This document shows, piece by piece, positions 1 through 64,000 of a stretch of 64,000 nt of DNA (position 1 is the first letter of the stretch; each line of letters begins with the position of its first letter). The translations under genes and the position numbers were made by a program. The notes below the pieces were generated by a model that was given only the letters and a program-made list of their open reading frames with translations, was not told the origin of the DNA and searched no databases. The stretch comes from Methanoregula sp. (lineage in GTDB: Archaea > Halobacteriota > Methanomicrobia > Methanomicrobiales > Methanospirillaceae), in assembly GCA_026625165.1 (NCBI GenBank), contig CP112999.1:496001-560000 (forward strand). The letters are read 5' to 3'.

Positions 1-1208
1 AATTTCTTGTATCCCCACTCGGTCTTCTTCTCGATGGGGAAGAGGTCGTACCCGATAGCAAGGACTGCTGTCCCCACCTTGATCTTGACCAGTTCATCCT
101 TCTGTTCGAGATCGATTGCCTTCTTTTCGCCGCATGCTGTTATACAGAGACCGCACTTGATACAGGAGTCAAAGTCAATGGTGTACAGGAGCGGCACTAC
201 CTGCGGGTGACTGATATAGATCGCTTTGCGGGGCTTCATGCCCATCTCGAAATCGTTGGGCTTGATAACCGGGCACGGCGCTTCACAGTCACCGCAGCCA
301 TTGCAGCCGCCGCCGACAATCCCTCGGGCGTCCGCCTCCGCCATGGTAAGGACACCATGGGCTTTCTTCCGGATGGTCACGTCAAAGTTGCCGATATATC
401 CTTCAACGGCTTCGACCTCGCTGTAGGTCATCAGTTCGATATTGGGGCTTCTCCCGACATCCACCATCTTTGGTGTTAAAATACACTGTGAACAGTCCAG
501 CGTCGGGAAGGTCTTGTCCAGCTGGGACATCTTTCCGCCGATGGTCGGTTTCGATTCAACGAGGTATGTCTTGATCCCTGCTGCGGATAGATCGAGTGCT
601 GCCTGCATACCGGCAACTCCAGCACCGACGACCAATGCCGCGTGTTCAACAGGAACCGTCTTCGGGAACAGGTCCTGCAGGAGCGATGCCTTGGCAACGG
701 CAATCCGCACGGCATCCTTTGCCTTTGCGGTCGCACCTTCGCGGTCGTGCATGTGCACCCACGAGTTCTGTTCGCGAATGTTTGCCATCTCGAACCGGAA
801 CGGGTTGAGGCCGCCTTCCTTTGTGGCAGTCCTGAATGTCGGTTCATGGAGACGCGGGGAACATGCAGCAACAACGGTGCCGGTCAGCTTCTGCTCCCTG
901 ATTGCCTTCATTATCACTTCCTGCCCGGGCATCGAGCACACGTACTTGTAGTTGTCAACATAGGCGACATTCGGGAGGGTTTTTGCATAGTCCTGCACGG
1001 CAGTGATATCCAATGAACCGGCGATGTTGGTACCGCAGTGGCAGATAAATACGCCGATGCGGGGCTGTTCCTTGCTGCCGGTGGTCGGTGCTGCCTTTGC
1101 GGGAGCCTGCTTGGGTGCTGGTGCTGCCTGCTTCTTTGCCTCCTGTTTTACCGGGGCTTCCTTCTTTACTTCCATCTTCTTGGACCCTGCTTTCTTCTTT
1201 TCAGCCAT
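1..1208 (-). CDS. hdrA: CoB-CoM heterodisulfide reductase subunit A (5' part, runs off the left edge)
   Basis: HdrA is the FAD-containing electron-bifurcating subunit of cytoplasmic heterodisulfide reductase, which couples CoM-S-S-CoB reduction to ferredoxin reduction. The first 402 codons are present; the C-terminus lies outside the window. Seen: the N-terminal CHCGTN motif near residue 57, an FAD GAGVAG motif near residue 195, the CSQC motif, and ferredoxin-type clusters GGCNGCGDCEAPCP and CIKCGLCITACG. All cluster positions carry ordinary cysteine. Residues 2-48 are a Lys/Ala/Pro-rich tail ahead of the usual start of the fold (RIGVF). The ATG at 1208 follows GAGGTGAG, ten bases after the hdrB stop, so this is the last visible gene of the fwdGF-hdrCBA operon. 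Confidence 0.96.
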   Translation of the reverse strand, partial: MAEKKKAGSKKMEVKKEAPVKQEAKKQAAPAPKQAPAKAAPTTGSKEQPRIGVFICHCGTNIAGSLDITAVQDYAKTLPNVAYVDNYKYVCSMPGQEVIMKAIREQKLTGTVVAACSPRLHEPTFRTATKEGGLNPFRFEMANIREQNSWVHMHDREGATAKAKDAVRIAVAKASLLQDLFPKTVPVEHAALVVGAGVAGMQAALDLSAAGIKTYLVESKPTIGGKMSQLDKTFPTLDCSQCILTPKMVDVGRSPNIELMTYSEVEAVEGYIGNFDVTIRKKAHGVLTMAEADARGIVGGGCNGCGDCEAPCPVIKPNDFEMGMKPRKAIYISHPQVVPLLYTIDFDSCIKCGLCITACGEKKAIDLEQKDELVKIKVGTAVLAIGYDLFPIEKKTEWGYKK

Positions 1209-1218
1209 CTTTCTCACC

Positions 1219-2136
1219 TCACAGGACCTTCTGCAGGAATGGTTCGCAGCTGATACCATGGAGGTCCAGCCCGAGATCCTGCGGGCTCATTCCCTGTGCC
1301 AGTCCCAGAAGCTCTGCATAGTGCAGTACGGGGAGACCATACTTGACACCGAATTTCTCCTCGATCTCGATCTGGCCGCGGTCGAATTGCAGCTGACAGA
1401 ACGGGCAGATATCGGTAAGGGCGTCCACTTTTACCTCTTTGAGGTTGATCAGCTTCTCATTTGTGATATCCAGCGAGTGCACGATATCGTACCCGCGGAC
1501 ACCGCCACCGGCCCCGCAGCACTGCATCTTGTTCCGGTACTCAACCGGGGTTGCTCCCAGTGCGGCAACCAGTTCTTCCATCCATGTCGGGCGTTCGGTG
1601 TTCAGCATGTCCTCTTTTTCAAACTCACGGTCCTTGTGGGGCTTGACAAGGTGGCAGCCGTAATGGACAGCGATACGTGCTCCCTTCAGGGGATTTGTCA
1701 CGCTGTCGCGTACCTTCTGGACACCGATGAACTTGTCATTATAGAGCAGTTCGGCAGTGTGGTACACATTGATGGTGCCCTTGTATTCCATGTCGATTTC
1801 TTTTAAGACCTCATTCACGCCATCCTTCAGGTCCGGGTTGTGCTTGAGCTTGTGGTTGACTTCCCAGATGGACTTGTAGCACCCGTTGCAGAGCAGGGCG
1901 ATATCAGTCTTCATCTGCTCGGCAAGCACGAGGTTGCGGGCAGCCATGGCATAGAATACATTGAGGTCAATCGAACCGAATGCACCTGGTGCCGGGCAGC
2001 AGCTTGCACCCTTGAGAGGTACCAGCTCAACGCCGAGTTTTTTCATAGCTTTGATGGATGCGGATTCGCAGCCGGGGTACCGGTTCGGGGCAATGCAGCC
2101 GAGGTAGAATGCGAACTTGTGTTTTGCTTCTGACAT
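1219..2136 (-). CDS. hdrB: CoB-CoM heterodisulfide reductase subunit B
   Basis: HdrB is the catalytic subunit of soluble heterodisulfide reductase and holds two non-cubane [4Fe-4S] clusters that cleave the CoM-S-S-CoB disulfide. The 305-residue protein has the two expected CCG-type cysteine domains: an N-terminal set (Cys near 14, SCCPAPG near 45-50, CNGC) and a C-terminal set (HYGCH, CCGAGGG, CPFC). Length fits the family. A strong GGGAGGGG ribosome site precedes the ATG. It lies between hdrC (6 bases upstream) and hdrA (10 bases downstream). Confidence 0.97.
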   Translation of the reverse strand: MSEAKHKFAFYLGCIAPNRYPGCESASIKAMKKLGVELVPLKGASCCPAPGAFGSIDLNVFYAMAARNLVLAEQMKTDIALLCNGCYKSIWEVNHKLKHNPDLKDGVNEVLKEIDMEYKGTINVYHTAELLYNDKFIGVQKVRDSVTNPLKGARIAVHYGCHLVKPHKDREFEKEDMLNTERPTWMEELVAALGATPVEYRNKMQCCGAGGGVRGYDIVHSLDITNEKLINLKEVKVDALTDICPFCQLQFDRGQIEIEEKFGVKYGLPVLHYAELLGLAQGMSPQDLGLDLHGISCEPFLQKVL

Positions 2137-2142
2137 GGTATC

Positions 2143-2733
2143 TTACCCCTCCCGTTCTTTGACGATCCGGTCGGCATTTGCCTTGAGCTTGTAATGGTCA
2201 AGGATCTTCTGGATGCCTTTGACATATTCCGGATACATGTGGGTGGTCGGCGGATCACGGGTAAGCCCGAGCCGCTCGCGGGCTGCACGGTTCACATCAT
2301 TATTAGGCACACCGTGCCCGGATGAATAAATCGCCTGCACGGTCTTGAGGAAGTTTACCGGCACAATGTCTCTCTTGAATGCGAGGTTCCTCATTGCCAT
2401 TATTACATCTGTGGGTGCGATATCCCGCGGGCAACGGTCTGTACAGCTGTAACAGGTGGTACATAACCAGAGGTCGGGGTCAGTCAGTGCCTCGTTCTCG
2501 AGCCCCAGCACTGCCCGCCTCATGAAATGGCGGATCCGGTAAGTGCTGCGGGGAGCGGACGGGCATGAGCCGGTACAGGTGCCACACTGGTAACACATGT
2601 GTGCAATGGTGCGTGAGATTCCTTTCACTTTCGGGAGAAATTCAGGATTTGAATCCTCACGATAGTACCGCTGATCACGGAGTTTCTTCTCCAGAGCTTC
2701 CGGGTAACCTTTTACTCGTGCCATACTCATCAC
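2143..2733 (-). CDS. hdrC: CoB-CoM heterodisulfide reductase subunit C
   Basis: HdrC passes electrons from the HdrA flavin to the HdrB active site through two [4Fe-4S] clusters. The 196-residue protein shows the two motifs CYQCGTCTGSCP and CTTCYSCTDRCP. Its start overlaps the stop of the upstream polyferredoxin gene by four bases, which implies translational coupling. Confidence 0.96.
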   Translation of the reverse strand: MMSMARVKGYPEALEKKLRDQRYYREDSNPEFLPKVKGISRTIAHMCYQCGTCTGSCPSAPRSTYRIRHFMRRAVLGLENEALTDPDLWLCTTCYSCTDRCPRDIAPTDVIMAMRNLAFKRDIVPVNFLKTVQAIYSSGHGVPNNDVNRAARERLGLTRDPPTTHMYPEYVKGIQKILDHYKLKANADRIVKEREG

Positions 2734-3905
2734 GCCTTCTCCATTATTTTAATTGAAACCTGTCCGGTCACGTCTTCCTTCACCTTCGATGTCCTCTTGG
2801 TGAAGAGCTTCTCCTTAATCTTCTTGAACAGGTCGGTCTCTGTGCCCTTGATGCGAACTCCGGTCCTCTGCATGATAATAATATCCTCGCCCGGGCATGC
2901 ATTGACGCAGGCGCCGCACAGGATGCAGAAGTCCTTGTTGACCGCGATCGTGGGCTCGATCTTACCCTTCATGTCCGCTGCGGGGACTGTTGACGGGAGG
3001 TATATCGCGTTTGCCGGGCAGATCTCGGCACATGTCGAGCAGCCGCCGGGGCATTTTTCTGCATGGAACTCGATGTCGCCCTCGAAGATCTTCTCGACAG
3101 TAATGGCCTCAGGCGGGCAGTTCCGCGAGCACCACTGGCAGGTGCAGCAGTTGTCCTGTATGATCTCAACCTTGCCATCCACCTTGTCGGAAATGACCTC
3201 GCGCTCGACCGTCATGCATTCCTCGGGGCAGGCCTCGACACAGACCTTGCATGCGTCGCATTTGGTCTCGTCCCAGATAACCTCGCCCTCGATTTTGCCG
3301 GTCTCAGCGGTAAATTCCTTGTGCTTCACCACGATTGCAGGACAGAGTGCACCGCACAGGCCGCAGTATGTGCATTTCTCTTTATCGACGGTAAAAGTTG
3401 TCTTTGTCTTGATTGCAGTCTGACGGTCCTTTGCCCCTGCAACCGGTTCCTTGTACGTCCCTTCGTAAGCGGGGACTTCCCGGCTGATCGCGTCACGGGG
3501 GCAGACCTCTTCGCAGATCGTGCACTTGACACACTTTTCGTTGTCGATCTCTGCTTTCATGTCGTACTGGGGGAAGCCTTCCTTTTCAAGAATCGGGAGC
3601 TTCTCCTGTCCGTCAACCTTCAGAGTCAGTGCATTGAACGGGCACATGACTACGCAGACGCCGCAGTACGAGCACTTGACCTCGTCGACATCCACCGGCG
3701 CAGCGTAATCAATAGCACCACGCTTTGAAGCACCGACGAGACCGAGCACAATCGCCTCTTCCGGGCATGCATCAACGCAGATGCCACATCCTGTGCACGT
3801 CTCTGAATTGAGAATCAGGTTGTTAACGCTCTGCAGGAGGCGCTGCTCCATCACAACGTTGACACCGTCTCGCTTTTTTGAAAACTTTGGAAACAATGTG
3901 TTCAT
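2730..3905 (-). CDS. fwdF: Polyferredoxin with eight [4Fe-4S] motifs, FwdF/FmdF-like
   Basis: The 391-residue protein has eight CxxCxxCxxxCP-type motifs, beginning CTGCGICVDACP and ending CILCGACVNACP; the seventh is the variant CPGGCSTC. Eight clusters match FwdF, the electron-wiring polyferredoxin of tungsten or molybdenum formylmethanofuran dehydrogenase, and the neighbouring two-cluster protein matches FwdG. MvhB-type polyferredoxins are longer with about twelve clusters, so FwdF fits better, but family assignment is by cluster count and context only. It overlaps hdrC by four bases, so it is made together with heterodisulfide reductase. It likely carries low-potential electrons from Hdr to the CO2-reducing active site in the cytoplasm. 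Confidence 0.82.
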   Translation of the reverse strand: MNTLFPKFSKKRDGVNVVMEQRLLQSVNNLILNSETCTGCGICVDACPEEAIVLGLVGASKRGAIDYAAPVDVDEVKCSYCGVCVVMCPFNALTLKVDGQEKLPILEKEGFPQYDMKAEIDNEKCVKCTICEEVCPRDAISREVPAYEGTYKEPVAGAKDRQTAIKTKTTFTVDKEKCTYCGLCGALCPAIVVKHKEFTAETGKIEGEVIWDETKCDACKVCVEACPEECMTVEREVISDKVDGKVEIIQDNCCTCQWCSRNCPPEAITVEKIFEGDIEFHAEKCPGGCSTCAEICPANAIYLPSTVPAADMKGKIEPTIAVNKDFCILCGACVNACPGEDIIIMQRTGVRIKGTETDLFKKIKEKLFTKRTSKVKEDVTGQVSIKIMEKA

Positions 3906-3928
3906 GAACTAACCCTCACACTACTCCT

Positions 3929-4195
3929 CTATTGTACCTTTGCCGGAATCCTGGATTCCCAGGGTCCTGTCAGCCTGATAACATCGTGCGGACAAGCCTG
4001 GACGCAGACGCCGCAACCGGCGCAGAGCTCACCTTTGAAATCAAGGACCACAGATTTTCCGTCCTTGACCTTGTAGATCTTCTCCTTCGAAGAAGGTTCC
4101 ACCGTGTGAAGCTCCAATGCGTCAACAGGGCATGCGACTACACAATTGTTACAGCCAGTACAATTTTCCATGTTGATATGTACTGCAAATGTCAT
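3929..4195 (-). CDS. fwdG: Two-cluster ferredoxin, FwdG/FmdG-like
   Basis: This 88-residue protein has two [4Fe-4S] motifs, CTGCNNCVVACP and CAGCGVCVQACP, as in bacterial-type 2[4Fe-4S] ferredoxins and the FwdG subunit. It heads the operon, 23 bases before the polyferredoxin gene. The ATG at 4195 is preferred; an in-frame GTG at 4210 would add five residues (VREKR). Pairing of a two-cluster and an eight-cluster protein is the FwdG/FwdF combination, which is the reason for the call. A free ferredoxin serving Hdr is the alternative. Confidence 0.72.
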   Translation of the reverse strand: MTFAVHINMENCTGCNNCVVACPVDALELHTVEPSSKEKIYKVKDGKSVVLDFKGELCAGCGVCVQACPHDVIRLTGPWESRIPAKVQ

Positions 4196-4219
4196 TCTTT
4201 TTTCACGCACCAGCTATGA

Positions 4220-4238
4220 TCGATTTTTTAAAAATCGA
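4220..4238. promoter_or_regulatory. Palindrome upstream of the fwdGF-hdrCBA operon
   Basis: Nine-base perfect arms (TCGATTTTT / AAAAATCGA) surround one central base, 25-43 bases upstream of the fwdG-like ATG. That is where an archaeal core promoter would lie. The flanking 4211-4434 stretch is very AT-rich and separates this operon from ftr on the other strand, so it must hold both promoters. An operator role is inference. Confidence 0.45.
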
Positions 4239-4464
4239 CTATCTGAAGAGTGGTTAAGATTTACAGATAAATGTTCTGAAATTAAGTCAGGAAAATTGGT
4301 AAAACCACGATGTTTTTTTAATTTTTAAATTTTAATTTTTTATTCAAGTTAACCCCTTGTTGTGTACTTTTAAACCATTTTTTTGTGCGCTCTTGATCCT
4401 GAAATTAATTTAGAAAATTTATTGAATAGTAAGTATGCAACTGTTGTGGTACCGGAGGTTATGT

Positions 4465-5349
4465 ATGGAAATCAACGGCGTTACAATTGACAACACGTAT
4501 GCAGAAGCGTTCCCAACCTGGATCTGCCGGATCATCATCACGGCAGTCACAACGGAATGGGCACGGAAGGCAGCAACTGAAGCGACAGGCTTTGCGACAT
4601 CAGCGATCGGCTGTCCGTGCGAGGCAGGCATCGAACAGGAACTTGACGGTGCACAGACCCCGGACGGGCGCCCCGGCGTCTCAATCCTGATCTGTGCCAG
4701 CAAGAAAAAACTCAAAGAGCAGGTCGTCGAGAGGCTTGCAGAATGCGTCCTCACTGCACCAACAACTGCAGTTTTCAACGGCATCACAAATTCAGAGGAA
4801 AAGATCGCGGTAAAGCTCCATTTCTTTGGCGACGGGTATGAATACCAGAAGGAAGTCGGCGGCAGGAAATGCTGGGTCATCCCGATCATGAACGGCGAAT
4901 ATGTCGGTGAAGAGGAGTTTGGCATCGTCAAGGGGGTTGCGGGAGGCAATTTCTTTGTCATGGGCGAGAACCAGATGGCAGCACTCGTTGCGGCTGATGC
5001 AGCAAGCAGTGCGATTGCAAAAGTCCCCGGCACCATCACCAGTTTCCCCGGAGGCATCGTGGCAAGCGGTTCCAAGGTCGGCAGCATAAAATACAAGTTC
5101 ATGCCTGCATCCACCAACGAGAAGTACTGCCCGACGCTCCGGGAGAAAGTTCCGGACAGCAAGATTCCTGCAGGGGTCAAGGCAGTCTATGAGATCGTCA
5201 TCGACGGGCTTGACGAGAAGAGTGTTGCCGCGGCAATGGCAGCCGGGATCAGGGCTGCAGTGCATGTCCCGGGCGTGAAGTTCATCTCTGCAGGGAATTT
5301 CGGCGGGACTCTCGGGCCGTACAAGATTGAGCTCTACAAGGTGCTCTAA
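4465..5349 (+). CDS. ftr: Formylmethanofuran:tetrahydromethanopterin formyltransferase
   Basis: Ftr moves the formyl group from formylmethanofuran to tetrahydromethanopterin, the second step of CO2 reduction in methanogens. The 294-residue product, beginning MEINGVTIDNTYAEAFPTW and carrying the ATSAIGCPCEAG segment, matches the length and sequence character of the family. The ATG at 4465 is chosen because GGAGG (4454-4458) sits six bases before it; an in-frame ATG at 4435 lacks such a site. It is monocistronic, divergent from the Fwd/Hdr operon, and followed at once by a T-tract. Confidence 0.97.
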   Translation: MEINGVTIDNTYAEAFPTWICRIIITAVTTEWARKAATEATGFATSAIGCPCEAGIEQELDGAQTPDGRPGVSILICASKKKLKEQVVERLAECVLTAPTTAVFNGITNSEEKIAVKLHFFGDGYEYQKEVGGRKCWVIPIMNGEYVGEEEFGIVKGVAGGNFFVMGENQMAALVAADAASSAIAKVPGTITSFPGGIVASGSKVGSIKYKFMPASTNEKYCPTLREKVPDSKIPAGVKAVYEIVIDGLDEKSVAAAMAAGIRAAVHVPGVKFISAGNFGGTLGPYKIELYKVL

Positions 5350-5356
5350 TTTTTTT
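5350..5356 (+). terminator. T-tract terminator after ftr
   Basis: Seven consecutive T directly follow the ftr stop, then an A-rich run. Oligo-T tracts are the usual intrinsic terminator of archaeal RNA polymerase. Confidence 0.5.
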
Positions 5357-5530
5357 ATAAAAAAAGCATAAAAAGCAGCATTTCAGAAAGCATTTAAAAT
5401 CCATTGCCATCATTATCCTTTCACGTTATCATAACGGGATCAGGTATCAGGCACCATTTGTTGCTGGTTTAATGTTTACACTTCTTAACCTGCTTCCATG
5501 GGTTTACTGTTTTCCGGGCAGGGAAGAATA

Positions 5531-5573
5531 AAACGATCTGAAAAAAACGATCTGAAAAAACGATCTGAAAAAA
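5531..5573. repeat. Short tandem repeat, three copies
   Basis: CGATCTG occurs three times, at 5534, 5548 and 5561, each followed by a run of A, giving a 13-14 base unit. It lies in the 469-base gap between ftr and mmp11. No gene covers it. It may be slippage-prone sequence with no function. Confidence 0.6.
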
Positions 5574-5630
5574 TGAGGAAATTAAAAATCAATTCCCGGT
5601 CTTCTTCCACCAATCGATCAGAATAAATAC

Positions 5631-5674
5631 TGTTATTACCGATTATCCTGTTAACGAAACAATCGGTAATAACA
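5631..5674. promoter_or_regulatory. 14-base inverted repeat upstream of the mmp11-aks operon
   Basis: TGTTATTACCGATT (5631-5644) and its exact reverse complement AATCGGTAATAACA (5661-5674) flank a 16-base spacer containing GTTAAC. The element ends 145 bases before the mmp11 start. It could be an operator or an RNA hairpin; it is too far from a T-run to be a simple terminator. Confidence 0.5.
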
Positions 5675-5818
5675 TGATCACCCTGATACAGGAGGAAGCG
5701 GATCGGGAAGCAGCTGCTCTCGATACCGGATCTCCGGACAGGGATGCACGAACGGGTAGGACCGGTACATCTGGTCCGGACCTGTGGGGCAACGAGGGGA
5801 TCGGGGCGGAGGGGATGC

Positions 5819-6715
5819 ATGGGGGACCTATCTGAACCCTACGTGATCCATTACCCGCAGATCGTAGCTGTGGCGGACACGACCGGTACGCGTGTGGAAC
5901 TGATCGAGTTCTTTGACTGTGTAGGGGGGGCGAAGTGGTCAGCACACCATTATGCCCAAAGCCCGCTTGTCGGGTCCGTACGGTGTGTCGGCGGGACAAT
6001 GAGGTACCTGCTCCGGCAGGGCACCGCCGACCTTGCACTGGAAGGGTCGAAGTTCCCGGCAGGGATCTCCTCTGTTGTTGTTGACGACCGGGAGATTGCC
6101 GTCACGTATATCGGTATGGGTGGCGGGGGTGTGGGGGCGGCAGCATGCCGTTCCGATGCTAAAGGGGTAATCCGGAACCGGACGGACCCGTCAGGTGGAG
6201 GTAAAGTTGCCGGTTCTACGGTCTGGCTCCCCCGGAGGCAACGGCTCCTGATCGGTGTTGACGATACCGATACACCAGAGGCAGGGGCCACATGGACACT
6301 TGTCCACAACATTGCAAAAGCGGTTGAGGATGAGCACTCCGTCTACCTCTCGCACACGATCGTCCAGCTCTTTCCCGTACCGTACAGGACAAAGAACTGT
6401 GTCAGTCTCGTCGCCGAGTTTGCGACAACAAAACCCGACCGTCTCATCCGGAAATTCCACCAGCTGCTGGAACGGTACACGCTCTCGGATAAGACCGGCA
6501 TGGCAACTTATTCCGGATTCACCCCGTCAGCGCAACTCCTCGATTTCGGCAGGAAAGTGAAACGGGGCGAAGTACAGCCCGGGCTTTTGGGAAGCATCAG
6601 GGATGACCAGCTGAAAGTCATTATTGACGGGAGGGGGATTATCGGTGCGGTTGCTGCCCTGCCGTTCTTTACAAAGTATGAGGAGGCGCTGTTGTTATGC
6701 GATGGAAGGAACTGA
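5819..6715 (+). CDS. mmp11: Methanogenesis marker protein 11
   Basis: The 298-residue protein has the family's opening (PYVIHYPQI..VAD..ELIEFFDC) and an IGVDDTDTPEAGATW segment that resembles the GxDDTD nucleotide-binding motif of TiaS-like proteins. Marker protein 11 is conserved in methanogens; its function is not established. The ATG at 5819 is preceded by GGAGG at 5808-5812, while an in-frame ATG at 5744 would add 25 Arg/Gly-rich residues unlike the family. It overlaps the next gene by 19 bases and leads the operon that carries the aks genes. Confidence 0.85.
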   Translation: MGDLSEPYVIHYPQIVAVADTTGTRVELIEFFDCVGGAKWSAHHYAQSPLVGSVRCVGGTMRYLLRQGTADLALEGSKFPAGISSVVVDDREIAVTYIGMGGGGVGAAACRSDAKGVIRNRTDPSGGGKVAGSTVWLPRRQRLLIGVDDTDTPEAGATWTLVHNIAKAVEDEHSVYLSHTIVQLFPVPYRTKNCVSLVAEFATTKPDRLIRKFHQLLERYTLSDKTGMATYSGFTPSAQLLDFGRKVKRGEVQPGLLGSIRDDQLKVIIDGRGIIGAVAALPFFTKYEEALLLCDGRN

Positions 6716-7665
6716 AAGCACAGGCGCTTGCAACCGGCTCAGCCCGGCTGTCCGGCGAACCCGCAGACCGGTTCATCACCCGGTCGGCAGCGGGACCAGG
6801 AGCCGGCGGGGAAGGTTCGGTCTTCTTTTCGATGGGTGGACACCGGGTCCGTCTTTCACTCGACCCGATGAGCGATGTGGAGGTAGTGCACCGCGGCGGG
6901 GGTGTCGCCGACCTCTTTATCGGCACGACACAGGTGAGCGGGAGGCTGGAGGAGCCCGGGCTCCATTGCCCGAACCAGGCGTATATCACTGTCACGGGGT
7001 CGTGCATCTTCCATTGCAGGTACTGCCCGGTCCCGGACTTACATGGACAGCGCAAGAGCATCGGCGAGATCGTGGCAATGGTGGAGGCGGTGCGTGACCG
7101 GGTCAGCGCGATCTCGCTGACAAGCGGTGTCCTGTCCAGCATCGGGGATGAGGAGGAGTACGTGCTCAAAGTAATCCGCCAGCTCCTGCCGTTTGGCCTA
7201 CCCATCGGCGTATCCATATACCCCACCGATCAGACGCCCGCCCGGCTCCATGAACTTGGTGTCGTTGAGGTGAAATTCAATATCGAGGCTGCGACCGCCC
7301 CGCTCTTTGCAAGGATGTGCCCGGACCTTGAATACGACATGATATATGGCGTGCTTGAGGATTCGGTGCAGCTCTTCGGGAAAGGGAAGGTCTTTTCCAA
7401 CGTGATCATCGGGCTCGGCGAGACCGATGATGAGATGGAACAGTGCATACGGCGGCTCACCGTGCGTGGCATCATCCCCGTACTGCGCCCCTTAAACCCG
7501 GTCGCCGGGGTTTCCGCAATGCCCCGCCCGTCCCCGGAACGGCTGAACGCGGTCTTTGCGATGCACGAGCGGGCGCTGGATGCAGCAGAACTTGACACCC
7601 GGCAGGTACAGACAATGTGCACCTGCTGCACGGGCTGCGACCTTGTGCCCGGGAGGGATGCATGA
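6697..7665 (+). CDS. Radical SAM protein in the coenzyme B operon
   Basis: The 322-residue protein carries the radical SAM cluster motif CIFHCRYC (Cys 103, 107, 110), followed by a typical TIM-barrel-like sequence with a conserved GLGETDDE segment. The C-terminus has an extra Cys cluster, CTCCTGCDLVPG, which could bind an auxiliary cluster. It overlaps mmp11 and, by an ATGA, the TPP-binding gene. Substrate is unknown. Location between mmp11 and aks genes suggests a methanogen cofactor or thiol-forming reaction; that is inference. Confidence 0.82.
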   Translation: MRWKELKAQALATGSARLSGEPADRFITRSAAGPGAGGEGSVFFSMGGHRVRLSLDPMSDVEVVHRGGGVADLFIGTTQVSGRLEEPGLHCPNQAYITVTGSCIFHCRYCPVPDLHGQRKSIGEIVAMVEAVRDRVSAISLTSGVLSSIGDEEEYVLKVIRQLLPFGLPIGVSIYPTDQTPARLHELGVVEVKFNIEAATAPLFARMCPDLEYDMIYGVLEDSVQLFGKGKVFSNVIIGLGETDDEMEQCIRRLTVRGIIPVLRPLNPVAGVSAMPRPSPERLNAVFAMHERALDAAELDTRQVQTMCTCCTGCDLVPGRDA

Positions 7666-8936
7666 AAGGCGCCGAAGCAATCGCGGCAGCTCTCAAAAGC
7701 TTTGGGGACCGGTTTTACGCGGTCCCGGGATATCCGGTGACCGGGATCTCGACCGGCGCCGGTGCAGAAATTGTGATCAATGAAAAGGTAGCGCTTGAGT
7801 ATGCACTGGGCGACTCCCTTGATGGCCGTCGCGCCGCGGTCATCATCAAGAATGTGGGCCTGAATGTCTGCGCCGATCCGCTTATCAACGCGACCACGCA
7901 GGGTTTGCTGGCGGGAGTAGTGATCATAGCCGGGGACGACGTGCTCGCCAGAGGATCGCAGAACACCGAGGACTCCCGGTACTTTGGCGAGCTCGCGCAG
8001 GTCCCGGTGATCGAACCGGATGCCCGGACCTGCAGTCCTGCAATCGGTGCCGCGTTTGAGGCCTCGGAACGGTTCTCGCGGGTCGCCATCGTCCGGGTCA
8101 CCTCTCCCCTTATCGAGGGTGAGGTGACTGAAACACACGCAGCACCCCACCAGAGACGGAGCGGGGCCCTTGCTTCACCTGACCTGACAATGCGGGGCAG
8201 GGCACAGGCAGCAGACCGTGCTGCTGCGGGGATGTGGCCTTGGTCCCGGCAATCCACCCTTAACCTATGGGGCGGGGGAATTGTGGGTGTGGGGGCAGCT
8301 GACGGGGACTCCCACGCAGTGACCGTATACCCCCCCTCAAACGATGCACAGGCCCTTGCACAGACCCGGGAACTCGGCAGACCGTTTGTCAGGGAGCACC
8401 GATGGGTGAACCCGCCGGAGGCACCTGAAACTCCTGAGACATTTTCCCGGCGCGGTTTCTGCCGCACGTTCTGCAGGGACTGCCCCTTTAAATCCGTCCC
8501 GGGGATCCTGAAGGAACGGAGGATGCCGGTCATCTGCGACATGGGTTGTGCGGTCCTTGCCGGCAACCCCCCTTACAGGATTGGGAAGGCCTGCTATGCG
8601 CTGGGTTCATCGGTGGCCGTTGCTGCGAAGAGCACAAAGGTGGCGCTCTTGGGTGATTACGCGCTCCTTCACTCCGGCATCAACGCGCTCATCGATGTGT
8701 ACGAGAAGGGCCTCCCCCTCCTCTGTATCGTGCTGAAGAATGACCGGATGGGAATGACTGGCGGGCAGCCTGTCTATGACCTTAACCGCTACCTTGCGTG
8801 GGCAGACCCGGTCATCTGCCGGGCTGACGAGATCATCCGGTTACGGGAGCATATCGTGCCCCCAAAAAAGCCGGGGGTCCTGATCGTTTCAGGGCAGTGC
8901 CCTGAGGGATGCCATCATGAAACCGTGGAATGTTGA
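7662..8936 (+). CDS. TPP-binding IorA-like protein lacking the ferredoxin domain
   Basis: This 424-residue protein resembles the alpha subunit of indolepyruvate:ferredoxin oxidoreductase. It has an N-terminal pyrimidine-type domain and a C-terminal TPP domain with GDYALLHSGINALID followed by an Asn in VLKND, and the MTGGQP segment. It lacks the C-terminal 2[4Fe-4S] ferredoxin domain of IorA, which is about 600 residues, but has a CxxxCxxC motif (CRTFCRDC) between the domains. The start at 7662 overlaps the radical SAM stop, and the 3' end overlaps aksA by 20 bases. Coenzyme B synthesis needs decarboxylation of 2-oxosuberate, a reaction suited to TPP chemistry, so this is a candidate for that step. 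Confidence 0.75.
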   Translation: MKGAEAIAAALKSFGDRFYAVPGYPVTGISTGAGAEIVINEKVALEYALGDSLDGRRAAVIIKNVGLNVCADPLINATTQGLLAGVVIIAGDDVLARGSQNTEDSRYFGELAQVPVIEPDARTCSPAIGAAFEASERFSRVAIVRVTSPLIEGEVTETHAAPHQRRSGALASPDLTMRGRAQAADRAAAGMWPWSRQSTLNLWGGGIVGVGAADGDSHAVTVYPPSNDAQALAQTRELGRPFVREHRWVNPPEAPETPETFSRRGFCRTFCRDCPFKSVPGILKERRMPVICDMGCAVLAGNPPYRIGKACYALGSSVAVAAKSTKVALLGDYALLHSGINALIDVYEKGLPLLCIVLKNDRMGMTGGQPVYDLNRYLAWADPVICRADEIIRLREHIVPPKKPGVLIVSGQCPEGCHHETVEC

Positions 8937-10047
8937 GATCTGTGACGTAACCCTGCGGGACGGCGAGCAGACGCCCGGCGTCTCGTTCTCCTGTGAAGAG
9001 AAAACTGAGATTGCCCGTATGTTGGACGAGGTCGGGGTCGAGGTGATCGAAGCGGGGTTCCCGTCGGTATCCGAGAATGAGAAGCACTGCGTTAAGACAA
9101 TTGCCGGCCTCGGTCTTGATTCGCGCATATGCTGCCTTGCCAGGGCGAAACAGTCTGATGTGGACGCGGCGATTGACTGCGGTGTTGCGATGGTCAGCAT
9201 CTTCATCGCAACCTCCGACCTCCACATGCGGATCAAGTTCAAGGACAAGCCAAAGGAGCAGGTCCTTGCCGACACCCTTCCTCTTATCGATTACGCCCAT
9301 GATCACGGGCTGGCGGTCCGGTTTGCCGCGGAAGACGCGTCACGGACGGAGCTTGCATTCTTAAAAGAGGTCTACCACCGGGCATCGGAGCACGGCGCGG
9401 ACCTCCTCTCATTTGCAGACACAGTGGGTTGCTTAACCCCGCTTGAAATGTACCGGGTCATGTCAGACCTTGTTGAAACGGTCAACCGGCCGCTCTGCGC
9501 ACACTGCCACAATGACATGGGCTGCGCAGTTGCCAATACGATCACTGCGGCAGAGGCCGGCGCTTTCCAGCTGCACACCACAGTCAACGGCATCGGGGAA
9601 CGGGCCGGTAACGCGGCGCTTGAGGAAGTGCTCATCGCGCTGCGGATGAGCGGCGGCGTGGACCGGTATGACCTTTCACACCTGGTTGCGCTCTCGAAAA
9701 AAGTCGAACAGTACTCGGGGATCCGTCTGCCCCGCAACAAGCCGGTAGTCGGCGAACTGGCGTTCTCACACGAGAGCGGGATCCATATCGCGGCGATACT
9801 CGATGACCCCCACTCGTACGAGCATTTCTCCCCGGAGCTTATCGGGGGCGAACGACGGTTCATCCTCGGCAAGCATACGGGGAAGAAGGCGCTCGAGCAC
9901 GTTGTTTCCTCAATGGGGTGCGAACTGACCGAGCCCCAGATCTGCCGGGTGCTGGAGAAGGTCAAAAAGCACTCTGAGGAGAAGTGCATTGTAACCCCTG
10001 ACGTTCTGAAGAAACTGATCAGGAATGCAAAGGAGGAGAAGGTATAG
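8917..10047 (+). CDS. aksA: Homocitrate synthase family protein AksA
   Basis: AksA condenses 2-oxoglutarate and its longer homologues with acetyl-CoA to start each round of 2-oxoacid elongation toward 2-oxosuberate, the coenzyme B precursor. The 376-residue protein has the alpha-isopropylmalate/homocitrate synthase signatures CDVTLRDGEQTPGV near the N-terminus and the HCHNDMG metal-site motif. It is shorter than LeuA and lacks a full regulatory domain, as expected for AksA. The neighbours aksD, aksE and aksF favour AksA over LeuA or citramalate synthase. Confidence 0.88.
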   Translation: MKPWNVEICDVTLRDGEQTPGVSFSCEEKTEIARMLDEVGVEVIEAGFPSVSENEKHCVKTIAGLGLDSRICCLARAKQSDVDAAIDCGVAMVSIFIATSDLHMRIKFKDKPKEQVLADTLPLIDYAHDHGLAVRFAAEDASRTELAFLKEVYHRASEHGADLLSFADTVGCLTPLEMYRVMSDLVETVNRPLCAHCHNDMGCAVANTITAAEAGAFQLHTTVNGIGERAGNAALEEVLIALRMSGGVDRYDLSHLVALSKKVEQYSGIRLPRNKPVVGELAFSHESGIHIAAILDDPHSYEHFSPELIGGERRFILGKHTGKKALEHVVSSMGCELTEPQICRVLEKVKKHSEEKCIVTPDVLKKLIRNAKEEKV

Positions 10048-11259
10048 ATGGGTACCCTCTCGGAACGGATCCTTGGTGCACCGGCAGGAGCGTACGTTGA
10101 CAGGAAGGTTGACCGTGCCTATGTCCACGACGGCACGGGCGTGCTCACGTTTGAAGCCTGGAAGAACATGGGTTCCAAAGGGCTCTCTGATCCCTCGCGC
10201 CTTTCGGTGATATTCGACCACATTGTCCCTGCAAACAATTCGATGACAGCAACGCTCCAGCGCGAGCTGCGTGAGTTTGCAAAGGGCTCGTTTCTGCATT
10301 TTTCCGATATCGGTGAGGGCATATGTCACCAATGCATGAGCGAGGGTGTCGTCCTGCCCGGCGAAGTGGTAGTCGGAGCCGATTCGCACAGCTGCACTAC
10401 GGGAGCGTTTGGTGCGTTTGCGACCGGTGTCGGCGCAACAGATATGGCTGCGATCTGGCTGACCGGGGAGACCTGGTTCCGGGTGCCCGAATCGATCGCG
10501 GTCCGGCTTGAAGGGGAATTTTTGGGTGCGGCAGAAGCAAAGGACATTGCACTGAAGTACGTGAACCGGCTCGGAATGGACGGGGGCTCGTATAAGGCTC
10601 TGGAATTCGTCGGGGATGGTACCGGCGGGCTTTCCATGGACGACCGGCTCGTGCTCTGCAACCTTGCAGTAGAGACAGGGGCAAAAACAGGGATGTTCTA
10701 TGCCGACAGGATAACCATGGATTACCTTGAACGGTATGGCCTGTCAGCAGCACCACAGGTTCAGGAGACCTGCACATACGTGCAGGAACTGGAAATCGAC
10801 CTTGCGGATGTTGTCCCCCTTATTGCCCTCCCGCCACGGGTGGATACCGTCCGGCCGGTGCACGACCTTGCCGGCCTCCCTGTAGACCAGGTGTTTGTCG
10901 GCACCTGCACCAACGGCAGGTACTCAGACCTTGCACGGTTCGCCCGGGTTGTGAAAGGGAACCGGGTCGCTGTCCGCACCATTGTCGTCCCTGCGTCGCG
11001 ACAGGTACTCAGCGAAGCAGTGAGGACCGGGGTGCTGACCGATATCATCGATGCAGGATGCACGATCGGGACCCCCGGCTGCGGCCCCTGCCTTGGTGCC
11101 CACATGGGCGTTTTGGGCGAAGGAGAGGTCTGTCTCTCAACTGCGAACCGGAACTTTAAAAACCGGATGGGGGTCGGCGGGGAGATCTATCTCGCATCCG
11201 TGGCAACTGCAGCGGCAACTGCGCTTGAGGGCGAGATCACCGAACCGGGGGTGCCCTGA
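10048..11259 (+). CDS. aksD: Homoaconitase large subunit AksD
   Basis: This is the large subunit of the LeuC/aconitase-like isomerase that dehydrates and rehydrates homocitrate analogues. The 403-residue protein shows GADSHSCTTGAFGAFATGVG and the [4Fe-4S] cysteines in VGTCTNGR and TPGCGPCLGAH. It directly abuts aksA and overlaps aksE by one base. LeuC is the alternative; the YLRT loop of the partner small subunit and the operon favour homoaconitase. Confidence 0.88.
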   Translation: MGTLSERILGAPAGAYVDRKVDRAYVHDGTGVLTFEAWKNMGSKGLSDPSRLSVIFDHIVPANNSMTATLQRELREFAKGSFLHFSDIGEGICHQCMSEGVVLPGEVVVGADSHSCTTGAFGAFATGVGATDMAAIWLTGETWFRVPESIAVRLEGEFLGAAEAKDIALKYVNRLGMDGGSYKALEFVGDGTGGLSMDDRLVLCNLAVETGAKTGMFYADRITMDYLERYGLSAAPQVQETCTYVQELEIDLADVVPLIALPPRVDTVRPVHDLAGLPVDQVFVGTCTNGRYSDLARFARVVKGNRVAVRTIVVPASRQVLSEAVRTGVLTDIIDAGCTIGTPGCGPCLGAHMGVLGEGEVCLSTANRNFKNRMGVGGEIYLASVATAAATALEGEITEPGVP

Positions 11260-11729
11260 TGCGGGGTGCCGGGCATGCAGTCCGTCTCGGGGCTGACATT
11301 GATACCGATGTTGTCATCGCAGGGCGCTACCTGCGCACAAAGGACCGGAGCATCTGGGCAGCCCATGTCTTCGAGGATCTTGATCCATCCATTGCCCCGA
11401 GACTTTCAGGAGCTGTCATAGTTGCCGGCCGGAACTTCGGCTGCGGGTCGTCGCGCGAACAGGCTGCAATTGCACTGAAAGAGGCTGGAGTTGTTGCGGT
11501 AGTTGCACCAAGTTTTGCCCGTATTTTTTTCCGCAACGCAATCAATATCGGTCTCCCCCTGATTGAATCTGACCTTTCGTGTCCTGATGGAACCATGGTG
11601 CGCTTCGACCTCAATTCGGGTTGGGTGGAATCCGGCGGGAATCGCAGGCCGGTCCCCTTGCTCTCGCCCCGGATGCTTGATATCCTGCATGCCGGGGGTC
11701 TTGTGGAGTACTGGAAGGTGAAGCGGTGA
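11259..11729 (+). CDS. aksE: Homoaconitase small subunit AksE
   Basis: The 156-residue swivel-domain subunit has NFGCGSSREQA, the family signature. The substrate-recognition loop reads YLRT (near residue 24-27). In the characterised methanogen homoaconitase this loop is YLRT, whereas isopropylmalate isomerases have a different hydrophobic loop, so this residue pattern directly supports the homoaconitase call. The TGA stop overlaps the GTG start of the following gene. Confidence 0.88.
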   Translation: MRGAGHAVRLGADIDTDVVIAGRYLRTKDRSIWAAHVFEDLDPSIAPRLSGAVIVAGRNFGCGSSREQAAIALKEAGVVAVVAPSFARIFFRNAINIGLPLIESDLSCPDGTMVRFDLNSGWVESGGNRRPVPLLSPRMLDILHAGGLVEYWKVKR

Positions 11730-12544
11730 TCTTTCCAAAGCAGTGCAGGCAGGTCGGCTTTGCATCGACAAAACCCTGCGGCGACAAGGTCTATTTCCTG
11801 AGCCAATATCTCGTCCGCCCGGTGGGCGATAGCCACGAGATCCTCGAAGTTGCCCTTGAAACCGGTACAAAAGGCATTATGCGCCGCATTCTCTCCTCAA
11901 AGGTCATCGCACATACCCGCGAAGTGTACCGGTATCCCGGGAAGGTGCAGCTCCATGACCGGGCGCGGCTTATCCAGCTCGCGCTTGATTCCGGTCACCG
12001 GTGCACGCTCTTTTTTGGGCTTGATGAGCATATGATATTCGTGCTCGACCCGGACCTGTCCGGCCTGTTGCGTGTTCATGTGTATGATGCAGGTCCGCCC
12101 CGGCCGTCCCTTTCTTCCTGTGTCCGCGAGCTTGAAGCATGCGGGCTGTTTGGTGAACTGCAGGTTGCCTTCTGCCACCATATCCTCGACCTTGCGCAGG
12201 TGAAGGCGGACGTGTATCCCTGCCGTGCAGCAGGATTTACAAAAACCCTTGATGCGGATGCGGTTAAAGGAGGCGAGCGGGTTGCCGGGTGCCTGACCGG
12301 TTCGCAGCTGGTAAGCGAGTGTTACGGCACAGATGTTGAACTGCTCAATATCTGCCCGCTTGCAGAGGCAAAAGAGGAGCCGTTCATCGCCCGCTGCTGC
12401 CGGTCTGAACGGGAAGGTGTTGGCAGGTACAACGGGAAATACGGTGCGGTCGTGCACTGGGGGGCGTCACCCCGGCAGATCGCAGATTCGGTCAGCGCGC
12501 TCGTAAATGGATGGAAGGAGCATGAAAAAAATCGCAGTCGCTGA
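11726..12544 (+). CDS. Unrecognised conserved-looking protein between aksE and aksF
   Basis: I do not recognise this 272-residue protein. It is soluble, with no signal or membrane segment, and is Cys/His-rich: CHHILDL near residue 150, then single cysteines in VYPCRA, GCLTG, SECYG, NICPL, and a CC pair (ARCCR). It starts with GTG, overlapping the aksE stop by four bases, and its 3' end overlaps aksF by 23 bases. It is therefore embedded in the coenzyme B operon. A metal- or sulfur-handling role is possible but not shown. Confidence 0.8.
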   Translation: MIFPKQCRQVGFASTKPCGDKVYFLSQYLVRPVGDSHEILEVALETGTKGIMRRILSSKVIAHTREVYRYPGKVQLHDRARLIQLALDSGHRCTLFFGLDEHMIFVLDPDLSGLLRVHVYDAGPPRPSLSSCVRELEACGLFGELQVAFCHHILDLAQVKADVYPCRAAGFTKTLDADAVKGGERVAGCLTGSQLVSECYGTDVELLNICPLAEAKEEPFIARCCRSEREGVGRYNGKYGAVVHWGASPRQIADSVSALVNGWKEHEKNRSR

Positions 12545-13493
12545 AGGTGACGGTATCGGGCACGAAGTGATCCCGGTAGCCCGGCAGGTGCTGGAACTGC
12601 TCCATCCGGAATATGAGTATTTCAGCGTGGAGATGGGGTACGGCAGGTGGGAGAAGACCGGCTGCCCATGCAATGACCATGAGATCGCGGCGTTAAAAAG
12701 TACGGATGCGGTACTGTTCGGGGCAGTGACCACCCCCCCGATGAAGGACTACCAGAGCGTGGTTCTGCGCATCAGGAAAGCTCTCGACCTGTATGCAAAC
12801 CTCCGCCCGGTGAAGGGCGAGGGTTTTGACATCATGATCGTGCGGGAGAACACGGAGGGGCTCTATTCCGGGATCGAGGAGGCTGACACTGACCGTGCAA
12901 CAACGCTGCGGGTGGTAACCCGGAAGGGAACGGAACGGATAGCGCGGACAGCGATCCGGCTCACAAAGACCCGGCGGCTCCTGACGATCGGGCACAAGGC
13001 GAACGTGATCAAGTCGGACGTCTTTTTCCGCGATATCTGCATCGCAGAAACAATATCCGCAGGTGTCCCTTACAATGAGAAATACATCGACGCCCTCGCG
13101 CTGGACATCCTCCAGCACCCTGCTGCATACGATGTCGTCGTGACCACCAACATCTTCGGCGACATCCTTTCTGATGTTGCCTCTTACCTCGTTGGCGGCT
13201 TGGGGCTTGTGCCCAGCGCGAATATCGGCGACCGGTATGCCCTTTTCGAGCCTGTGCATGGCAGCGCCCCGGACATTGCAGGGAAAAATATTGCCAACCC
13301 CGTTGCGGCGATCCGGAGCGCTGCGATGCTGCTGGACTACTGCGGGGATCATAAGGGCTCAGCGATGATCGAGACAGCAGTACTTCAGACCATTCTTGGC
13401 GGCACCAGGACCGCCGATCTCGGGGGTACTGCCGGAACCCGTGAGTTCGGGGATGCTGTCGCAGAGAAAATCAAGGGCCTTACAAAAAAATGA
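12522..13493 (+). CDS. aksF: Homoisocitrate dehydrogenase AksF
   Basis: AksF oxidatively decarboxylates homoisocitrate and longer homologues, completing each elongation round. The 323-residue product has the beta-decarboxylating dehydrogenase features: GDGIGHEV at the N-terminus, RENTEGLYSG, a catalytic Lys/Tyr region, and EPVHGSAPDIAGKNIANP. The ATG at 12522 is chosen since GGAAGGAG precedes it; an earlier in-frame ATG at 12507 lacks this. It is the last gene of the operon and converges on ubiA. Confidence 0.9.
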   Translation: MKKIAVAEGDGIGHEVIPVARQVLELLHPEYEYFSVEMGYGRWEKTGCPCNDHEIAALKSTDAVLFGAVTTPPMKDYQSVVLRIRKALDLYANLRPVKGEGFDIMIVRENTEGLYSGIEEADTDRATTLRVVTRKGTERIARTAIRLTKTRRLLTIGHKANVIKSDVFFRDICIAETISAGVPYNEKYIDALALDILQHPAAYDVVVTTNIFGDILSDVASYLVGGLGLVPSANIGDRYALFEPVHGSAPDIAGKNIANPVAAIRSAAMLLDYCGDHKGSAMIETAVLQTILGGTRTADLGGTAGTREFGDAVAEKIKGLTKK

Positions 13494-13541
13494 CTCTGCT
13501 CTTGCTGATGCAGGAGTTTCCTGCAATGCCAAGACACGGGG

Positions 13542-14417
13542 TTACAGCCGTAGAACCGCAAACACTGCGACCATGGCAAGAGTGATGGCGATGGCGCGAC
13601 AGTTGATGGCGGGCACAAACATGGGTTCATACCGGGGATCATGCATCGCCCGCCAGACCGGGTGCATGAGCAGCAGCCCGGACGGGATGAACACAAGGAG
13701 CCAGTAAAACGGGGGGTGGAAGAGGGCAAACAGTGCCGTGGTGCACAGTGCCGCTGCGAGAAGTACCAGCGTGAGCATAAATGCACGCTTCTTCCCTGCA
13801 ACAATCACGAAGTTTTTTCGTACAAGCCGGTCCTTTTCAAGGTCCCGGATCTCGTTGAAAATCTCTGCGACTGCACCAAAAATAACCACAAGCACAAAAA
13901 AGAGGGCGCCGGTCCAGTCAGGCGACCCGTAGAGCATGTATCCCATTACGGCGTACAGGCCGGGAAACAGCCCGTGATAGGCCAGGTCGGGTCCTGCAAT
14001 GTTTTTTACCTCGATCCCGACAGAATAGGTGGCAAAGATGAACAGTTCAAGTCCACCAAGAATGATAAGGGGAAGGGGAAGTAGTAACAGACAAATCAGG
14101 GATACGACAAGGAGCAGGCCGCAGACCACGTAAGCTGACGTAAGCGGGCAGGTACCGTCCGCCAGCGGGTTGCGGGGGTTGGGTTCATTTGCATCAAGGG
14201 TTCTGTCGGAGATGTCATTGAGGACAAAACCGAACGAAGCGGACGTGGCAATAAAAAGCTCAAGCACGATAATTTTCCCGTCAATGGGGGCAAGCGTGAG
14301 CAGGGCGCCAAAGAGGCCGGTGAGCAGAAAGAGCGGCCCGTATGCCGTAAACCGGATCAACCGCAGGACAGGGTGGGCGCGGGTGCCTCCCGCACGGGAA
14401 AGACTGGTACAGTGCAT
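13542..14417 (-). CDS. UbiA-family prenyltransferase
   Basis: The 291-residue integral membrane protein has the two Asp-rich motifs of the UbiA superfamily: NDISDRTLDANEPN (first) and NEIRDLEKD (second), with seven to nine hydrophobic segments. In archaea such enzymes include digeranylgeranylglyceryl phosphate synthase and quinone or haem prenyltransferases; the substrate here cannot be told from sequence alone. It converges on aksF and diverges from the glycosyltransferase gene. Confidence 0.88.
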   Translation of the reverse strand: MHCTSLSRAGGTRAHPVLRLIRFTAYGPLFLLTGLFGALLTLAPIDGKIIVLELFIATSASFGFVLNDISDRTLDANEPNPRNPLADGTCPLTSAYVVCGLLLVVSLICLLLLPLPLIILGGLELFIFATYSVGIEVKNIAGPDLAYHGLFPGLYAVMGYMLYGSPDWTGALFFVLVVIFGAVAEIFNEIRDLEKDRLVRKNFVIVAGKKRAFMLTLVLLAAALCTTALFALFHPPFYWLLVFIPSGLLLMHPVWRAMHDPRYEPMFVPAINCRAIAITLAMVAVFAVLRL

Positions 14418-14555
14418 TTCTCATAATTTTTTGTCGGAAAGCTCTTGAATGTATGGCGACGGGGTCTGAAATGGTCCCGTTTTGCCGGAATCAGCGTCCG
14501 CGCCTTTAATGACCCCGGCACCCCACCTTTCACACACGGGAGTTGTGTTCAAATC

Positions 14556-15644
14556 ATGGGAAGTGTCCTGATATCGCCACTGAACTGGGGACTGGGCCAT
14601 GCAACGCGGGACATTCCCGTCATCCACGAACTGAGGAGACGGGGACATGACGTCACTATTGCTGCATGCGGCAATGCGCTGTCTGCCCTTAAAAGGGAGT
14701 TTCCGGACTGCCAATTCCTTGATTTCCCGGATTATCCGGCTCCATACAGCACCGGCAGTCTTTTCCTCCCCAAGTTCTGTGCGTATCTGCCGCTCCTGCT
14801 GCGTGCACTTGCGGCAGAGCGGAAAGCTCTTGGCCGCATATTGGATAGAGATAATTACGATCTCATCATCAGCGATAACCGGCTCGGCGTATATTCCGAT
14901 CGGGTGCCTTCGCTGTTTGTCACCCACCAGCTCCATTTCCACTTCCCCGCGTTGATCTGGCCTGTCGAATTGTTTGCGCTCCTCCTCAACCGGGAGCTGC
15001 ATTCCCGTTTTGACCGTGTGATCGTACCCGACAACCCGCCGGGCTCCGGATCGCTTGCCGGAAAGCTCTCCCGCCCACTCCTTGCCTCCTCAAGGGACAG
15101 AATTTTTTTTGCCGGTATCCTTGCCACAGCCCGCAGGATGGAGGTGGCACAAGACCTTGACTACCTGATCATCATCTCGGGACCTGAGCCCCAGAGGACC
15201 ATCTTTGAGCAGATCGTCCTCCCCAGTCTTCCGGACATCCCCGGATCCAAAATGGTGTTGCTGGGTAGCCCGGGCGGAAGAACCATGGCATGCCCGGACC
15301 CGGACACCACCATCCTGAGCTATGCTGATACTCAAGAGAAGATCGCCCTTCTCAACCGAGCAAAATTCGTGATCTGCCGGTCTGGTTATACTACAATGAT
15401 GGAGCTTGCTGAAGTGCAGAAAAGGCACGGGCTCTTTGTCCCGACACCAGGCCAGACCGAGCAGGAATATCTCTCGTCCTATTACCAGCAGAAGGGCTGG
15501 TTTTTGTCACGGAGCCAGTACCGTCTCGACCTTTCCCGGGATGTTTCAGAGTCGCAGCCGTACACCGGGTTTCCCGTTATGGCTTCAACCGCGCAGAATG
15601 TGAAAATCCTGTACACAGAGGTGCTTGCCCAGTATGTCGAATGA
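14556..15644 (+). CDS. GT-B glycosyltransferase, MurG/family 28-like
   Basis: The 362-residue protein begins MGSVLISPLNWGLGHATRD, a glycine-rich N-terminal loop typical of MurG-like GT-B enzymes, and has a C-terminal nucleotide-sugar region VICRSGYTTMMELAEV followed by a Gln/Glu pair (PGQTEQEY). It likely transfers a sugar to a lipid or secondary metabolite at the membrane face. The ATG at 14556 is used because the in-frame upstream segment is Arg-rich and unlike the family. The neighbour UbiA suggests an isoprenoid-linked acceptor, as inference. Confidence 0.75.
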   Translation: MGSVLISPLNWGLGHATRDIPVIHELRRRGHDVTIAACGNALSALKREFPDCQFLDFPDYPAPYSTGSLFLPKFCAYLPLLLRALAAERKALGRILDRDNYDLIISDNRLGVYSDRVPSLFVTHQLHFHFPALIWPVELFALLLNRELHSRFDRVIVPDNPPGSGSLAGKLSRPLLASSRDRIFFAGILATARRMEVAQDLDYLIIISGPEPQRTIFEQIVLPSLPDIPGSKMVLLGSPGGRTMACPDPDTTILSYADTQEKIALLNRAKFVICRSGYTTMMELAEVQKRHGLFVPTPGQTEQEYLSSYYQQKGWFLSRSQYRLDLSRDVSESQPYTGFPVMASTAQNVKILYTEVLAQYVE

Positions 15645-15700
15645 TGGGGTAATACAGCCGGGGACAACGGCTTTGTGCCGAGCCATGGGAGTGCATGAGA

Positions 15701-15919
15701 ATGGATAATCTGGTGAAGTACGGAGTAATCGCAGTAGTCCTGTTTTATTTAAGCATCACAGCCATCGCTGCCGGAGTATTGTACGGCCTGTATATCCTTG
15801 CGCTGGCGTATGTAACCGGGAATTTTGCCAAGGTTCTTGAGTTTCTCCCTCCCGTTGTTACCTTTGCTCTTGCTTACGGGCTCACCGGGCTGGCACTCAA
15901 AAAACTGGGTATCATATAA
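15701..15919 (+). CDS. Small two-helix membrane protein
   Basis: A 72-residue hydrophobic protein with two predicted transmembrane helices (about residues 7-33 and 43-68). The ATG at 15701 has GGGAG nine bases upstream; ATG 15695 is the alternative. No family recognised. It sits alone between the glycosyltransferase and thiM. Confidence 0.55.
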   Translation: MDNLVKYGVIAVVLFYLSITAIAAGVLYGLYILALAYVTGNFAKVLEFLPPVVTFALAYGLTGLALKKLGII

Positions 15920-15972
15920 GCCCTTGTAAAATGGTATGTCTTGTATCAATGTGCCGTTACCTTTGATTAATC

Positions 15973-16821
15973 ATGCGTGAATATCTTAGGTTTGAAATGG
16001 ATTTCAAACCATTAAATCCCGGAACATTTGGAGACCTGCTTGCCGTGCTCAAAGGCAGGCGCCCTCTTGTACATCATATCACCAACTACGTGACAGTCAA
16101 TGACTGTGCCAACATCACGCTCTGCATCGGTGCAGCACCGGTGATGGCAGAGGCACCGGAGGAGGCATGTGAGATGGTTGCAATGGCAGACGCACTCGTG
16201 CTCAACATCGGGACGCTTACAAAGCCGCAGGTCAGTGTCATGCAGGAGGCCGGGAGCAGGGCAAACGAACGGGGGATCCCTGTCATCCTTGACCCCGTCG
16301 GTGCAGGGGCGACACGTATGCGGACGGATGCAGCCCGGACACTCCTTGACCGGCTTGATGTCGCGGTGCTGAAAGGAAATGCGGGCGAGATTGGAGTGCT
16401 TGCCGGTGCAGGAGGCAGGGTCAGGGGTGTTGATTCGGACGGGTCTGGCGGGGATGCACTTGCAATCGCACGGGCATTTGCAGATGATTCAGGCATCATT
16501 GTCGTCGTCAGCGGTGCAACCGATATCGTGACCGATGGCGGGCGAGTGCTGCAGGTCGACAACGGGCATGAGATGATGGGAAGGCTTTCGGGTACCGGCT
16601 GTATGGCGGCGTCACTTGCGGGTGCGTTTGCCGCGGTCTCTGATGACTACGTCATCTCATCGGCAGCAGCGCTTGCAGCATTCGGGCTTGCCGGTGAAGC
16701 GGCTGCGACCCGGGCTGCCGGGCCATATTCATTCAGGACGGCACTGTTTGACGAGCTTGCCGCAATGAGTCCGGAATACCTTGGAACGGGCGCACGGGTC
16801 AGGTCGGCTCAAAAAATATGA
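15973..16821 (+). CDS. thiM: Hydroxyethylthiazole kinase
   Basis: ThiM phosphorylates 4-methyl-5-(2-hydroxyethyl)thiazole for thiamine salvage. The 282-residue protein has the ribokinase-like features of the family: [15 protein letters not shown] at the N-terminus, [13 protein letters not shown], a KGNAGEI loop, and the anion-hole [12 protein letters not shown]. The first nine residues may be untranslated if ATG 15997 (MDFKPLN) is the true start. It overlaps thiE by four bases. TPP made from this route serves Por and the IorA-like protein of this window. Confidence 0.92.
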
Positions 16822-17465
16822 ATTTCAACCTGTACGTTATCACGGACACCCCGCTTTCCCGTGGGCGTTCTCACGAGGAAATTGCCCGCCTTGCCATTGA
16901 GGGGGGGGCTGATGCCGTGCAGCTCCGGGACAAGACATGCAGCTCGAAGGAGATGATCGCATCCGGCAGGCGTGTACGGGAAGTGACCCGGAGGACCGAT
17001 ACCCTGTTCATCGTCAACGACCGGCTGGACGCAGCCATTGCCTGTGGAGCGGACGGGGTGCACCTTGGGCAGGACGACATGTCCGCTGTAGCCGCCAGGC
17101 AGATAGCGCCGGCCGGGTTCATCATTGGTGTTTCAGTCAACACCCCGGTGCTGGCAAAAGAAGCAGCGGCTGCCGGTGCAGATTATCTTGCGGTAAGTCC
17201 GGTCTTTCCAACCGGTTCAAAACCGGATGCCATCGGTTTCTGTGGCATTGACGGCATTCAAAGGATCCGGGCGGTAACGGAACTCCCGCTGATTGCCATC
17301 GGGGGCATCGGTATGCACAATGTTTGTGATGCCATACGGGCAGGAGCTGACGGGGTTGCGGTGATCTCTGCTGTTGTAGGGCAGCCGGATATAAGCGGTG
17401 CCGCGCGGGCGTTGAAAGAACAGATCATATCGTGCAAAAAAGGGCTGGTGCACCTTGGCAGGTAA
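16818..17465 (+). CDS. thiE: Thiamine-phosphate synthase
   Basis: ThiE joins thiazole phosphate with hydroxymethylpyrimidine pyrophosphate. The 215-residue TIM-barrel protein shows the family segments [44 protein letters not shown] and a C-terminal GGI phosphate loop. ATGA overlap with thiM indicates coupled translation. Confidence 0.94.
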
Positions 17466-17482
17466 CCAGATAGCGCACGGCG

Positions 17483-18434
17483 TTACAAAAAAACAGGGTG
17501 ATGGGGTTCCGGTTCACATGTCCGGAACCGTACGCTCATTATCTCCTGAGATGCGTAATGGACGTGCTGGCATTGCGGGATACAGGTTAACAGGGATGCC
17601 TGGTTCAGCGTGACGGTTGAGTTTGTCGGAACCATCACCTGTCCGTTTGCGGTGTTCTTCCCGCGGGATTCCCTGACTTTCTTCTTGAAGCTGTCACGGT
17701 ATCCTTTTGCGGTCTCCCGGAACTGATTGTTGAGCTCCTTGAGCTCTCCGTTTGCGGCTTTTACTGCTTCCCTGTCATGGGAGGCAAATCCGGTCGCAAG
17801 TGAAGCGTCCTGCTGCTGGATCTACCCCTCGATATCCTGCGCTGCAGATACATCGATGCCTTTTGCTGTCAGGTTTGCGAGCACGCTGTTGCGGCGGTTC
17901 TCATCTCTCTCAAATATGCCCATCCGTGCGGTCTCGCGGCTGACCCATGCGCTGTTCTTCAGCGCCTCGAGTGCTGCAGCATCTGCCCGAATCGATACAT
18001 TGATGCTCGTGCGCAGGTCGCGTACCGACCCGTTGTTGGCCCGTTTAATACTTCTGGTATCGGCCCTGAACGTTTCTGCCGCAGTCTTCATCTGGCTGCG
18101 GGCTTCTCTGACCCCCCTCCACCGTCGTGGCGGACTGGACGCTGTCTGCTGATGATACAAACGCTGTTTTATCTCCGGTGAGCGTCAATGCACCGCTGGC
18201 ACTGATTTCACCGATGCACTGGATCGCAACGTCCATGCGGGCTTTTCCCAGCTCGGCAAGATATGCGGTTGCAGTTTTGACTGCAGCAATCGCATTCGGG
18301 TTCTCGTTTAACTTCACCGGGGCTGCAGGATCCGGCAACCCTCCGGTTGCAGGGGTTGCGCTGACTGCCGGCATGATACTTGCACAGAGCAGGAGAAGGC
18401 AGGCCCCCAGCATGGATATCAATTTCGTTTTCAT
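17483..18434 (-). pseudogene. Decayed gene for a secreted Ala-rich helical protein
   Basis: Reading on the minus strand, an ATG at 18434 after AGGGAGA starts a clear signal peptide (MKTKLISMLGACLLLLC) and mature sequence. The frame breaks at a C6 homopolymer (18112-18117). The natural continuation (VREARSQMKTAAETFRAD onward) lies in another frame and is then interrupted by an in-frame TAG at 17822-17824, after which similar Lys/Glu-rich helical sequence continues to a stop at 17483. If intact it would encode about 317 residues. Two independent lesions argue for a real pseudogene. Function of the ancestor is unknown; coiled-coil-like and exported. Confidence 0.7.
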
Positions 18435-18620
18435 CGTATTCTCCCTTGTTGAGTGGTGCCCTGCGCACGTGTGCACAGTGCATCTGCATAAGGGTTCGCA
18501 CAGGTGCAGGCATATATTGCCATAATAGTACAGATTATGTCATCGAACCGCGTGGTTCAATCCCTGCACCTGCAATGCATACCATTAATCATATTACCTA
18601 TCCCGCCCATCCACATCAGT

Positions 18621-19421
18621 ATGAAACCAAAAACCTGCTTCCAGTTCACCCTGATCGCAATCCTTGTGATGGCGGTGCTGGCAGTTCTTCCGGTATCAGG
18701 GCTCGCAGCCCAGACGACAACGGTAATGACAACCGCAGCCGCGCAGGCAACGCAACCTTATGTTTCGGCAACCGTATCAGCCCCTGCTATCACTGCCGGT
18801 CAGCCAATCACGATCTCCGGTGTTTCCTCCGGTCCTTCAGATGAGGTACAAATCTGGATCTTTGCCGGTAACTATATCAACGTCACCACCGTCCCGGTTA
18901 ACGCCGACGGGAAGTACTCAAAGACATATGCCACCGCCGGTTTTCCGGCAGCGACATACTATGTCTTTGTGCAGAACCCGGGTGCAGACAACAAGCTCCA
19001 GATAACCACCCGTGGTTTTTCGGGAGAGGTTGTCAATGCCAATACCGGCGCGGTCATTTTCAATTTCACCGGTAAAGGCAGCGTTACTGACAAGGCAGCG
19101 GTAGAGGCGCTTTCAAACGCACTTGCCCTGCCGGGTGTTGATGATATCTACACAAAGACCCAGTTCTCCATTACTGCTGAGGGGACACCCTCCCCGGAAG
19201 CAACAACCACGATGATGCCCGGTTCCGACCGGGACAGCCATGGCTGCATCGGCTCCGCGGGATACACATGGTGCGAGCCAAAGCAGAAGTGCCTGAGGGA
19301 ATGGGAGGAACCCTGCACAGGAGCATCGCCGACTACTGCCAAATCCTCGCTACCGTTGTTTGTCGCCATTGCAGGGCTCGCCCTTGCATGCTGTATAGCA
19401 GCATTGTACCGGAAACAATAA
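18621..19421 (+). CDS. Exported cell-surface protein with C-terminal membrane anchor
   Basis: The 266-residue protein has a signal peptide (hydrophobic to about residue 31), a Thr/Ala-rich linker, a beta-rich domain resembling surface repeat folds (ITAGQPITISGVSSGP), a Cys-rich segment with four cysteines (SHGCIG, TWCEP, QKCLR, EPCTG), and a terminal helix LPLFVAIAGLALACCIAALY plus a basic tail. This is the layout of an S-layer-associated or anchored envelope protein. The ATG at 18621 starts the signal peptide. No function recognised. Confidence 0.75.
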   Translation: MKPKTCFQFTLIAILVMAVLAVLPVSGLAAQTTTVMTTAAAQATQPYVSATVSAPAITAGQPITISGVSSGPSDEVQIWIFAGNYINVTTVPVNADGKYSKTYATAGFPAATYYVFVQNPGADNKLQITTRGFSGEVVNANTGAVIFNFTGKGSVTDKAAVEALSNALALPGVDDIYTKTQFSITAEGTPSPEATTTMMPGSDRDSHGCIGSAGYTWCEPKQKCLREWEEPCTGASPTTAKSSLPLFVAIAGLALACCIAALYRKQ

Positions 19422-19506
19422 TCATCCCTTTTTTTCCTCCCTCTGATGTATCCAAAAACCTATCAGCCCCTGAGCCGATTCCCTTTAGGTGGTACGTGTG
19501 GAATGC

Positions 19507-20058
19507 ATGTGTTGTATATTTGACAGAAAGTCCCTTGCCATGAGGGGTATCGTCGCGGTAATCTTCGGCTTGCTTGCAATCCTTACAACGAAATTTGTCC
19601 TCGATTTTCTTGTTTATATTTTTGGCTTTTTTGCAATCATCTCAGGTATTATGAATGCCGGTGTCGGCATCTCGTCTGAGAAGACCGAGCTTCCCGGATG
19701 GCTCCTGATCACGACCGGTGTTCTCGGGATTATCCTTGGAATCTTTGCGCTGCTCATGCCGCTCATCATCGCCATGACGATCACGATTCTTATCGCGGCA
19801 TGGGCGCTGATCACCGGCATCTCGGAGCTCGGGCTTGCATTCTCCAGTAAAACCGCCCCGCACCGCGCCCTGCTTGCCCTCTCCGGCATCATCGCCATCG
19901 TGTTTGCAATCGTCCTTATCCTGACGCCGGTTTTTGGTGCGTATGCTCTTGTTATCGTGCTTGGAGTCTATGCACTCATCTTTGGGATCATCAGCATTTT
20001 TCTCGGACTTTCCATGGGAAAAGCAAAACTCGTGGTGGAAACCCAGACTATTCTGTAA
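19507..20058 (+). CDS. HdeD/DUF308-family membrane protein
   Basis: A 183-residue protein with six hydrophobic segments arranged as repeated helix pairs with small-residue motifs (GIVAVIFGLLAIL, GVLGIILGIFALLMP, ALSGIIAIVFAIVLI), the pattern of the HdeD/DUF308 family. Bacterial HdeD is linked to acid stress; the archaeal role is unknown. The start may be ATG 19507 or GTG at 19489 or 19498, which lie near an AGGTGG. A T8 tract follows at 20062-20069. Confidence 0.75.
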   Translation: MCCIFDRKSLAMRGIVAVIFGLLAILTTKFVLDFLVYIFGFFAIISGIMNAGVGISSEKTELPGWLLITTGVLGIILGIFALLMPLIIAMTITILIAAWALITGISELGLAFSSKTAPHRALLALSGIIAIVFAIVLILTPVFGAYALVIVLGVYALIFGIISIFLGLSMGKAKLVVETQTIL

Positions 20059-20061
20059 CTA

Positions 20062-20069
20062 TTTTTTTT
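20062..20069 (+). terminator. T-tract terminator after the HdeD-like gene
   Basis: Eight consecutive T, four bases after the stop codon, fit an archaeal oligo-T terminator. Confidence 0.4.
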
Positions 20070-20161
20070 AAGTTTCGCAATTTTTTGCCGGATTTGCCAG
20101 AAAAGGCAGATTCGAAAGACTTTTTATGAGTGTTGATTAAAATCAGATTATAGGTGTGAAG

Positions 20162-20446
20162 ATGCAGGAAATCAAAAGCATAGACATCATGTCATGGGCA
20201 AAGATCCACGCCCTCTTTGGTATTGTGTTTGGTCTCTTCTACGGGATTATGTTTGCACTGATGGGTGCTGCAGTCGGGCTCTCAAAAGGCATGCCCGGTT
20301 TCGAGGCATTCGGGTTCCTTACAATCGTTATATTCCCGATCGTCTTTGCCATCTTTGGGTTTATATGTGGGGCGATCATGGCATTCCTGTACAACTTTTT
20401 TGCTGGGAAAATGGGGGGCATCCAGATCGAGCTCGCTCCAAAATAA
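20162..20446 (+). CDS. Small two-helix membrane protein, Gly-rich
   Basis: A 94-residue protein with two or three hydrophobic helices (HALFGIVFGLFYGIMFALMG and FLTIVIFPIVFAIFGFICGA) and a short hydrophilic end. The ATG at 20162 is preferred, with AGGTG five bases upstream; GTG 20156 is possible. Family not recognised with confidence. Confidence 0.6.
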   Translation: MQEIKSIDIMSWAKIHALFGIVFGLFYGIMFALMGAAVGLSKGMPGFEAFGFLTIVIFPIVFAIFGFICGAIMAFLYNFFAGKMGGIQIELAPK

Positions 20447-20517
20447 CAACGTATTAAATCTTTTTCTCTCTCAACGGATTGTATTCTCCGTTATGCTTAT
20501 CGTTTAAGACGCCCCCA

Positions 20518-21135
20518 ATGTCGATCATGAAACTCCGGGTTTATCTTATCCTTATGCTCTGTTTCATATCGGCTCTCCTGCTCTGCGGCTGCACCGAACC
20601 AATTCCCTCATCACCATCTCCGGTGCAATCGCAGGCAGTTTTGAAGCCATTGCAAACCATTTCCGTAACCGGGACAGGGAGTTTCTCCGTCCGTGTTGAC
20701 GGCCTTGTGCCGGGCGCAGTATTACCGGAGGCATACACCTGCATTGGTGCGAGCGAGTCTCCTGCGGTCTCATGGGACAATCCCCCGCAGAGAACAAAAA
20801 GTTTTGTCCTTATCCTGGATGATCCGGACACTCCCGCGGGAACGTTCACCCACTGGCTTGTCTATAACATACCCCCTCAGATCCGGCAGATCGATCGGGG
20901 ACAGCCGAATGCTAAAGTGCTTGCAAACGGTGCCCGGTCCGGCGACAATTCTGCGGGAAACCGGGGATATTTCCCGCCCTGCCCTCCCCCCGGGCCGGCG
21001 CACCGGTACGTGTTCACGCTGTATGCCCTCGATAATGAGATTTCAATGCCAACCGCAGGCCGTGACAGCATCGACATGGCGATGGCCGGCCACGTGCTTG
21101 GGCAGGCACAGGCAGTCACAACGTTCCGGCGCTGA
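20518..21135 (+). CDS. YbhB/YbcL-type PEBP lipoprotein
   Basis: A 205-residue phosphatidylethanolamine-binding-protein-like protein. The N-terminus is a lipoprotein signal with lipobox LLLCGC, so it is probably anchored outside. The domain shows the prokaryotic PEBP signatures SPAVSWDNPP, LDDPDTPAGTFTHWLVYNIP and YFPPCPPPGPAHRYVFTLYALD. The biochemical role of prokaryotic members is not settled. ATG 20527 is a possible alternative start. Confidence 0.86.
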   Translation: MSIMKLRVYLILMLCFISALLLCGCTEPIPSSPSPVQSQAVLKPLQTISVTGTGSFSVRVDGLVPGAVLPEAYTCIGASESPAVSWDNPPQRTKSFVLILDDPDTPAGTFTHWLVYNIPPQIRQIDRGQPNAKVLANGARSGDNSAGNRGYFPPCPPPGPAHRYVFTLYALDNEISMPTAGRDSIDMAMAGHVLGQAQAVTTFRR

Positions 21136-21166
21136 GGGTCAGGATTATAGGAGCGATATCCTGCAT

Positions 21167-21577
21167 ATGAATTCAAAACCAGAATCTGCAATGCTAGGGG
21201 TTACCCCGATCCGGTTTGTACTCCATGAGCACTCCGCACGCTACCACCATTTCGACCTGCGGCTGGAAAAGGACGGGGTGCTGAAGAGCTGGGCGGTTCC
21301 AAAAGGGCTCCCGGAAAAGCCAAAGGACCGAAGGCTGGCAATTGAGACAGAAGACCATGAACTTTCCTATATCGATTACCAGGGCACGATTCCTGAAGGC
21401 GAGTACGGCGCCGGGGAGGTAAAGATTGCAGATGAAGGGACGTACCGGAATGTCGCATGGTCAGAAGACAAGATTGAGGTGGTGCTCTACGGGCAGCGTT
21501 TTACAGGGACATATGTGCTCATCAGGTTCAGGAGTGCGGGTAAAGGAGAGTGGATTGTTTTAAAAAAAGAACCATGA
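21167..21577 (+). CDS. Stand-alone LigD 3'-phosphoesterase domain
   Basis: A 136-residue protein made only of the phosphoesterase domain found at one end of bacterial LigD. Seen: RFVLHEHSARYHHFDLRLE with the catalytic His/Asp set, SWAVPKGLP, and a closing KGEWIVLKK. The family removes 3'-phosphates or ribonucleotides from DNA ends during repair. Archaeal solo versions are known. ATG at 21167 follows TAGGAG by 13 bases; ATG 21191 is also possible. It converges on the methyltransferase gene. Confidence 0.85.
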   Translation: MNSKPESAMLGVTPIRFVLHEHSARYHHFDLRLEKDGVLKSWAVPKGLPEKPKDRRLAIETEDHELSYIDYQGTIPEGEYGAGEVKIADEGTYRNVAWSEDKIEVVLYGQRFTGTYVLIRFRSAGKGEWIVLKKEP

Positions 21578-21592
21578 GCACCCATGTGAATT

Positions 21593-22399
21593 TTAGGGTG
21601 CCGGACCTTTTTTTAAGTCAAAAACCCACCGGCTCACGTTTGGCGCCACATTACCGCATGAGCGATAGAATAGTGGTAATAGTTGACGTCCTTTGAAATC
21701 CTCAAGGAGTTTTGGGATCTGGTGACGCTTTTTAAAGGTATAGAAATGGATCTTACCTCCGCGTTTCACGACAGGGGCGATACAGTCAAGAATTGTATCC
21801 ATCCCGTAGGGTGTCGGGATTATTGCACGTTCAAAGTCGTCGTGTGGGAACAGAGATGTATCAAAGGCATCCCCCGGAATGGCGCTGATGTTTCCGCACA
21901 CCTTGTTGAGAGATATGTTATCTAATAGCCACTGGAACGCCACCGGGTTTTTTTCGATGGCGACAACCCTCGCTCCAAATGCAGCAGCGGGTATCACAAA
22001 CGGTCCAACACCGCAGAACGGGACAAGCACCCGTTCCCCAGACTGTACCTGGTCGGTCACCCGTTTCCGCTCATATGCAAGCCTGCTGGAAAAAAAGGTT
22101 TTACCGACATCGAGGCGGTACTCAAAACCGAACTCGCGGTGGAGTGTGACTGTAGTCTCGCCGGCAAGGAACTCATACCGGGCAGTCCGGGCATTTCCGC
22201 TGACTTTTGTAACCTTATTGAGCACCGTGTACAGGTTCCTGCGACGGGCAAGAAGTGTTGCGGCGATTGTTTTTTTAAAAGGATCAAGCTCGTGGGGGAT
22301 GGTGAGGATCGCAACATCCCCGATGACTTCGAACCTGTCGGAGAGTGTACGGAGCAGGTCGGCCGGTACTTTCCCGGCAAGGTCTGATTTAAGCCCCAT
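21593..22399 (-). CDS. Trm5/Taw2-like SAM-dependent methyltransferase
   Basis: This 268-residue protein matches the Trm5-Taw2 layout: an N-terminal region with HREFGFEYRLDVGKTFFSSRLAYER, then a Rossmann fold with VPFCGVGPFVIPAAAFGARVVAIEKNP and a LLDNISLNKV segment. Trm5 makes m1G37 in tRNA; Taw2 works in wyosine synthesis. The usual MFAGVGPF is VPFCGVGPF and the usual N-[LM]-P catalytic motif reads IIPTPYG, so the exact activity is unsure. It is divergent from the next gene across a palindrome. Confidence 0.7.
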   Translation of the reverse strand: MGLKSDLAGKVPADLLRTLSDRFEVIGDVAILTIPHELDPFKKTIAATLLARRRNLYTVLNKVTKVSGNARTARYEFLAGETTVTLHREFGFEYRLDVGKTFFSSRLAYERKRVTDQVQSGERVLVPFCGVGPFVIPAAAFGARVVAIEKNPVAFQWLLDNISLNKVCGNISAIPGDAFDTSLFPHDDFERAIIPTPYGMDTILDCIAPVVKRGGKIHFYTFKKRHQIPKLLEDFKGRQLLPLFYRSCGNVAPNVSRWVFDLKKGPAP

Positions 22400-22484
22400 G
22401 GTTACGTGGAATATCTGAATGGTATGGCGATAAATGTAGTGACAGAATGTAAAAGTCCAGTCCGGCGGGTTACAGATCCCCTGC

Positions 22485-22502
22485 CCCTGCGATATCGCAG
22501 GG
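22485..22502. promoter_or_regulatory. 18-base perfect palindrome between divergent genes
   Basis: CCCTGCGATATCGCAGGG is fully self-complementary, and a second imperfect palindrome, GGTTCGGAACC, starts at its last base. They lie in the 179-base gap between the Trm5-like gene (minus) and the gene at 22579 (plus). An operator for one or both is the simplest reading. Confidence 0.5.
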
Positions 22503-22578
22503 TTCGGAACCGTGCAGCGCAGACTCGTCTATAAGAAACCCAAATCTATACAAGGGTTCATGCCACACGCTTGATAGA

Positions 22579-22989
22579 ATGACGACGGACACCTACCGCA
22601 TGCTCCCCGGTAAAACCCCTGCCGAAAAACTCGGGAGCCTTGGGTTTGTTCCCGGAAAGAAGATCGACCTTCGCGAACTCGCTGCAGCTGTCGGAACGTA
22701 TGGCATCAGTGTCTACCTCTTCTTTAACGAGCAGCTTGCCCGCAACACGTCCCTTGAACTTGTAATCCACCAGTACCGCGACGTTCCAGCGTTCGAGCGC
22801 CCCTATGTCCGGGCGGAGGAGTTCCTCCGTTTTGTGCAGGAAAACGACCCCGCGTTCCAGCAGGTCATGCAGGCAGACCCGGTAATGGTGGAAATTATTA
22901 ACGTCGCCGAGATCTCCGCCAATCCCGCAATCCCGGCACTGGTGTATATCACTGCCCTGATGCCGTACCTGGACGAACTAGGGATATGA
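22579..22989 (+). CDS. Hypothetical soluble protein
   Basis: A 136-residue acidic protein with no signal or membrane segment. It looks like an alpha/beta domain followed by helices (FVQENDPAFQQVMQADPVMVEIINVAE). I do not recognise it. It reads alone; the downstream 250 bases hold no gene that I can support. Confidence 0.65.
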   Translation: MTTDTYRMLPGKTPAEKLGSLGFVPGKKIDLRELAAAVGTYGISVYLFFNEQLARNTSLELVIHQYRDVPAFERPYVRAEEFLRFVQENDPAFQQVMQADPVMVEIINVAEISANPAIPALVYITALMPYLDELGI

Positions 22990-23243
22990 CCCGGCATACC
23001 CTTGATGCAGAGCGATAATTTTTCTGGTTGACGACACCTCATGCATCGTACACTTTTCAGAGATTTAGAAGGGTATGAGATTGGGTAGTATTGCCCTGAC
23101 AACGGTTGCAGGAACCAAGGAGTCTGTCTCCTGAGACGTAGCACGAGAGCCCGGCTTGGTAATGGCGGCGGGTTTGTGCTGGTGAAACAAAGCTCTTATT
23201 ACCCTGTATCGTGAGTACTTCGTATTACAATAGGAGCGCAAGT

Positions 23244-23432
23244 ATGGAAGCAATCTTAAAGGTCATAACGTTTTTCATTGCCCTGTTCATGGTCGCAAAC
23301 GGCATTTATGTCATGTACATGCCGCCGTATGGCGATGAGCCGCAGGGACTTGCGATCATAATGATGGGGATTTTCATCTTCATCGCCGTCCTGTGGATCG
23401 GGCGCATGCAGGACAAATCGTGCAATTCCTGA
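23244..23432 (+). CDS. Small two-helix membrane protein
   Basis: A 62-residue protein with two hydrophobic helices separated by a short MPPYGDEPQG loop and a charged Cys-containing tail. The ATG at 23244 has TAGGAG eight bases upstream, so it is preferred to an upstream in-frame GTG at 23211. Function unknown. Confidence 0.55.
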   Translation: MEAILKVITFFIALFMVANGIYVMYMPPYGDEPQGLAIIMMGIFIFIAVLWIGRMQDKSCNS

Positions 23433-23707
23433 CCTGCCTTATTTTTATCTTCCCCCCATCGTTTCATGACGTGACTTAAAGGAGAAAGTGGTCACTTGGC
23501 GGGATTGCCAGCAGGAATATAATAAAAATACAGGTTAATTGTGGGTAACCTGCTTGTGACATTTTAATGCATCAAGACAAACTCTTTGCCACCTGCCCTT
23601 GCACCCGCAGACCCACGCCCTTTTTATGGTGTTAGGGTGATGTAACGATTCAGGAACCGTGCAGCACTCCAAAAACAGGAGGTTGCGTATCGGGCATGAG
23701 GCATTCT

Positions 23708-24598
23708 ATGAGAACAAAGACATTCATATGTGGCGTACTAATCGCAGCGTTCGCCCTCTGCTGTATCATGGCACCTGTAACTGCGGTGATCCTTGAGGTC
23801 ACCTGCAAAGGAGAGGTATCGACCGTTAATACGGCAAAGAACACGCTCACGATAAAAAACCCCGTGCAGTACGGGTGTGAATATCCCGCGGGAAAGGATC
23901 CCGTCTGTTCGTGGACGCCGATGGCCCGGTCCAGCCTTACCGGAACCGTGCCGGATGCTGCAGCTTTTTCCGTGTTTAAAGTTGGAGACACAGCAGTCGC
24001 CACGAGCATTGGCGGTGCGGGCGACCAGTGGATAACGCTCGCGAAATTATATGGCTCCCGCCCGAACGAAGAGTTCGTTACTGAACTTATCGGAGACCCC
24101 CGAACGGTTAATACACCGTTCATCGGTGATTATGCGATCGTTGCCGAGACGGTACCGGACTGCACCGCATGCACCGGCACCGTCTGTACAGCATCGCAGG
24201 CAGAGCTGGCCGTAAAGAGCTCCGGCACTACTGTGGCGGAAAAAACCCTCAAACCCGGCGAATCGCTTGTGTATAACGGCCGGAACGACGGGTCGAGTGT
24301 CAACGTGAAATTTATTGCCGGGCAGGCAGCTGCCCAGATCTGTCCCGGTAAAGCCGGCATGACCGGCCCGCAGGCTGTATCGACATACGTGATAGGTATC
24401 GTTCCGCCAATCGGCACCGGGCAGGTCAATATCCGGACTGCGACAACAACACGGCCGGACGAAGCCCTGACACCGTTGCCGCCCTCAGCTGCAGGCACAA
24501 CTGTGCCGGCACCCACAAAATCAGGCGTCCCGTTTCCCGCAGCCGTTATCGGTGCCCTTGCCCTTATTTCAGTGATTTGGACAAGAGCCCGCTCCTGA
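23708..24598 (+). CDS. Exported surface protein with C-terminal anchor
   Basis: A 296-residue protein with a signal peptide (MRTKTFICGVLIAAFALCC), two beta-rich parts with paired cysteines (VTCKGEV, YGCEYPAGKDPVCSW; DCTACTGTVCTA), a Thr/Pro-rich stalk near 255-275 and a terminal helix (VIGALALISVIWT) plus basic residues. ATG 23708 has GAGG six bases upstream. The layout resembles the surface protein at 18621 but sequence similarity is not obvious. No function recognised. Confidence 0.7.
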   Translation: MRTKTFICGVLIAAFALCCIMAPVTAVILEVTCKGEVSTVNTAKNTLTIKNPVQYGCEYPAGKDPVCSWTPMARSSLTGTVPDAAAFSVFKVGDTAVATSIGGAGDQWITLAKLYGSRPNEEFVTELIGDPRTVNTPFIGDYAIVAETVPDCTACTGTVCTASQAELAVKSSGTTVAEKTLKPGESLVYNGRNDGSSVNVKFIAGQAAAQICPGKAGMTGPQAVSTYVIGIVPPIGTGQVNIRTATTTRPDEALTPLPPSAAGTTVPAPTKSGVPFPAAVIGALALISVIWTRARS

Positions 24599-24787
24599 AC
24601 CCTTCCCCCCTCCCTTTTTCTCCATCGCTAAAAAAATCTCCCGGTATTTCCCTTGTATATTAGAACATGGGAGAAAACCCTCCCATTGCAGGGGCATGGG
24701 TACGCAGAGTGATATGCCACAACTTCCTAATACCCCACAGGATCGTACCTTGATCTTGATGGTAACCCCAAGAAGGCAGGTGGAGTG

Positions 24788-25627
24788 ATGGTAAAAGTCG
24801 GCGTCCATGTCTCAATTGCCGGCTCGCTTGACCAGGCAGTTGACCGTGCTGCAGGGCTTGGGTGCGACACCTTCCAGATGTTCTCGCGGAACCCCCGTGG
24901 CTGGGAATATAAACCCCTCACTGGCATCGACTGTACTACATTTGCAGAAAAGATCCGGTTATCCCGGTTGATCCCGGTCGATCATATGCCCTACCTCCCA
25001 AACCTCGCTTCGCCAAAGGAGGACGTGTATGAAAAATCAGTATCGACATTAACGGCGGAGCTGGCGCGATGCGATTGCCTTGGCATCCCGTATCTTGTCA
25101 CCCATCTCGGCCATCACCTCGGTGACGGGATCGCGGGCGGGAGGAAGCGGGTGATTGCCGCAATCAATAAAGCGCTCGGATTCAGCGATACCCATGCAAT
25201 GCTCCTGTTGGAGAACACTGCAGGAGAGAAGAACAGCGTGGGGAGTAGTTTTGAGCACATCCGGTCGATCATGGATGGCATCGAACAAAAAAACCGGATC
25301 GGCATCTGTTTTGACACCTGCCATGCATTCGCCGCCGGCTATGAATTGCGGACAAGTGATGGGCTGACGAGTACGCTGGAGCAGTTCGATGATGTGATAG
25401 GTTTTGGAAACTTAAAAGCTGTCCACTTAAACGATTGCAAAGGGGAGCGGGGGAGCGGGCTTGACCGACACGAGCATATCGGGATGGGGTCCATTGGCGA
25501 GGAAGGCTTCCGCCGCATCCTGTGCCACACAGCGTTCCGTGACCTGCCGTTTATCTGCGAGACACCGGTCGATGAGCGTCGGGGCGATGAAGGAAATATC
25601 AGGAAGGTTCGGGAATTATCCCAATAG
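24788..25627 (+). CDS. nfo: Endonuclease IV (AP endonuclease)
   Basis: Endonuclease IV cuts DNA 5' of abasic sites in base excision repair. The 279-residue TIM-barrel protein shows the zinc-site segments of the family: VGVHVSIAGSL, HLGHHLG, LLENTAGEKNSVG, GICFDTCHAFAAGY, HLNDCKGE..DRHEHIG and FICETP. ATG 24788 follows GGTGGAG. It complements the OGG-like glycosylase at 36840 and the LigD-type phosphoesterase at 21167. Confidence 0.95.
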   Translation: MVKVGVHVSIAGSLDQAVDRAAGLGCDTFQMFSRNPRGWEYKPLTGIDCTTFAEKIRLSRLIPVDHMPYLPNLASPKEDVYEKSVSTLTAELARCDCLGIPYLVTHLGHHLGDGIAGGRKRVIAAINKALGFSDTHAMLLLENTAGEKNSVGSSFEHIRSIMDGIEQKNRIGICFDTCHAFAAGYELRTSDGLTSTLEQFDDVIGFGNLKAVHLNDCKGERGSGLDRHEHIGMGSIGEEGFRRILCHTAFRDLPFICETPVDERRGDEGNIRKVRELSQ

Positions 25628-25846
25628 TCCCTGAAATCTTATCTTTTTTCCTTAATAATTTCTAATAAAAAAATTTACTGCGCATCGCAATACATTATGA
25701 GTAGAATATCAGGCACACGAAACCCGATATTATCCCATATTCTGGTGATTTATAATAAAAGCGTACATTTATGGGCTCTTTATCCGATTATATTTCACAT
25801 ACATCCTCACCGGCGCATTGCTGTTTGTGGTGGACGGAACCCCTGC

Positions 25847-28800
25847 ATGATATCGGTGCTTTACATAGATGATGAACCAGCGCTCCTTGACATATCCCGG
25901 CGGTTTCTTCAGCGGTCAGGAGATCTTGCTGTCGATGTGACCCCATCTGCCATCAGTGCGCTCGAACTGATCAAAACAAAACCGTTCGATGCCATCGTTT
26001 CTGATTACCAGATGCCGGAGATGGACGGGATTGCACTGTTAAAGGAGATACGGTCCCGCAACCCCGACCTGCCGTTCATCCTGTTTACCGGCAAGGGCAG
26101 GGAGGAGGTGGTCATCGAAGCGATCAACAACGGAGCGGATTTCTATCTCCAGAAAGGAGGTGATCCCACCTCGCAGTTTGTCGAGCTGGAGCACAAGGTA
26201 AAACAGGCAGTGCGGCGGCGGAAGGCAGAGGCCGCGCTTCAGGAGAGCGAGCAGCGGTTCCGGGGGATTGCAGAGCGAAGTTCCGATCTGGTCATGATAC
26301 TCAATGAACACGGGGTGGTGACCTATGTATCCCCCTCAGTACATGCAATTCTCGGGTACCTCCCTCAGGATGTAATTGGCTATACTTTTGATGAGCAGGT
26401 GATGCCAAAGGAAGACGTTGCGAAAATACAACGCAACTTCTCAAAAAACCGCGAGGGAGTTCCGACAGAAAAAATCTCGTTCTCCGTGCGGAAAAAAGAC
26501 GGGGATTTTGCGGTTCTGGAAGGGCAGGGGATCCCTATCCTTGAAAACGGGACATTTTACGGGATTCAGGTGGTGCTCTACGATATCACCGAGCGCATGC
26601 GGGCCGAACAGGCATTAAAAGAGAGCGAAAGCCGGTACCGTGCAATGTTTGAAAATACCGGCACTGCAATGGTCATCATTGAAGAGGACACCACGGTCAG
26701 CCTCGCAAATACGGAATTTTTACGGCTGACCGGCTATTCGCAGGAGGATATCGAGAAAAAGAAATCCTGGACCGAATTTGTGGTACAGGATGATCTTGAC
26801 CGGATGCTTGCTCAGCACAAGCTCCGGCGGGAGGACCCAAAAAGTGCGCTCCGGCACTATGAATTCCGGCTGATATCAAAAACGGGCGATGTACGTACCA
26901 TCCTTCTCAACATCGACATGATCCCAGGTACAAAAAAGAGCATTGCCTCCCTTATAGATCTGACCGACCGCAGCCAGGTGGAGACCGAACTCAAGGTTAA
27001 ATCAGATGAAATCTCCACTGCATATGAACAACTGGCCGCGGTGCAGGAGAAGCTCCGGGGAAATATCGACGACCTGACATACAGCCGGCAGGCTCTTGCT
27101 GATTCACAGCAGATGCTGCAATCGGTGCTGGACACCATTCCCGTCTGTGTGTTCTGGAAGGATACGAGCCTGAACTACCTTGGATGCAACCAGCAGTTTG
27201 CCCGGGATTCGGGTTTTGACTCCGTTGAAGGCGTTGTGGGGAAATCTGACTATGATATGGGGTGGAAGGAGCAGGCAGAACAATACCGGGCTGACGACCG
27301 TGCCGTGATTGAAAGTGGCATCCCAAAACTCAATTATGAAGAATCCCAGACGACCCGGGACGGAAAACAGATCTGGCTCCTCACCAGCAAGATCCCCCTG
27401 AAAGATACAAAAGGGATTATCCGTGGCGTCCTTGGCACTTATGAGAATATCACTGCGTGGAAGCTTGCAGAGCAGGAAAACCTCAAAAAGAGCGATGAAC
27501 TGCAGACCGCATATGAGCAGCTCAGTTCCTCAAATGCAGTCCTGCAGGATAATTACCGGTACGCCACCGAAGCAAAGCAGGCAGAAGAAATACAGAAGAA
27601 CCGGGCGGAACGTTCGATCGAGTTCCAGAAGGCCCTCGTGAACCTAGCCACCATGGATGCACCAACCCTGCGGGATGCAATGAATAACATCACCCGTACG
27701 GGTGCCGATGCATTGCATACTGATAGGGCAAGCGTCTGGTTTTTCTCATCGGATGGCAGCCAGCTGGTATGCAATGACCTGTACATTGCCAGCCGGGATC
27801 ACCATAGTGCCGGCCAGACATTCCTGGAAAGAGATTTTCCCCGGTACTTCGCTGCCTTGCAGGGTAATCGTACTATTGTTGCCGCGGATGCGCAGACCGA
27901 TGAGAATACCTCGGAACTCACAAAAAATTATCTCGAACCTTCAGGGATCAATTCAGTGCTTAATGTGCCGATCCGGTCAGGACGGCATGTTGTCGGTGTG
28001 ATCTGTCTTGAACACCTGGGGCAGCCCCGTACATGGGTTGTGGAGGAGCAGGATTTTGCTGCATCGCTTGCCGACTTCACCGTCATTGTGCTTGAAAAAG
28101 CGCGGCGGCGCCTTGCAGAGAAGGATCTTCGCAAAAGTGAAAACCGGGCACGCATCACCCAGTTTGCTGTAGAGCATGCGGCTGAGGGAATCTTATGGTT
28201 TGACGGGAATGGAAAGGTGGTGTACGCGAATGCCGCCACATGCTTGATGCTCGGTTATGCATCAGAAGAGATTGCACAAATCTCCATTTTTGATATCGAC
28301 AGTTCCGTTTCCACGGCACGGTGGAATGATTATCTCAGTTCAAAGGTGGCATCCGACTCCCTTCCCTTTGAGACCGCTTATACAAAAAAAGGCGGTGAGC
28401 GTTTGCTTGTTGAAGTGACCAGCGACTATTTCGAATATGCCGGGACAATCTTTGTCTGCTCGTTTATCCGTGACATCAGCGACCGCAAGCGCTCTGAAAA
28501 AGCACTCATGCTGGCGAACCAGAAACTCAACCTGCTTTCCAGTGTCACCCGGCACGATATCCTTAACAAACTGACCATCGTACTCGGGTATCTCGAACTT
28601 TCTAAGATGGTGCGTGACAGGGATAAACTCGAGGATTTTATCAAAAAGATCGATGACACAATTCAGGTGATCCAGGACCAGATCCAGTTCACCCGGGATT
28701 ACCAGGACCTGGGTGTCCGCGCTCCGGAATGGCAGGAACTAGAAGTTTTGTTTGCCAAGGCCATCTCACAGCTTGACCTTGGGAAGGTCGAGGTGCACAC

Positions 28801-29155
28801 CGACCTTTCGGGCCTTGTTATATTTGCCGATCCGCTTCTCGAGCGGGTGGTGTATAATCTTCTCGACAACGCGCTGCGGTACGGGGAACGTATCACCATG
28901 ATTCGTGCCTCGTACCGACTGGAGGGTGAGGAGATGGTCTGGGTTGTGGAAGACGATGGTGTAGGGATCCCGGCAAAGGATAAAAACCAGATCTTCAACA
29001 AGGGATTTGGCAAACATACCGGGCTGGGGCTCTTTTTAGCCCGGGAGATTCTCGCCATCACTGGGATGGCCATCATGGAGACCGGGTTCCCCGGTAAAGG
29101 CGCACGTTTCGAGATCATCGTCCCGCAGGGCGCATTCCGCACCACTGGCGATTAA
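25847..29155 (+). CDS. Large hybrid sensor: receiver, PAS, GAF and histidine kinase domains
   Basis: The 1102-residue cytoplasmic protein has an N-terminal receiver (phospho-acceptor Asp 53 in VSDYQMPEMDG, Lys in TGKG), then PAS domains at about 133-255, 258-380 and 430-550, a GAF domain near 600-760, another PAS near 765-885, and a histidine kinase end. The H-box reads SVTRHDILNKL (His 903) and the ATPase has NLLDNALRYG, VEDDGVGIP and GLGLFLAREI. Coiled-coil linkers join the PAS units. No membrane helix is seen. Such kinases are common in Methanomicrobiales and their signals are mostly unknown. Start ATG at 25847 begins exactly at the receiver. Confidence 0.88.
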   Translation: MISVLYIDDEPALLDISRRFLQRSGDLAVDVTPSAISALELIKTKPFDAIVSDYQMPEMDGIALLKEIRSRNPDLPFILFTGKGREEVVIEAINNGADFYLQKGGDPTSQFVELEHKVKQAVRRRKAEAALQESEQRFRGIAERSSDLVMILNEHGVVTYVSPSVHAILGYLPQDVIGYTFDEQVMPKEDVAKIQRNFSKNREGVPTEKISFSVRKKDGDFAVLEGQGIPILENGTFYGIQVVLYDITERMRAEQALKESESRYRAMFENTGTAMVIIEEDTTVSLANTEFLRLTGYSQEDIEKKKSWTEFVVQDDLDRMLAQHKLRREDPKSALRHYEFRLISKTGDVRTILLNIDMIPGTKKSIASLIDLTDRSQVETELKVKSDEISTAYEQLAAVQEKLRGNIDDLTYSRQALADSQQMLQSVLDTIPVCVFWKDTSLNYLGCNQQFARDSGFDSVEGVVGKSDYDMGWKEQAEQYRADDRAVIESGIPKLNYEESQTTRDGKQIWLLTSKIPLKDTKGIIRGVLGTYENITAWKLAEQENLKKSDELQTAYEQLSSSNAVLQDNYRYATEAKQAEEIQKNRAERSIEFQKALVNLATMDAPTLRDAMNNITRTGADALHTDRASVWFFSSDGSQLVCNDLYIASRDHHSAGQTFLERDFPRYFAALQGNRTIVAADAQTDENTSELTKNYLEPSGINSVLNVPIRSGRHVVGVICLEHLGQPRTWVVEEQDFAASLADFTVIVLEKARRRLAEKDLRKSENRARITQFAVEHAAEGILWFDGNGKVVYANAATCLMLGYASEEIAQISIFDIDSSVSTARWNDYLSSKVASDSLPFETAYTKKGGERLLVEVTSDYFEYAGTIFVCSFIRDISDRKRSEKALMLANQKLNLLSSVTRHDILNKLTIVLGYLELSKMVRDRDKLEDFIKKIDDTIQVIQDQIQFTRDYQDLGVRAPEWQELEVLFAKAISQLDLGKVEVHTDLSGLVIFADPLLERVVYNLLDNALRYGERITMIRASYRLEGEEMVWVVEDDGVGIPAKDKNQIFNKGFGKHTGLGLFLAREILAITGMAIMETGFPGKGARFEIIVPQGAFRTTGD

Positions 29156-29241
29156 TCATAATCCCGGTACAAAAGATGCCGTTTGGTAACTTCCGAGCCC
29201 CCACTTTTCTTAATACCGAGCAGTAACAAATACCCTGAGCA

Positions 29242-30249
29242 GTGAAAGCAGTATTTGACGGTATCTCGGTGCGTTGCGGGCGGGACGGGCAGGTGCTTTA
29301 CGAGCAGGGGGGGTTCGGGCGAAGGGAAAAAGACGGTGTGCGGTTTGCCCCGCATGAAGCCTTGTATCTCCTCCACCGGCAAAAGATCGAGGTCGACGGG
29401 TATGATTTTGACAGGCTTCTTGGCGTGTTTGCACAACAGGCAAATGTCCTGCGCAGTTATCTTGTATACCGCGACATAAGGGAGCGCGGATATGCAGTCC
29501 AGACAGGGCCTCATGACTTCCGTATCTTTAAACGGGGACAGCGGCCCGGAAAAGGAGAGTCAATCTATCTCGTGCGTGTTGTCTCTGAACGCGACCCTAT
29601 TCTTTTTACCGAGCTAATCCGCGAAGTGACCACTGCCAACAACATGCGCAAGCAGTATGTGCTCGCAGTCGTTGATGATGAGGACGAATTGACATATTAT
29701 GAAATCAAGATCCAGAACCTTCCTGAAGTATCCCCTCCTGCCATATACCCCCTGGTTACCGGAGTGCCTGCGGGCAAATCCATTATGGTAAAAATTCCCC
29801 CCGGATCTGCATTTGAACAGGCATGGTTTGGGAGCCGTCTTGACGATTCACGTGTCATGTTCTCTCAACTTGAGGCATTGTACCTTGCAGGGGAGGGTGT
29901 GCTGTCGGTGACTGCAAACGGACTGCAGGTAACTGCAGACAACATCTTTTTACGGGCATGCGAAAGCGACCCCGAATTTGCGTACAAGGCAACGGTCTAT
30001 ACTGACCTGCGTAAAAAGGGGTATGTCCCAAAAACAGGGTACAAGTTCGGGCACCATTTCCGGGTCTATTCCGGGGCTAGGGTGCATTCTGAGATGCTCG
30101 TCCACGCGGTGCAGACCGGTGCCGGTCTTCCCATGAGTACCATATCACGGTCGGTGCGGCTTGCCCACAGCGTCAAAAAGAAGATGTTGTTTGGCTGTGT
30201 ATATACAAGCGGCATTCAGTACGTCGAATTCGCCAGAATCAAACTGTGA
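29242..30249 (+). CDS. endA: tRNA-splicing endonuclease EndA, double-length form
   Basis: EndA excises introns at bulge-helix-bulge sites in archaeal pre-tRNA. At 335 residues this is the two-repeat homodimer type. The N-terminal repeat is degenerate and the C-terminal repeat has the catalytic set: Tyr in KTGYKFGHHFRVY, His in that segment, and Lys in SVKKKMLF. Start codon is GTG at 29242. It precedes trpS by nine bases. Confidence 0.92.
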   Translation: MKAVFDGISVRCGRDGQVLYEQGGFGRREKDGVRFAPHEALYLLHRQKIEVDGYDFDRLLGVFAQQANVLRSYLVYRDIRERGYAVQTGPHDFRIFKRGQRPGKGESIYLVRVVSERDPILFTELIREVTTANNMRKQYVLAVVDDEDELTYYEIKIQNLPEVSPPAIYPLVTGVPAGKSIMVKIPPGSAFEQAWFGSRLDDSRVMFSQLEALYLAGEGVLSVTANGLQVTADNIFLRACESDPEFAYKATVYTDLRKKGYVPKTGYKFGHHFRVYSGARVHSEMLVHAVQTGAGLPMSTISRSVRLAHSVKKKMLFGCVYTSGIQYVEFARIKL

Positions 30250-30258
30250 GCGCTCTTC

Positions 30259-31512
30259 ATGGCACACGAGATCAATCCCTGGTCGAACAACCAGGCCGTC
30301 GATATCGATAAACTCTTCTCCGAGTTTGGCATCGAACCCATTGCTCCCGCACTAGCTGACCTGCCTGAAATCCCGTACTTCATGCGCCGGGGTATCGTCG
30401 TCGGACACCGTGATTACGGGCAGATCGCTTCTGCCATAAAATACAGGGCCCCGTTTCATATCCTGACCGGTTTTATGCCGAGCGGACACCCCCATCTCGG
30501 CCACCTGATGGTGATGAAGGAGGTTGTCTGGCATGTCCAGCAGGGGGGCAACGGGTACGTGACGGTCGCTGACCGCGAGGCGCATGCTGTCCGCGGGACC
30601 TCGTGGGAGAAGTGCGGCGAGTTCGGGAAGGAATACCTCTCTTGCCTGTACGCGCTCGGCTTTGAAGGGACGACCTACTACCAGAGCAAAAACGAACGGC
30701 TCAAAGACCTTGCCTTTGAAGCGGCCACAAAAGTCAACTTCTCGGAACTCTCCGCAATCTATGGATTTTCGCCGGAAACCGACCTTGCCCACGCAGAGAG
30801 TGTCATCACGCAGGTCGCGGATATCCTCTATCCACAGATCGACCGCGCACCGGCCCCGACGCTTGTGCCTGTTGGTATCGATCAGGATCCACATATCCGG
30901 CTGACAAGGGGGGTCGCCCACAAGATGCGGATGTTTACCGTTGAGGAACGGGACGGTTACATCAGCGTACGATCCAAAAACGCGCCTGATGCGCCGCTCG
31001 CTGCAGTGCACAAGGCATTTGCAGGCTCGAAAAAATACGAGGGGCACGTGGATATCCGGGGAATGGGATGTGCCGACGTGAGCCGGAAGGTGCGTGAGAT
31101 CGAGTGTGCACATGGGGGATACGGGTTCTTCACTCCGTCATCAACCTATCACATCTTCATGCCGGGGCTTAATGGAGGAAAGATGTCAAGCAGCATCCCC
31201 GACAGCATCATCGGGTTTTTTGAAACAGAGGCAACCGTAAAAAAGAAGGTCATGAGCGGGATCACCGGCGGGAGGATGACATTAGAAGAGCAGAAACGAC
31301 TCGGGGGGGAGCCGGACAAGTGCTCGCTGTATCTCCTCAACCTCTTCCATATGATAACCGATGATTCCGAACTATTGAAGGTACGGCAGAAATGCATGCA
31401 GGGCGATATTACCTGCGGCCAGTGCAAGAAGGAGACAGCGGAGCGGGTTATAGCATTTTTAAAGGATTTCCGTGCGAAGATGGATGTTGCTGCAGAAAAG
31501 ATCGGGGCGTGA
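30259..31512 (+). CDS. trpS: Tryptophanyl-tRNA synthetase
   Basis: Class I synthetase charging tRNA-Trp. The 417-residue archaeal/eukaryotic-type protein has the HIGH-like PSGHPHLGH and the signature GGKMSSS. It lies between endA and pheS with gaps of 9 and 5 bases, so the four genes are probably co-transcribed. Confidence 0.96.
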   Translation: MAHEINPWSNNQAVDIDKLFSEFGIEPIAPALADLPEIPYFMRRGIVVGHRDYGQIASAIKYRAPFHILTGFMPSGHPHLGHLMVMKEVVWHVQQGGNGYVTVADREAHAVRGTSWEKCGEFGKEYLSCLYALGFEGTTYYQSKNERLKDLAFEAATKVNFSELSAIYGFSPETDLAHAESVITQVADILYPQIDRAPAPTLVPVGIDQDPHIRLTRGVAHKMRMFTVEERDGYISVRSKNAPDAPLAAVHKAFAGSKKYEGHVDIRGMGCADVSRKVREIECAHGGYGFFTPSSTYHIFMPGLNGGKMSSSIPDSIIGFFETEATVKKKVMSGITGGRMTLEEQKRLGGEPDKCSLYLLNLFHMITDDSELLKVRQKCMQGDITCGQCKKETAERVIAFLKDFRAKMDVAAEKIGA

Positions 31513-31517
31513 GACGT

Positions 31518-32957
31518 GTGGAACTGACGCAGAATGAAAAAAGGCTGCTTGGGGCTCTTGCAGAAGAAAAATCCGTCGATGTGCAGGCTCTTGCTGCACA
31601 GCTCAATGCGACGCCGGAAGCTGTTGTGCAGTGGGCACTCCTTGGAAAGGATCGTGGCATCACGGATGTCATGAGGGGGGTTACCCGGACACTGGAGTAC
31701 ACTGAGGAAGGTAAACAGTATCTGGAAAAAGGTCTTCCCGAGACGCAGATCCTGAACGTGATTGGCGATGGCACTACGCTTGCCGATCTCCAGAAACATG
31801 CCGCGTTCAGGATCGGCTTTGGGCAGCTTAGGAAGAAAGGACTTATCACGGTGACGAAGGGTTCTATTACAAAAAATGCTGGCGCGTCAACCTTTAATGA
31901 TGAAGCGGCACTGAAAAATCCTCGGGCTGGAGAACCACATACGCAGGAACTGGTGAAACGCGGGCTTCTTAAGGAATGCGAAACAATCCGCAACATCATC
32001 TCTATAACCAGAGAAGGCACCTTGTTGGTAAATGCAGGCCTCGACCTGCGGGAAGAAGTCGGGACGCTCACCCGCGACCAGATTATCTCGGGGGGATGGA
32101 AGGATCTCAACCTGCGCCGATATGACGTGACAAAGCTCCCGAAGAAGACATACCCTGGTAAGATTCATCCCTACCAGCGGATCATCTCAGAGATGCGGGA
32201 GATCCTGCTTGAGATGGGATTCACCGAGCTGTATGGCGGGATCGTCCAGCAGTCCTATTGGAACTTCGATGCCCTCTTCCAGCCGCAGGATCACCCGGCC
32301 CGCGAGATGCAGGACACATTCTATCTTGGCGAAACCCGTCCGCTCCCCAAGGGTTACGAGCGGGTGAAAGAGATGCACCTCTCCGGAGGGGAAACCTCAT
32401 CGAGCGGCTGGGGAGGCACCTGGCGTGAGGATAAGGCAGAGCAGTGCGTGCTCCGCACCCATACTACAAGCATCTCTATACAGTACCTTGCAAAGAACCC
32501 GACACCTCCTGTGAAGGCATTCTGCATCGGGCGGGTGTACCGGAGGGAGACTGTGGATCCCACCCACCTTGCCGAGTTCGAGCAGCTCGAGGGGATCGTC
32601 ATGGACGAGGGCGTCCATTTCGGCAATCTGCTGGGGATCCTCCGCGAGTTTTACCACCGGATGGGATTCATGAGTGTGAGGTTCAAGCCTTCCTACTACC
32701 CATATACGGAACCGAGCCTTGATGCGGAGGTATATGTCGAGGGTATCGGCTGGATCGAGATGGGCGGGGCTGGGATCTTCCGCGAGGAGGTCACCGCTCC
32801 CTTTGATATCCGTTACCCGGTCCTTGCATGGGGTCTTGGCGTAAGCCGGATCGCCATGCTCCGCCTCGGTCTCAAAGACCTGAGATATCTGCACAGGAGC
32901 GACATCGCGTTCCTTAGGGATACCCCCGCCCTGAACCGTACCGGAGGCGACCGGTAA
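31518..32957 (+). CDS. pheS: Phenylalanyl-tRNA synthetase alpha subunit
   Basis: The class II catalytic subunit. From a GTG start at 31518 the 479-residue protein opens with winged-helix repeats ([15 protein letters not shown]) as in archaeal PheS, followed by the catalytic core with motif 2 ([25 protein letters not shown]) and motif 3 ([13 protein letters not shown]). Its stop overlaps pheT by one base. Confidence 0.95.
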
Positions 32958-34597
32958 TGGCGGTCATCTCGCTTCCGTACCGCTACCTTGAGCGGCTTAC
33001 CCGAACCGACCGGAAGACGATCCTTGCAAGGATCGCCCTGATCGGGTCTGACATCGAGAGGACCGAAGAAGACCATGCTGATGTTGAGTTCTTCCCCGAC
33101 CGTCCCGATCTCTTCTCACCGGAAGGGGTAGCGCGGGCTATGCGTGGCTTCCTCTCGATCGAGACCGGCCTGCCGGTCTACCCGATAAGGCAGTCAGGCA
33201 TATCATTCACCGTGGATCCCGGTCTTGCCAACATCCGCCCTGTCCTTGGGGCAGCAGTTATCCGGAACCTCTCGTTCGATGATGAGTCGATTCTGAGCAT
33301 TATGGCGCTTCAGGAAGCGCTCCACTGGGCTGTTGGGCGCGGAAGGTCAAAGGTCGCAATCGGTATCCACGACCTTACAAAAGTGCAGGCTCCGTTCCGG
33401 TATATTGCGGCTGACCGGAAATTCAGCTTTATCCCGCTCGATTATACCGAACCGATGACAATGGAGGAGATGCTGGAGAAGCACCCGAAAGGCAGAGATT
33501 TTGCCCATCTTGTCAACAATCTCCCCCGCTTCCCACTTATCCTCGATGCGAAGGACCAGGTCCTTTCCTTCCCCCCTATCATCAACGGCGAGCTCACTCG
33601 GGTTACCACCGCAACGCGGGATATCCTTCTCGACACGACCGGTACTGACCGCCGGGCTGTCATCCGGGCGGTTTCTATCATTTGTACAGCGCTTGCCGAG
33701 GCCGGGGGCTCTCTTGAGTCCGTGGTGATCGACGGGCAACCCTGCCCAGACCTCTCCCCCGCGGTTCGCACCATCAGTGTTACAGCCTGCAATAACCTCC
33801 TCGGGCTTCGGCTTCCCGCACCTGAAATGGCCGCACTGCTCGAGCGCATGCGGTTTGGCGCCGTCCCGGAGGGCAAGGAAAAGCTCCTCGTCAGCGTACC
33901 GTGCTACCGGGGAGATATCATGCACGACTGGGATATCTTTGAGGACGTCGCGATCGCTTACGGGTACGAGAATATCCCGGCACAGCCACCGGCGACCTTC
34001 ATGGTGGGAAAACCCCATCCCATCCCGGTCCTCGCAGGGCTCGCCCGCGAGATCTTCTGCGGGATGGGATATCTCGAAGTGATGCCTTTCACCCTGACTA
34101 ACGAGGAAATTCTCTTTGCGCGGATGCGCAGGCAGGAACATGCCGGCGTCCTGCATGTCCTGCACCCGATCAGCACGGAGAACACCGTTGTCCGGACGAA
34201 CCTTGTCCCATTGCTCCTTGAGATGCTGGCACTGAACCGGCACCGGGAACTTCCCCAGCGGCTCTTTACAGTCGGCGATGTTGTCGAATCTTGTGTTACG
34301 TACCCACGGGCTGCCGCGGTCAGTACATATTCGGACGCTGACTTCTCCGAAGCCTATGCCTGCGCGGATGTTATCTGCCGCGAACTCGGGATTACGTATA
34401 CTGTCAGGGAATCAGTCGATGAAGCCTTTATCGATGGGCGCCGCGCTGAACTGTATGCAGACGACCGGAGTATCGGTTCATTTGGCGAGATTCATCCCGC
34501 CGTCCTGAATGCTTTTGAGCTGGAGCAGCCTGTTGCAGCTTTCGAACTTGACCTTAAAGCCGTACCGGGATACCCCGCGCAGCAAGATAGTCCTTGA
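32957..34597 (+). CDS. pheT: Phenylalanyl-tRNA synthetase beta subunit
   Basis: A 546-residue archaeal-type beta subunit with the B3/4-like editing region and B5 domains and a class II-like core. It starts at the ATG fused to the pheS stop (TAATG). The last 44 bases are also coding for hisF on the opposite strand. Confidence 0.95.
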
Positions 34598-35360
34598 CAT
34601 CGTGAACCGTGAACTCACCGTAGTGAAAGACGCTTGCCGCAAGGCAGGCGTCAGCTTTTCCAGCGGTAAATCCTTCGTAGAAATGGTCGAGTGTGCCTAC
34701 GCCCCCGCTCGCGATTACAGGGATACCGGCAGACTCTGATACTGCTGCAGTGACTGCAATGTCAAAGCCCTTTTTTGTCCCGTCTGTTTCCATGCTCGTG
34801 AGGAGGATCTCTCCTGCCCCCCGTGCCTCTGCCTCTTTTGCCCAGCTGATCGCATCGATACCGGTCGGTCTGCTACCCCCGTAGATCACGACCTCATACC
34901 AGCATGTCCCGCCGTTGGGGAGCGCAACAGGCGTCCCTTCCGGGTTTGGCGTGAAGTTGCGGCGCACATCCATCGCGACAACCATGCACTGGGTGCCAAA
35001 CGATTCCGCGCCTTTTGTGATCAGGCCGGGGTCGTGGACAGCGCTCGTGTTGACACTCACTTTGTCGGCACCGGCCCGCAGGATCTGCTGGATATCTTCA
35101 AGCGTCCGGATACCTCCCCCGACTGTAAGAGGTAAAAAGAGCTGGTCTGCGGCCCGTTTAACCACTTCGACGATCGTACCGCGCTTTTCCTTGGAAGCAG
35201 TGATATCAAGGAAGACCACTTCATCGGCGCCCTGTTCATTGTAACGCTCGGCCAGTTCCACCGGGTCGCCGGCATCGCGAAGCTCGAGAAAATGCGTGCC
35301 TTTCACCACCCTGCCGTCTTTTAAGTCAAGGCAGGGTATGATCCGCCGTGTAAGCCCCAT
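34554..35360 (-). CDS. hisF: Imidazole glycerol phosphate synthase subunit HisF
   Basis: HisF is the cyclase that uses ammonia from HisH to form imidazole glycerol phosphate in histidine synthesis. The 268-residue barrel has both catalytic Asp positions, in [15 protein letters not shown] and LTSMETDGT, plus VGGGIRT and ASGGVG phosphate loops. It is solitary here and converges on pheT with a 44-base antisense overlap. Confidence 0.96.
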
Positions 35361-35503
35361 CTGGTATCAGTCTGGGACTGCCGGGTAATTCTAATTTTCC
35401 CTGTTTTTTATGCATGGCGAGTTTTATGTCCGTTGGAGTGCTCATTGATATGGTACGATACTGTTGGGACAGGTTTTGTTCCCGATCCTTTCGCGGTGCT
35501 GAT

Positions 35504-36730
35504 ATGAGTTCAGGTGCATTGAAGATAGAATGGGCGGCGCAGTTCATGCCGGTGCTTGCCGCCATCAAAAAACAGTTTGTCAAAAAGAAACCCTTTGCCG
35601 GCATGACCGTAGGGATGGCACTCCACGTGGAAGCAAAGACGGCAAATCTTGTCTCCACGCTTGCAGCAGGCGGCGCTGAGGTGCATATCACCGGCTGCAA
35701 CCCGCTCTCAACGCAGGACGATGTCGCAGGGGCGCTCAACCATGTCAGGGGAGTGCACTGTTACGCGAAGCGTGCGTGTTCGGTTGAGGAATATTATGCC
35801 GCAATTGACAAAGTGCTGGACGCGTCGCCGACGATCACGGTCGACGACGGGATGGACCTGATCCATTACCTGCATACAAAACGCCGCGACCTTCTGAAAA
35901 ATATTATCGGAGGATGCGAAGAGACGACCACCGGTATCCACCGGCTCAGGGCGATGGCAGCAGAGAGCAAGCTTGAGTTTCCTGTCATCGCGGTCAATGA
36001 TACCCCCATGAAACGGTTCTTTGACAACGTGCACGGCACCGGGGAGAGCGCACTCTCGTCTATCATGATCACGACCAACACGCTGATCGCCGGGAAATAC
36101 GTGGTTGTCGCCGGCTACGGCTACTGCGGGCGGGGGCTTGCTCGCAAGGCGCACGGGCTTGGGGCAAAAGTCATTGTGACCGAAGTTGACCCGCGGCGGG
36201 CACTTGAAGCTCACATGGATGGTTTCCTTATAATGCCCATGGACAAAGCCGCGGAGATGGGTGACATTTTCATCACGACAACCGGGAACACCAGCGTGAT
36301 CGCCGCCCCTCATTTCAAAAAATTAAAAGACGGCGCAATTCTCTCCAATGCCGGGCACTTTAACGTGGAAATCGATATGGGCTGGCTTGTAAGGAATGCT
36401 GATAAGGTCATACAGCGCGACGGTATCGAGTCGTTTGTATTCAAAGGCAGGGCCATCCATGTCCTTGCCGAGGGAAGGCTCGTGAACCTTGCCACGCCCA
36501 AGGGCATGGGACATCCTGTAGAAGTGATGGACCTGAGTTTCGCACTACAGGCTCTGTGCGCCAGGTATATCGCAGAAAACGGCAGGGACCTTTCCGGCGG
36601 TGTTTATGAAGTCCCGCAGGAGATTGACGAGCAGGTTGCGCGCCTCAAACTCTCGTCCCTGGGGCTTACCATCGATGAGATGAGCAGTGAGCAGAAAAAC
36701 TATCTTTGCAGCTGGGATATTGGAACATAG
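35504..36730 (+). CDS. ahcY: Adenosylhomocysteinase family protein
   Basis: Hydrolyses S-adenosyl- or S-inosylhomocysteine to recover homocysteine. The 408-residue protein has NAD-binding GYGYCGRGLARKAHGLGAKVIVTEVDP and the family segments SALSSIMITTN and GHFNVEIDM. The in-frame sequence upstream of ATG 35504 is not family-like, though an alternative ATG at 35414 exists. The C-terminus ends shortly after YLCSWDIGT. In some methanogens the enzyme prefers S-inosylhomocysteine; the sequence does not settle this. Confidence 0.92.
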   Translation: MSSGALKIEWAAQFMPVLAAIKKQFVKKKPFAGMTVGMALHVEAKTANLVSTLAAGGAEVHITGCNPLSTQDDVAGALNHVRGVHCYAKRACSVEEYYAAIDKVLDASPTITVDDGMDLIHYLHTKRRDLLKNIIGGCEETTTGIHRLRAMAAESKLEFPVIAVNDTPMKRFFDNVHGTGESALSSIMITTNTLIAGKYVVVAGYGYCGRGLARKAHGLGAKVIVTEVDPRRALEAHMDGFLIMPMDKAAEMGDIFITTTGNTSVIAAPHFKKLKDGAILSNAGHFNVEIDMGWLVRNADKVIQRDGIESFVFKGRAIHVLAEGRLVNLATPKGMGHPVEVMDLSFALQALCARYIAENGRDLSGGVYEVPQEIDEQVARLKLSSLGLTIDEMSSEQKNYLCSWDIGT

Positions 36731-36809
36731 TCATTTTTTCAATAATACATTTGGCATGAAAAAGGACGGATTTTTATTATCGAACGTACCTGAAAGGCTC
36801 TGTCTTGCA

Positions 36810-36833
36810 TTCCCATTTTAATAAAAGGGAAAT
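36810..36833. terminator. Bidirectional hairpin terminator between convergent genes
   Basis: TTCCCATTTT and AAAAGGGAA face each other with a short spacer between the ends of ahcY (plus) and the glycosylase gene (minus). A-rich and T-rich flanks on either side suit termination in both directions. Confidence 0.4.
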
Positions 36834-36839
36834 TTCTCG

Positions 36840-37688
36840 TCAGCTATCCCGTGCGGCATAGAGATATTCCTGTGCATAGCCGCAGTATTTTCCAAAATGC
36901 TTCTGTGCAAACCTGCGGATCGTGTCATATTCCCAGCCGGTAAGCGACGAGTCATTGCTAAGGGTTTTGATATAATTGTCCCGCATTATGCGGCGGATCC
37001 AGACATCGACAGGAAACGCCTCGTATTTCTGGAACGCAAAGAGAAGGATGCAGTCCGCAGCTTTAGGCCCGACACCCTGCAGCTTCATCAAAGCCAAACG
37101 TGCCGGTTCATAAGAGAGTGAAGCGATGGAATCGTACCATACCCTTTCATCTTCGATATCACATGCGGTATCCAACACATAAGGCGACCGGTATCCCAGT
37201 TTGCATTCAGAGAGGTCAGGGGCGCACGCAGATGCAAGTGAAGCGTGATCGGGGAAGGCGTGATAGGTCTTTCCCTCAAATTCGAGCGGTGTACCAAATG
37301 ATTGTGCAATATTTGCGATCCTCCGTTTGATCATCGGGATGTTCGAATTGGTCGCGCAGATATAGGAGATCAGGCATTCCCATGCTGGCTGGCGCAGGAG
37401 GCGAAGGCCCTTGCAATTTGAGATCGCTTCATGTATGAAGGGATCCCGGTCAAAGGATGATGTGATTGCATTCAGGTCCGTGTCAAGTGAAAAATAGTGC
37501 CTGATGAAATGGGGCGGTGCGCCCTCATATGTCAGGGCCGTTTTCCCCTGCCGTATTTTGATGACACGGTTCCCGACAACACCATACCACCACCCATCAG
37601 GTCGCTGTTCCCACCGGAACGCCTGCCCGCAGGAAAGGGTGAGATCAAGGGAAAACGGCTCATCGTGGGCAAGCGAAATCACCGGCAT
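36840..37688 (-). CDS. 8-oxoguanine DNA glycosylase/AP lyase, OGG1-like
   Basis: A HhH-GPD base excision enzyme of 282 residues. The helix-hairpin-helix LQGVGPKAADC carries the catalytic Lys, and PVDVWIRR has the conserved Asp. The N-terminal part (LDLTLSCGQAFRW) matches the OGG1-type TBP-like domain. It removes oxidised guanine and can nick abasic sites. ATG 37688 is chosen; an in-frame GTG lies at 37706. Confidence 0.88.
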   Translation of the reverse strand: MPVISLAHDEPFSLDLTLSCGQAFRWEQRPDGWWYGVVGNRVIKIRQGKTALTYEGAPPHFIRHYFSLDTDLNAITSSFDRDPFIHEAISNCKGLRLLRQPAWECLISYICATNSNIPMIKRRIANIAQSFGTPLEFEGKTYHAFPDHASLASACAPDLSECKLGYRSPYVLDTACDIEDERVWYDSIASLSYEPARLALMKLQGVGPKAADCILLFAFQKYEAFPVDVWIRRIMRDNYIKTLSNDSSLTGWEYDTIRRFAQKHFGKYCGYAQEYLYAARDS

Positions 37689-37841
37689 GGCTGTTTCATT
37701 ATACACATCGATTTTTACCTATTTAGTGTTCATTGAGCAGCCTTCATCACGTTCGCTTCCAGGATTTTGGAACAATCACGAGCCCGACACCTTCATATTG
37801 CAACGAATAGTCTTTTAATATATAAATCATAAGTTCTTTTT

Positions 37842-38171
37842 ATGGAATTGACGGAACAACTCAAAACATTCATTGAAGAGGGACAGGACTGGGAACGCAA
37901 ACCTACCAGCGTGAAGGGAGTCACCATCATCCGGCTCCCCAAGACCAAGAACCGTGCGGCGTCGCTTGCGATTGATATCAACCCTCTCAACGAACAGGGG
38001 CTCCCTATGAAAAAGAAAGGCATAATGCTGATGAACTCAGTGGAGCTCAAAGCATTCCGTGCGACATTCAACAATGAAAAAGTAGACAACCTTATAAAAG
38101 CGCTTGAGGATGTTCTTCCGGAACGCAGGATGGCAGCAGCGCCCGCAAAGCCGGATGTCCTGCAGATCTGA
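37842..38171 (+). CDS. Hypothetical conserved-looking protein
   Basis: A 109-residue soluble, Lys-rich protein. The segment GVTIIRLPKTKNRAASLAIDINPLNEQG is well ordered with a helical C-terminal part, ending in an Ala/Pro tail. No family recognised. Its stop overlaps an in-frame start of the following lipoprotein reading frame, so they may be co-transcribed. Confidence 0.65.
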   Translation: MELTEQLKTFIEEGQDWERKPTSVKGVTIIRLPKTKNRAASLAIDINPLNEQGLPMKKKGIMLMNSVELKAFRATFNNEKVDNLIKALEDVLPERRMAAAPAKPDVLQI

Positions 38172-38209
38172 TGGCACTGACGCGATTATTACACAAATCG
38201 ACAGGAGGA

Positions 38210-38668
38210 ATGGATATCAGACATCTGGTGGCAGCTTGGTTCATTGGCATGATAATCATCAGTCTTGCGTGTGCAGGATGTCTGGGTGTTAAGACCCCGC
38301 CGGTAGCACGCCCGGCAGCACCCGCGGTATTTGTGGATTACTACCGCACCGGGGGGATCGCGGGATTTGATGACCGTCTGGTAATATTTGACAATGGTGC
38401 GGCTGTAGTTGCGACAAAAGACGGGAGCAAAGAGATCGTCCTGAACAGTACAGACATGAACAGGATTTCAGACATGTTCATGCAGGCACAGTTCTCAATG
38501 CTCCAGAATAATTATCCGGCACCCCGCGGCTCCCTCGAATTGATCCGGTATTCGATCAGCTACCATGGGAAGACCGTGACCACAGAGGATTCCGCTGTTC
38601 CCCCTAGTCTTGACCCGGTTCTGGACGAGATGAACCGTATTGTGAAAAATGCAGGGATCAAGGCATAA
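38210..38668 (+). CDS. Predicted lipoprotein
   Basis: A 152-residue exported protein. From ATG 38210, preceded by AGGAGG, it has a signal segment ending in the lipobox-like SLACAGC, then a small alpha/beta domain. No function recognised. Confidence 0.65.
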   Translation: MDIRHLVAAWFIGMIIISLACAGCLGVKTPPVARPAAPAVFVDYYRTGGIAGFDDRLVIFDNGAAVVATKDGSKEIVLNSTDMNRISDMFMQAQFSMLQNNYPAPRGSLELIRYSISYHGKTVTTEDSAVPPSLDPVLDEMNRIVKNAGIKA

Positions 38669-38721
38669 CCTTTTTGACGCTTTAGTCCGTCCCCCTCAAA
38701 TCCACATGACTGAACCCTGCC

Positions 38722-39509
38722 ATGGCCAGAATCTCCTGTATTGACGCGTTTTCCGATCGTCCGTTCTCAGGAAACCCTGCCGCTGTATGCATCCTTGAAA
38801 AAAGAAAGGATGCTGGCTGGATGCAGCGCGTTGCGCGGGAGATGAACCTTCCAGAAACTGCATTCCTTTTCTCCCATGATGAGGGGTACCGGCTGCGCTG
38901 GTTCACACCGTGCGTTGAGGTCGATCTCTGCGGGCATGGCACACTTACGAGCGCCCATGCTCTCTGGGAACAGGGGTTCTGCGACCCGGATTGCGCGATA
39001 AAGTTCCTGACAAAAAGCGGTACCCTGACCGCAGGGGAAAGGGGCAGCTGGATATGGCTTGATTTTCCTGCTGAACCAGAACGCCCGATGCTTGTTCCCG
39101 ATGGACTTGAGGAAGCGCTGGGGGTGCAACCCGTATATGTGGGAAAGAACCGGTCCGATTATCTTTGCCAGGTCGAATCCAAAGATATAGTCCGCGCGAT
39201 TCAGCCGGATTTCAGGATGCTTGCAAAAATCCCGGCACGTGGGATAATCGTGACAAGCCGGGCACACAAACCCGGATATGATTTTGTATCCCGTTTCTTT
39301 GCACCGGCGCTTGGTATCGATGAGGATCCTGTGACCGGTTCGGCGCACTGCTGCCTTGCACCGTTCTGGCAGCAGGTCATTAAAAACCGGAAATGGTCGC
39401 GTACCAGGCATCAGCGCGGGGTGGGGAAGTCCGCGTGCGTGTTGAAGGCGACCGGGTAAAACTCGGCGGGCATGCGGTCACCGTCTGGAGCGGCGAACTG
39501 GCAGTGTAA
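38722..39509 (+). pseudogene. PhzF-family isomerase gene with a frameshift near its 3' end
   Basis: The first 220 codons encode a PhzF/diaminopimelate-epimerase-like protein (SCIDAFSDRPFSGNPAAVC, EMNLPETAF, GHGTLTSAHAL, DEDPVTGSAHCCLAPFW). The frame then runs into Arg/Lys-rich nonsense and stops at 39459. In another frame the conserved ending continues cleanly (MVAYQASARGGEVRVRVEG then LGGHAVTVWSGELAV) to a TAA at 39507. Losing one A from the A-run at 39382-39386 explains it, so an intact gene would encode about 262 residues. A sequencing error is as likely as a true mutation. Confidence 0.8.
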
Positions 39510-39538
39510 ACACCAAAATAAAACAGGAATAATAAATT

Positions 39539-40432
39539 TCAGTCTTTTGCGTACACACAGGATTGCACGTCATATCCCAGTTTTCCAATCGCATCGGCAC
39601 GGCACCGCTGGCAGTGCCTCATCTGTTTGACATATTTTGAACAGGCGTCCTGCATCTTTATCTTCATCTTGGGAGTCGGCGGCGTGATGTCGGCAAACTT
39701 GTACTGGGCGATGAGCGGGATGACGTTGAATGTGTATACACCCATTTCACCAACTTTTTTTGCGATTGCAGGAATATGGTCTTCATTGATGCCGGGTATG
39801 TAGACGGTATTAATCTTTACAATCATGTGGCGTTCGACTGCCATCTGGATCCCCTTCAACTGCTGGGCGAGCAGCAGCTTTGCCGCTTCAATCCCGGTGT
39901 ACCGTTTTCCTTTATAGTCCACGAACTGGTAGATCTTTGCCCCGATCTCGGGATCGATGGCGTTGAGGGTGACCGTGATATTTCCCACGTCGTATTTCTG
40001 TAGCAGGTCGATTCTCTCAGGAAGGTTCAGGCCATTGGTGCTGATGCACTTGATCACGTTCGGGAACTCCTCATGCAACCTGCGGAGTGTTTCGAAAGTC
40101 TCGTCGTTTGCCAGCGGCTCCCCGGGTCCTGCGATACCAATCACCTTGATGTAGTTGTATTTCGCCATCACTTTTTTGACCATCTCGACGGACTCATCGG
40201 GGCTGAGCACTTTTGTGGTAACTCCGGGGCGGCTCTCGTTCACGCAGTCAAAGTCCCGGATACAGTAATTGCACTGGATATTGCACTTTGGCGCGACGGG
40301 AATATGGCAGCGTCCAAAGGTGTGGCATGCTTTTTCAGAAAAACAGGGGTGCTCCCGGATCTTGCGCATCTGCTCCGGGTCCCACTGGACTTTTTTTCCT
40401 GCAACGTCAGCGACCTGAACATCTTCTGCCAT
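39539..40432 (-). CDS. nifB: Nitrogenase cofactor biosynthesis protein NifB, short archaeal form
   Basis: NifB is the radical SAM enzyme that builds the carbide-containing core of the nitrogenase cofactor. The 297-residue protein has CHTFGRCHIPVAPKCNIQCNYC with the CxxxCxxC SAM-cluster motif, the following DFDCVNESRPGVTT, GIAGPGEPLAN, and C-terminal cysteines (CQRCRADAIG). It lacks the NifX-like domain, as in methanogens. ATG 40432 is used; upstream in-frame sequence belongs to the intergenic region. No nif structural genes are in the window. Confidence 0.93.
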   Translation of the reverse strand: MAEDVQVADVAGKKVQWDPEQMRKIREHPCFSEKACHTFGRCHIPVAPKCNIQCNYCIRDFDCVNESRPGVTTKVLSPDESVEMVKKVMAKYNYIKVIGIAGPGEPLANDETFETLRRLHEEFPNVIKCISTNGLNLPERIDLLQKYDVGNITVTLNAIDPEIGAKIYQFVDYKGKRYTGIEAAKLLLAQQLKGIQMAVERHMIVKINTVYIPGINEDHIPAIAKKVGEMGVYTFNVIPLIAQYKFADITPPTPKMKIKMQDACSKYVKQMRHCQRCRADAIGKLGYDVQSCVYAKD

Positions 40433-40460
40433 AATTAACATCAGACAATGGGCTGTTAAT

Positions 40461-40470
40461 GTATAAATAC
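40461..40470. promoter_or_regulatory. TATA-like element between nifB and the AOR gene
   Basis: GTATAAATAC lies in the 67-base divergent gap, 30 bases before the AOR start and 29 bases before the nifB start. Its near symmetry (GTAT..ATAC) could serve both directions and would give very short leaders. Confidence 0.45.
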
Positions 40471-40499
40471 CGTGCAATAGTGATATTTCCGGTATATCC

Positions 40500-42278
40500 A
40501 TGGACGGTTATGCAGGTTTTATTCTGTCGGTTGACCTGACCCACCGGTCAACCAGTGTACAACGTCTTCCCGAAGAGTGGAAACGGAGATATATCGGTGG
40601 GCGGGGGGTAGGGGTCAGGATAGTGCTGGACCTCGTTGATCCTCTGATTGACCCGCTTTCTGACAAAAATATCCTGGTCTTTGCCGCAGGACTTCTGACG
40701 GGCAGTAAAATGCCGATGGGTTCGAGGTACGATGTCGTGACAAAATCCCCGCTGACCGGCACCCTGTCGACTGCAAACAGCGGCGGCTTTTTTGGAACAG
40801 AAATGAAGCGGGCCGGGTTTGATGTCGTCGTTATCGGGGGAAAGTCAAATACTCCTGTATACCTGTGGATCAATGACGGGACCGCAGAAATACGGGACGC
40901 ATCTGCGCTCTGGGGAAAAACTACGGGTGACACCACAACAGGAATTCAGGGTATGCTGGGCGACCCTGCGGTTCGTGTTGCCTGCATCGGTCCGGCAGGC
41001 GAGCATCAATGCCTGATAGCAGCTATCATCAATGAGAGGAGCAGGGCGGCTGCAAGGGGAGGAACCGGTGCGGTCATGGGGTCAAAACTGCTCAAGGCGA
41101 TTGCGGTGAAGGGCACCGGTGCGGTCATGGCAGCAGACCCCGCGCGGTTTGCGGGTGTCGTAACTTCTATGCGCGAGCGACTGAAAACAGGAGGCCTGAC
41201 ATCAGGCGGGCTCAACAAATACGGTACGGCAGCGCTCCTGCAGCTGATAAACCAGCACAACCTCCTCCCTGTCAACAACCACCAGCAGAACAGCTTTGCT
41301 GATTCCGATAAGGTGTCCGGTGAAGAACTGGCACGATCGTTTCTTAAAAATAAAAAAGGGTGCTATTCGTGTCCTGTCGCCTGCGGCAGGGAATGCGAGA
41401 TTGACGGGCAACTCGGCGGCGGCCCGGAATACGAGACCATCTGGGCGTTCGGGCCGGACTGCGGAGTCTCCGATCTTCGTGCGATCATAAGGGCAAACAA
41501 CCTGTGCAACGATTACGGGCTGGATACAATATCGACCGGCGTCACAATCGCATGCGCAATGGAATTGTCCGAGAAAGGGTACCTGCCATATACCGTCCGG
41601 TATGGGGATAAAGATGCAATTGTCAACCTCGTTCGCATGATCGCATACCGTGCCGGGATTGGAGACGAGCTGGCTGATGGATCGTTCCGGTTTGCCGCCA
41701 GGTACGGGCACCCCGAGCTTTCGATGAGCGCAAAAAAACTTGAGGTTCCCGCATATGACCCCCGCGGGTTGCAGGGGCAGGGACTCGAATATGCAACATC
41801 TGTCCGTGGTGCATGCCATGTATACGGGAACATGCTCTACCCGGAGTTACTTGGAGTACCGGTGAAACTCGATCCCTTTGTCACGCAGGGAAAAGCGCAC
41901 TGGACAAAAACCATGCAGGACCTTGCCGCAGCAGTTGACGCATCGGGCATGTGCCTGTTTGGCGGCAGAGCAATTGGTGCAGCTGAGTATGCTGCAATGG
42001 TATCCGCGCTGACCGGCTGGACTATGGACGAGCGGGAATTCCTGCAGGTCGGTGAAAGGATATGGAACCTGCAGAAGATCTTCAATCTCAAAGCCGGGTT
42101 CGGGCGCGACGACGATACCCTCCCACAACGAATGCTGTCAGAGCCGCTCAAAGACGGCGCGCCGAAAGGGCAGGTATGGCACCGGGATGCGCTTCTGTCG
42201 GAATATTATGCGGAACGGGGTTGGGATGAACAAGGATGGCCGACAAAGGAAAAACTAACAGAACTCGGAATTGGGTAA
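40500..42278 (+). CDS. Aldehyde:ferredoxin oxidoreductase family protein
   Basis: A 592-residue tungstopterin enzyme that oxidises aldehydes to acids with ferredoxin, or the reverse. It has the N-terminal AOR segment YIGGRGVG..LVDP, TGSKMPMGSRYDVVTKSPLTG, a cluster motif CYSCPVACGREC with the fourth Cys further on (CLFGG), and a pterin-binding GPDCGV..NNLCNDYGLDT. It diverges from nifB across a TATA-like element. The physiological aldehyde is unknown. Confidence 0.93.
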   Translation: MDGYAGFILSVDLTHRSTSVQRLPEEWKRRYIGGRGVGVRIVLDLVDPLIDPLSDKNILVFAAGLLTGSKMPMGSRYDVVTKSPLTGTLSTANSGGFFGTEMKRAGFDVVVIGGKSNTPVYLWINDGTAEIRDASALWGKTTGDTTTGIQGMLGDPAVRVACIGPAGEHQCLIAAIINERSRAAARGGTGAVMGSKLLKAIAVKGTGAVMAADPARFAGVVTSMRERLKTGGLTSGGLNKYGTAALLQLINQHNLLPVNNHQQNSFADSDKVSGEELARSFLKNKKGCYSCPVACGRECEIDGQLGGGPEYETIWAFGPDCGVSDLRAIIRANNLCNDYGLDTISTGVTIACAMELSEKGYLPYTVRYGDKDAIVNLVRMIAYRAGIGDELADGSFRFAARYGHPELSMSAKKLEVPAYDPRGLQGQGLEYATSVRGACHVYGNMLYPELLGVPVKLDPFVTQGKAHWTKTMQDLAAAVDASGMCLFGGRAIGAAEYAAMVSALTGWTMDEREFLQVGERIWNLQKIFNLKAGFGRDDDTLPQRMLSEPLKDGAPKGQVWHRDALLSEYYAERGWDEQGWPTKEKLTELGIG

Positions 42279-42282
42279 ACGG

Positions 42283-42289
42283 TTTTTTT
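42283..42289 (+). terminator. T-tract terminator after the AOR gene
   Basis: Seven T directly after the stop region, before the next transcription unit. Confidence 0.4.
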
Positions 42290-42342
42290 AATAAATCCTT
42301 CGTTTATCGAAAATCCCTGGTATAAAACTCCAATCAATCCAT

Positions 42343-42489
42343 ATGATGGGCAAATTCAAGAGCAAACTCCGTCAGGGGATCGTAACAAAGCAAAAACCAG
42401 ATCCCGTGCCAGTCCCCACGTTCCTGCCCCGCCGGACTGCAAGAGCCTTATTGCACGAATGCATAGATCATGAGGATGAAGAAATCTGA
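42343..42489 (+). CDS. Possible 48-residue basic peptide gene
   Basis: An ATG-initiated frame gives MMGKFKSKLRQGIVTKQKPD and continues with PRRTARALLHECIDHEDEEI. It ends 20 bases inside the start of the FKBP gene, an arrangement seen for translationally coupled genes in this window. There is no obvious ribosome binding site, and homologues are unknown, so this is tentative. Confidence 0.3.
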   Translation: MMGKFKSKLRQGIVTKQKPDPVPVPTFLPRRTARALLHECIDHEDEEI

Positions 42490-43045
42490 GAAACTGAAAG
42501 GAAAGGACAAGACAGAGGCAAAAAAACAGACCTATATCCGCTACGGGATTGCGGCTGCAGCCTGCTGCGCTGTTTTGGCAATTGTTTTGTTCCTTGTTCT
42601 CAGTCCAACGGGTGCCAAAACAGGGGATTCCGTTTCAGTACTCTACATCGGTACACTCGAGAACGGGACGGTCTTTGACTCAAACTTAAACAAGACACCG
42701 CTTACCTTCACGCTGGGTGCACACACGGTAATCCCCGGCTTTGAGGACGCGGTCATCGGAATGAACAAGGGTGAGGTTAAGACAGTCCACATACCTGTCG
42801 ACAGGGCATACGGTCAGTACCAAAGCGAGCTTTTAAGTACAGTAAGCCGGTCGTTGTTTCCGGCCGACGCGCCACCTGTTACCGGCATGTATTACTCGGT
42901 CAGAAATCCGACAGATAGCTCGGTTAATGTCGTTAAGGTTGTCAATGTCATGCAGGATTCCGTGACAATTGACCAGAACCACATGCTGGCTGGGCAGAAC
43001 CTGACGTTCATGATCCGCCTTATCGGCATCAACTTAGTAAAATAA
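42470..43045 (+). CDS. Membrane-anchored FKBP-type peptidyl-prolyl isomerase
   Basis: A 191-residue protein: a Lys-rich N-terminus, one helix (YGIAAAACCAVLAIVLFLVL) and an FKBP domain facing outward with VLYIGTLENGTVFDSN, PGFEDAVIGMNKGE and VDRAYGQY, plus an inserted segment resembling the SlyD-type flap. It probably helps fold exported proteins. ATG 42476 could also be the start. A T8 tract follows at 43052. Confidence 0.88.
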   Translation: MRMKKSEKLKGKDKTEAKKQTYIRYGIAAAACCAVLAIVLFLVLSPTGAKTGDSVSVLYIGTLENGTVFDSNLNKTPLTFTLGAHTVIPGFEDAVIGMNKGEVKTVHIPVDRAYGQYQSELLSTVSRSLFPADAPPVTGMYYSVRNPTDSSVNVVKVVNVMQDSVTIDQNHMLAGQNLTFMIRLIGINLVK

Positions 43046-43051
43046 GAAATA

Positions 43052-43059
43052 TTTTTTTT
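43052..43059 (+). terminator. T-tract terminator after the FKBP gene
   Basis: Eight T, a few bases after the stop, separate it from the oppositely oriented tRNA gene. Confidence 0.4.
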
Positions 43060-43074
43060 AATAACCCCGGTTTA

Positions 43075-43146
43075 TGGGCCCGGCCGGATTCGAACCGGCG
43101 ACCTCCGCCGTGTAAGGGCGACGTCATACCGCTAGACCACGAGCCC
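43075..43146 (-). tRNA. tRNA-Val (anticodon TAC)
   Basis: The minus-strand sequence folds as a standard cloverleaf. The 5' arm GGGCTCG pairs with CGGGCCC (one G-T pair), with discriminator A at 43075. The anticodon stem TCGCC/GGCGG closes the loop CTTACAC, placing TAC at positions 34-36. The T-loop TTCGAAT and T-stem GCCGG/CCGGC are canonical. CCA is not encoded and there is no intron. A TATA-like AT-rich stretch (about 43168-43180) lies upstream. Confidence 0.95.
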
Positions 43147-43278
43147 GATAACCTACTAATGTCCCCGTTTGTAAATAATAACATTACTGCTTTTTGTCAT
43201 GGTATGAGCGATTGAAACTTTAATTTAAAAAAATTAATGGAATAACTTCACGGGAAAACCTGCAAAAAATGGAGGTGA

Positions 43279-44175
43279 TCATTCTTTTTTCAACTTAATC
43301 TCAAGACCGAATTTCTCGAAATTTTTATCCGCCATCGCCTGTATGGCGGCGATCTCGGCGTCCTGCCGTTTGGGTTTGAAAAGGTGGCGGAACCTCTTCT
43401 GGGCCTTAAGATATTCCTCGACTGGTTTTTTTACAACCTTTTTGGCCTTTGTGACCTTGCCATCGACCATCTCGTAGTTCACCCAGAGCCCGGTCTCGAT
43501 CGCAAGCTTGGCGACCGCGATCGTCTGCTCGCCCTCAAATCCCCAGCCGGTACAGCAAGGGGCGTGCACCTGAACATAACAGGGCCCTTTGGTGTTGATC
43601 GCTTTTTCGACTTTCTGCATCAGGTCGGCAGGATAAGCAATCGATGCCGTTGCGACATAAGGAGCCCCATGGGCTGCAATGATCTGCGGCATATCCTTTT
43701 TCGGGCGCTTGTTCCCAAATGAGCAGGAACCGGCAGGGCTTGTCGTTGTGCTTGCATCGTAGGGCGTGGCACCGGAACGCTGGATGCCCGTGTTCATGTA
43801 CGCTTCGTTATCATAGCAGATGTAGGTGAGGTCATGGCCCCGCTCAAACGCGCCGCTGATGCAGATCATACCGATATCGAACGTTGCACCGTCACCCGCT
43901 ATGATCACGACTTTCTCGCTCCTCCCCTGCTTTTTCAACGATGCTTCGACACCGGAAGCGACCGCTGATGCGTTCTCGAAGAGCGAGTGGATCCATGGCA
44001 CCTTCCACGCCGTTTCGGGGTACGGAGTTGAGAACACTTCCATGCACCCGGTGGAGGAGACGACGATGGTATTTGTACCGGCGCCTTTCATGACGAGACG
44101 TGCCGCAAGTGCAGCGCCGCATCCCCCGCAGGCCCGGTGCCCGCAGTCGAATAATTCCAGTGACTTGTCGACCAT
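43279..44175 (-). CDS. porB: Pyruvate:ferredoxin oxidoreductase beta subunit
   Basis: The TPP-binding subunit of the four-subunit archaeal pyruvate synthase. The 298-residue protein has [14 protein letters not shown] near the N-terminus (cluster cysteines), a TPP motif [11 protein letters not shown] with a following Asn in [10 protein letters not shown], and CCTGWG. In methanogens it makes pyruvate from acetyl-CoA and CO2 using reduced ferredoxin. Last gene of the porCDAB operon. Confidence 0.94.
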
Positions 44176-44177
44176 GA

Positions 44178-45332
44178 TTACAGCACCTCCTTACGCAGCC
44201 CATAGAATTGGTCGCCAACACCCTTTTCAGCAAGCGCAACTATTTCCTTGATATCTTTTTTACGCACATCCCTTCCGCCAAGTCCGAGGACATAGCCTTT
44301 TACCGGGACCGTGGATCCGTAGAGGGCATCCCTGATCTCGAGAACGACTGCTCCTTTTGCGCCAAGCGAGATGTTCTTGTCAAGTACAGCCACACGCTTT
44401 GTTCTGGACAGGGCCTGTACAATCTCTTCAGAAGGGAACGGGCGGAAGACGCGGATCCTGAGCAGGCCGACCTTTTTTCCTTCCTCCCTCATCTCATCGA
44501 TAGAGTCCTTTATTGTCCCGCAGACGGAACCCATCGCAACGATCGCCGTTTCTGCATCATCGAGCCGGTAACTTTCGACTAACGAGCTGTAATCCCTGCC
44601 AAACAAGGTTTTAAACTCATTTCCTGCCTTTTTTATTACATCTTTTGCCCTCTTTGCCGCGTTATCGATCTCGTACCGGAACTCGTGATAATAGTCCGGT
44701 GTCGCATACATCCCGAAGCTGATCGGGTCGGCGGCATCAAGCCGCTGGTAAGGGGTAAACTTCGGGAGGAATTTGTCCACGTCTTCCTGAGAGAGCATAT
44801 CGATGGGTTCATAGGTATGGGACAGGATAAAGCCGTCAAAGCAGACGAGTGCGGGTAGCAGGACTGAATGGTCTTCTGCGACACGGTAAGCGATGAAGTG
44901 CAGGTCGGTCGCTTCCTGGTTGTCCTCGGCATAGAACTGGAGCCAGCCTGAGTCGCGCAGGGAGATCGAGTCCTGCTGGTCGTTCCAGATCGACAGAGGC
45001 GCACCCATCGCCCGGTTTGCAATTGTCATGATGATAGGCAGGCGCATACCGGCAGCATTGAAGCAGACCTCGAACATGAGCGCAAGCCCCTGGGATGTTG
45101 TTGCTGAGTAGACCCGGGAGCCTGCTGCACTCGCGCCAACACATGCGGAGAGCGCCGACAATTCATTTTCAACCGTGATGTAATCGGCATCGAGCTTGCA
45201 GTTGGCCACCATATCGGCAAGCGCTTCCACGATATGGGTCTGAGGCGTAATCGGGTAAGCGGAAACCACCTGTGGTCGGCAGAGCCGGACCGCTTCTGCC
45301 ACCGCATGCGACCCCTCGGTAATTTCCATCAT
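44178..45332 (-). CDS. porA: Pyruvate:ferredoxin oxidoreductase alpha subunit
   Basis: The 384-residue pyrimidine-binding subunit, beginning [29 protein letters not shown] and with the central [29 protein letters not shown]. It starts directly after the porD stop, with GGAGGAG inside the porD end, and two bases before porB. Confidence 0.94.
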
Positions 45333-45593
45333 CTACTTCTCCTCCTGTTTCATCGTGATCGCTTCCCCGGGGCATTCCTCCGCGCAGAGCCCGCAGCCCT
45401 TGCAGTAGGCGTAATCAGGCTGGACAAATCCCTCTTCAGTCTCATGGATGCACCCTTCAGGACAGATAGTCTGGCACATCCCGCATTGTGTGCACTTCTC
45501 ATGGTCGAAGATCGGTCTGAAAACCCTCCACGAACCGGTCTTATTATCCCGGGCTTTTCCCGGTTTTGCCCGGCATCCGATTGCAAGCGCCAT
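45333..45593 (-). CDS. porD: Pyruvate:ferredoxin oxidoreductase delta subunit
   Basis: An 86-residue 2[4Fe-4S] ferredoxin-like subunit with CTQCGMCQTICPEGC and CKGCGLCAEECP. It ends in TAG and directly abuts porC and porA. Confidence 0.94.
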   Translation of the reverse strand: MALAIGCRAKPGKARDNKTGSWRVFRPIFDHEKCTQCGMCQTICPEGCIHETEEGFVQPDYAYCKGCGLCAEECPGEAITMKQEEK

Positions 45594-46136
45594 TTATTTT
45601 CCCCCCTTTACCGTCTCAAATGCGATCCTGGCCGCCTCAATATTTTTGAGCGCAAGTTCCCTGGGGAACCGGTGGTTAAGCGCATTTTCAAGTGCTGAAA
45701 ATTTGATTTCACCGCTTGCAGCGGCAAATGCACCCATGAGCGAGGTGTTGGTGATCGGGAGCCCGATCGCCTTGAGAGCGATCGAGGTGGCATCGATCGT
45801 GATCAGCTTCACGCCGTCAGGGACCCTGTAATCGGGAGCCTTCTCGGTATTCACGATCACGATCCCTCCCTTCTTGACTCCTAAAAACACGTTCACGTCC
45901 TTGATCAGTGTGCTGTCCTGCACAATGATGTAATCCGGTTCATAGACCTGGCTCCTTTTCCGGATTTTTTTGTCATCGAATCGCACAAATGCCTGCACCG
46001 GCGCCCCGCGACGTTCGACGCCGAACGCTGGGAATGCCTGTGCAAAGACCCCGCCTTCGAACGCGGCGACGGCAATCAGCTCGGCAGCGGTGACAGAACC
46101 CTGCCCGCCCCTGCCATGGATACGCAGTTCTCTCAA
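45594..46136 (-). CDS. porC: Pyruvate:ferredoxin oxidoreductase gamma subunit
   Basis: The 180-residue subunit opens with RIHGRGGQGSVTAAEL, the gamma-domain signature, and continues with AFPAFGVERRGAPVQAFVR. It is the first gene of the operon, in the usual archaeal order C-D-A-B. Confidence 0.94.
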   Translation of the reverse strand: MRELRIHGRGGQGSVTAAELIAVAAFEGGVFAQAFPAFGVERRGAPVQAFVRFDDKKIRKRSQVYEPDYIIVQDSTLIKDVNVFLGVKKGGIVIVNTEKAPDYRVPDGVKLITIDATSIALKAIGLPITNTSLMGAFAAASGEIKFSALENALNHRFPRELALKNIEAARIAFETVKGGK

Positions 46137-46177
46137 GAAAAATCCCCAGTAATCTTACATGATGAATCATTATAAAT

Positions 46178-47050
46178 CTACAGATCCACACTGAGGCCGA
46201 GGATCTCCTGAGTCCCACAAAAAACGTCGTGCGCAATCCGTGCAAGCCCCCGGGAAGCGCACCACTCGTCATAAATGGCGATATCCTTTTTTAGCAGCAT
46301 GCGGATTTCAGGAGCAATAACCGGCGCAAGGGAGCCCGCAAGGGCGATCCGCGCTTTGTGGTTCAGCAGGAGCATCGCCGCACATTCCATTGCGGAGAAC
46401 ATTGCAACCGTCCGAATCCGTTCCTCTACCGGTATGGTGAAGTCCACACCTGCATGCTGGAATGCTTCGTTTGCCGTGCATTCCCCGGCATCAACGCGTC
46501 GTATGGCATTGACATCTAGAGCGCCGTGCCGGGTACCGGGTGCAAAGATGCAGGCATCGAGAGCCCCGGTGATTTTCCCGTTTGTTATAAGGAGCGTAAC
46601 CGTATTTGAACTTACATCGGACACGATCACGTTGTGCCCGAGCAGGTGGCATACTTCATACGCAATGCCGATCTTCTCCGGGCTGGCCTGGTGTGAATAC
46701 ACCCTGAAGCGCGGATCACCGGGTGTTCCACGGTGGATCCCCGGAATGACAACAGTGGGAATGCCGCTCTTTTTAACCTCGTCAAATACGCGGGTCCCCC
46801 CGCCAATATGCTTGCCTGCCCCCTCCCGGCTGACAAGCCCCCGGTTGGCCACCCTGTCAATGGATGTGATCTTTGAAAAATTATCCCCCATTGAATAGGA
46901 AAGCGCAATCCCCTCGATCTCGTCAGGCGGGCATATGACTGCAAGGTCAGATATCGTAAAAGAAGTCGCCTGTTGCCGCGATATCTTGAACTCTCCCGAT
47001 GTACCGGCAAAGCGCATCGCGGTCGTGCCATGATCGATCCCGATGAACAT
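46178..47050 (-). CDS. mmp12: Methanogenesis marker protein 12
   Basis: The 290-residue protein has an ASKHA/acetate-kinase-like layout: an N-terminal FIGIDHGTTAMRFA phosphate loop, ISDLAVICPPDEIEGIALSYSMGDN, and a second glycine-rich region (IALAGSLAPVIAPE). Marker protein 12 is a conserved methanogen protein of unknown role. ATG 47050 is used; the longer in-frame stretch beyond it overlaps the divergent epimerase gene. Only 36 bases separate the two starts. Confidence 0.75.
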   Translation of the reverse strand: MFIGIDHGTTAMRFAGTSGEFKISRQQATSFTISDLAVICPPDEIEGIALSYSMGDNFSKITSIDRVANRGLVSREGAGKHIGGGTRVFDEVKKSGIPTVVIPGIHRGTPGDPRFRVYSHQASPEKIGIAYEVCHLLGHNVIVSDVSSNTVTLLITNGKITGALDACIFAPGTRHGALDVNAIRRVDAGECTANEAFQHAGVDFTIPVEERIRTVAMFSAMECAAMLLLNHKARIALAGSLAPVIAPEIRMLLKKDIAIYDEWCASRGLARIAHDVFCGTQEILGLSVDL

Positions 47051-47054
47051 AGCA

Positions 47055-47076
47055 GTAATCCTATAGCATGGATTAC
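47055..47076. promoter_or_regulatory. Inverted repeat in the 36-base mmp12/epimerase gap
   Basis: GTAATCC and GGATTAC flank an eight-base AT-rich spacer (TATAGCAT). The element fills most of the gap between two divergent start codons, so any promoter for either gene must overlap it or lie within the opposite gene. Confidence 0.45.
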
Positions 47077-47086
47077 ATAATAGTTT

Positions 47087-48025
47087 ATGATGTTTGATAT
47101 CGTGACCGGCGGTGCCGGGTTCATAGGCTCTCATCTTGTTGATACGCTCGTGGCGCGGGGTGACCGTGTTACGGTGATTGATTCGCTCAGTGCGGGGTCC
47201 CGAGACAATATCGCGGGTCACCTGAAAAATGACCGGGTAAACCTCGTTGTTGCCGATCTCCTCTCTGATGGATGGCAGGGTGCGTGCAAGGGTGCCGACC
47301 GGATCTATCATCTGGCAGCTGACCCTGATGTGAGGCAGAGTGCACTCTCACCAGAAGGTCCGGTTAATAACAATATCCTTGCCACATTCCGGGTCCTCGA
47401 AGCAATACGGCTTCATGCGATCCCTGAAATTGTCTTCACATCCACATCGACAGTGTATGGCAATGCAGCGGTTATCCCGACCCCGGAGGACTACGCTCCG
47501 CTCGAACCGGTATCGGTCTATGGCGCAAGCAAACTTGCCTGCGAAGCGCTGATCTCTGCATACAGCCATTCGTTCTCCGCAAGGTCGTGGAATTTCCGGT
47601 TTGCGAACATCATCGGACCTCGCAGTGGTCATGGGGTGATCCCCGATTTTGTCAAAAAATTGCGTGAGAATCCCCGCGAGCTCGAGATCCTTGGCGACGG
47701 GAAGCAGATCAAATCCTATCTTGACGTTGAGGAATGTGTTGCCGCCATGTTGTTTGCCGTTGACCATGCGGGTGCGCAGGTAAATACCCTCAACATCGGG
47801 TCAGAAGACTGGATCGATGTGACGACCATCGCCGATATCGTGGCAGGGGAGATGGGATTTACAAAAGTGAGGTACCGTTTTACCGGAGGGGAACGCGGCT
47901 GGATCGGGGATGTGCCCCGGATGCAGTTATCCCTTGCACGGATCAAATCGCTGGGTTGGAAACCGAACCATGGTTCTGAGGAAAGCGTGCGGATGGCAGC
48001 CAGGGCGGCAGTCGCCGGACAATAG
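47087..48025 (+). CDS. NAD-dependent sugar epimerase/dehydratase
   Basis: A 312-residue extended short-chain dehydrogenase with GGAGFIGSHLVDTL for NAD and the catalytic YGASK preceded by TSTSTVYG. UDP-glucose 4-epimerase-like, but the substrate cannot be fixed from the sequence. Start could be ATG 47087 or 47090. It is followed after six bases by apgM. Confidence 0.88.
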   Translation: MMFDIVTGGAGFIGSHLVDTLVARGDRVTVIDSLSAGSRDNIAGHLKNDRVNLVVADLLSDGWQGACKGADRIYHLAADPDVRQSALSPEGPVNNNILATFRVLEAIRLHAIPEIVFTSTSTVYGNAAVIPTPEDYAPLEPVSVYGASKLACEALISAYSHSFSARSWNFRFANIIGPRSGHGVIPDFVKKLRENPRELEILGDGKQIKSYLDVEECVAAMLFAVDHAGAQVNTLNIGSEDWIDVTTIADIVAGEMGFTKVRYRFTGGERGWIGDVPRMQLSLARIKSLGWKPNHGSEESVRMAARAAVAGQ

Positions 48026-48031
48026 GGCGGG

Positions 48032-49189
48032 GTGTCCGTGAAGTACATTGTCATTTGCGGGGACGGCATGGCTGACGAACCGCTCGAAGACCTCGGCGGG
48101 AATACCCCCCTTGAATATGCCCAAACCCCGAACCTTGACCGGATGGCGCGGGACGGTGCCTGCGGTATTCTCCGTACAATCCCTGACGGGTTTGAAGCGG
48201 GCAGTGATATTGCGAACATGTCGATCCTCGGGTATGACCCCGCTACATATTATACGGGCAGGGGGCCTCTCGAAGCAATGAGTATGGGCATCGATCTTGC
48301 GCCCGATGATATTGCGTACCGGTGCAACCTTGTCACCATCAATAGCGGGGTGATGCAGGACTTCTCTGCCGGACATATCTCCAGCGCGGAGGGTGCTGCC
48401 CTTCTTGCCTCACTTCAGAAGGAAGTTCCCGAGGTGTTCATCAGGTCCGGAGTGAGCTACCGCAACCTTCTCGTTGTCCATCATGGAAAAGGATCTGTCT
48501 CAACCCCCCCTCATGATATCGTAGGAAGCCCGGTTGACGGATATCTTGCTGCCGGCACGGATGCCCCGCTCCTTGCACGTTGCATGGAGATAAGCCAAAA
48601 AGTGTTTGCCTCGCATCCGGTGAATGCTGCACGGAAAAAGGCAGGCAAACCAGAAGCGACGCAGGTCTGGCCATGGAGCGGGGGGCTTAAACCGGTGTTG
48701 CCGTTGTTCATTCAGAAATACGGGAAAAAGGCAGGGATCATATCGGCCGTCGATCTCCTTAAAGGGATTGCACGGTGCGCCGGCATGGAAGTCATCATTG
48801 TCCCGGGAGCGACCGGGTATCTTGATACAGATTACGAAGCAAAAGGGCGGTATGCCCTTGAGGCGATCCGGCACCTTGACTTCCTCTATATCCATATAGA
48901 AGCACCGGACGAGGCGGGACACCTTGGGAGCATTGAGGAGAAGGTAAAAGCGATCGAGCAGGTTGACAAGGTTGTCGGCATGATACTTGACGGGTTCGAT
49001 GGCGTGGTCGCTGTGCTGCCCGATCACCCGACGCCGGTCCGGGTAAAGACCCACACCCGTGACCCCGTGCCGTTTGTGGTAAGGGGAAAAGGGAAGGATA
49101 CAACCCGCCGGTTCACTGAGCGCGAAGCGCAGAACGGAATGTTCGGGACAAAAAACGCACCCGATTTCCTTGCATTCCTGTTCAGCTGA
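48032..49189 (+). CDS. apgM: 2,3-bisphosphoglycerate-independent phosphoglycerate mutase, archaeal type
   Basis: Interconverts 3- and 2-phosphoglycerate in gluconeogenesis. The 385-residue alkaline-phosphatase-fold protein has YIVICGDGMADEPL, the catalytic Ser region SDIANMSILGYDP, and HIEAPDEAGH plus LPDHPTPV metal sites. Start is GTG at 48032 or 48038 after GGCGGGG. Confidence 0.93.
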   Translation: MSVKYIVICGDGMADEPLEDLGGNTPLEYAQTPNLDRMARDGACGILRTIPDGFEAGSDIANMSILGYDPATYYTGRGPLEAMSMGIDLAPDDIAYRCNLVTINSGVMQDFSAGHISSAEGAALLASLQKEVPEVFIRSGVSYRNLLVVHHGKGSVSTPPHDIVGSPVDGYLAAGTDAPLLARCMEISQKVFASHPVNAARKKAGKPEATQVWPWSGGLKPVLPLFIQKYGKKAGIISAVDLLKGIARCAGMEVIIVPGATGYLDTDYEAKGRYALEAIRHLDFLYIHIEAPDEAGHLGSIEEKVKAIEQVDKVVGMILDGFDGVVAVLPDHPTPVRVKTHTRDPVPFVVRGKGKDTTRRFTEREAQNGMFGTKNAPDFLAFLFS

Positions 49190-49497
49190 ACCGGTATGCC
49201 TCAATCACAAAAATCAAAAATCGCCTGACCTGCATCATCCCGGACAGATGGCATCAGTCCCCTGCATCATCACCATTCAGTGGGGGTAACTTTCATCATC
49301 TGCCATCCGGTGCAGGTAATGGTACCTAGTTGCTTGCGGGATATAGTGTTAACCCACAATCAGACCGGATCAAATGCGTGATCTTGATATGACACGGCAC
49401 CAACAAAAATTATAACGATACAAGTCAGCAGGGTGTTACAGTTCCGCGATGACTCACTTTTGGGGCATTGCGAGGCTGAGGCCCCGGGAATGTATGC
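49190..49497. other. 308-base gene-free region before cdc6, possible origin
   Basis: No gene is visible. There is a direct repeat (CCTGCATCATC at 49230 and 49261), a G-rich element TTCAGTGGGGGTAACTTTC at 49276-49294 loosely like archaeal origin recognition boxes, and an AT-rich tract AAAATTATAACGATA near 49406, which may be the cdc6 TATA region. Archaeal origins often lie beside orc1/cdc6 genes. No clear array of origin boxes was found, so this is only a candidate. Confidence 0.35.
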
Positions 49498-50622
49498 ATG
49501 AAGAAGAACCTGCTAATGTGGGACGAGACCCTGTTCCGCGACCCCGAGGTCTTTGAATTCGATTATGTCCCGGAGCAGTTCCAGTTCCGCGAGAACCAGA
49601 TGCGCGAGCTTGCGTTCCAGATCCGGCCTGGCATGAGGGGGGGACGTCCGCTTAATTCCATCTGCAAAGGGCTCCCCGGCACAGGGAAAACGACCAGTAT
49701 CCGCAAACTCTTTTCCGAGATCTCTGACGCCACCAAGAAACTGGTCCCGGTCTATGTCAACTGCCAGATCGACAATACCAAGTTTGCAATATTCTCCCAG
49801 ATCTACCGGAAGCTCACCGGGCACCTCCCCCCGGCATCCGGGACATCGTTTAAGCAGTTGTTCGATGCCATCGCCCGGATCCTGGTAAAAGAAGAGATCG
49901 TCCTTTTGGTTGCCCTTGACGATGCCAACTATCTCCTGTATGAAAACGAGATCAACAAGGTGCTCTACACGCTGTTGCGGGCACACGAGGCCTATGAAGG
50001 CGTTCGGATCGGAGTGATCGTGATCATCAGTGACCTTGACGTCGACCTTGCCAGGGCGGTCGATGCCCGGGTGACATCGGTGTTCCGCCCTACAGAGATC
50101 TATTTTCCGCCGTATGAAGCGGCAGAGATCCGCGAGATCATTGAGGAGAGGGTGATGCAGGGATTATTCCCCGGTGCACTTACGGACGAGATGCTCTCGC
50201 TTGTGGTTGAACAGACCCATGAAAGCGGGGACCTGCGTGTCGGCATTGACCTGCTCAAACGGGCAACCATGAGCGCAGAGCGCGCTGCCCGGCGCACTAT
50301 CGGCAGGGATGATATCTGCGGGGCGTACATGATATCAAAATACCTGCACCTCTCCTTTACTACAAAGACCCTCAGGGACGAGGAGAAAAATATCCTCAAA
50401 GCCCTTGCCACAGCAAGCCTGAACGAAAAGGAGATGAATGCAGGGGACGTTCACAAGACAATTTCAGAATCCATCGGGATCGGGTATACCCGGTTTTATG
50501 AAGTCATCAAAAAGCTCGATGCGCTGCGCATCATCAACCTTCATTATCGTGAGGGCAAGGGCAGGACACGCCTGATCAGCCTGCGGTATGACCCGCAGAA
50601 AGTGCTCGAGTACCTCTCCTGA
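49498..50622 (+). CDS. cdc6: ORC1-type replication initiator Cdc6
   Basis: A 374-residue AAA+ protein with Walker A GLPGTGKTTS, Walker B LLVALDDANYLL, a sensor region and a C-terminal winged-helix domain (from about residue 295: DEEKNILKALATASLNEKEMNAG). It binds origins and loads MCM helicase. Length fits Orc1/Cdc6. It stands alone, transcribed away from a gene-free region. Confidence 0.93.
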   Translation: MKKNLLMWDETLFRDPEVFEFDYVPEQFQFRENQMRELAFQIRPGMRGGRPLNSICKGLPGTGKTTSIRKLFSEISDATKKLVPVYVNCQIDNTKFAIFSQIYRKLTGHLPPASGTSFKQLFDAIARILVKEEIVLLVALDDANYLLYENEINKVLYTLLRAHEAYEGVRIGVIVIISDLDVDLARAVDARVTSVFRPTEIYFPPYEAAEIREIIEERVMQGLFPGALTDEMLSLVVEQTHESGDLRVGIDLLKRATMSAERAARRTIGRDDICGAYMISKYLHLSFTTKTLRDEEKNILKALATASLNEKEMNAGDVHKTISESIGIGYTRFYEVIKKLDALRIINLHYREGKGRTRLISLRYDPQKVLEYLS

Positions 50623-50689
50623 TCCGCAATCATTTGGCAAGGATTATTTATTCGGCAGTCCTCGTGTTATGGTACAGGGGGTAAAGAAT

Positions 50690-51634
50690 ATGCTCAGTGT
50701 GAACGAACTGGCATTAGAGATTTTCGAAAATCTTGCCGAACTGTCGGAGGAATTCAATGCGGCATACCATGAGCTTGACAATGGTGCACGCATTGTGGAT
50801 TGTGGTGTGAGCACCCGCGGCGGTTACGCGGCGGGACGTGCATTCACTGAGATCTGCATGGGCGGGCTCGGGGAAGTCAATTTCCGGATGGGGCAAATCA
50901 AGGAGTTCCCTCTCCCGTTTATCGATGTCAGCACCGATTTCCCCTCGATCGCGTGCCTCGGGGCGCAGAAAGCCGGCTGGACGATCAAGGTGGGCAACTA
51001 CTTTGCGATGGGCAGCGGGCCTGCACGGGCGTTATCGCTCAAACCCAAGCACACATTCGAGGTCATTGAGTACGAGGACGACTGCGATGGGGCGGTAATC
51101 TGCCTTGAGAGCGACCACCTGCCCAATGGCGAAGTGATGGAGAAGATCGCAGAAGAATGCCATATAGATGTGGGGAATGTCTGCGCGGTTGTCGCCCCGA
51201 CATCCTCGCTTGTCGGCTCAATACAGGTATCAGGGCGCTGCGTTGAAACCGCCATCTACAAGCTCAACGAGCTTGGGTTTGACACAAAAAAGATCACTGC
51301 TGCGATGGGCACGGCACCTGTCCCACCCGTACGGGGGACGAAGCTTGCGATGGGTGTGACTAATGACGCCACCATCTACCACGGGCGGATTATGCTGACC
51401 ATGAAAGCCCCGGAGATCAAGGATTATCTTGAGAAGATCCCGAGCAGCAAGTCCAAAGGATACGGGAAACCATTCAACGACATCTTCAAGGAGGCGGGTT
51501 ACGATTTCTACAAGATCGACACCTCGCTGTTCTCACCGGCAGAAGTCGTCATCAATGAGTTGTCCGAGGGCAAAGTATACCATGTCGGCGCAGTCAATAC
51601 CGATGTGACGCTCAAATCGTTTGGGCTGATATAA
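50690..51634 (+). CDS. mch: Methenyltetrahydromethanopterin cyclohydrolase
   Basis: Mch closes formyl-tetrahydromethanopterin to the methenyl form, the third step of CO2 reduction. The 314-residue protein begins MLSVNELALEIFENL and shows family segments DCGVSTRGGYAAGR, AMGTAPVPPVRGTKLAMG and TNDATIYHG. ATG 50690 follows a G-rich site (50677-50681). A T7 tract follows the stop. Confidence 0.97.
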   Translation: MLSVNELALEIFENLAELSEEFNAAYHELDNGARIVDCGVSTRGGYAAGRAFTEICMGGLGEVNFRMGQIKEFPLPFIDVSTDFPSIACLGAQKAGWTIKVGNYFAMGSGPARALSLKPKHTFEVIEYEDDCDGAVICLESDHLPNGEVMEKIAEECHIDVGNVCAVVAPTSSLVGSIQVSGRCVETAIYKLNELGFDTKKITAAMGTAPVPPVRGTKLAMGVTNDATIYHGRIMLTMKAPEIKDYLEKIPSSKSKGYGKPFNDIFKEAGYDFYKIDTSLFSPAEVVINELSEGKVYHVGAVNTDVTLKSFGLI

Positions 51635-51641
51635 TTTTTTT
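51635..51641 (+). terminator. T-tract terminator after mch
   Basis: Seven T begin right after the mch TAA. Confidence 0.45.
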
Positions 51642-51790
51642 ATCCTTCTTTAATCCTGTTTCATTTTGCCGGTCAGGTTCTGACCAGCGAAGAATTGTGT
51701 TCTTCTTACCCCCAAATGGATAATGTTAAGATAACAAAGTCTGGCAAGAAAAAAGATCGAAAGGAGGCCTTTATTCTTGTTTACTCCTTC

Positions 51791-52411
51791 TTACTCCTTC
51801 TGCCGCATTGTGATAAGAAACGGCACCAGCATTACGATAGCGATCACGACCCAGAAATTGCCAAAAAGATAGAGCAGCGATTCACGGTTTCTATCATAAA
51901 ACCGGAGGTCAAAATTCATCGTCTTGTTCCACGATACGATGGTTGAGTTATCAGAATTTCCGAAAATTTGTGCTCCCGGGTTCATCCCGGCAAGCAGTGG
52001 GTTGCGGACATCGAATTCCTCCGGGAGGGTGACATTGACCTCATATGGGCGTTCGAATGCTGCCTGGAGATGATAGTCCCGCATCGGTGCGGAATACAGG
52101 ATCGTATAGTTGCCCTTTGAAAATGTGATCGATGAGGTTCCGCTCGTGTTGAACTGGCACGGCGAACAGTTTCCCACAACCCCGATGTTGCCTACTTTCT
52201 GGGGGATCCGTTCTCCGAGCACCCCGGACTCAAAAAAATCAAATTTATTCGCATCAACCACATCGACCGAAGCACTGTACAGGCTCCCGTTGGGGAAGAC
52301 AGAGTACTCTGCGTGGAGCGCTGCGCAGGGGATGACCAGCAGGGCAGTTATAAGTGCAGCGCAGAGAGCAGCGAGGGCAGATCTGCATCGATCTCGGTCG
52401 GGGGTTCGCAT
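51791..52411 (-). CDS. Exported membrane-anchored protein, DUF5803-like
   Basis: A 206-residue protein with an N-terminal signal helix (LAALCAALITALLVIPCAAL), an outer beta-rich domain with a CSPC motif, and a C-terminal helix (LFGNFWVVIAIVMLVPFLITM). The layout and sequence are tentatively DUF5803. Its first 64 bases overlap the end of thrC in the same direction, so it is co-transcribed with it. Confidence 0.65.
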   Translation of the reverse strand: MRTPDRDRCRSALAALCAALITALLVIPCAALHAEYSVFPNGSLYSASVDVVDANKFDFFESGVLGERIPQKVGNIGVVGNCSPCQFNTSGTSSITFSKGNYTILYSAPMRDYHLQAAFERPYEVNVTLPEEFDVRNPLLAGMNPGAQIFGNSDNSTIVSWNKTMNFDLRFYDRNRESLLYLFGNFWVVIAIVMLVPFLITMRQKE

Positions 52412-53553
52412 TGCCTGATCACCGTATCCGGGTCTTTGAGGAGATGGCCGGTGACGACGCAGACGATCCGTTCGGACCGGTCGATCGCACCGCTATTGAC
52501 GAGTTTTCGCACTCCCGCCACCGATGCGGCGGACGCCGGCTCAACCCCGATCCCCTCCTTTCGCGCAAGGTCGCGCTGCATGCGCAGGATTTCCTCATCG
52601 GTCACAGATTCTGCGAGACCGCCGGTCTTGCGTATCGCCGTGAGGGCTTTTTCGGCATTCACCGGTGCCCCAATCCGGATCGCGGTTGCTACGGTTTCGG
52701 GGTGAATTTCGGGGATTACTTCCGGCAGTTTATCCCGGATCGCCCGGACAACGGGGCTTGACCCGTACGCCTGGATGCCGGTCATCATCGGAAGTGAATC
52801 GATAAACCCCAGATCCTTTAGTTCGAGCAGGCCTTTGTATACCGCTGAGATATTTCCTGCATTGCCGACCGGCAGAACAAACCTGTCCGGGACACCGCCC
52901 AGCTGATCAACTGCTTCAAACCCGATTGTCTTCTGGCCTTCGAGCCTATACGGGTTGATAGAGTTGAGGAGGTAGAGCCCGTGTGATAGGCAGAGGTCGT
53001 GGACCATCTCAAGTGCACGGTCAAAATTGCCACGGACGGAGATCACGCGTGCACCGTGCATCAGCGCCTGCGCTACCTTGCCGATAGCAACCTTTCCTGC
53101 GGGCAGCAGCACAACCGCCGGTATCCCAGCCTTTGCAGCGTACACTGCAAGGCTTGCCGATGTATTTCCGGTACTGGCGCATGCAACACTGCGCTTGTTC
53201 AGCTGGAGTGCCATCGATACGCCGACAGTCATCCCCCTATCCTTGAATGAACCTGAAGGGTTCATGCCTTCGTGCTTTGCATAGAGCTGGGAAAGTCCTA
53301 TCTCTTCGCCGAGACGTTTCAGGTGATACAGGGGTGTTCCCCCTTCCTGCAGGGTGACCGGTTCGATATGCACCGGTAAAAGTTCACGGTATCTCCAGAC
53401 CGAGAGCGGGCGTTTCTCCCACTCCTTTTTTGATACGGTAATCGTATCCAAATCATAGCTGACAGCGAGAAGGTGACCGCATTTTGTACAATTATAAAGG
53501 ATCTCGTCAGCTGGAAATGCAGCACCGCAGTTGACGCAAACGAGCCGCTCCAT
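52348..53553 (-). CDS. thrC: Threonine synthase
   Basis: Converts O-phosphohomoserine to threonine with PLP. The 401-residue protein has an N-terminal zinc-ribbon-like CVNCG..CTKCG, the PLP lysine in SGSFKDRGMTVG, and phosphate-loop PVGNAGNISA. Threonine is also the source of the phosphothreonine part of coenzyme B. Confidence 0.95.
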   Translation of the reverse strand: MERLVCVNCGAAFPADEILYNCTKCGHLLAVSYDLDTITVSKKEWEKRPLSVWRYRELLPVHIEPVTLQEGGTPLYHLKRLGEEIGLSQLYAKHEGMNPSGSFKDRGMTVGVSMALQLNKRSVACASTGNTSASLAVYAAKAGIPAVVLLPAGKVAIGKVAQALMHGARVISVRGNFDRALEMVHDLCLSHGLYLLNSINPYRLEGQKTIGFEAVDQLGGVPDRFVLPVGNAGNISAVYKGLLELKDLGFIDSLPMMTGIQAYGSSPVVRAIRDKLPEVIPEIHPETVATAIRIGAPVNAEKALTAIRKTGGLAESVTDEEILRMQRDLARKEGIGVEPASAASVAGVRKLVNSGAIDRSERIVCVVTGHLLKDPDTVIRQCEPPTEIDADLPSLLSALHL

Positions 53554-53590
53554 GGAGTATTATTAGTCCGGGTTCTAGATATAGGCGGCG

Positions 53591-54388
53591 CTAATCCCGC
53601 TGGTGCAACCGGTGGTATAACTCTGTCCGCTGATCCTTATGGGAAGGGAACCTGCACCGGGCAGCCTTTACCTTCGCCGTATCAAGATCTGAGAAGAGAA
53701 GTTCATCGCCCTCGCCTGCCCGGGCGATGATATTGCCGTCTGGATCTGCAGTCATTGAAGCACCGTCATACACGTCAACCGGTGTTTTTCCTGTGGTGTT
53801 GATGCCGATGATATACATTTGGTTTTCTACTGCTCTTGCTGTAATGAAGAGTTCCCAGTGACGGATACGGCTTCCGGGCCAGGCTGACGGCAAAAAAACA
53901 CCGCAGGCCTCTTTTTTTGCATAGAGGTGGAACAGCGAGGGAAACCTCAGATCGTAACAGATCGCGATGCCAAATTTCATGCCATCAAGTTCGAACACAG
54001 CGATATCATCGCCCGCCCTGTAATACCGCTCCTCATGCACCAGCGTGAAGGGATGCATTTTTTCATACAGTGCCCTGACCGATCCATCGGTACCCACCAC
54101 AAAAGCACTATTGGCAGGGAGCGGATCACCGCGTTTGCGGAAGGAACCCAGGATCGCGATTGAATATTCCGCTGCATATTTTTTCAGACCAGAGACAATT
54201 GTGCCGGAAGTATCCTGGATATGGTGGGTCGAACATGGGTCCCATCCGGTCGCGAACTGTTCAGGAAACGCGATGATTCTGGCACCGGCGGCAGCGGCCT
54301 GTTGAACGGATGACTCAACTTTTTTTATGGTCTTTTCAGGCTCTTCCCAGCAGCTTGAAACCTGAGCGCTGCAGCATTTCATGAGCAT
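53591..54388 (-). CDS. Carbon-nitrogen hydrolase, nitrilase superfamily
   Basis: A 265-residue amidase-like enzyme with the Glu-Lys-Cys triad: FPEQF, YEKMHPF and ICYDLRFP. The sequence is nearest in style to omega-amidase-like members, but the substrate is not assigned. It lies 37 bases upstream of thrC on the same strand. Confidence 0.87.
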   Translation of the reverse strand: MLMKCCSAQVSSCWEEPEKTIKKVESSVQQAAAAGARIIAFPEQFATGWDPCSTHHIQDTSGTIVSGLKKYAAEYSIAILGSFRKRGDPLPANSAFVVGTDGSVRALYEKMHPFTLVHEERYYRAGDDIAVFELDGMKFGIAICYDLRFPSLFHLYAKKEACGVFLPSAWPGSRIRHWELFITARAVENQMYIIGINTTGKTPVDVYDGASMTADPDGNIIARAGEGDELLFSDLDTAKVKAARCRFPSHKDQRTELYHRLHQRD

Positions 54389-54443
54389 GGATATTGTCCG
54401 GTACCGGTGTGATGTTCATCCATCCCGGTGCTGTAACCGCATA

Positions 54444-54677
54444 TCATGTTCCGCCACCCGGCAACGGAAACGCGATCTTCATGTCGTTGATGACGAACTG
54501 CACTGCGATAACGATCAGGAGCATTCCAAGAAGCCGGTTAATCGCACGGTCCTCCCGTTGGCCGACCCGGGTCATGAAATAGTCGGAATTTTCTCTCATG
54601 ATACAGGTCATTGCAATCGGGAGGACTATTGAGAAAATGACGACTACAATCGCAAACGTGATCATGTCCCCTTCCAT
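54444..54677 (-). CDS. MarC-like C-terminal fragment, two helices
   Basis: The 77-residue protein matches only the end of MarC/UPF0056 membrane proteins, which are about 200 residues: FAIVVVIFSIVLPIAMT, a polar segment with GQREDRAINRLLGMLLIVIAVQFVIN. No upstream coding for the missing four helices is visible on this strand. It is either a truncated remnant or a small free-standing half. Confidence 0.55.
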   Translation of the reverse strand: MEGDMITFAIVVVIFSIVLPIAMTCIMRENSDYFMTRVGQREDRAINRLLGMLLIVIAVQFVINDMKIAFPLPGGGT

Positions 54678-54792
54678 GAGCGGTACGTGCGGCAGGATTG
54701 GTTATAGAATTTATGGTTTAAAAAAAGCCCATGAAGACTCCGGCCTTTAAGGTGGAGAAGGAAAATTTTTAGGGCTTCCGGGTAAAAAGAGG

Positions 54793-55245
54793 TTAATACT
54801 CGTAAATTACGGACTCATCTATCCGTGTATACAAGAACAGTTCTGCTGGTTTGAAATGGATCGCAATCTCACGCGCAGCACTCTCGGGCGAGTCGGATGC
54901 ATGGATGACATTTCTCCCGATATCGATCCCGAAGTCCCCGCGGATTGTGCCTGGCGCTGCTTCCTGCGGGTTAGTTTTACCGATCAGCGTACGGACGATT
55001 GCCACCACGTTCCTGCCCTCCCAGACCATGAGAAAACACGGTCCGCCCATGATATATTTCTTGAGTGACGGGAAGAACGGTTTTTCAAGGTGCTCTTTGT
55101 ACTGCTCAGTGACACGTTTGTCAGGGAGCACTTCAAACCGGGCGGCTACGAGTTTTAAGCCTTTCGCTTCAAAGCGTGCAACAATTTCTCCGATGAGCCC
55201 CCGCTGGACACCGTCCGGTTTGACCATCACGAACGTGCGGTCCAT
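54793..55245 (-). CDS. ndk: Nucleoside diphosphate kinase
   Basis: Balances nucleoside triphosphates. The 150-residue protein has the catalytic His in [10 protein letters not shown] and the opening [14 protein letters not shown]. Last gene of the rpl7ae-rps28e-rpl24e-ndk cluster, six bases after rpl24e. Confidence 0.97.
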
Positions 55246-55251
55246 CGTCCA

Positions 55252-55443
55252 TTACTCCTTGCCCAGTGCCTTTTTACCGGCCCGTGTCCACTCAACCCGA
55301 CGGGGAACCCTGCCAATCCTGTGGTTGTTCTCGCACTTGGAGCTGCAGAAATAAAAGATTGTCCCGTCTTTTTTGACAAACATCTTGCCGGTTCCAGGTT
55401 CAAGAGATACCCCGCAGAATGTGCATAAATAGTGTTCAACCAT
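55252..55443 (-). CDS. rpl24e: Ribosomal protein eL24 (L24e)
   Basis: A 63-residue zinc-ribbon protein with CTFCG and CSSKC and the following [12 protein letters not shown] 55443 gives the usual start. Five bases separate it from rps28e. Confidence 0.95.
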
Positions 55444-55448
55444 GAAGT

Positions 55449-55658
55449 TCACCGCCTCGATAGTTTCTTTGCCTCGCGCTCGGTCTCAAGGAGCATTACG
55501 ATATCACCCTCGCGGATAGGGCCGACCGTATTGCGGGTGATGATGCGCCCCTTGTTGCTGCCATCGAGAATTCGGCACTTTACCTGCATGGCCTCGCCAT
55601 GCATGCCGGTTGAACCGACAACCTCGATCACTTCTGCTGGCGTTGCATCGTCTGCCAT
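55449..55658 (-). CDS. rps28e: Ribosomal protein eS28 (S28e)
   Basis: A 69-residue OB-fold protein with the family core [27 protein letters not shown] and the end [14 protein letters not shown] 55658 gives the family start; an in-frame codon at 55670 would add four residues. Confidence 0.96.
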
Positions 55659-55666
55659 GAATAACC

Positions 55667-56035
55667 TCAAGCCTTAAGGGCAACCAGCTGCTTTGCCAGA
55701 TCATCGATGACGTCTTTTGCCTTGCCGGATTTAATGATTGCTGCAGCAGCAGAACCAACGTCAAGGCCGCTTGCAGCGCCGATATCGTTCTGTTTGTTGA
55801 TAAAAATATACGGAATCTTCTTTTCATCGCACAAGGGGGCGAGGTGCATCACGATCTCTTCGGGTTCAACGTCAGCACCGATCAGGACAAGCTGCGCGAT
55901 GCTGCGTTCTATGGCTTTTGTTGCCTCATTCGATCCTTTCTTGATCTTTCCGGTATCCCGTGCGACTTCAAGGGCTTCAAGCGCCTTGTTCTGGAGCTCA
56001 TCAGGAGCCTGGGTTTTTACGTAGCCTTTTGCCAT
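55667..56035 (-). CDS. rpl7ae: Ribosomal protein eL8 (L7Ae)
   Basis: A 122-residue kink-turn-binding protein used in the ribosome, box C/D RNPs and RNase P. Seen: [25 protein letters not shown] and [11 protein letters not shown]. First gene of the cluster. Confidence 0.97.
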
Positions 56036-56194
56036 AACTCACCTCATTCAGGAGTGCGTAGTACTCCCTCATTACTCATCAGTCAGTTGATGATGTGCCA
56101 TATCACTTCGTTAAGAAGGGCAATAAATGTTATTGAAACGGAGATCCTGTCACACAGGTACCACCCCGAATGCCGAAGGTGCAGGAGCGGGACT

Positions 56195-58213
56195 CTACAC
56201 GGAAATCCGGTAAATTTCCGTCCCGTGCTGTGAAAATACCTGCTTTAGCCCGGTTGAAGAGATATTGACCTGATACCGTGTCCGCTCAGGCTCCCCGACA
56301 ATCAGAAGTGTTGCGTCGTATTTTTCCATAAGGGGACGTGTCCGCTCAGGTTGTTCATATATCGCCCTGATGTCATTGATCCTCCCGCTGTACCACCCTG
56401 AATCATCGCCGCGCCACATATATTCATGGAATGGCATCCCGATGACTGCCGGTATGCCGGTGAACGATGAGATACGGGAATAATACGTATAATCCCCTCC
56501 CTCGGCCTCAACGATACGTTCATCGCCGGGTAATGACCTCAGGTATGCGACAGCCGCAGCATCTCCGGGATGGGTGGTCTTGAGATACTCAAGCCCGTCG
56601 AGCGACCTGCTCCCGTAGTTGAGGTCAAGCGGCATAAAAAAAGGGATAATGAACAGGAGCGCCACCGCTGATGTGATAATCGCTGCCCGTGATCCGGAAG
56701 AAATCACTGGAATCTTGCCCCATCTGGAGAGTGCCTGTCCTGCCATGGAAAAGCAGGAGATGCCCAGCAGCAGCCATGCAGCGATATAGCATTTAAAGAC
56801 CGTATTCATCCGGAAATACGTGTCACCCATGTTATCCCTGAGATAGACAAGTTCACAGAACATGATCAGCACAAGGCCGAGAATCGCTAGGATATCGGGA
56901 ATGACGTGATCTTTTTTCACGAGCAGGCAGACGAGCGGGATCACTGCAATCGCAGCGGCAGGATGCCCCAGAATAACAAATGGGACTGCGGCAAGCAGGC
57001 AGTAGGGTTTCCGGATGATATCCTTTGAAAGGAGTGCAAGCAGGATCGCAATGAAGAACCCATGGACGAGCACAAACTGGGCAGGATCTGAAGGTGTCAC
57101 TACAAGCGCAAAACCACCGGTACTGGTCTTTAACTGGAGGTAAAACGGCACATAGAAGGTAATGGAGAGAGGGGGGACAACAATGAGGAACCGGACGGCA
57201 TCAGAAAATGATCCAAAGTACCGGTTCTTCCACCAGATGAGGATTCCAAAAAGCACGGTGATCGGTGCGTAGATAAGGACATCCCATGTATTGAACAGCG
57301 GCATTGAACCGAGACTGACGGCTGCAAGGAAACAGACTGCCCACCTGGCAGATGAAGAGAGGGCGCTCCACCGTTTCAATGCAAAAATAAGGATAAAAAT
57401 CAAAAAGATCTGGTTGAATATCCCTATGACATGGGGATGGACATCGCCCCAGATGAACGAAAAAAGCGGATATTCGTTGATGGTATTTGCAATGGTGCGG
57501 GTGCTGTCCCAGATGACCTCATTCACACCCTTTCCTTGGATAATCTGGTAAAAAAACGACGGGTTTGGCAATAATAATGTAATTAGCGGCAGCCACCGGA
57601 ACCGGTCAAGCAGCAGGCCACCGATAGCGTACAGGGTCACTGCGGAGACACCAAGGATCGTAGGAAGGGCGAGGTTGAACGCGATGTTTGACGGCACCGC
57701 GCTCACGATCGCTAGGCACCCGAACATCCAGTACCCGAGATAATAATATACATTCATGGTCCCCCCGGCATACCACGGGTCAAGCGGCGGAACCACTGGT
57801 TGGCGCATCACCGAAGCGAGAAATGCATGGTCCATGAATTTTTCCGCGTACGAGATCGTGGGGTTGATAAAACGGACCTCAAGCATGATGAAAAAGAAGA
57901 TGAGGAATACAAGTTCCCAGCGCCACTGTGCTTTGAGATCGTCCACCGAAAAGTCATTCCGATACAGGTGATAGAAGAACAGGATAGCAAATGGGATGAG
58001 GGCAAGGATGATGGGGAGCCGGGCGAGCCCGCAATACCAGGAGATTACAGTAAAAAGGAGGAGGGCCGCGGCAAATGATGCGGGGAATGCATACCGGTCA
58101 AAGGTTTTTTTTAAAGAAGGATAAACCGCAAGCTGGAGAAATGTGATGATGCAGAGCCAGCTGATAACGGAAAATACCTGGAATTCAGCGTTCAGTTGTG
58201 GTCCCCCCGTCAA
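56195..58213 (-). CDS. DUF2298 multi-spanning membrane protein
   Basis: A 672-residue protein with about a dozen transmembrane segments and a long outer C-terminal part. The early loop motif FMDHAFLASVMRQPVVPPLDPWYAGG and GYWMFG are typical of the DUF2298 (Chlor_Arch_YYY) family. It also has FIWGDVHPHV. Members look like GT-C glycosyltransferases but are uncharacterised. Its start overlaps the preceding flippase-like gene by 29 bases. Confidence 0.82.
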   Translation of the reverse strand: MTGGPQLNAEFQVFSVISWLCIITFLQLAVYPSLKKTFDRYAFPASFAAALLLFTVISWYCGLARLPIILALIPFAILFFYHLYRNDFSVDDLKAQWRWELVFLIFFFIMLEVRFINPTISYAEKFMDHAFLASVMRQPVVPPLDPWYAGGTMNVYYYLGYWMFGCLAIVSAVPSNIAFNLALPTILGVSAVTLYAIGGLLLDRFRWLPLITLLLPNPSFFYQIIQGKGVNEVIWDSTRTIANTINEYPLFSFIWGDVHPHVIGIFNQIFLIFILIFALKRWSALSSSARWAVCFLAAVSLGSMPLFNTWDVLIYAPITVLFGILIWWKNRYFGSFSDAVRFLIVVPPLSITFYVPFYLQLKTSTGGFALVVTPSDPAQFVLVHGFFIAILLALLSKDIIRKPYCLLAAVPFVILGHPAAAIAVIPLVCLLVKKDHVIPDILAILGLVLIMFCELVYLRDNMGDTYFRMNTVFKCYIAAWLLLGISCFSMAGQALSRWGKIPVISSGSRAAIITSAVALLFIIPFFMPLDLNYGSRSLDGLEYLKTTHPGDAAAVAYLRSLPGDERIVEAEGGDYTYYSRISSFTGIPAVIGMPFHEYMWRGDDSGWYSGRINDIRAIYEQPERTRPLMEKYDATLLIVGEPERTRYQVNISSTGLKQVFSQHGTEIYRISV

Positions 58214-59156
58214 CCCTCGCAGTGAGCGCTTTTTTTATGGTCGGCACAACCCAGTCGCCGAAGAAATAGATCGAGATGATCCCCCCCGCAAGCGTGACAA
58301 GGTTTTTAATCAGGTGATCGATAACTGCGATCAGCGTCGCAACTGCGGGTGCAGCACCCGCGAGAATGAATATATTGGCAACGAAAAATTCATAGGTGCC
58401 GATCCCTCCCGGAGTGATTGGGACCGCTTTTATCAGATTGCCGATCACGATGGCAAGGACTACCGTGACAAATGGGATGTTTTGTTCAAACATCATCACC
58501 ACAGCCATGCACACCAGCGCATCAAGGATCCAGATCACCATCGAAGAAAAACCAAGGACAATCACCGATTGTGGGGTAAGCGATGCCCTCCGGATTTCAT
58601 GGAGCATGGTAAGAACGAATTTTATGTACCGGTTATTGGACCTCAGTGTATTGGCAAAATATAAAAATATAAAAAAAACACCGCAGAGAGCCAGGACAAG
58701 GGAGATGATCAGGAAATATGCCGGGTCTGCATCCAGTATAAAAATGAGTGAAATAAGTCCGAGCAGGGCAACCGTGGCGATGTCAAAGACCCGCTCGACA
58801 ACGATAGAAGATAAGCCATCTGAATAACTGGTCTGGTTTTCATGATTTAAGATAAATATCCTGACAAAATCCCCAAGGCGGGCAGGTATGACAAGGTTTG
58901 CAGTCTGGCTGACAAAAATGCACCCGGTTGCAACCCGGACCCTTATGGTATTGTCCATGTACGCGAGAATCGTGTGGTACCGCCACCCACGCAGCCACCA
59001 CGCAGCAAGGCAGATGATGAGTGCGATGACAAGGTAGAGAGGGACGATGTGGGTCAGAGCATCCAGCAAATCCCCCCATACATTGAAAAGCATATACGCA
59101 AGGATGCCAATGGCAATCAGGGTCGGGACCAGAATTGCGCTAACCTTCCGATACAT
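58185..59156 (-). CDS. LPG-synthase-type (UPF0104) transmembrane protein
   Basis: A 323-residue protein with eight or more helices and the UPF0104 signatures ARLGDFVRI and ITPGGIGTYEFF. In haloarchaeal AglD this module is fused to a family 2 glycosyltransferase; here the two are separate genes overlapping by 17 bases. ATG 59156 is used, as the in-frame stretch before it lies in the GT2 gene. Confidence 0.82.
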   Translation of the reverse strand: MYRKVSAILVPTLIAIGILAYMLFNVWGDLLDALTHIVPLYLVIALIICLAAWWLRGWRYHTILAYMDNTIRVRVATGCIFVSQTANLVIPARLGDFVRIFILNHENQTSYSDGLSSIVVERVFDIATVALLGLISLIFILDADPAYFLIISLVLALCGVFFIFLYFANTLRSNNRYIKFVLTMLHEIRRASLTPQSVIVLGFSSMVIWILDALVCMAVVMMFEQNIPFVTVVLAIVIGNLIKAVPITPGGIGTYEFFVANIFILAGAAPAVATLIAVIDHLIKNLVTLAGGIISIYFFGDWVVPTIKKALTARVDGGTTTER

Positions 59157-59856
59157 GGATTTGCCACCATAACCTGAGAATAGATGACCCCATCTCAAAG
59201 ACGTCTTTTACCTTTACGGTCGTCCCTTTTCCGGCACGCCAGCGGACAGGAAATTCCCTGACCCTGAATCCCATCCTCTGCCCCCTCACGAGAAGTTCTG
59301 TATCCCAGAACCAGTGCCCTGATCTGATTGAAGGAATGACAGGCAGGATCTTCTGTTTATTGAATGCTTTGAATCCGCACTGGTGATCGTACACAACACT
59401 CCCCAGAATAACCCTCACAAGGAAATTGTACGTCCGGCTCGCGATCTCCCTCCATCCCGTTCTGTCGATGTCACTGTCAGTTAGGAGCCGTGAACCTGTG
59501 GCAACATCGAATCCCCCGCGGATCGCACCGACAAGGGTGACGAGATGCTGCATATCGGTTGCCAGGTCGACATCGTAATAGCAGACGATCGCTCCCTCCG
59601 CTCCGGTGATAGCCCGGTTCAGCGCCCGCCCGCGTCCAAGCCGCTCATCACTGTGGCGGAGGTGTATACGGTGATCCCTTTGTTCGCATGACCGGACATA
59701 ATCCGGGCTTCCGTCAGTGCTCCCATCTTCTGCGATGATCAATTCGAACTTGTCTGTTATGGCAGATAATGACGCAAGCGATTGCGGTATCGCAATTTCA
59801 AGTGCAGCCCGGTCATTAAAGACGGGAATGATCGCGGTCACTTCAATATCAGCCAT
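59140..59856 (-). CDS. Family 2 glycosyltransferase, dolichyl-phosphate type
   Basis: A 238-residue GT-A enzyme with IIPVFND, IIAEDGSTDGS, the DVDLATD metal motif and RSGHWFWDTELL. It resembles dolichyl-phosphate glucosyl/mannosyltransferases that load sugar onto a polyprenyl phosphate at the inner membrane face. It overlaps its neighbours on both sides. Confidence 0.88.
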   Translation of the reverse strand: MADIEVTAIIPVFNDRAALEIAIPQSLASLSAITDKFELIIAEDGSTDGSPDYVRSCEQRDHRIHLRHSDERLGRGRALNRAITGAEGAIVCYYDVDLATDMQHLVTLVGAIRGGFDVATGSRLLTDSDIDRTGWREIASRTYNFLVRVILGSVVYDHQCGFKAFNKQKILPVIPSIRSGHWFWDTELLVRGQRMGFRVREFPVRWRAGKGTTVKVKDVFEMGSSILRLWWQIHVSEG

Positions 59857-61081
59857 TGGAAGTCACCTTCATAATCCGATCCGCAACTTCATTGCCCGCT
59901 CTGACTGCTCCCTCCATACTCCGCTCCGGATAATTCGGCAGCGAGAACATTCCTGCCATAAAGAACCCGTCCTTCCCGTACTCAGGGATCAATGACCGAT
60001 ATCCGAGGGTATATACTGGACCTGCAAAGCGGTCAACGGCCATCCTTGTCCAGTGGACCTCCTCTTTTTTTACATGGAACCGGTGGCAGAAATCCGCAAG
60101 CATCTGCTTGTCGATATTCTGCGGTGGCATCCCGCTGAAATAAGAGGCAAGGTAGACAATATGCTCACCATACCGCTCGCGGGGGACAAAGTTTGTATGG
60201 GAAACGACAGCTCCATAGGGTGCAGGATCTTTCATGTTCAGCCAGTAAATCCCATCGGTCACGTCACGTCCAAGACCAATCGTCATGCATGCCGCACCCT
60301 GGTACTGGACCGGAGTGACTTTTACCCCTCCAATCTTTGCCAGTTCCTGAGGGGGGATTGTTGAAATAACCGCGTCATACCGGGATCCATTAACCTCCCA
60401 TGCATCATTTGTGCGATGGATTGTCAAAACCGGCGACGTTCGTAGTATGTGTCCACCGTTCTTCTGAATGGAACCTTCAAGTGCATCGATAAGCTGATGA
60501 AACCCCCCGTTGAGATATCCAAGGCGCTCCCCTGACAGTCCACGGTTCGAGCGGATCGCAATACGGCTCATGAGCCATGCCGCTGATACATTCCTGCGGT
60601 TTTCACCAAATTTACTATTGAGCAGAGGTTCAAAGAACGAGCTGTAGATATTTTTACCAAGAGTATCTATTACATATTTTTCAGCGGGTATGCTATCAAG
60701 AGTGCTGACATCGATCCTTTTTGCTCTCATCGTGAGCCATGCAAGTTTTGCTTTATCAATCAGGGAAAGATAGGGATATTTCAGGATCTCAACCGGCGTA
60801 TTAAGTGGAAATGCAGCATTACCGGCATAATAACCGCTTGTAGCACCTAACCATTCAAGCCTGTCAAATAATTTTAATTCTTTTAAAAGTTTAAAAAAGG
60901 CTATATCACCGGAGAAACAGTGATGATAGAACTGTTCAATCCAGTAATTATCGACCTGGTACGAAGAAAGGCACCCGCCGAGATGGATTTTTTTTTCAAA
61001 GAGATTGATCTCATGTTCTCCTGACAACCTCCCTGCAGCGACAAGACCGGTCAACCCGCCTCCGATGATGCAGATTTTCAT
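59849..61081 (-). CDS. FAD-dependent amine-oxidase-like oxidoreductase
   Basis: A 410-residue flavoprotein starting MKICIIGGGLTGLVAAGRL with the dinucleotide loop, followed by NLFEKKIHLGG and a C-terminal GMFSLPNYPERSMEGAVRAG FAD motif. Similar to protoporphyrinogen oxidase and UDP-galactopyranose-mutase-like families; activity unknown. ATG 61081 is chosen because the longer in-frame stretch runs into cetZ on the other strand. First gene of the surface operon. Confidence 0.86.
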   Translation of the reverse strand: MKICIIGGGLTGLVAAGRLSGEHEINLFEKKIHLGGCLSSYQVDNYWIEQFYHHCFSGDIAFFKLLKELKLFDRLEWLGATSGYYAGNAAFPLNTPVEILKYPYLSLIDKAKLAWLTMRAKRIDVSTLDSIPAEKYVIDTLGKNIYSSFFEPLLNSKFGENRRNVSAAWLMSRIAIRSNRGLSGERLGYLNGGFHQLIDALEGSIQKNGGHILRTSPVLTIHRTNDAWEVNGSRYDAVISTIPPQELAKIGGVKVTPVQYQGAACMTIGLGRDVTDGIYWLNMKDPAPYGAVVSHTNFVPRERYGEHIVYLASYFSGMPPQNIDKQMLADFCHRFHVKKEEVHWTRMAVDRFAGPVYTLGYRSLIPEYGKDGFFMAGMFSLPNYPERSMEGAVRAGNEVADRIMKVTSNG

Positions 61082-61267
61082 AATTGGTATCTGTAGTATT
61101 TTTTGGCCGAAATGAAAAAGCCTCCTGCCAAATCCCTTCTTTTTTAAAAAATACCTCGTGTACTTATAAGAAAGTTTTTGTACTGCAGAATTAAAGTTCT
61201 TTAAACAAAAGGACTTAAAACAAATAACATTCATAATTACGTTCATTCCAGTAGTTGGTGTCTCCGG
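61082..61267. promoter_or_regulatory. AT-rich divergent promoter region of the surface operon and cetZ
   Basis: A 186-base AT-rich stretch between two divergent starts. It holds ACTTATAAG near 61159 and AACTTT/AAAGTT-like repeats. It must contain both promoters; exact elements are not fixed. Confidence 0.4.
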
Positions 61268-62443
61268 ATGAGAGTGTTTTTCATAGGTTTCGGTCAGGCG
61301 GGCGGAAAAATTGTCGATATGTTTATCGAACAGGACAAAAAGCTCGGGACCAACAGCTTCCGTGGGATTGCCGTCAATACAGCTCGCACAGACCTGATGG
61401 GGCTCAAACATATCGAGATGCGTGACCGGATTTTGATCGGGCAGACCATGGTGAAAGGCCATGGTGTGGGAACTGATAATGTTACGGGTGCCCGGGTCAC
61501 CGCTGATGAAATCGACAGCATCGTGACAGCAATCGACACACGGGGCACTCATGATGTCGATGCATTCGTCATCGTCGCAGGGCTTGGAGGGGGAACCGGG
61601 TCCGGCGGCTCGCCGGTGCTCGCACGCCATTTGAAAAGGATCTACCGGGAACCCGTCTATGCACTTGGCATCATCCCCGCCCCGGAAGAAGGCCGGCTCT
61701 ATTCCTATAATGCAGCACGGAGCCTGACAACACTTGTTAATGAGACCGACAATTGCTTCATTTTCGATAACAGTGCATGGAAAAATGAAGGCGAAAGTGT
61801 AAAAAGTGCATTCCAGCGCCTGAACAATGAAGTTGTGCGGAGATTCTCTGTTCTCTTCCGTGCCGGTGAAGTAAGTCGCATGGGCGTAGGGGAGATGGTG
61901 GTTGACTCAAGCGAGATTATCAATACCCTGCGGGGCGGCGGGATCACATCTGTCGGGTACGCGATCAGTGAAGTGATGAGCAAACACACCAAGAAGAAGA
62001 GGGGAATATTCGGGGGACTCAAAGACAAATTCCAGAAAAAGGAGGCAAACGAGGAAGTCCTCCTTGGCGAGGACAAATCGGCAAAAATTGTTGCGCTCGT
62101 ACGCAGGGCAATGCTTGGAAGACTTACCATGCCCTGCGATTATTCCACTGCTGAACGGGCACTGGTGCTTATTGCAGGCCCGCCCGATCAGATGGATCGC
62201 AAAGGTGTTGAGAAAGCAAAGAGCTGGGTTGAGGAAAATATTGCAGGTGTCGAGGTAAGGGGCGGGGACTACCCGGTGAACAGCGAATATGTCGCTGCGG
62301 TTGTCATGCTTGCGACAGTAGGAAACGCCCCACGCATCAAGGAGCTTCTCGATATTGCAAAAGAGACAAAGGAAGATGTTATAAAGTCAAAGGAGAAAAA
62401 ATCGAATATGTTTGATGAGGGTATCGAACCGTTATTTGAGTGA
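61268..62443 (+). CDS. cetZ: CetZ-type tubulin/FtsZ-family GTPase
   Basis: A 391-residue cytoskeletal GTPase. It has the N-terminal FFIGFGQAGGKIVD, the tubulin/FtsZ signature GLGGGTGSGGSPV, and a Ser/Gly-rich T-loop region. The order of motifs and the FIGFGQAGGKI opening match CetZ of haloarchaea and some methanogens, rather than FtsZ1/2. CetZ controls cell shape and motility in haloarchaea. A Lys-rich GIFGGLKDKFQKKEANEE insert is notable. Its stop overlaps the start region of the next gene. Confidence 0.85.
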   Translation: MRVFFIGFGQAGGKIVDMFIEQDKKLGTNSFRGIAVNTARTDLMGLKHIEMRDRILIGQTMVKGHGVGTDNVTGARVTADEIDSIVTAIDTRGTHDVDAFVIVAGLGGGTGSGGSPVLARHLKRIYREPVYALGIIPAPEEGRLYSYNAARSLTTLVNETDNCFIFDNSAWKNEGESVKSAFQRLNNEVVRRFSVLFRAGEVSRMGVGEMVVDSSEIINTLRGGGITSVGYAISEVMSKHTKKKRGIFGGLKDKFQKKEANEEVLLGEDKSAKIVALVRRAMLGRLTMPCDYSTAERALVLIAGPPDQMDRKGVEKAKSWVEENIAGVEVRGGDYPVNSEYVAAVVMLATVGNAPRIKELLDIAKETKEDVIKSKEKKSNMFDEGIEPLFE

Positions 62444-62451
62444 GGGTTGTG

Positions 62452-63594
62452 ATGAAGAGAACCTGTAGAATTCTGTCGGCGAGCTTAATTTTTATTTGTT
62501 GTATTTCGATTGTTTCTGCCTATGTGGTTAACAATGTAAACATTGATCCTTCGGGCAGCCTTACGCCCGGTCAAAGGGTGTCAGTGAGTTATGGTGTAAA
62601 TTTTCCTTTGGTAAGCGGTAAAACATTCGAATCAGCAAATACATTGGATATGTACACAGATCTTGCAAATGCAAAATGGTCTATTATCAAAATCGAGACA
62701 TATGAAGGTGTAAAACCTATTGAAACCCCGTTATTTAACCAAGGGGGGCCACGGGCGCAAGTCGATGGCTGGCTTCTGAGTTATCCTGACCGAGAATTAT
62801 CTATACGGGTCACCTTGGATGGTGTTGCACCTGAAGTGGACACTACCCAGAATAAAGCAATTCTTAAGATTAACGAGCTGGACTCCTATGGCAAACCTGT
62901 ATCGACAACTGGTTATTTAAAAGAGGCAATGATTGTCAATATCGCTGATATCAATAATGCAATCTCTACCGCCGATTCAAATTTACAGGTTTTCAGGACT
63001 CATATCGATGAAAAATATGCATTGGAGGTCGATACCTCTCTCGCGGAAGGAAAATATAATGATGCGACGGCGGCCATCAGCAGTGCACGATCCCAACCTA
63101 CCTCACAATATGCTGCAGCCCTCGCAAGCCTTACCAGTGCTCAGGATCTCATTACCGAGGGAGAAAAGGCTCTCGATAAGGCATGGGCTGAAAAGGCAAT
63201 TGCCGATGCGCAGATCCCGATTACGAATGTTGATCAGGTCATCAACTATGTAAAGCCAAACATGAGCAGCACCGACTCCCGCCTTTCCCCCATTATATCC
63301 AAACGGGAGGTTGCAGCAGGATATCTCTCCAATGCAAATGACGAAATCTTTGCCGGGAATTATGAACGCGCCCGCGAGAAAGCGCAGGAAGCCTATTCCA
63401 AAGGGAACGAGTCATATACGGATGCCCTTGACTTGAAAAAGCAGATCAGCGAAGGTTTCAATCCGCTGGGGGCGGTCGGGAAATTATTTGGTTCCGGGAC
63501 TCTTGTTATCATCATTGGTGTGGTTGCTGTTGTACTTATCGCCGTCGGGGTCATCATTTATCGCAAGCGAACACGCTGGGATGAACTGGGGTAG
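62452..63594 (+). CDS. Exported coiled-coil protein with C-terminal membrane anchor, coupled to cetZ
   Basis: The 380-residue protein has a signal segment (ILSASLIFICCISIVSAYV), a beta-rich outer domain (about 30-165), a long helical, Ala-rich region with repeated short helices (about 170-335), one transmembrane helix (GTLVIIIGVVAVVLIAVGVIIY) and a short basic cytoplasmic tail RKRTRWDELG. ATG 62452 follows GAGG and lies eight bases after the cetZ stop, so both are probably translated together. Function not recognised. Confidence 0.78.
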   Translation: MKRTCRILSASLIFICCISIVSAYVVNNVNIDPSGSLTPGQRVSVSYGVNFPLVSGKTFESANTLDMYTDLANAKWSIIKIETYEGVKPIETPLFNQGGPRAQVDGWLLSYPDRELSIRVTLDGVAPEVDTTQNKAILKINELDSYGKPVSTTGYLKEAMIVNIADINNAISTADSNLQVFRTHIDEKYALEVDTSLAEGKYNDATAAISSARSQPTSQYAAALASLTSAQDLITEGEKALDKAWAEKAIADAQIPITNVDQVINYVKPNMSSTDSRLSPIISKREVAAGYLSNANDEIFAGNYERAREKAQEAYSKGNESYTDALDLKKQISEGFNPLGAVGKLFGSGTLVIIIGVVAVVLIAVGVIIYRKRTRWDELG

Positions 63595-64000
63595 CCCGCG
63601 GAAATTTTTTTAGGTTGAGAACACATATTGCCTCTTTTTTGGTCTGTGATTGGATCAGTAAGATTCAATCGCACAAATGAACCACCACCTCAACGATGAT
63701 TAATTGGAGTTACGAAATCTATAGTTACGAATTTTTACAGAACCGATGGGAAGCGCACGCTGGAAAAGGGATTGAAAATGTCTGCTCCCAACTTATGATT
63801 GGGGGTGACACAACAAACCTCGAAAGCTGGGATATATGGTTATAAAAATATTAAAACGGGCTTTGTATAAATTATTGGAAAATTTATTCTCATGTTCTTG
63901 GGGGGTATGGCAATTATTGCCTCTTCCTCTATTGTTAGGGTAATCCCCATCATGCAACAGCCCCTTCAGTAAGTATGTAAAAAGCAGGAATAAAAACAGG
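63595..64000. other. AT-rich region with no confident gene; one possible 49-residue ORF
   Basis: This stretch is much richer in AT than the genes around it. An ATG at 63696 opens a 49-residue frame (MINWSYEIYSYEFLQNRWEA and on) to a TAA at 63845. A TATA-like TTATAAAAATATT lies at 63840-63852, and a 26-residue hydrophobic frame starts at 63892. None has a clear ribosome site. It may be the leader of a gene beyond the window. Confidence 0.3.

Follow-up and report, generated by a model that had tools for sequence, protein, structure and literature searches.

The source genome is a single 2.17-Mb contig, and the stretch analyzed here (the window, 64,000 nucleotides) begins at its base 496001. Five genes on the minus strand were found at the left end of the window, at the places where the original prediction had put them: fwdG (3929-4210 with a GTG start, 93 aa, or 3929-4195 with an ATG start at 4195, 88 aa), fwdF (2730-3905, 391 aa), hdrC (2143-2733), hdrB (1219-2136), and the 5' part of hdrA (1-1208), which runs on to genome position 495070. 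The hdrC and hdrB products scored above the cut-offs of their equivalog models (219.5 vs 160 bits for TIGR03290 and 460 vs 345 bits for TIGR03288, respectively), HdrC matched chain C of structure 7bkb (E 3.6e-104), and HdrA aligned with 7bkb_A (E=0) from query residue 47. With the CCG domains of HdrB and a full-length HdrA, the set corresponds to a soluble HdrABC. The predicted cluster numbers also held, with eight motifs in FwdF, recognized as a polyferredoxin by sequence, motif count, and fold, and eight cysteines, equivalent to two clusters, in the 88-93-residue FwdG.

The divergent neighbor of fwdG is ftr (4435-5349, plus strand), encoding formylmethanofuran:H4MPT formyltransferase (NF002554, 444.7 bits; TIGR03119, 408.3 bits; both above cut-off). 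The region between them (4211-4434), AT-rich on reading of the sequence, presumably contains the promoters of both the fwdG operon and ftr, and locus comparison revealed that this divergent arrangement is kept in relatives.

The genes fwdF and hdrC share four bases (GTGA) provided that hdrC starts at GTG; the next codon is an ATG that has a good ribosome-binding site (GGAG) some 8 bases before it, and a start there would reduce the overlap to one base (TGATG). It had been proposed that the four-base overlap serves specifically as a device for setting the FwdF:HdrC stoichiometry through coupled translation. With the GTG start the overlap does exist in the window, but most of 57 homologous loci have a positive spacing between fwdF and hdrC (median +9; zero or negative in 12), whereas hdrA and mvhD lie at or below zero spacing in 52 of 55. 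Since the overlap is not conserved, the stoichiometry claim is left unsupported, and we regard such a device as very improbable.

Gene content beyond the window

Analysis of the sequence to the left of the window edge revealed mvhD and all of fwdABCD, which had been suggested as the genes to look for there, contiguous with hdrA. The whole run comprises ten genes (fwdG-fwdF-hdrC-hdrB-hdrA-mvhD-fwdD-fwdB-fwdA-fwdC) with junctions ranging from a small overlap to 23 bases, and is probably read as a single transcript in the source organism. The mcrBDCGA genes follow 3' of fwdC on the same strand, separated from it by about 450 bases in which a scan for bacterial promoters and terminators, a promoter type that is wrong for archaea, gave signal at chance level. 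HdrABC, MvhD, and FwdABCDFG are thus all present and homologous to chains of the Hdr-Fwd/Fmd supercomplex structure, and the operon covers all parts of that supercomplex except the electron-donor module. We conclude, with a probability of about 90%, that the window contains the 5' half of an operon of ten genes for nearly the whole bifurcating, CO2-reducing Hdr-Fwd supercomplex of a Methanoregulaceae-type methanogen. As the genes for Hdr, the wire, and Fwd share one operon, a known megacomplex that joins the last and first steps of methanogenesis is encoded here almost as one unit.

In the rest of the genome, a CCG domain scan detected a single HdrB-type gene; the one further gene with this domain is a 491-aa frame. 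The fwdF/fwdG pair is likewise present in a single copy, and a genome-wide search for a second FwdF/FwdG pair found none. A second fwd set, the only other one in the genome and linked to an Eha-like hydrogenase, is located at about 928-933 kb. The FwdB of this set shares 47% identity with that of the operon, and in place of the complete pair whose presence would argue against the wire the set has a ferredoxin of about four clusters. It encodes FwdD, B, A, and C together with this ferredoxin (L081:9401-15261) and lies directly behind the large subunit of an energy-converting hydrogenase. Given this second, energy-converting-hydrogenase-linked set, part of the CO2 reduction may proceed without the Hdr wire.

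Identity of FwdF and FwdG

The original prediction held that the two ferredoxins form the Hdr-to-Fwd junction, and family comparison of the 391- and 88-residue proteins gave FwdF and FmdG, not a non-Fwd ferredoxin, as best matches. FwdF matched 7bkb_K best among PDB entries (E 6.5e-173, 578.7 bits, 65% identity). It contains eight motifs of the CxxCxxCxxxC type, one of them in the form CxxxCxxCxxxC, and its AlphaFold2 model (pLDDT 79) had 7bkb_K as top Foldseek match (TM 0.77), so that both [4Fe-4S] motif number and fold are those of the FwdF/FmdF family. The best family model, NF042909, gave 230.8 bits, yet this is below its cut-off of 375; NF042909 is an 'exception' model whose cut-off was passed in one control genome out of 14, and the shortfall means only that the protein does not belong to the narrow NF042909 subtype, its name resting on the match to 7bkb_K. 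FwdG corresponded to 7bkb_L, the FmdG chain (E 1.8e-37), and FwdB to 7bkb_H (E 2.4e-176).

An identity as MvhB was rejected, with eight clusters vs about 12, and 95.7 bits for 9sw6_G vs 578.7 for 7bkb_K; any other polyferredoxin identity for the 391-aa protein was rejected on sequence, profile, and fold. A protein of the MvhB type, or a ferredoxin linked to hdrA as in Methanosarcina, would serve Hdr alone and not be a Fwd subunit, a view for which FwdF-like polyferredoxins (about 33-40% identical) encoded after hdrA-mvhD with no adjacent fwd genes offer some precedent (L189, L190; other Halobacteriota). Against it, the match to 7bkb_K in sequence and fold lies far above that to the MvhB chain, and fwdF adjoins fwdG, the product of which is most similar to FmdG. 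This alternative is already refuted by the comparison of sequence and fold, and we assign it practically no probability.

The closest experimental counterpart is the Fdh-Hdr-Fmd supercomplex of Methanospirillum hungatei (7bkb/7bkc, Watanabe et al. 2021), with orthologous FwdF, FwdG, HdrA, and HdrC. We compared the printed portions of chains K, L, C, and A (for K, almost the entire chain) with the M. hungatei genome, and they proved to be encoded exactly by one locus, L057, with the order fwdG-fwdF-hdrC-hdrB-hdrA-mvhD. The hdr operon thus includes fwdF and fwdG in M. hungatei as in the source genome, in identical order and followed by mvhD. In M. hungatei, on the contrary, the fmd/fwd DBAC genes lie elsewhere: the printed start of its FmdB is encoded about 170 kb from L057, at L192, whereas fwdDBAC directly follow mvhD in the source genome. 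The structure contains an FmdB paralogue with 58% identity to the source FwdB, whose closest M. hungatei homologue is 73% identical. In the account given by PMC12350162, citing Watanabe 2021, the M. hungatei FmdF binds HdrA directly. Since the hdr operon of M. hungatei that corresponds to the present one encodes the FmdF and FmdG of the structure, the reading of FwdF and FwdG as the wire from Hdr to Fwd is well supported.

Distribution of the gene order

Among 20 fetched loci with this order, 15 had the fwd catalytic genes behind mvhD (one of the 15 being cut by the locus edge), and five had fwdF-hdrCBA-mvhD without them. In the sample of 110 loci from genomes with a listed FwdB, FwdF was within 8 kb of FwdB in 79 among the matches listed. 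The unlinked cases among these matches came mostly from genus g3, which we take to include Methanoregula, and from Methanospirillum, plus part of the genus of the window. Named loci with hdr-linked fwdF belong to Methanoregula, Methanolinea, Methanoculleus, Methanofollis, Methanogenium, and Methanomicrobium. The full ten-gene order was also present in the complete genomes of Methanoculleus marisnigri and Methanocorpusculum labreanum and in one genome of the G199 lineage, and it occurred twice per genome in Methanocella paludicola and in a further genome from that family. Judged by these sequences, this arrangement is ancient and broadly distributed, occurring in Methanomicrobiales, Methanocellales, and a third lineage. 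One locus (L063, genome G043, 1-14400) was observed to carry two adjacent tandem fwdF-hdrCBA-mvhD units ahead of one fwdDBA.

The same ten-gene order is found in Methanocella conradii (Mtc_2468-2477, the Fwd-Mvh-Hdr unit), where it is transcribed as one unit (PMC6046458). That paper restricts the unit to Methanocella, which is incorrect, since the order is found in Methanomicrobiales and G199 genomes; PMC12054007 lists FwdB genes of Methanomicrobiales and Bog-38 as clustered with hdrA. The Methanocella cassettes differ from that of the source genome in protein identity (about 50-65% for most subunits), in number (two per genome in the two Methanocellales genomes examined), and in the presence of Mvh hydrogenase genes (PMC3146512, PMC6046458).

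The fwdGF genes remain with hdr when fwdDBAC relocate, as seen by locus comparison. In several genomes (L193-L196) the relocated fwdDBAC carries its own fwdG, 70-75% identical; the fwdG left at the hdr locus of Methanoregula genomes was observed to be often diverged (45-62%). Across the subunits, distance correlations were high (0.5-0.9 in most pairs), a measure distinct from a formal co-inheritance test.

It could be argued that fwd, hdr, mcr, and ftr are merely co-regulated metabolic neighbors, and that a soluble ferredoxin links Hdr to Fwd in place of a wire. Many relatives do have mcrBDCGA after fwdC and a divergent ftr, and the fwd set tied to an energy-converting hydrogenase leaves room for free ferredoxin. 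However, hdrCBA-mvhD separates fwdG/fwdF from fwdDBAC in identical order in distant groups, fwdF stays with hdr at the loci that fwdDBAC have left, and the M. hungatei orthologues from the matching operon physically constitute the wire in 7bkb (PMC12350162). We therefore consider simple clustering improbable, and retain the supercomplex operon as the explanation of the locus.

Terminal tails of FwdF, HdrA, and FrhG

FwdF proteins of the cassette type end in a conserved tail, encoded in the window at 2730-2850 (minus strand; residues ~352-378, ...ETDLFKKIKEKLFTKRTSKVKE). It is common to Methanomicrobiales, Methanocellales, and the G199 lineage (RTSKVKE, KTPKIKE, KTPTIEK); the tails of the Methanosarcina-like proteins are longer and unrelated to it. 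The tail is ordered in 7bkb_K, as the model contains 386 of 388 chain residues. In Methanothermobacter, on the other hand, FwdF has 349 aa and does not carry such a tail. Its Mvh/Elp-Hdr-MvhB-Fwd complexes likewise join bifurcation and CO2 reduction in one assembly, and differ in the predicted role of MvhB as a bridge between HdrA and FmdF (PMC12350162).

Because fwdGF keep with hdr when fwdDBAC leave, FwdF and FwdG can be seen on genetic grounds as the adapter of Hdr. Tentatively, FwdFG might be a portable adapter belonging genetically to Hdr and not to the CO2-reducing core, and the conserved FwdF tail might serve for docking. In that case its presence would mark direct HdrA-FwdF wiring (Methanomicrobiales, Methanocellales, and the G199 lineage), and its absence a wiring in which MvhB forms the bridge (Methanothermobacter). 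The idea is tempered by 9sfi_T, the FwdF of another solved complex, which has part of the tail region despite the presence of an MvhB-like chain, and we hold it to be possible but rather doubtful.

The N-terminus of HdrA (1070-1208, minus strand) bears a tail of about 45 aa rich in Lys, Ala, Pro, and Glu (MAEKKKAGSKKMEVKKEAPVKQEAKKQAAPAPKQAPAKAAPTTGSK). Tails of 30-60 residues were found in HdrA of Methanoregula/Methanolinea-type genomes and were absent in Methanospirillum, Methanoculleus, and Methanocella. FrhG (L079:2300-3181, minus strand) was also observed to start with MGLLSxIFxKK and to have a low-complexity tail between this start and the conserved domain; this tail occurs in nearly all sampled Methanomicrobiales, with a related one in Methanocella. 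A co-occurrence of both tails through replacement of MvhAG by FrhAG was considered and rejected: there is no clean correlation, the FrhG tail being broad and the HdrA tail limited to the Methanoregula/Methanolinea part.

Proposed electron route

The MvhA-MvhG pair of an Mvh-dependent Hdr was not found. MvhA is absent from the genome. The NiFe large subunits found belong to FrhA and two energy-converting types, which excludes Mvh as the donor. The genome contains two FdhA genes, and by homology to M. hungatei the most likely donor would be FdhAB docked through MvhD; F420H2 through FdhB, or possibly FrhAG, a published alternative (PMC5563889), could also serve. Electron pairs from the donor would pass through MvhD to the HdrA flavin, where HdrA would bifurcate them. 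One electron would go to HdrB/HdrC for CoM-S-S-CoB reduction, and the low-potential electron would travel from the inserted ferredoxin domain of HdrA through the eight clusters of FwdF and through FwdG to the W/Mo site of FwdB/FwdD. There, CO2 would be reduced to formate, from which FwdA would make formylmethanofuran. By analogy with the solved complex, we infer that the subunits assemble and conduct by this route in the source organism.

A Fwd-HdrABC-MvhD cluster in Methanomicrobiales without MvhAG, together with a second, Eha-linked Fwd, has been described in Methanocorpusculum parvum (PMC5563889), where, unlike the direct wire proposed here, the cluster was read as serving a dedicated ferredoxin pool.

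Discussion

The original prediction saw in the operon a genetic marker for lineages that channel bifurcated electrons directly to CO2 reduction without free ferredoxin. The cassette does recur across three lineages, Methanomicrobiales, Methanocellales, and a further one, but Methanothermobacter also forms supercomplexes (PMC12350162), as does, according to Costa 2010 as cited in PMC6046458, Methanococcus maripaludis. The operon looks like a sufficient, not a necessary, marker of a supercomplex, and its absence is uninformative because other lineages do not require it.

Altogether, the operon is real, well explained, and of a kind already known from relatives, and the present genome is a new example with comparative detail. 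Modest new points are the retention of fwdGF with hdr, the FwdF C-terminal tail, and the Lys/Ala-rich N-terminal tail of HdrA. If the docking idea were true, the FwdF tail would predict the type of wiring from sequence. For the biology of this abundant methanogen group, the locus means that a nearly complete bifurcating CO2-reduction machine is encoded in one operon.
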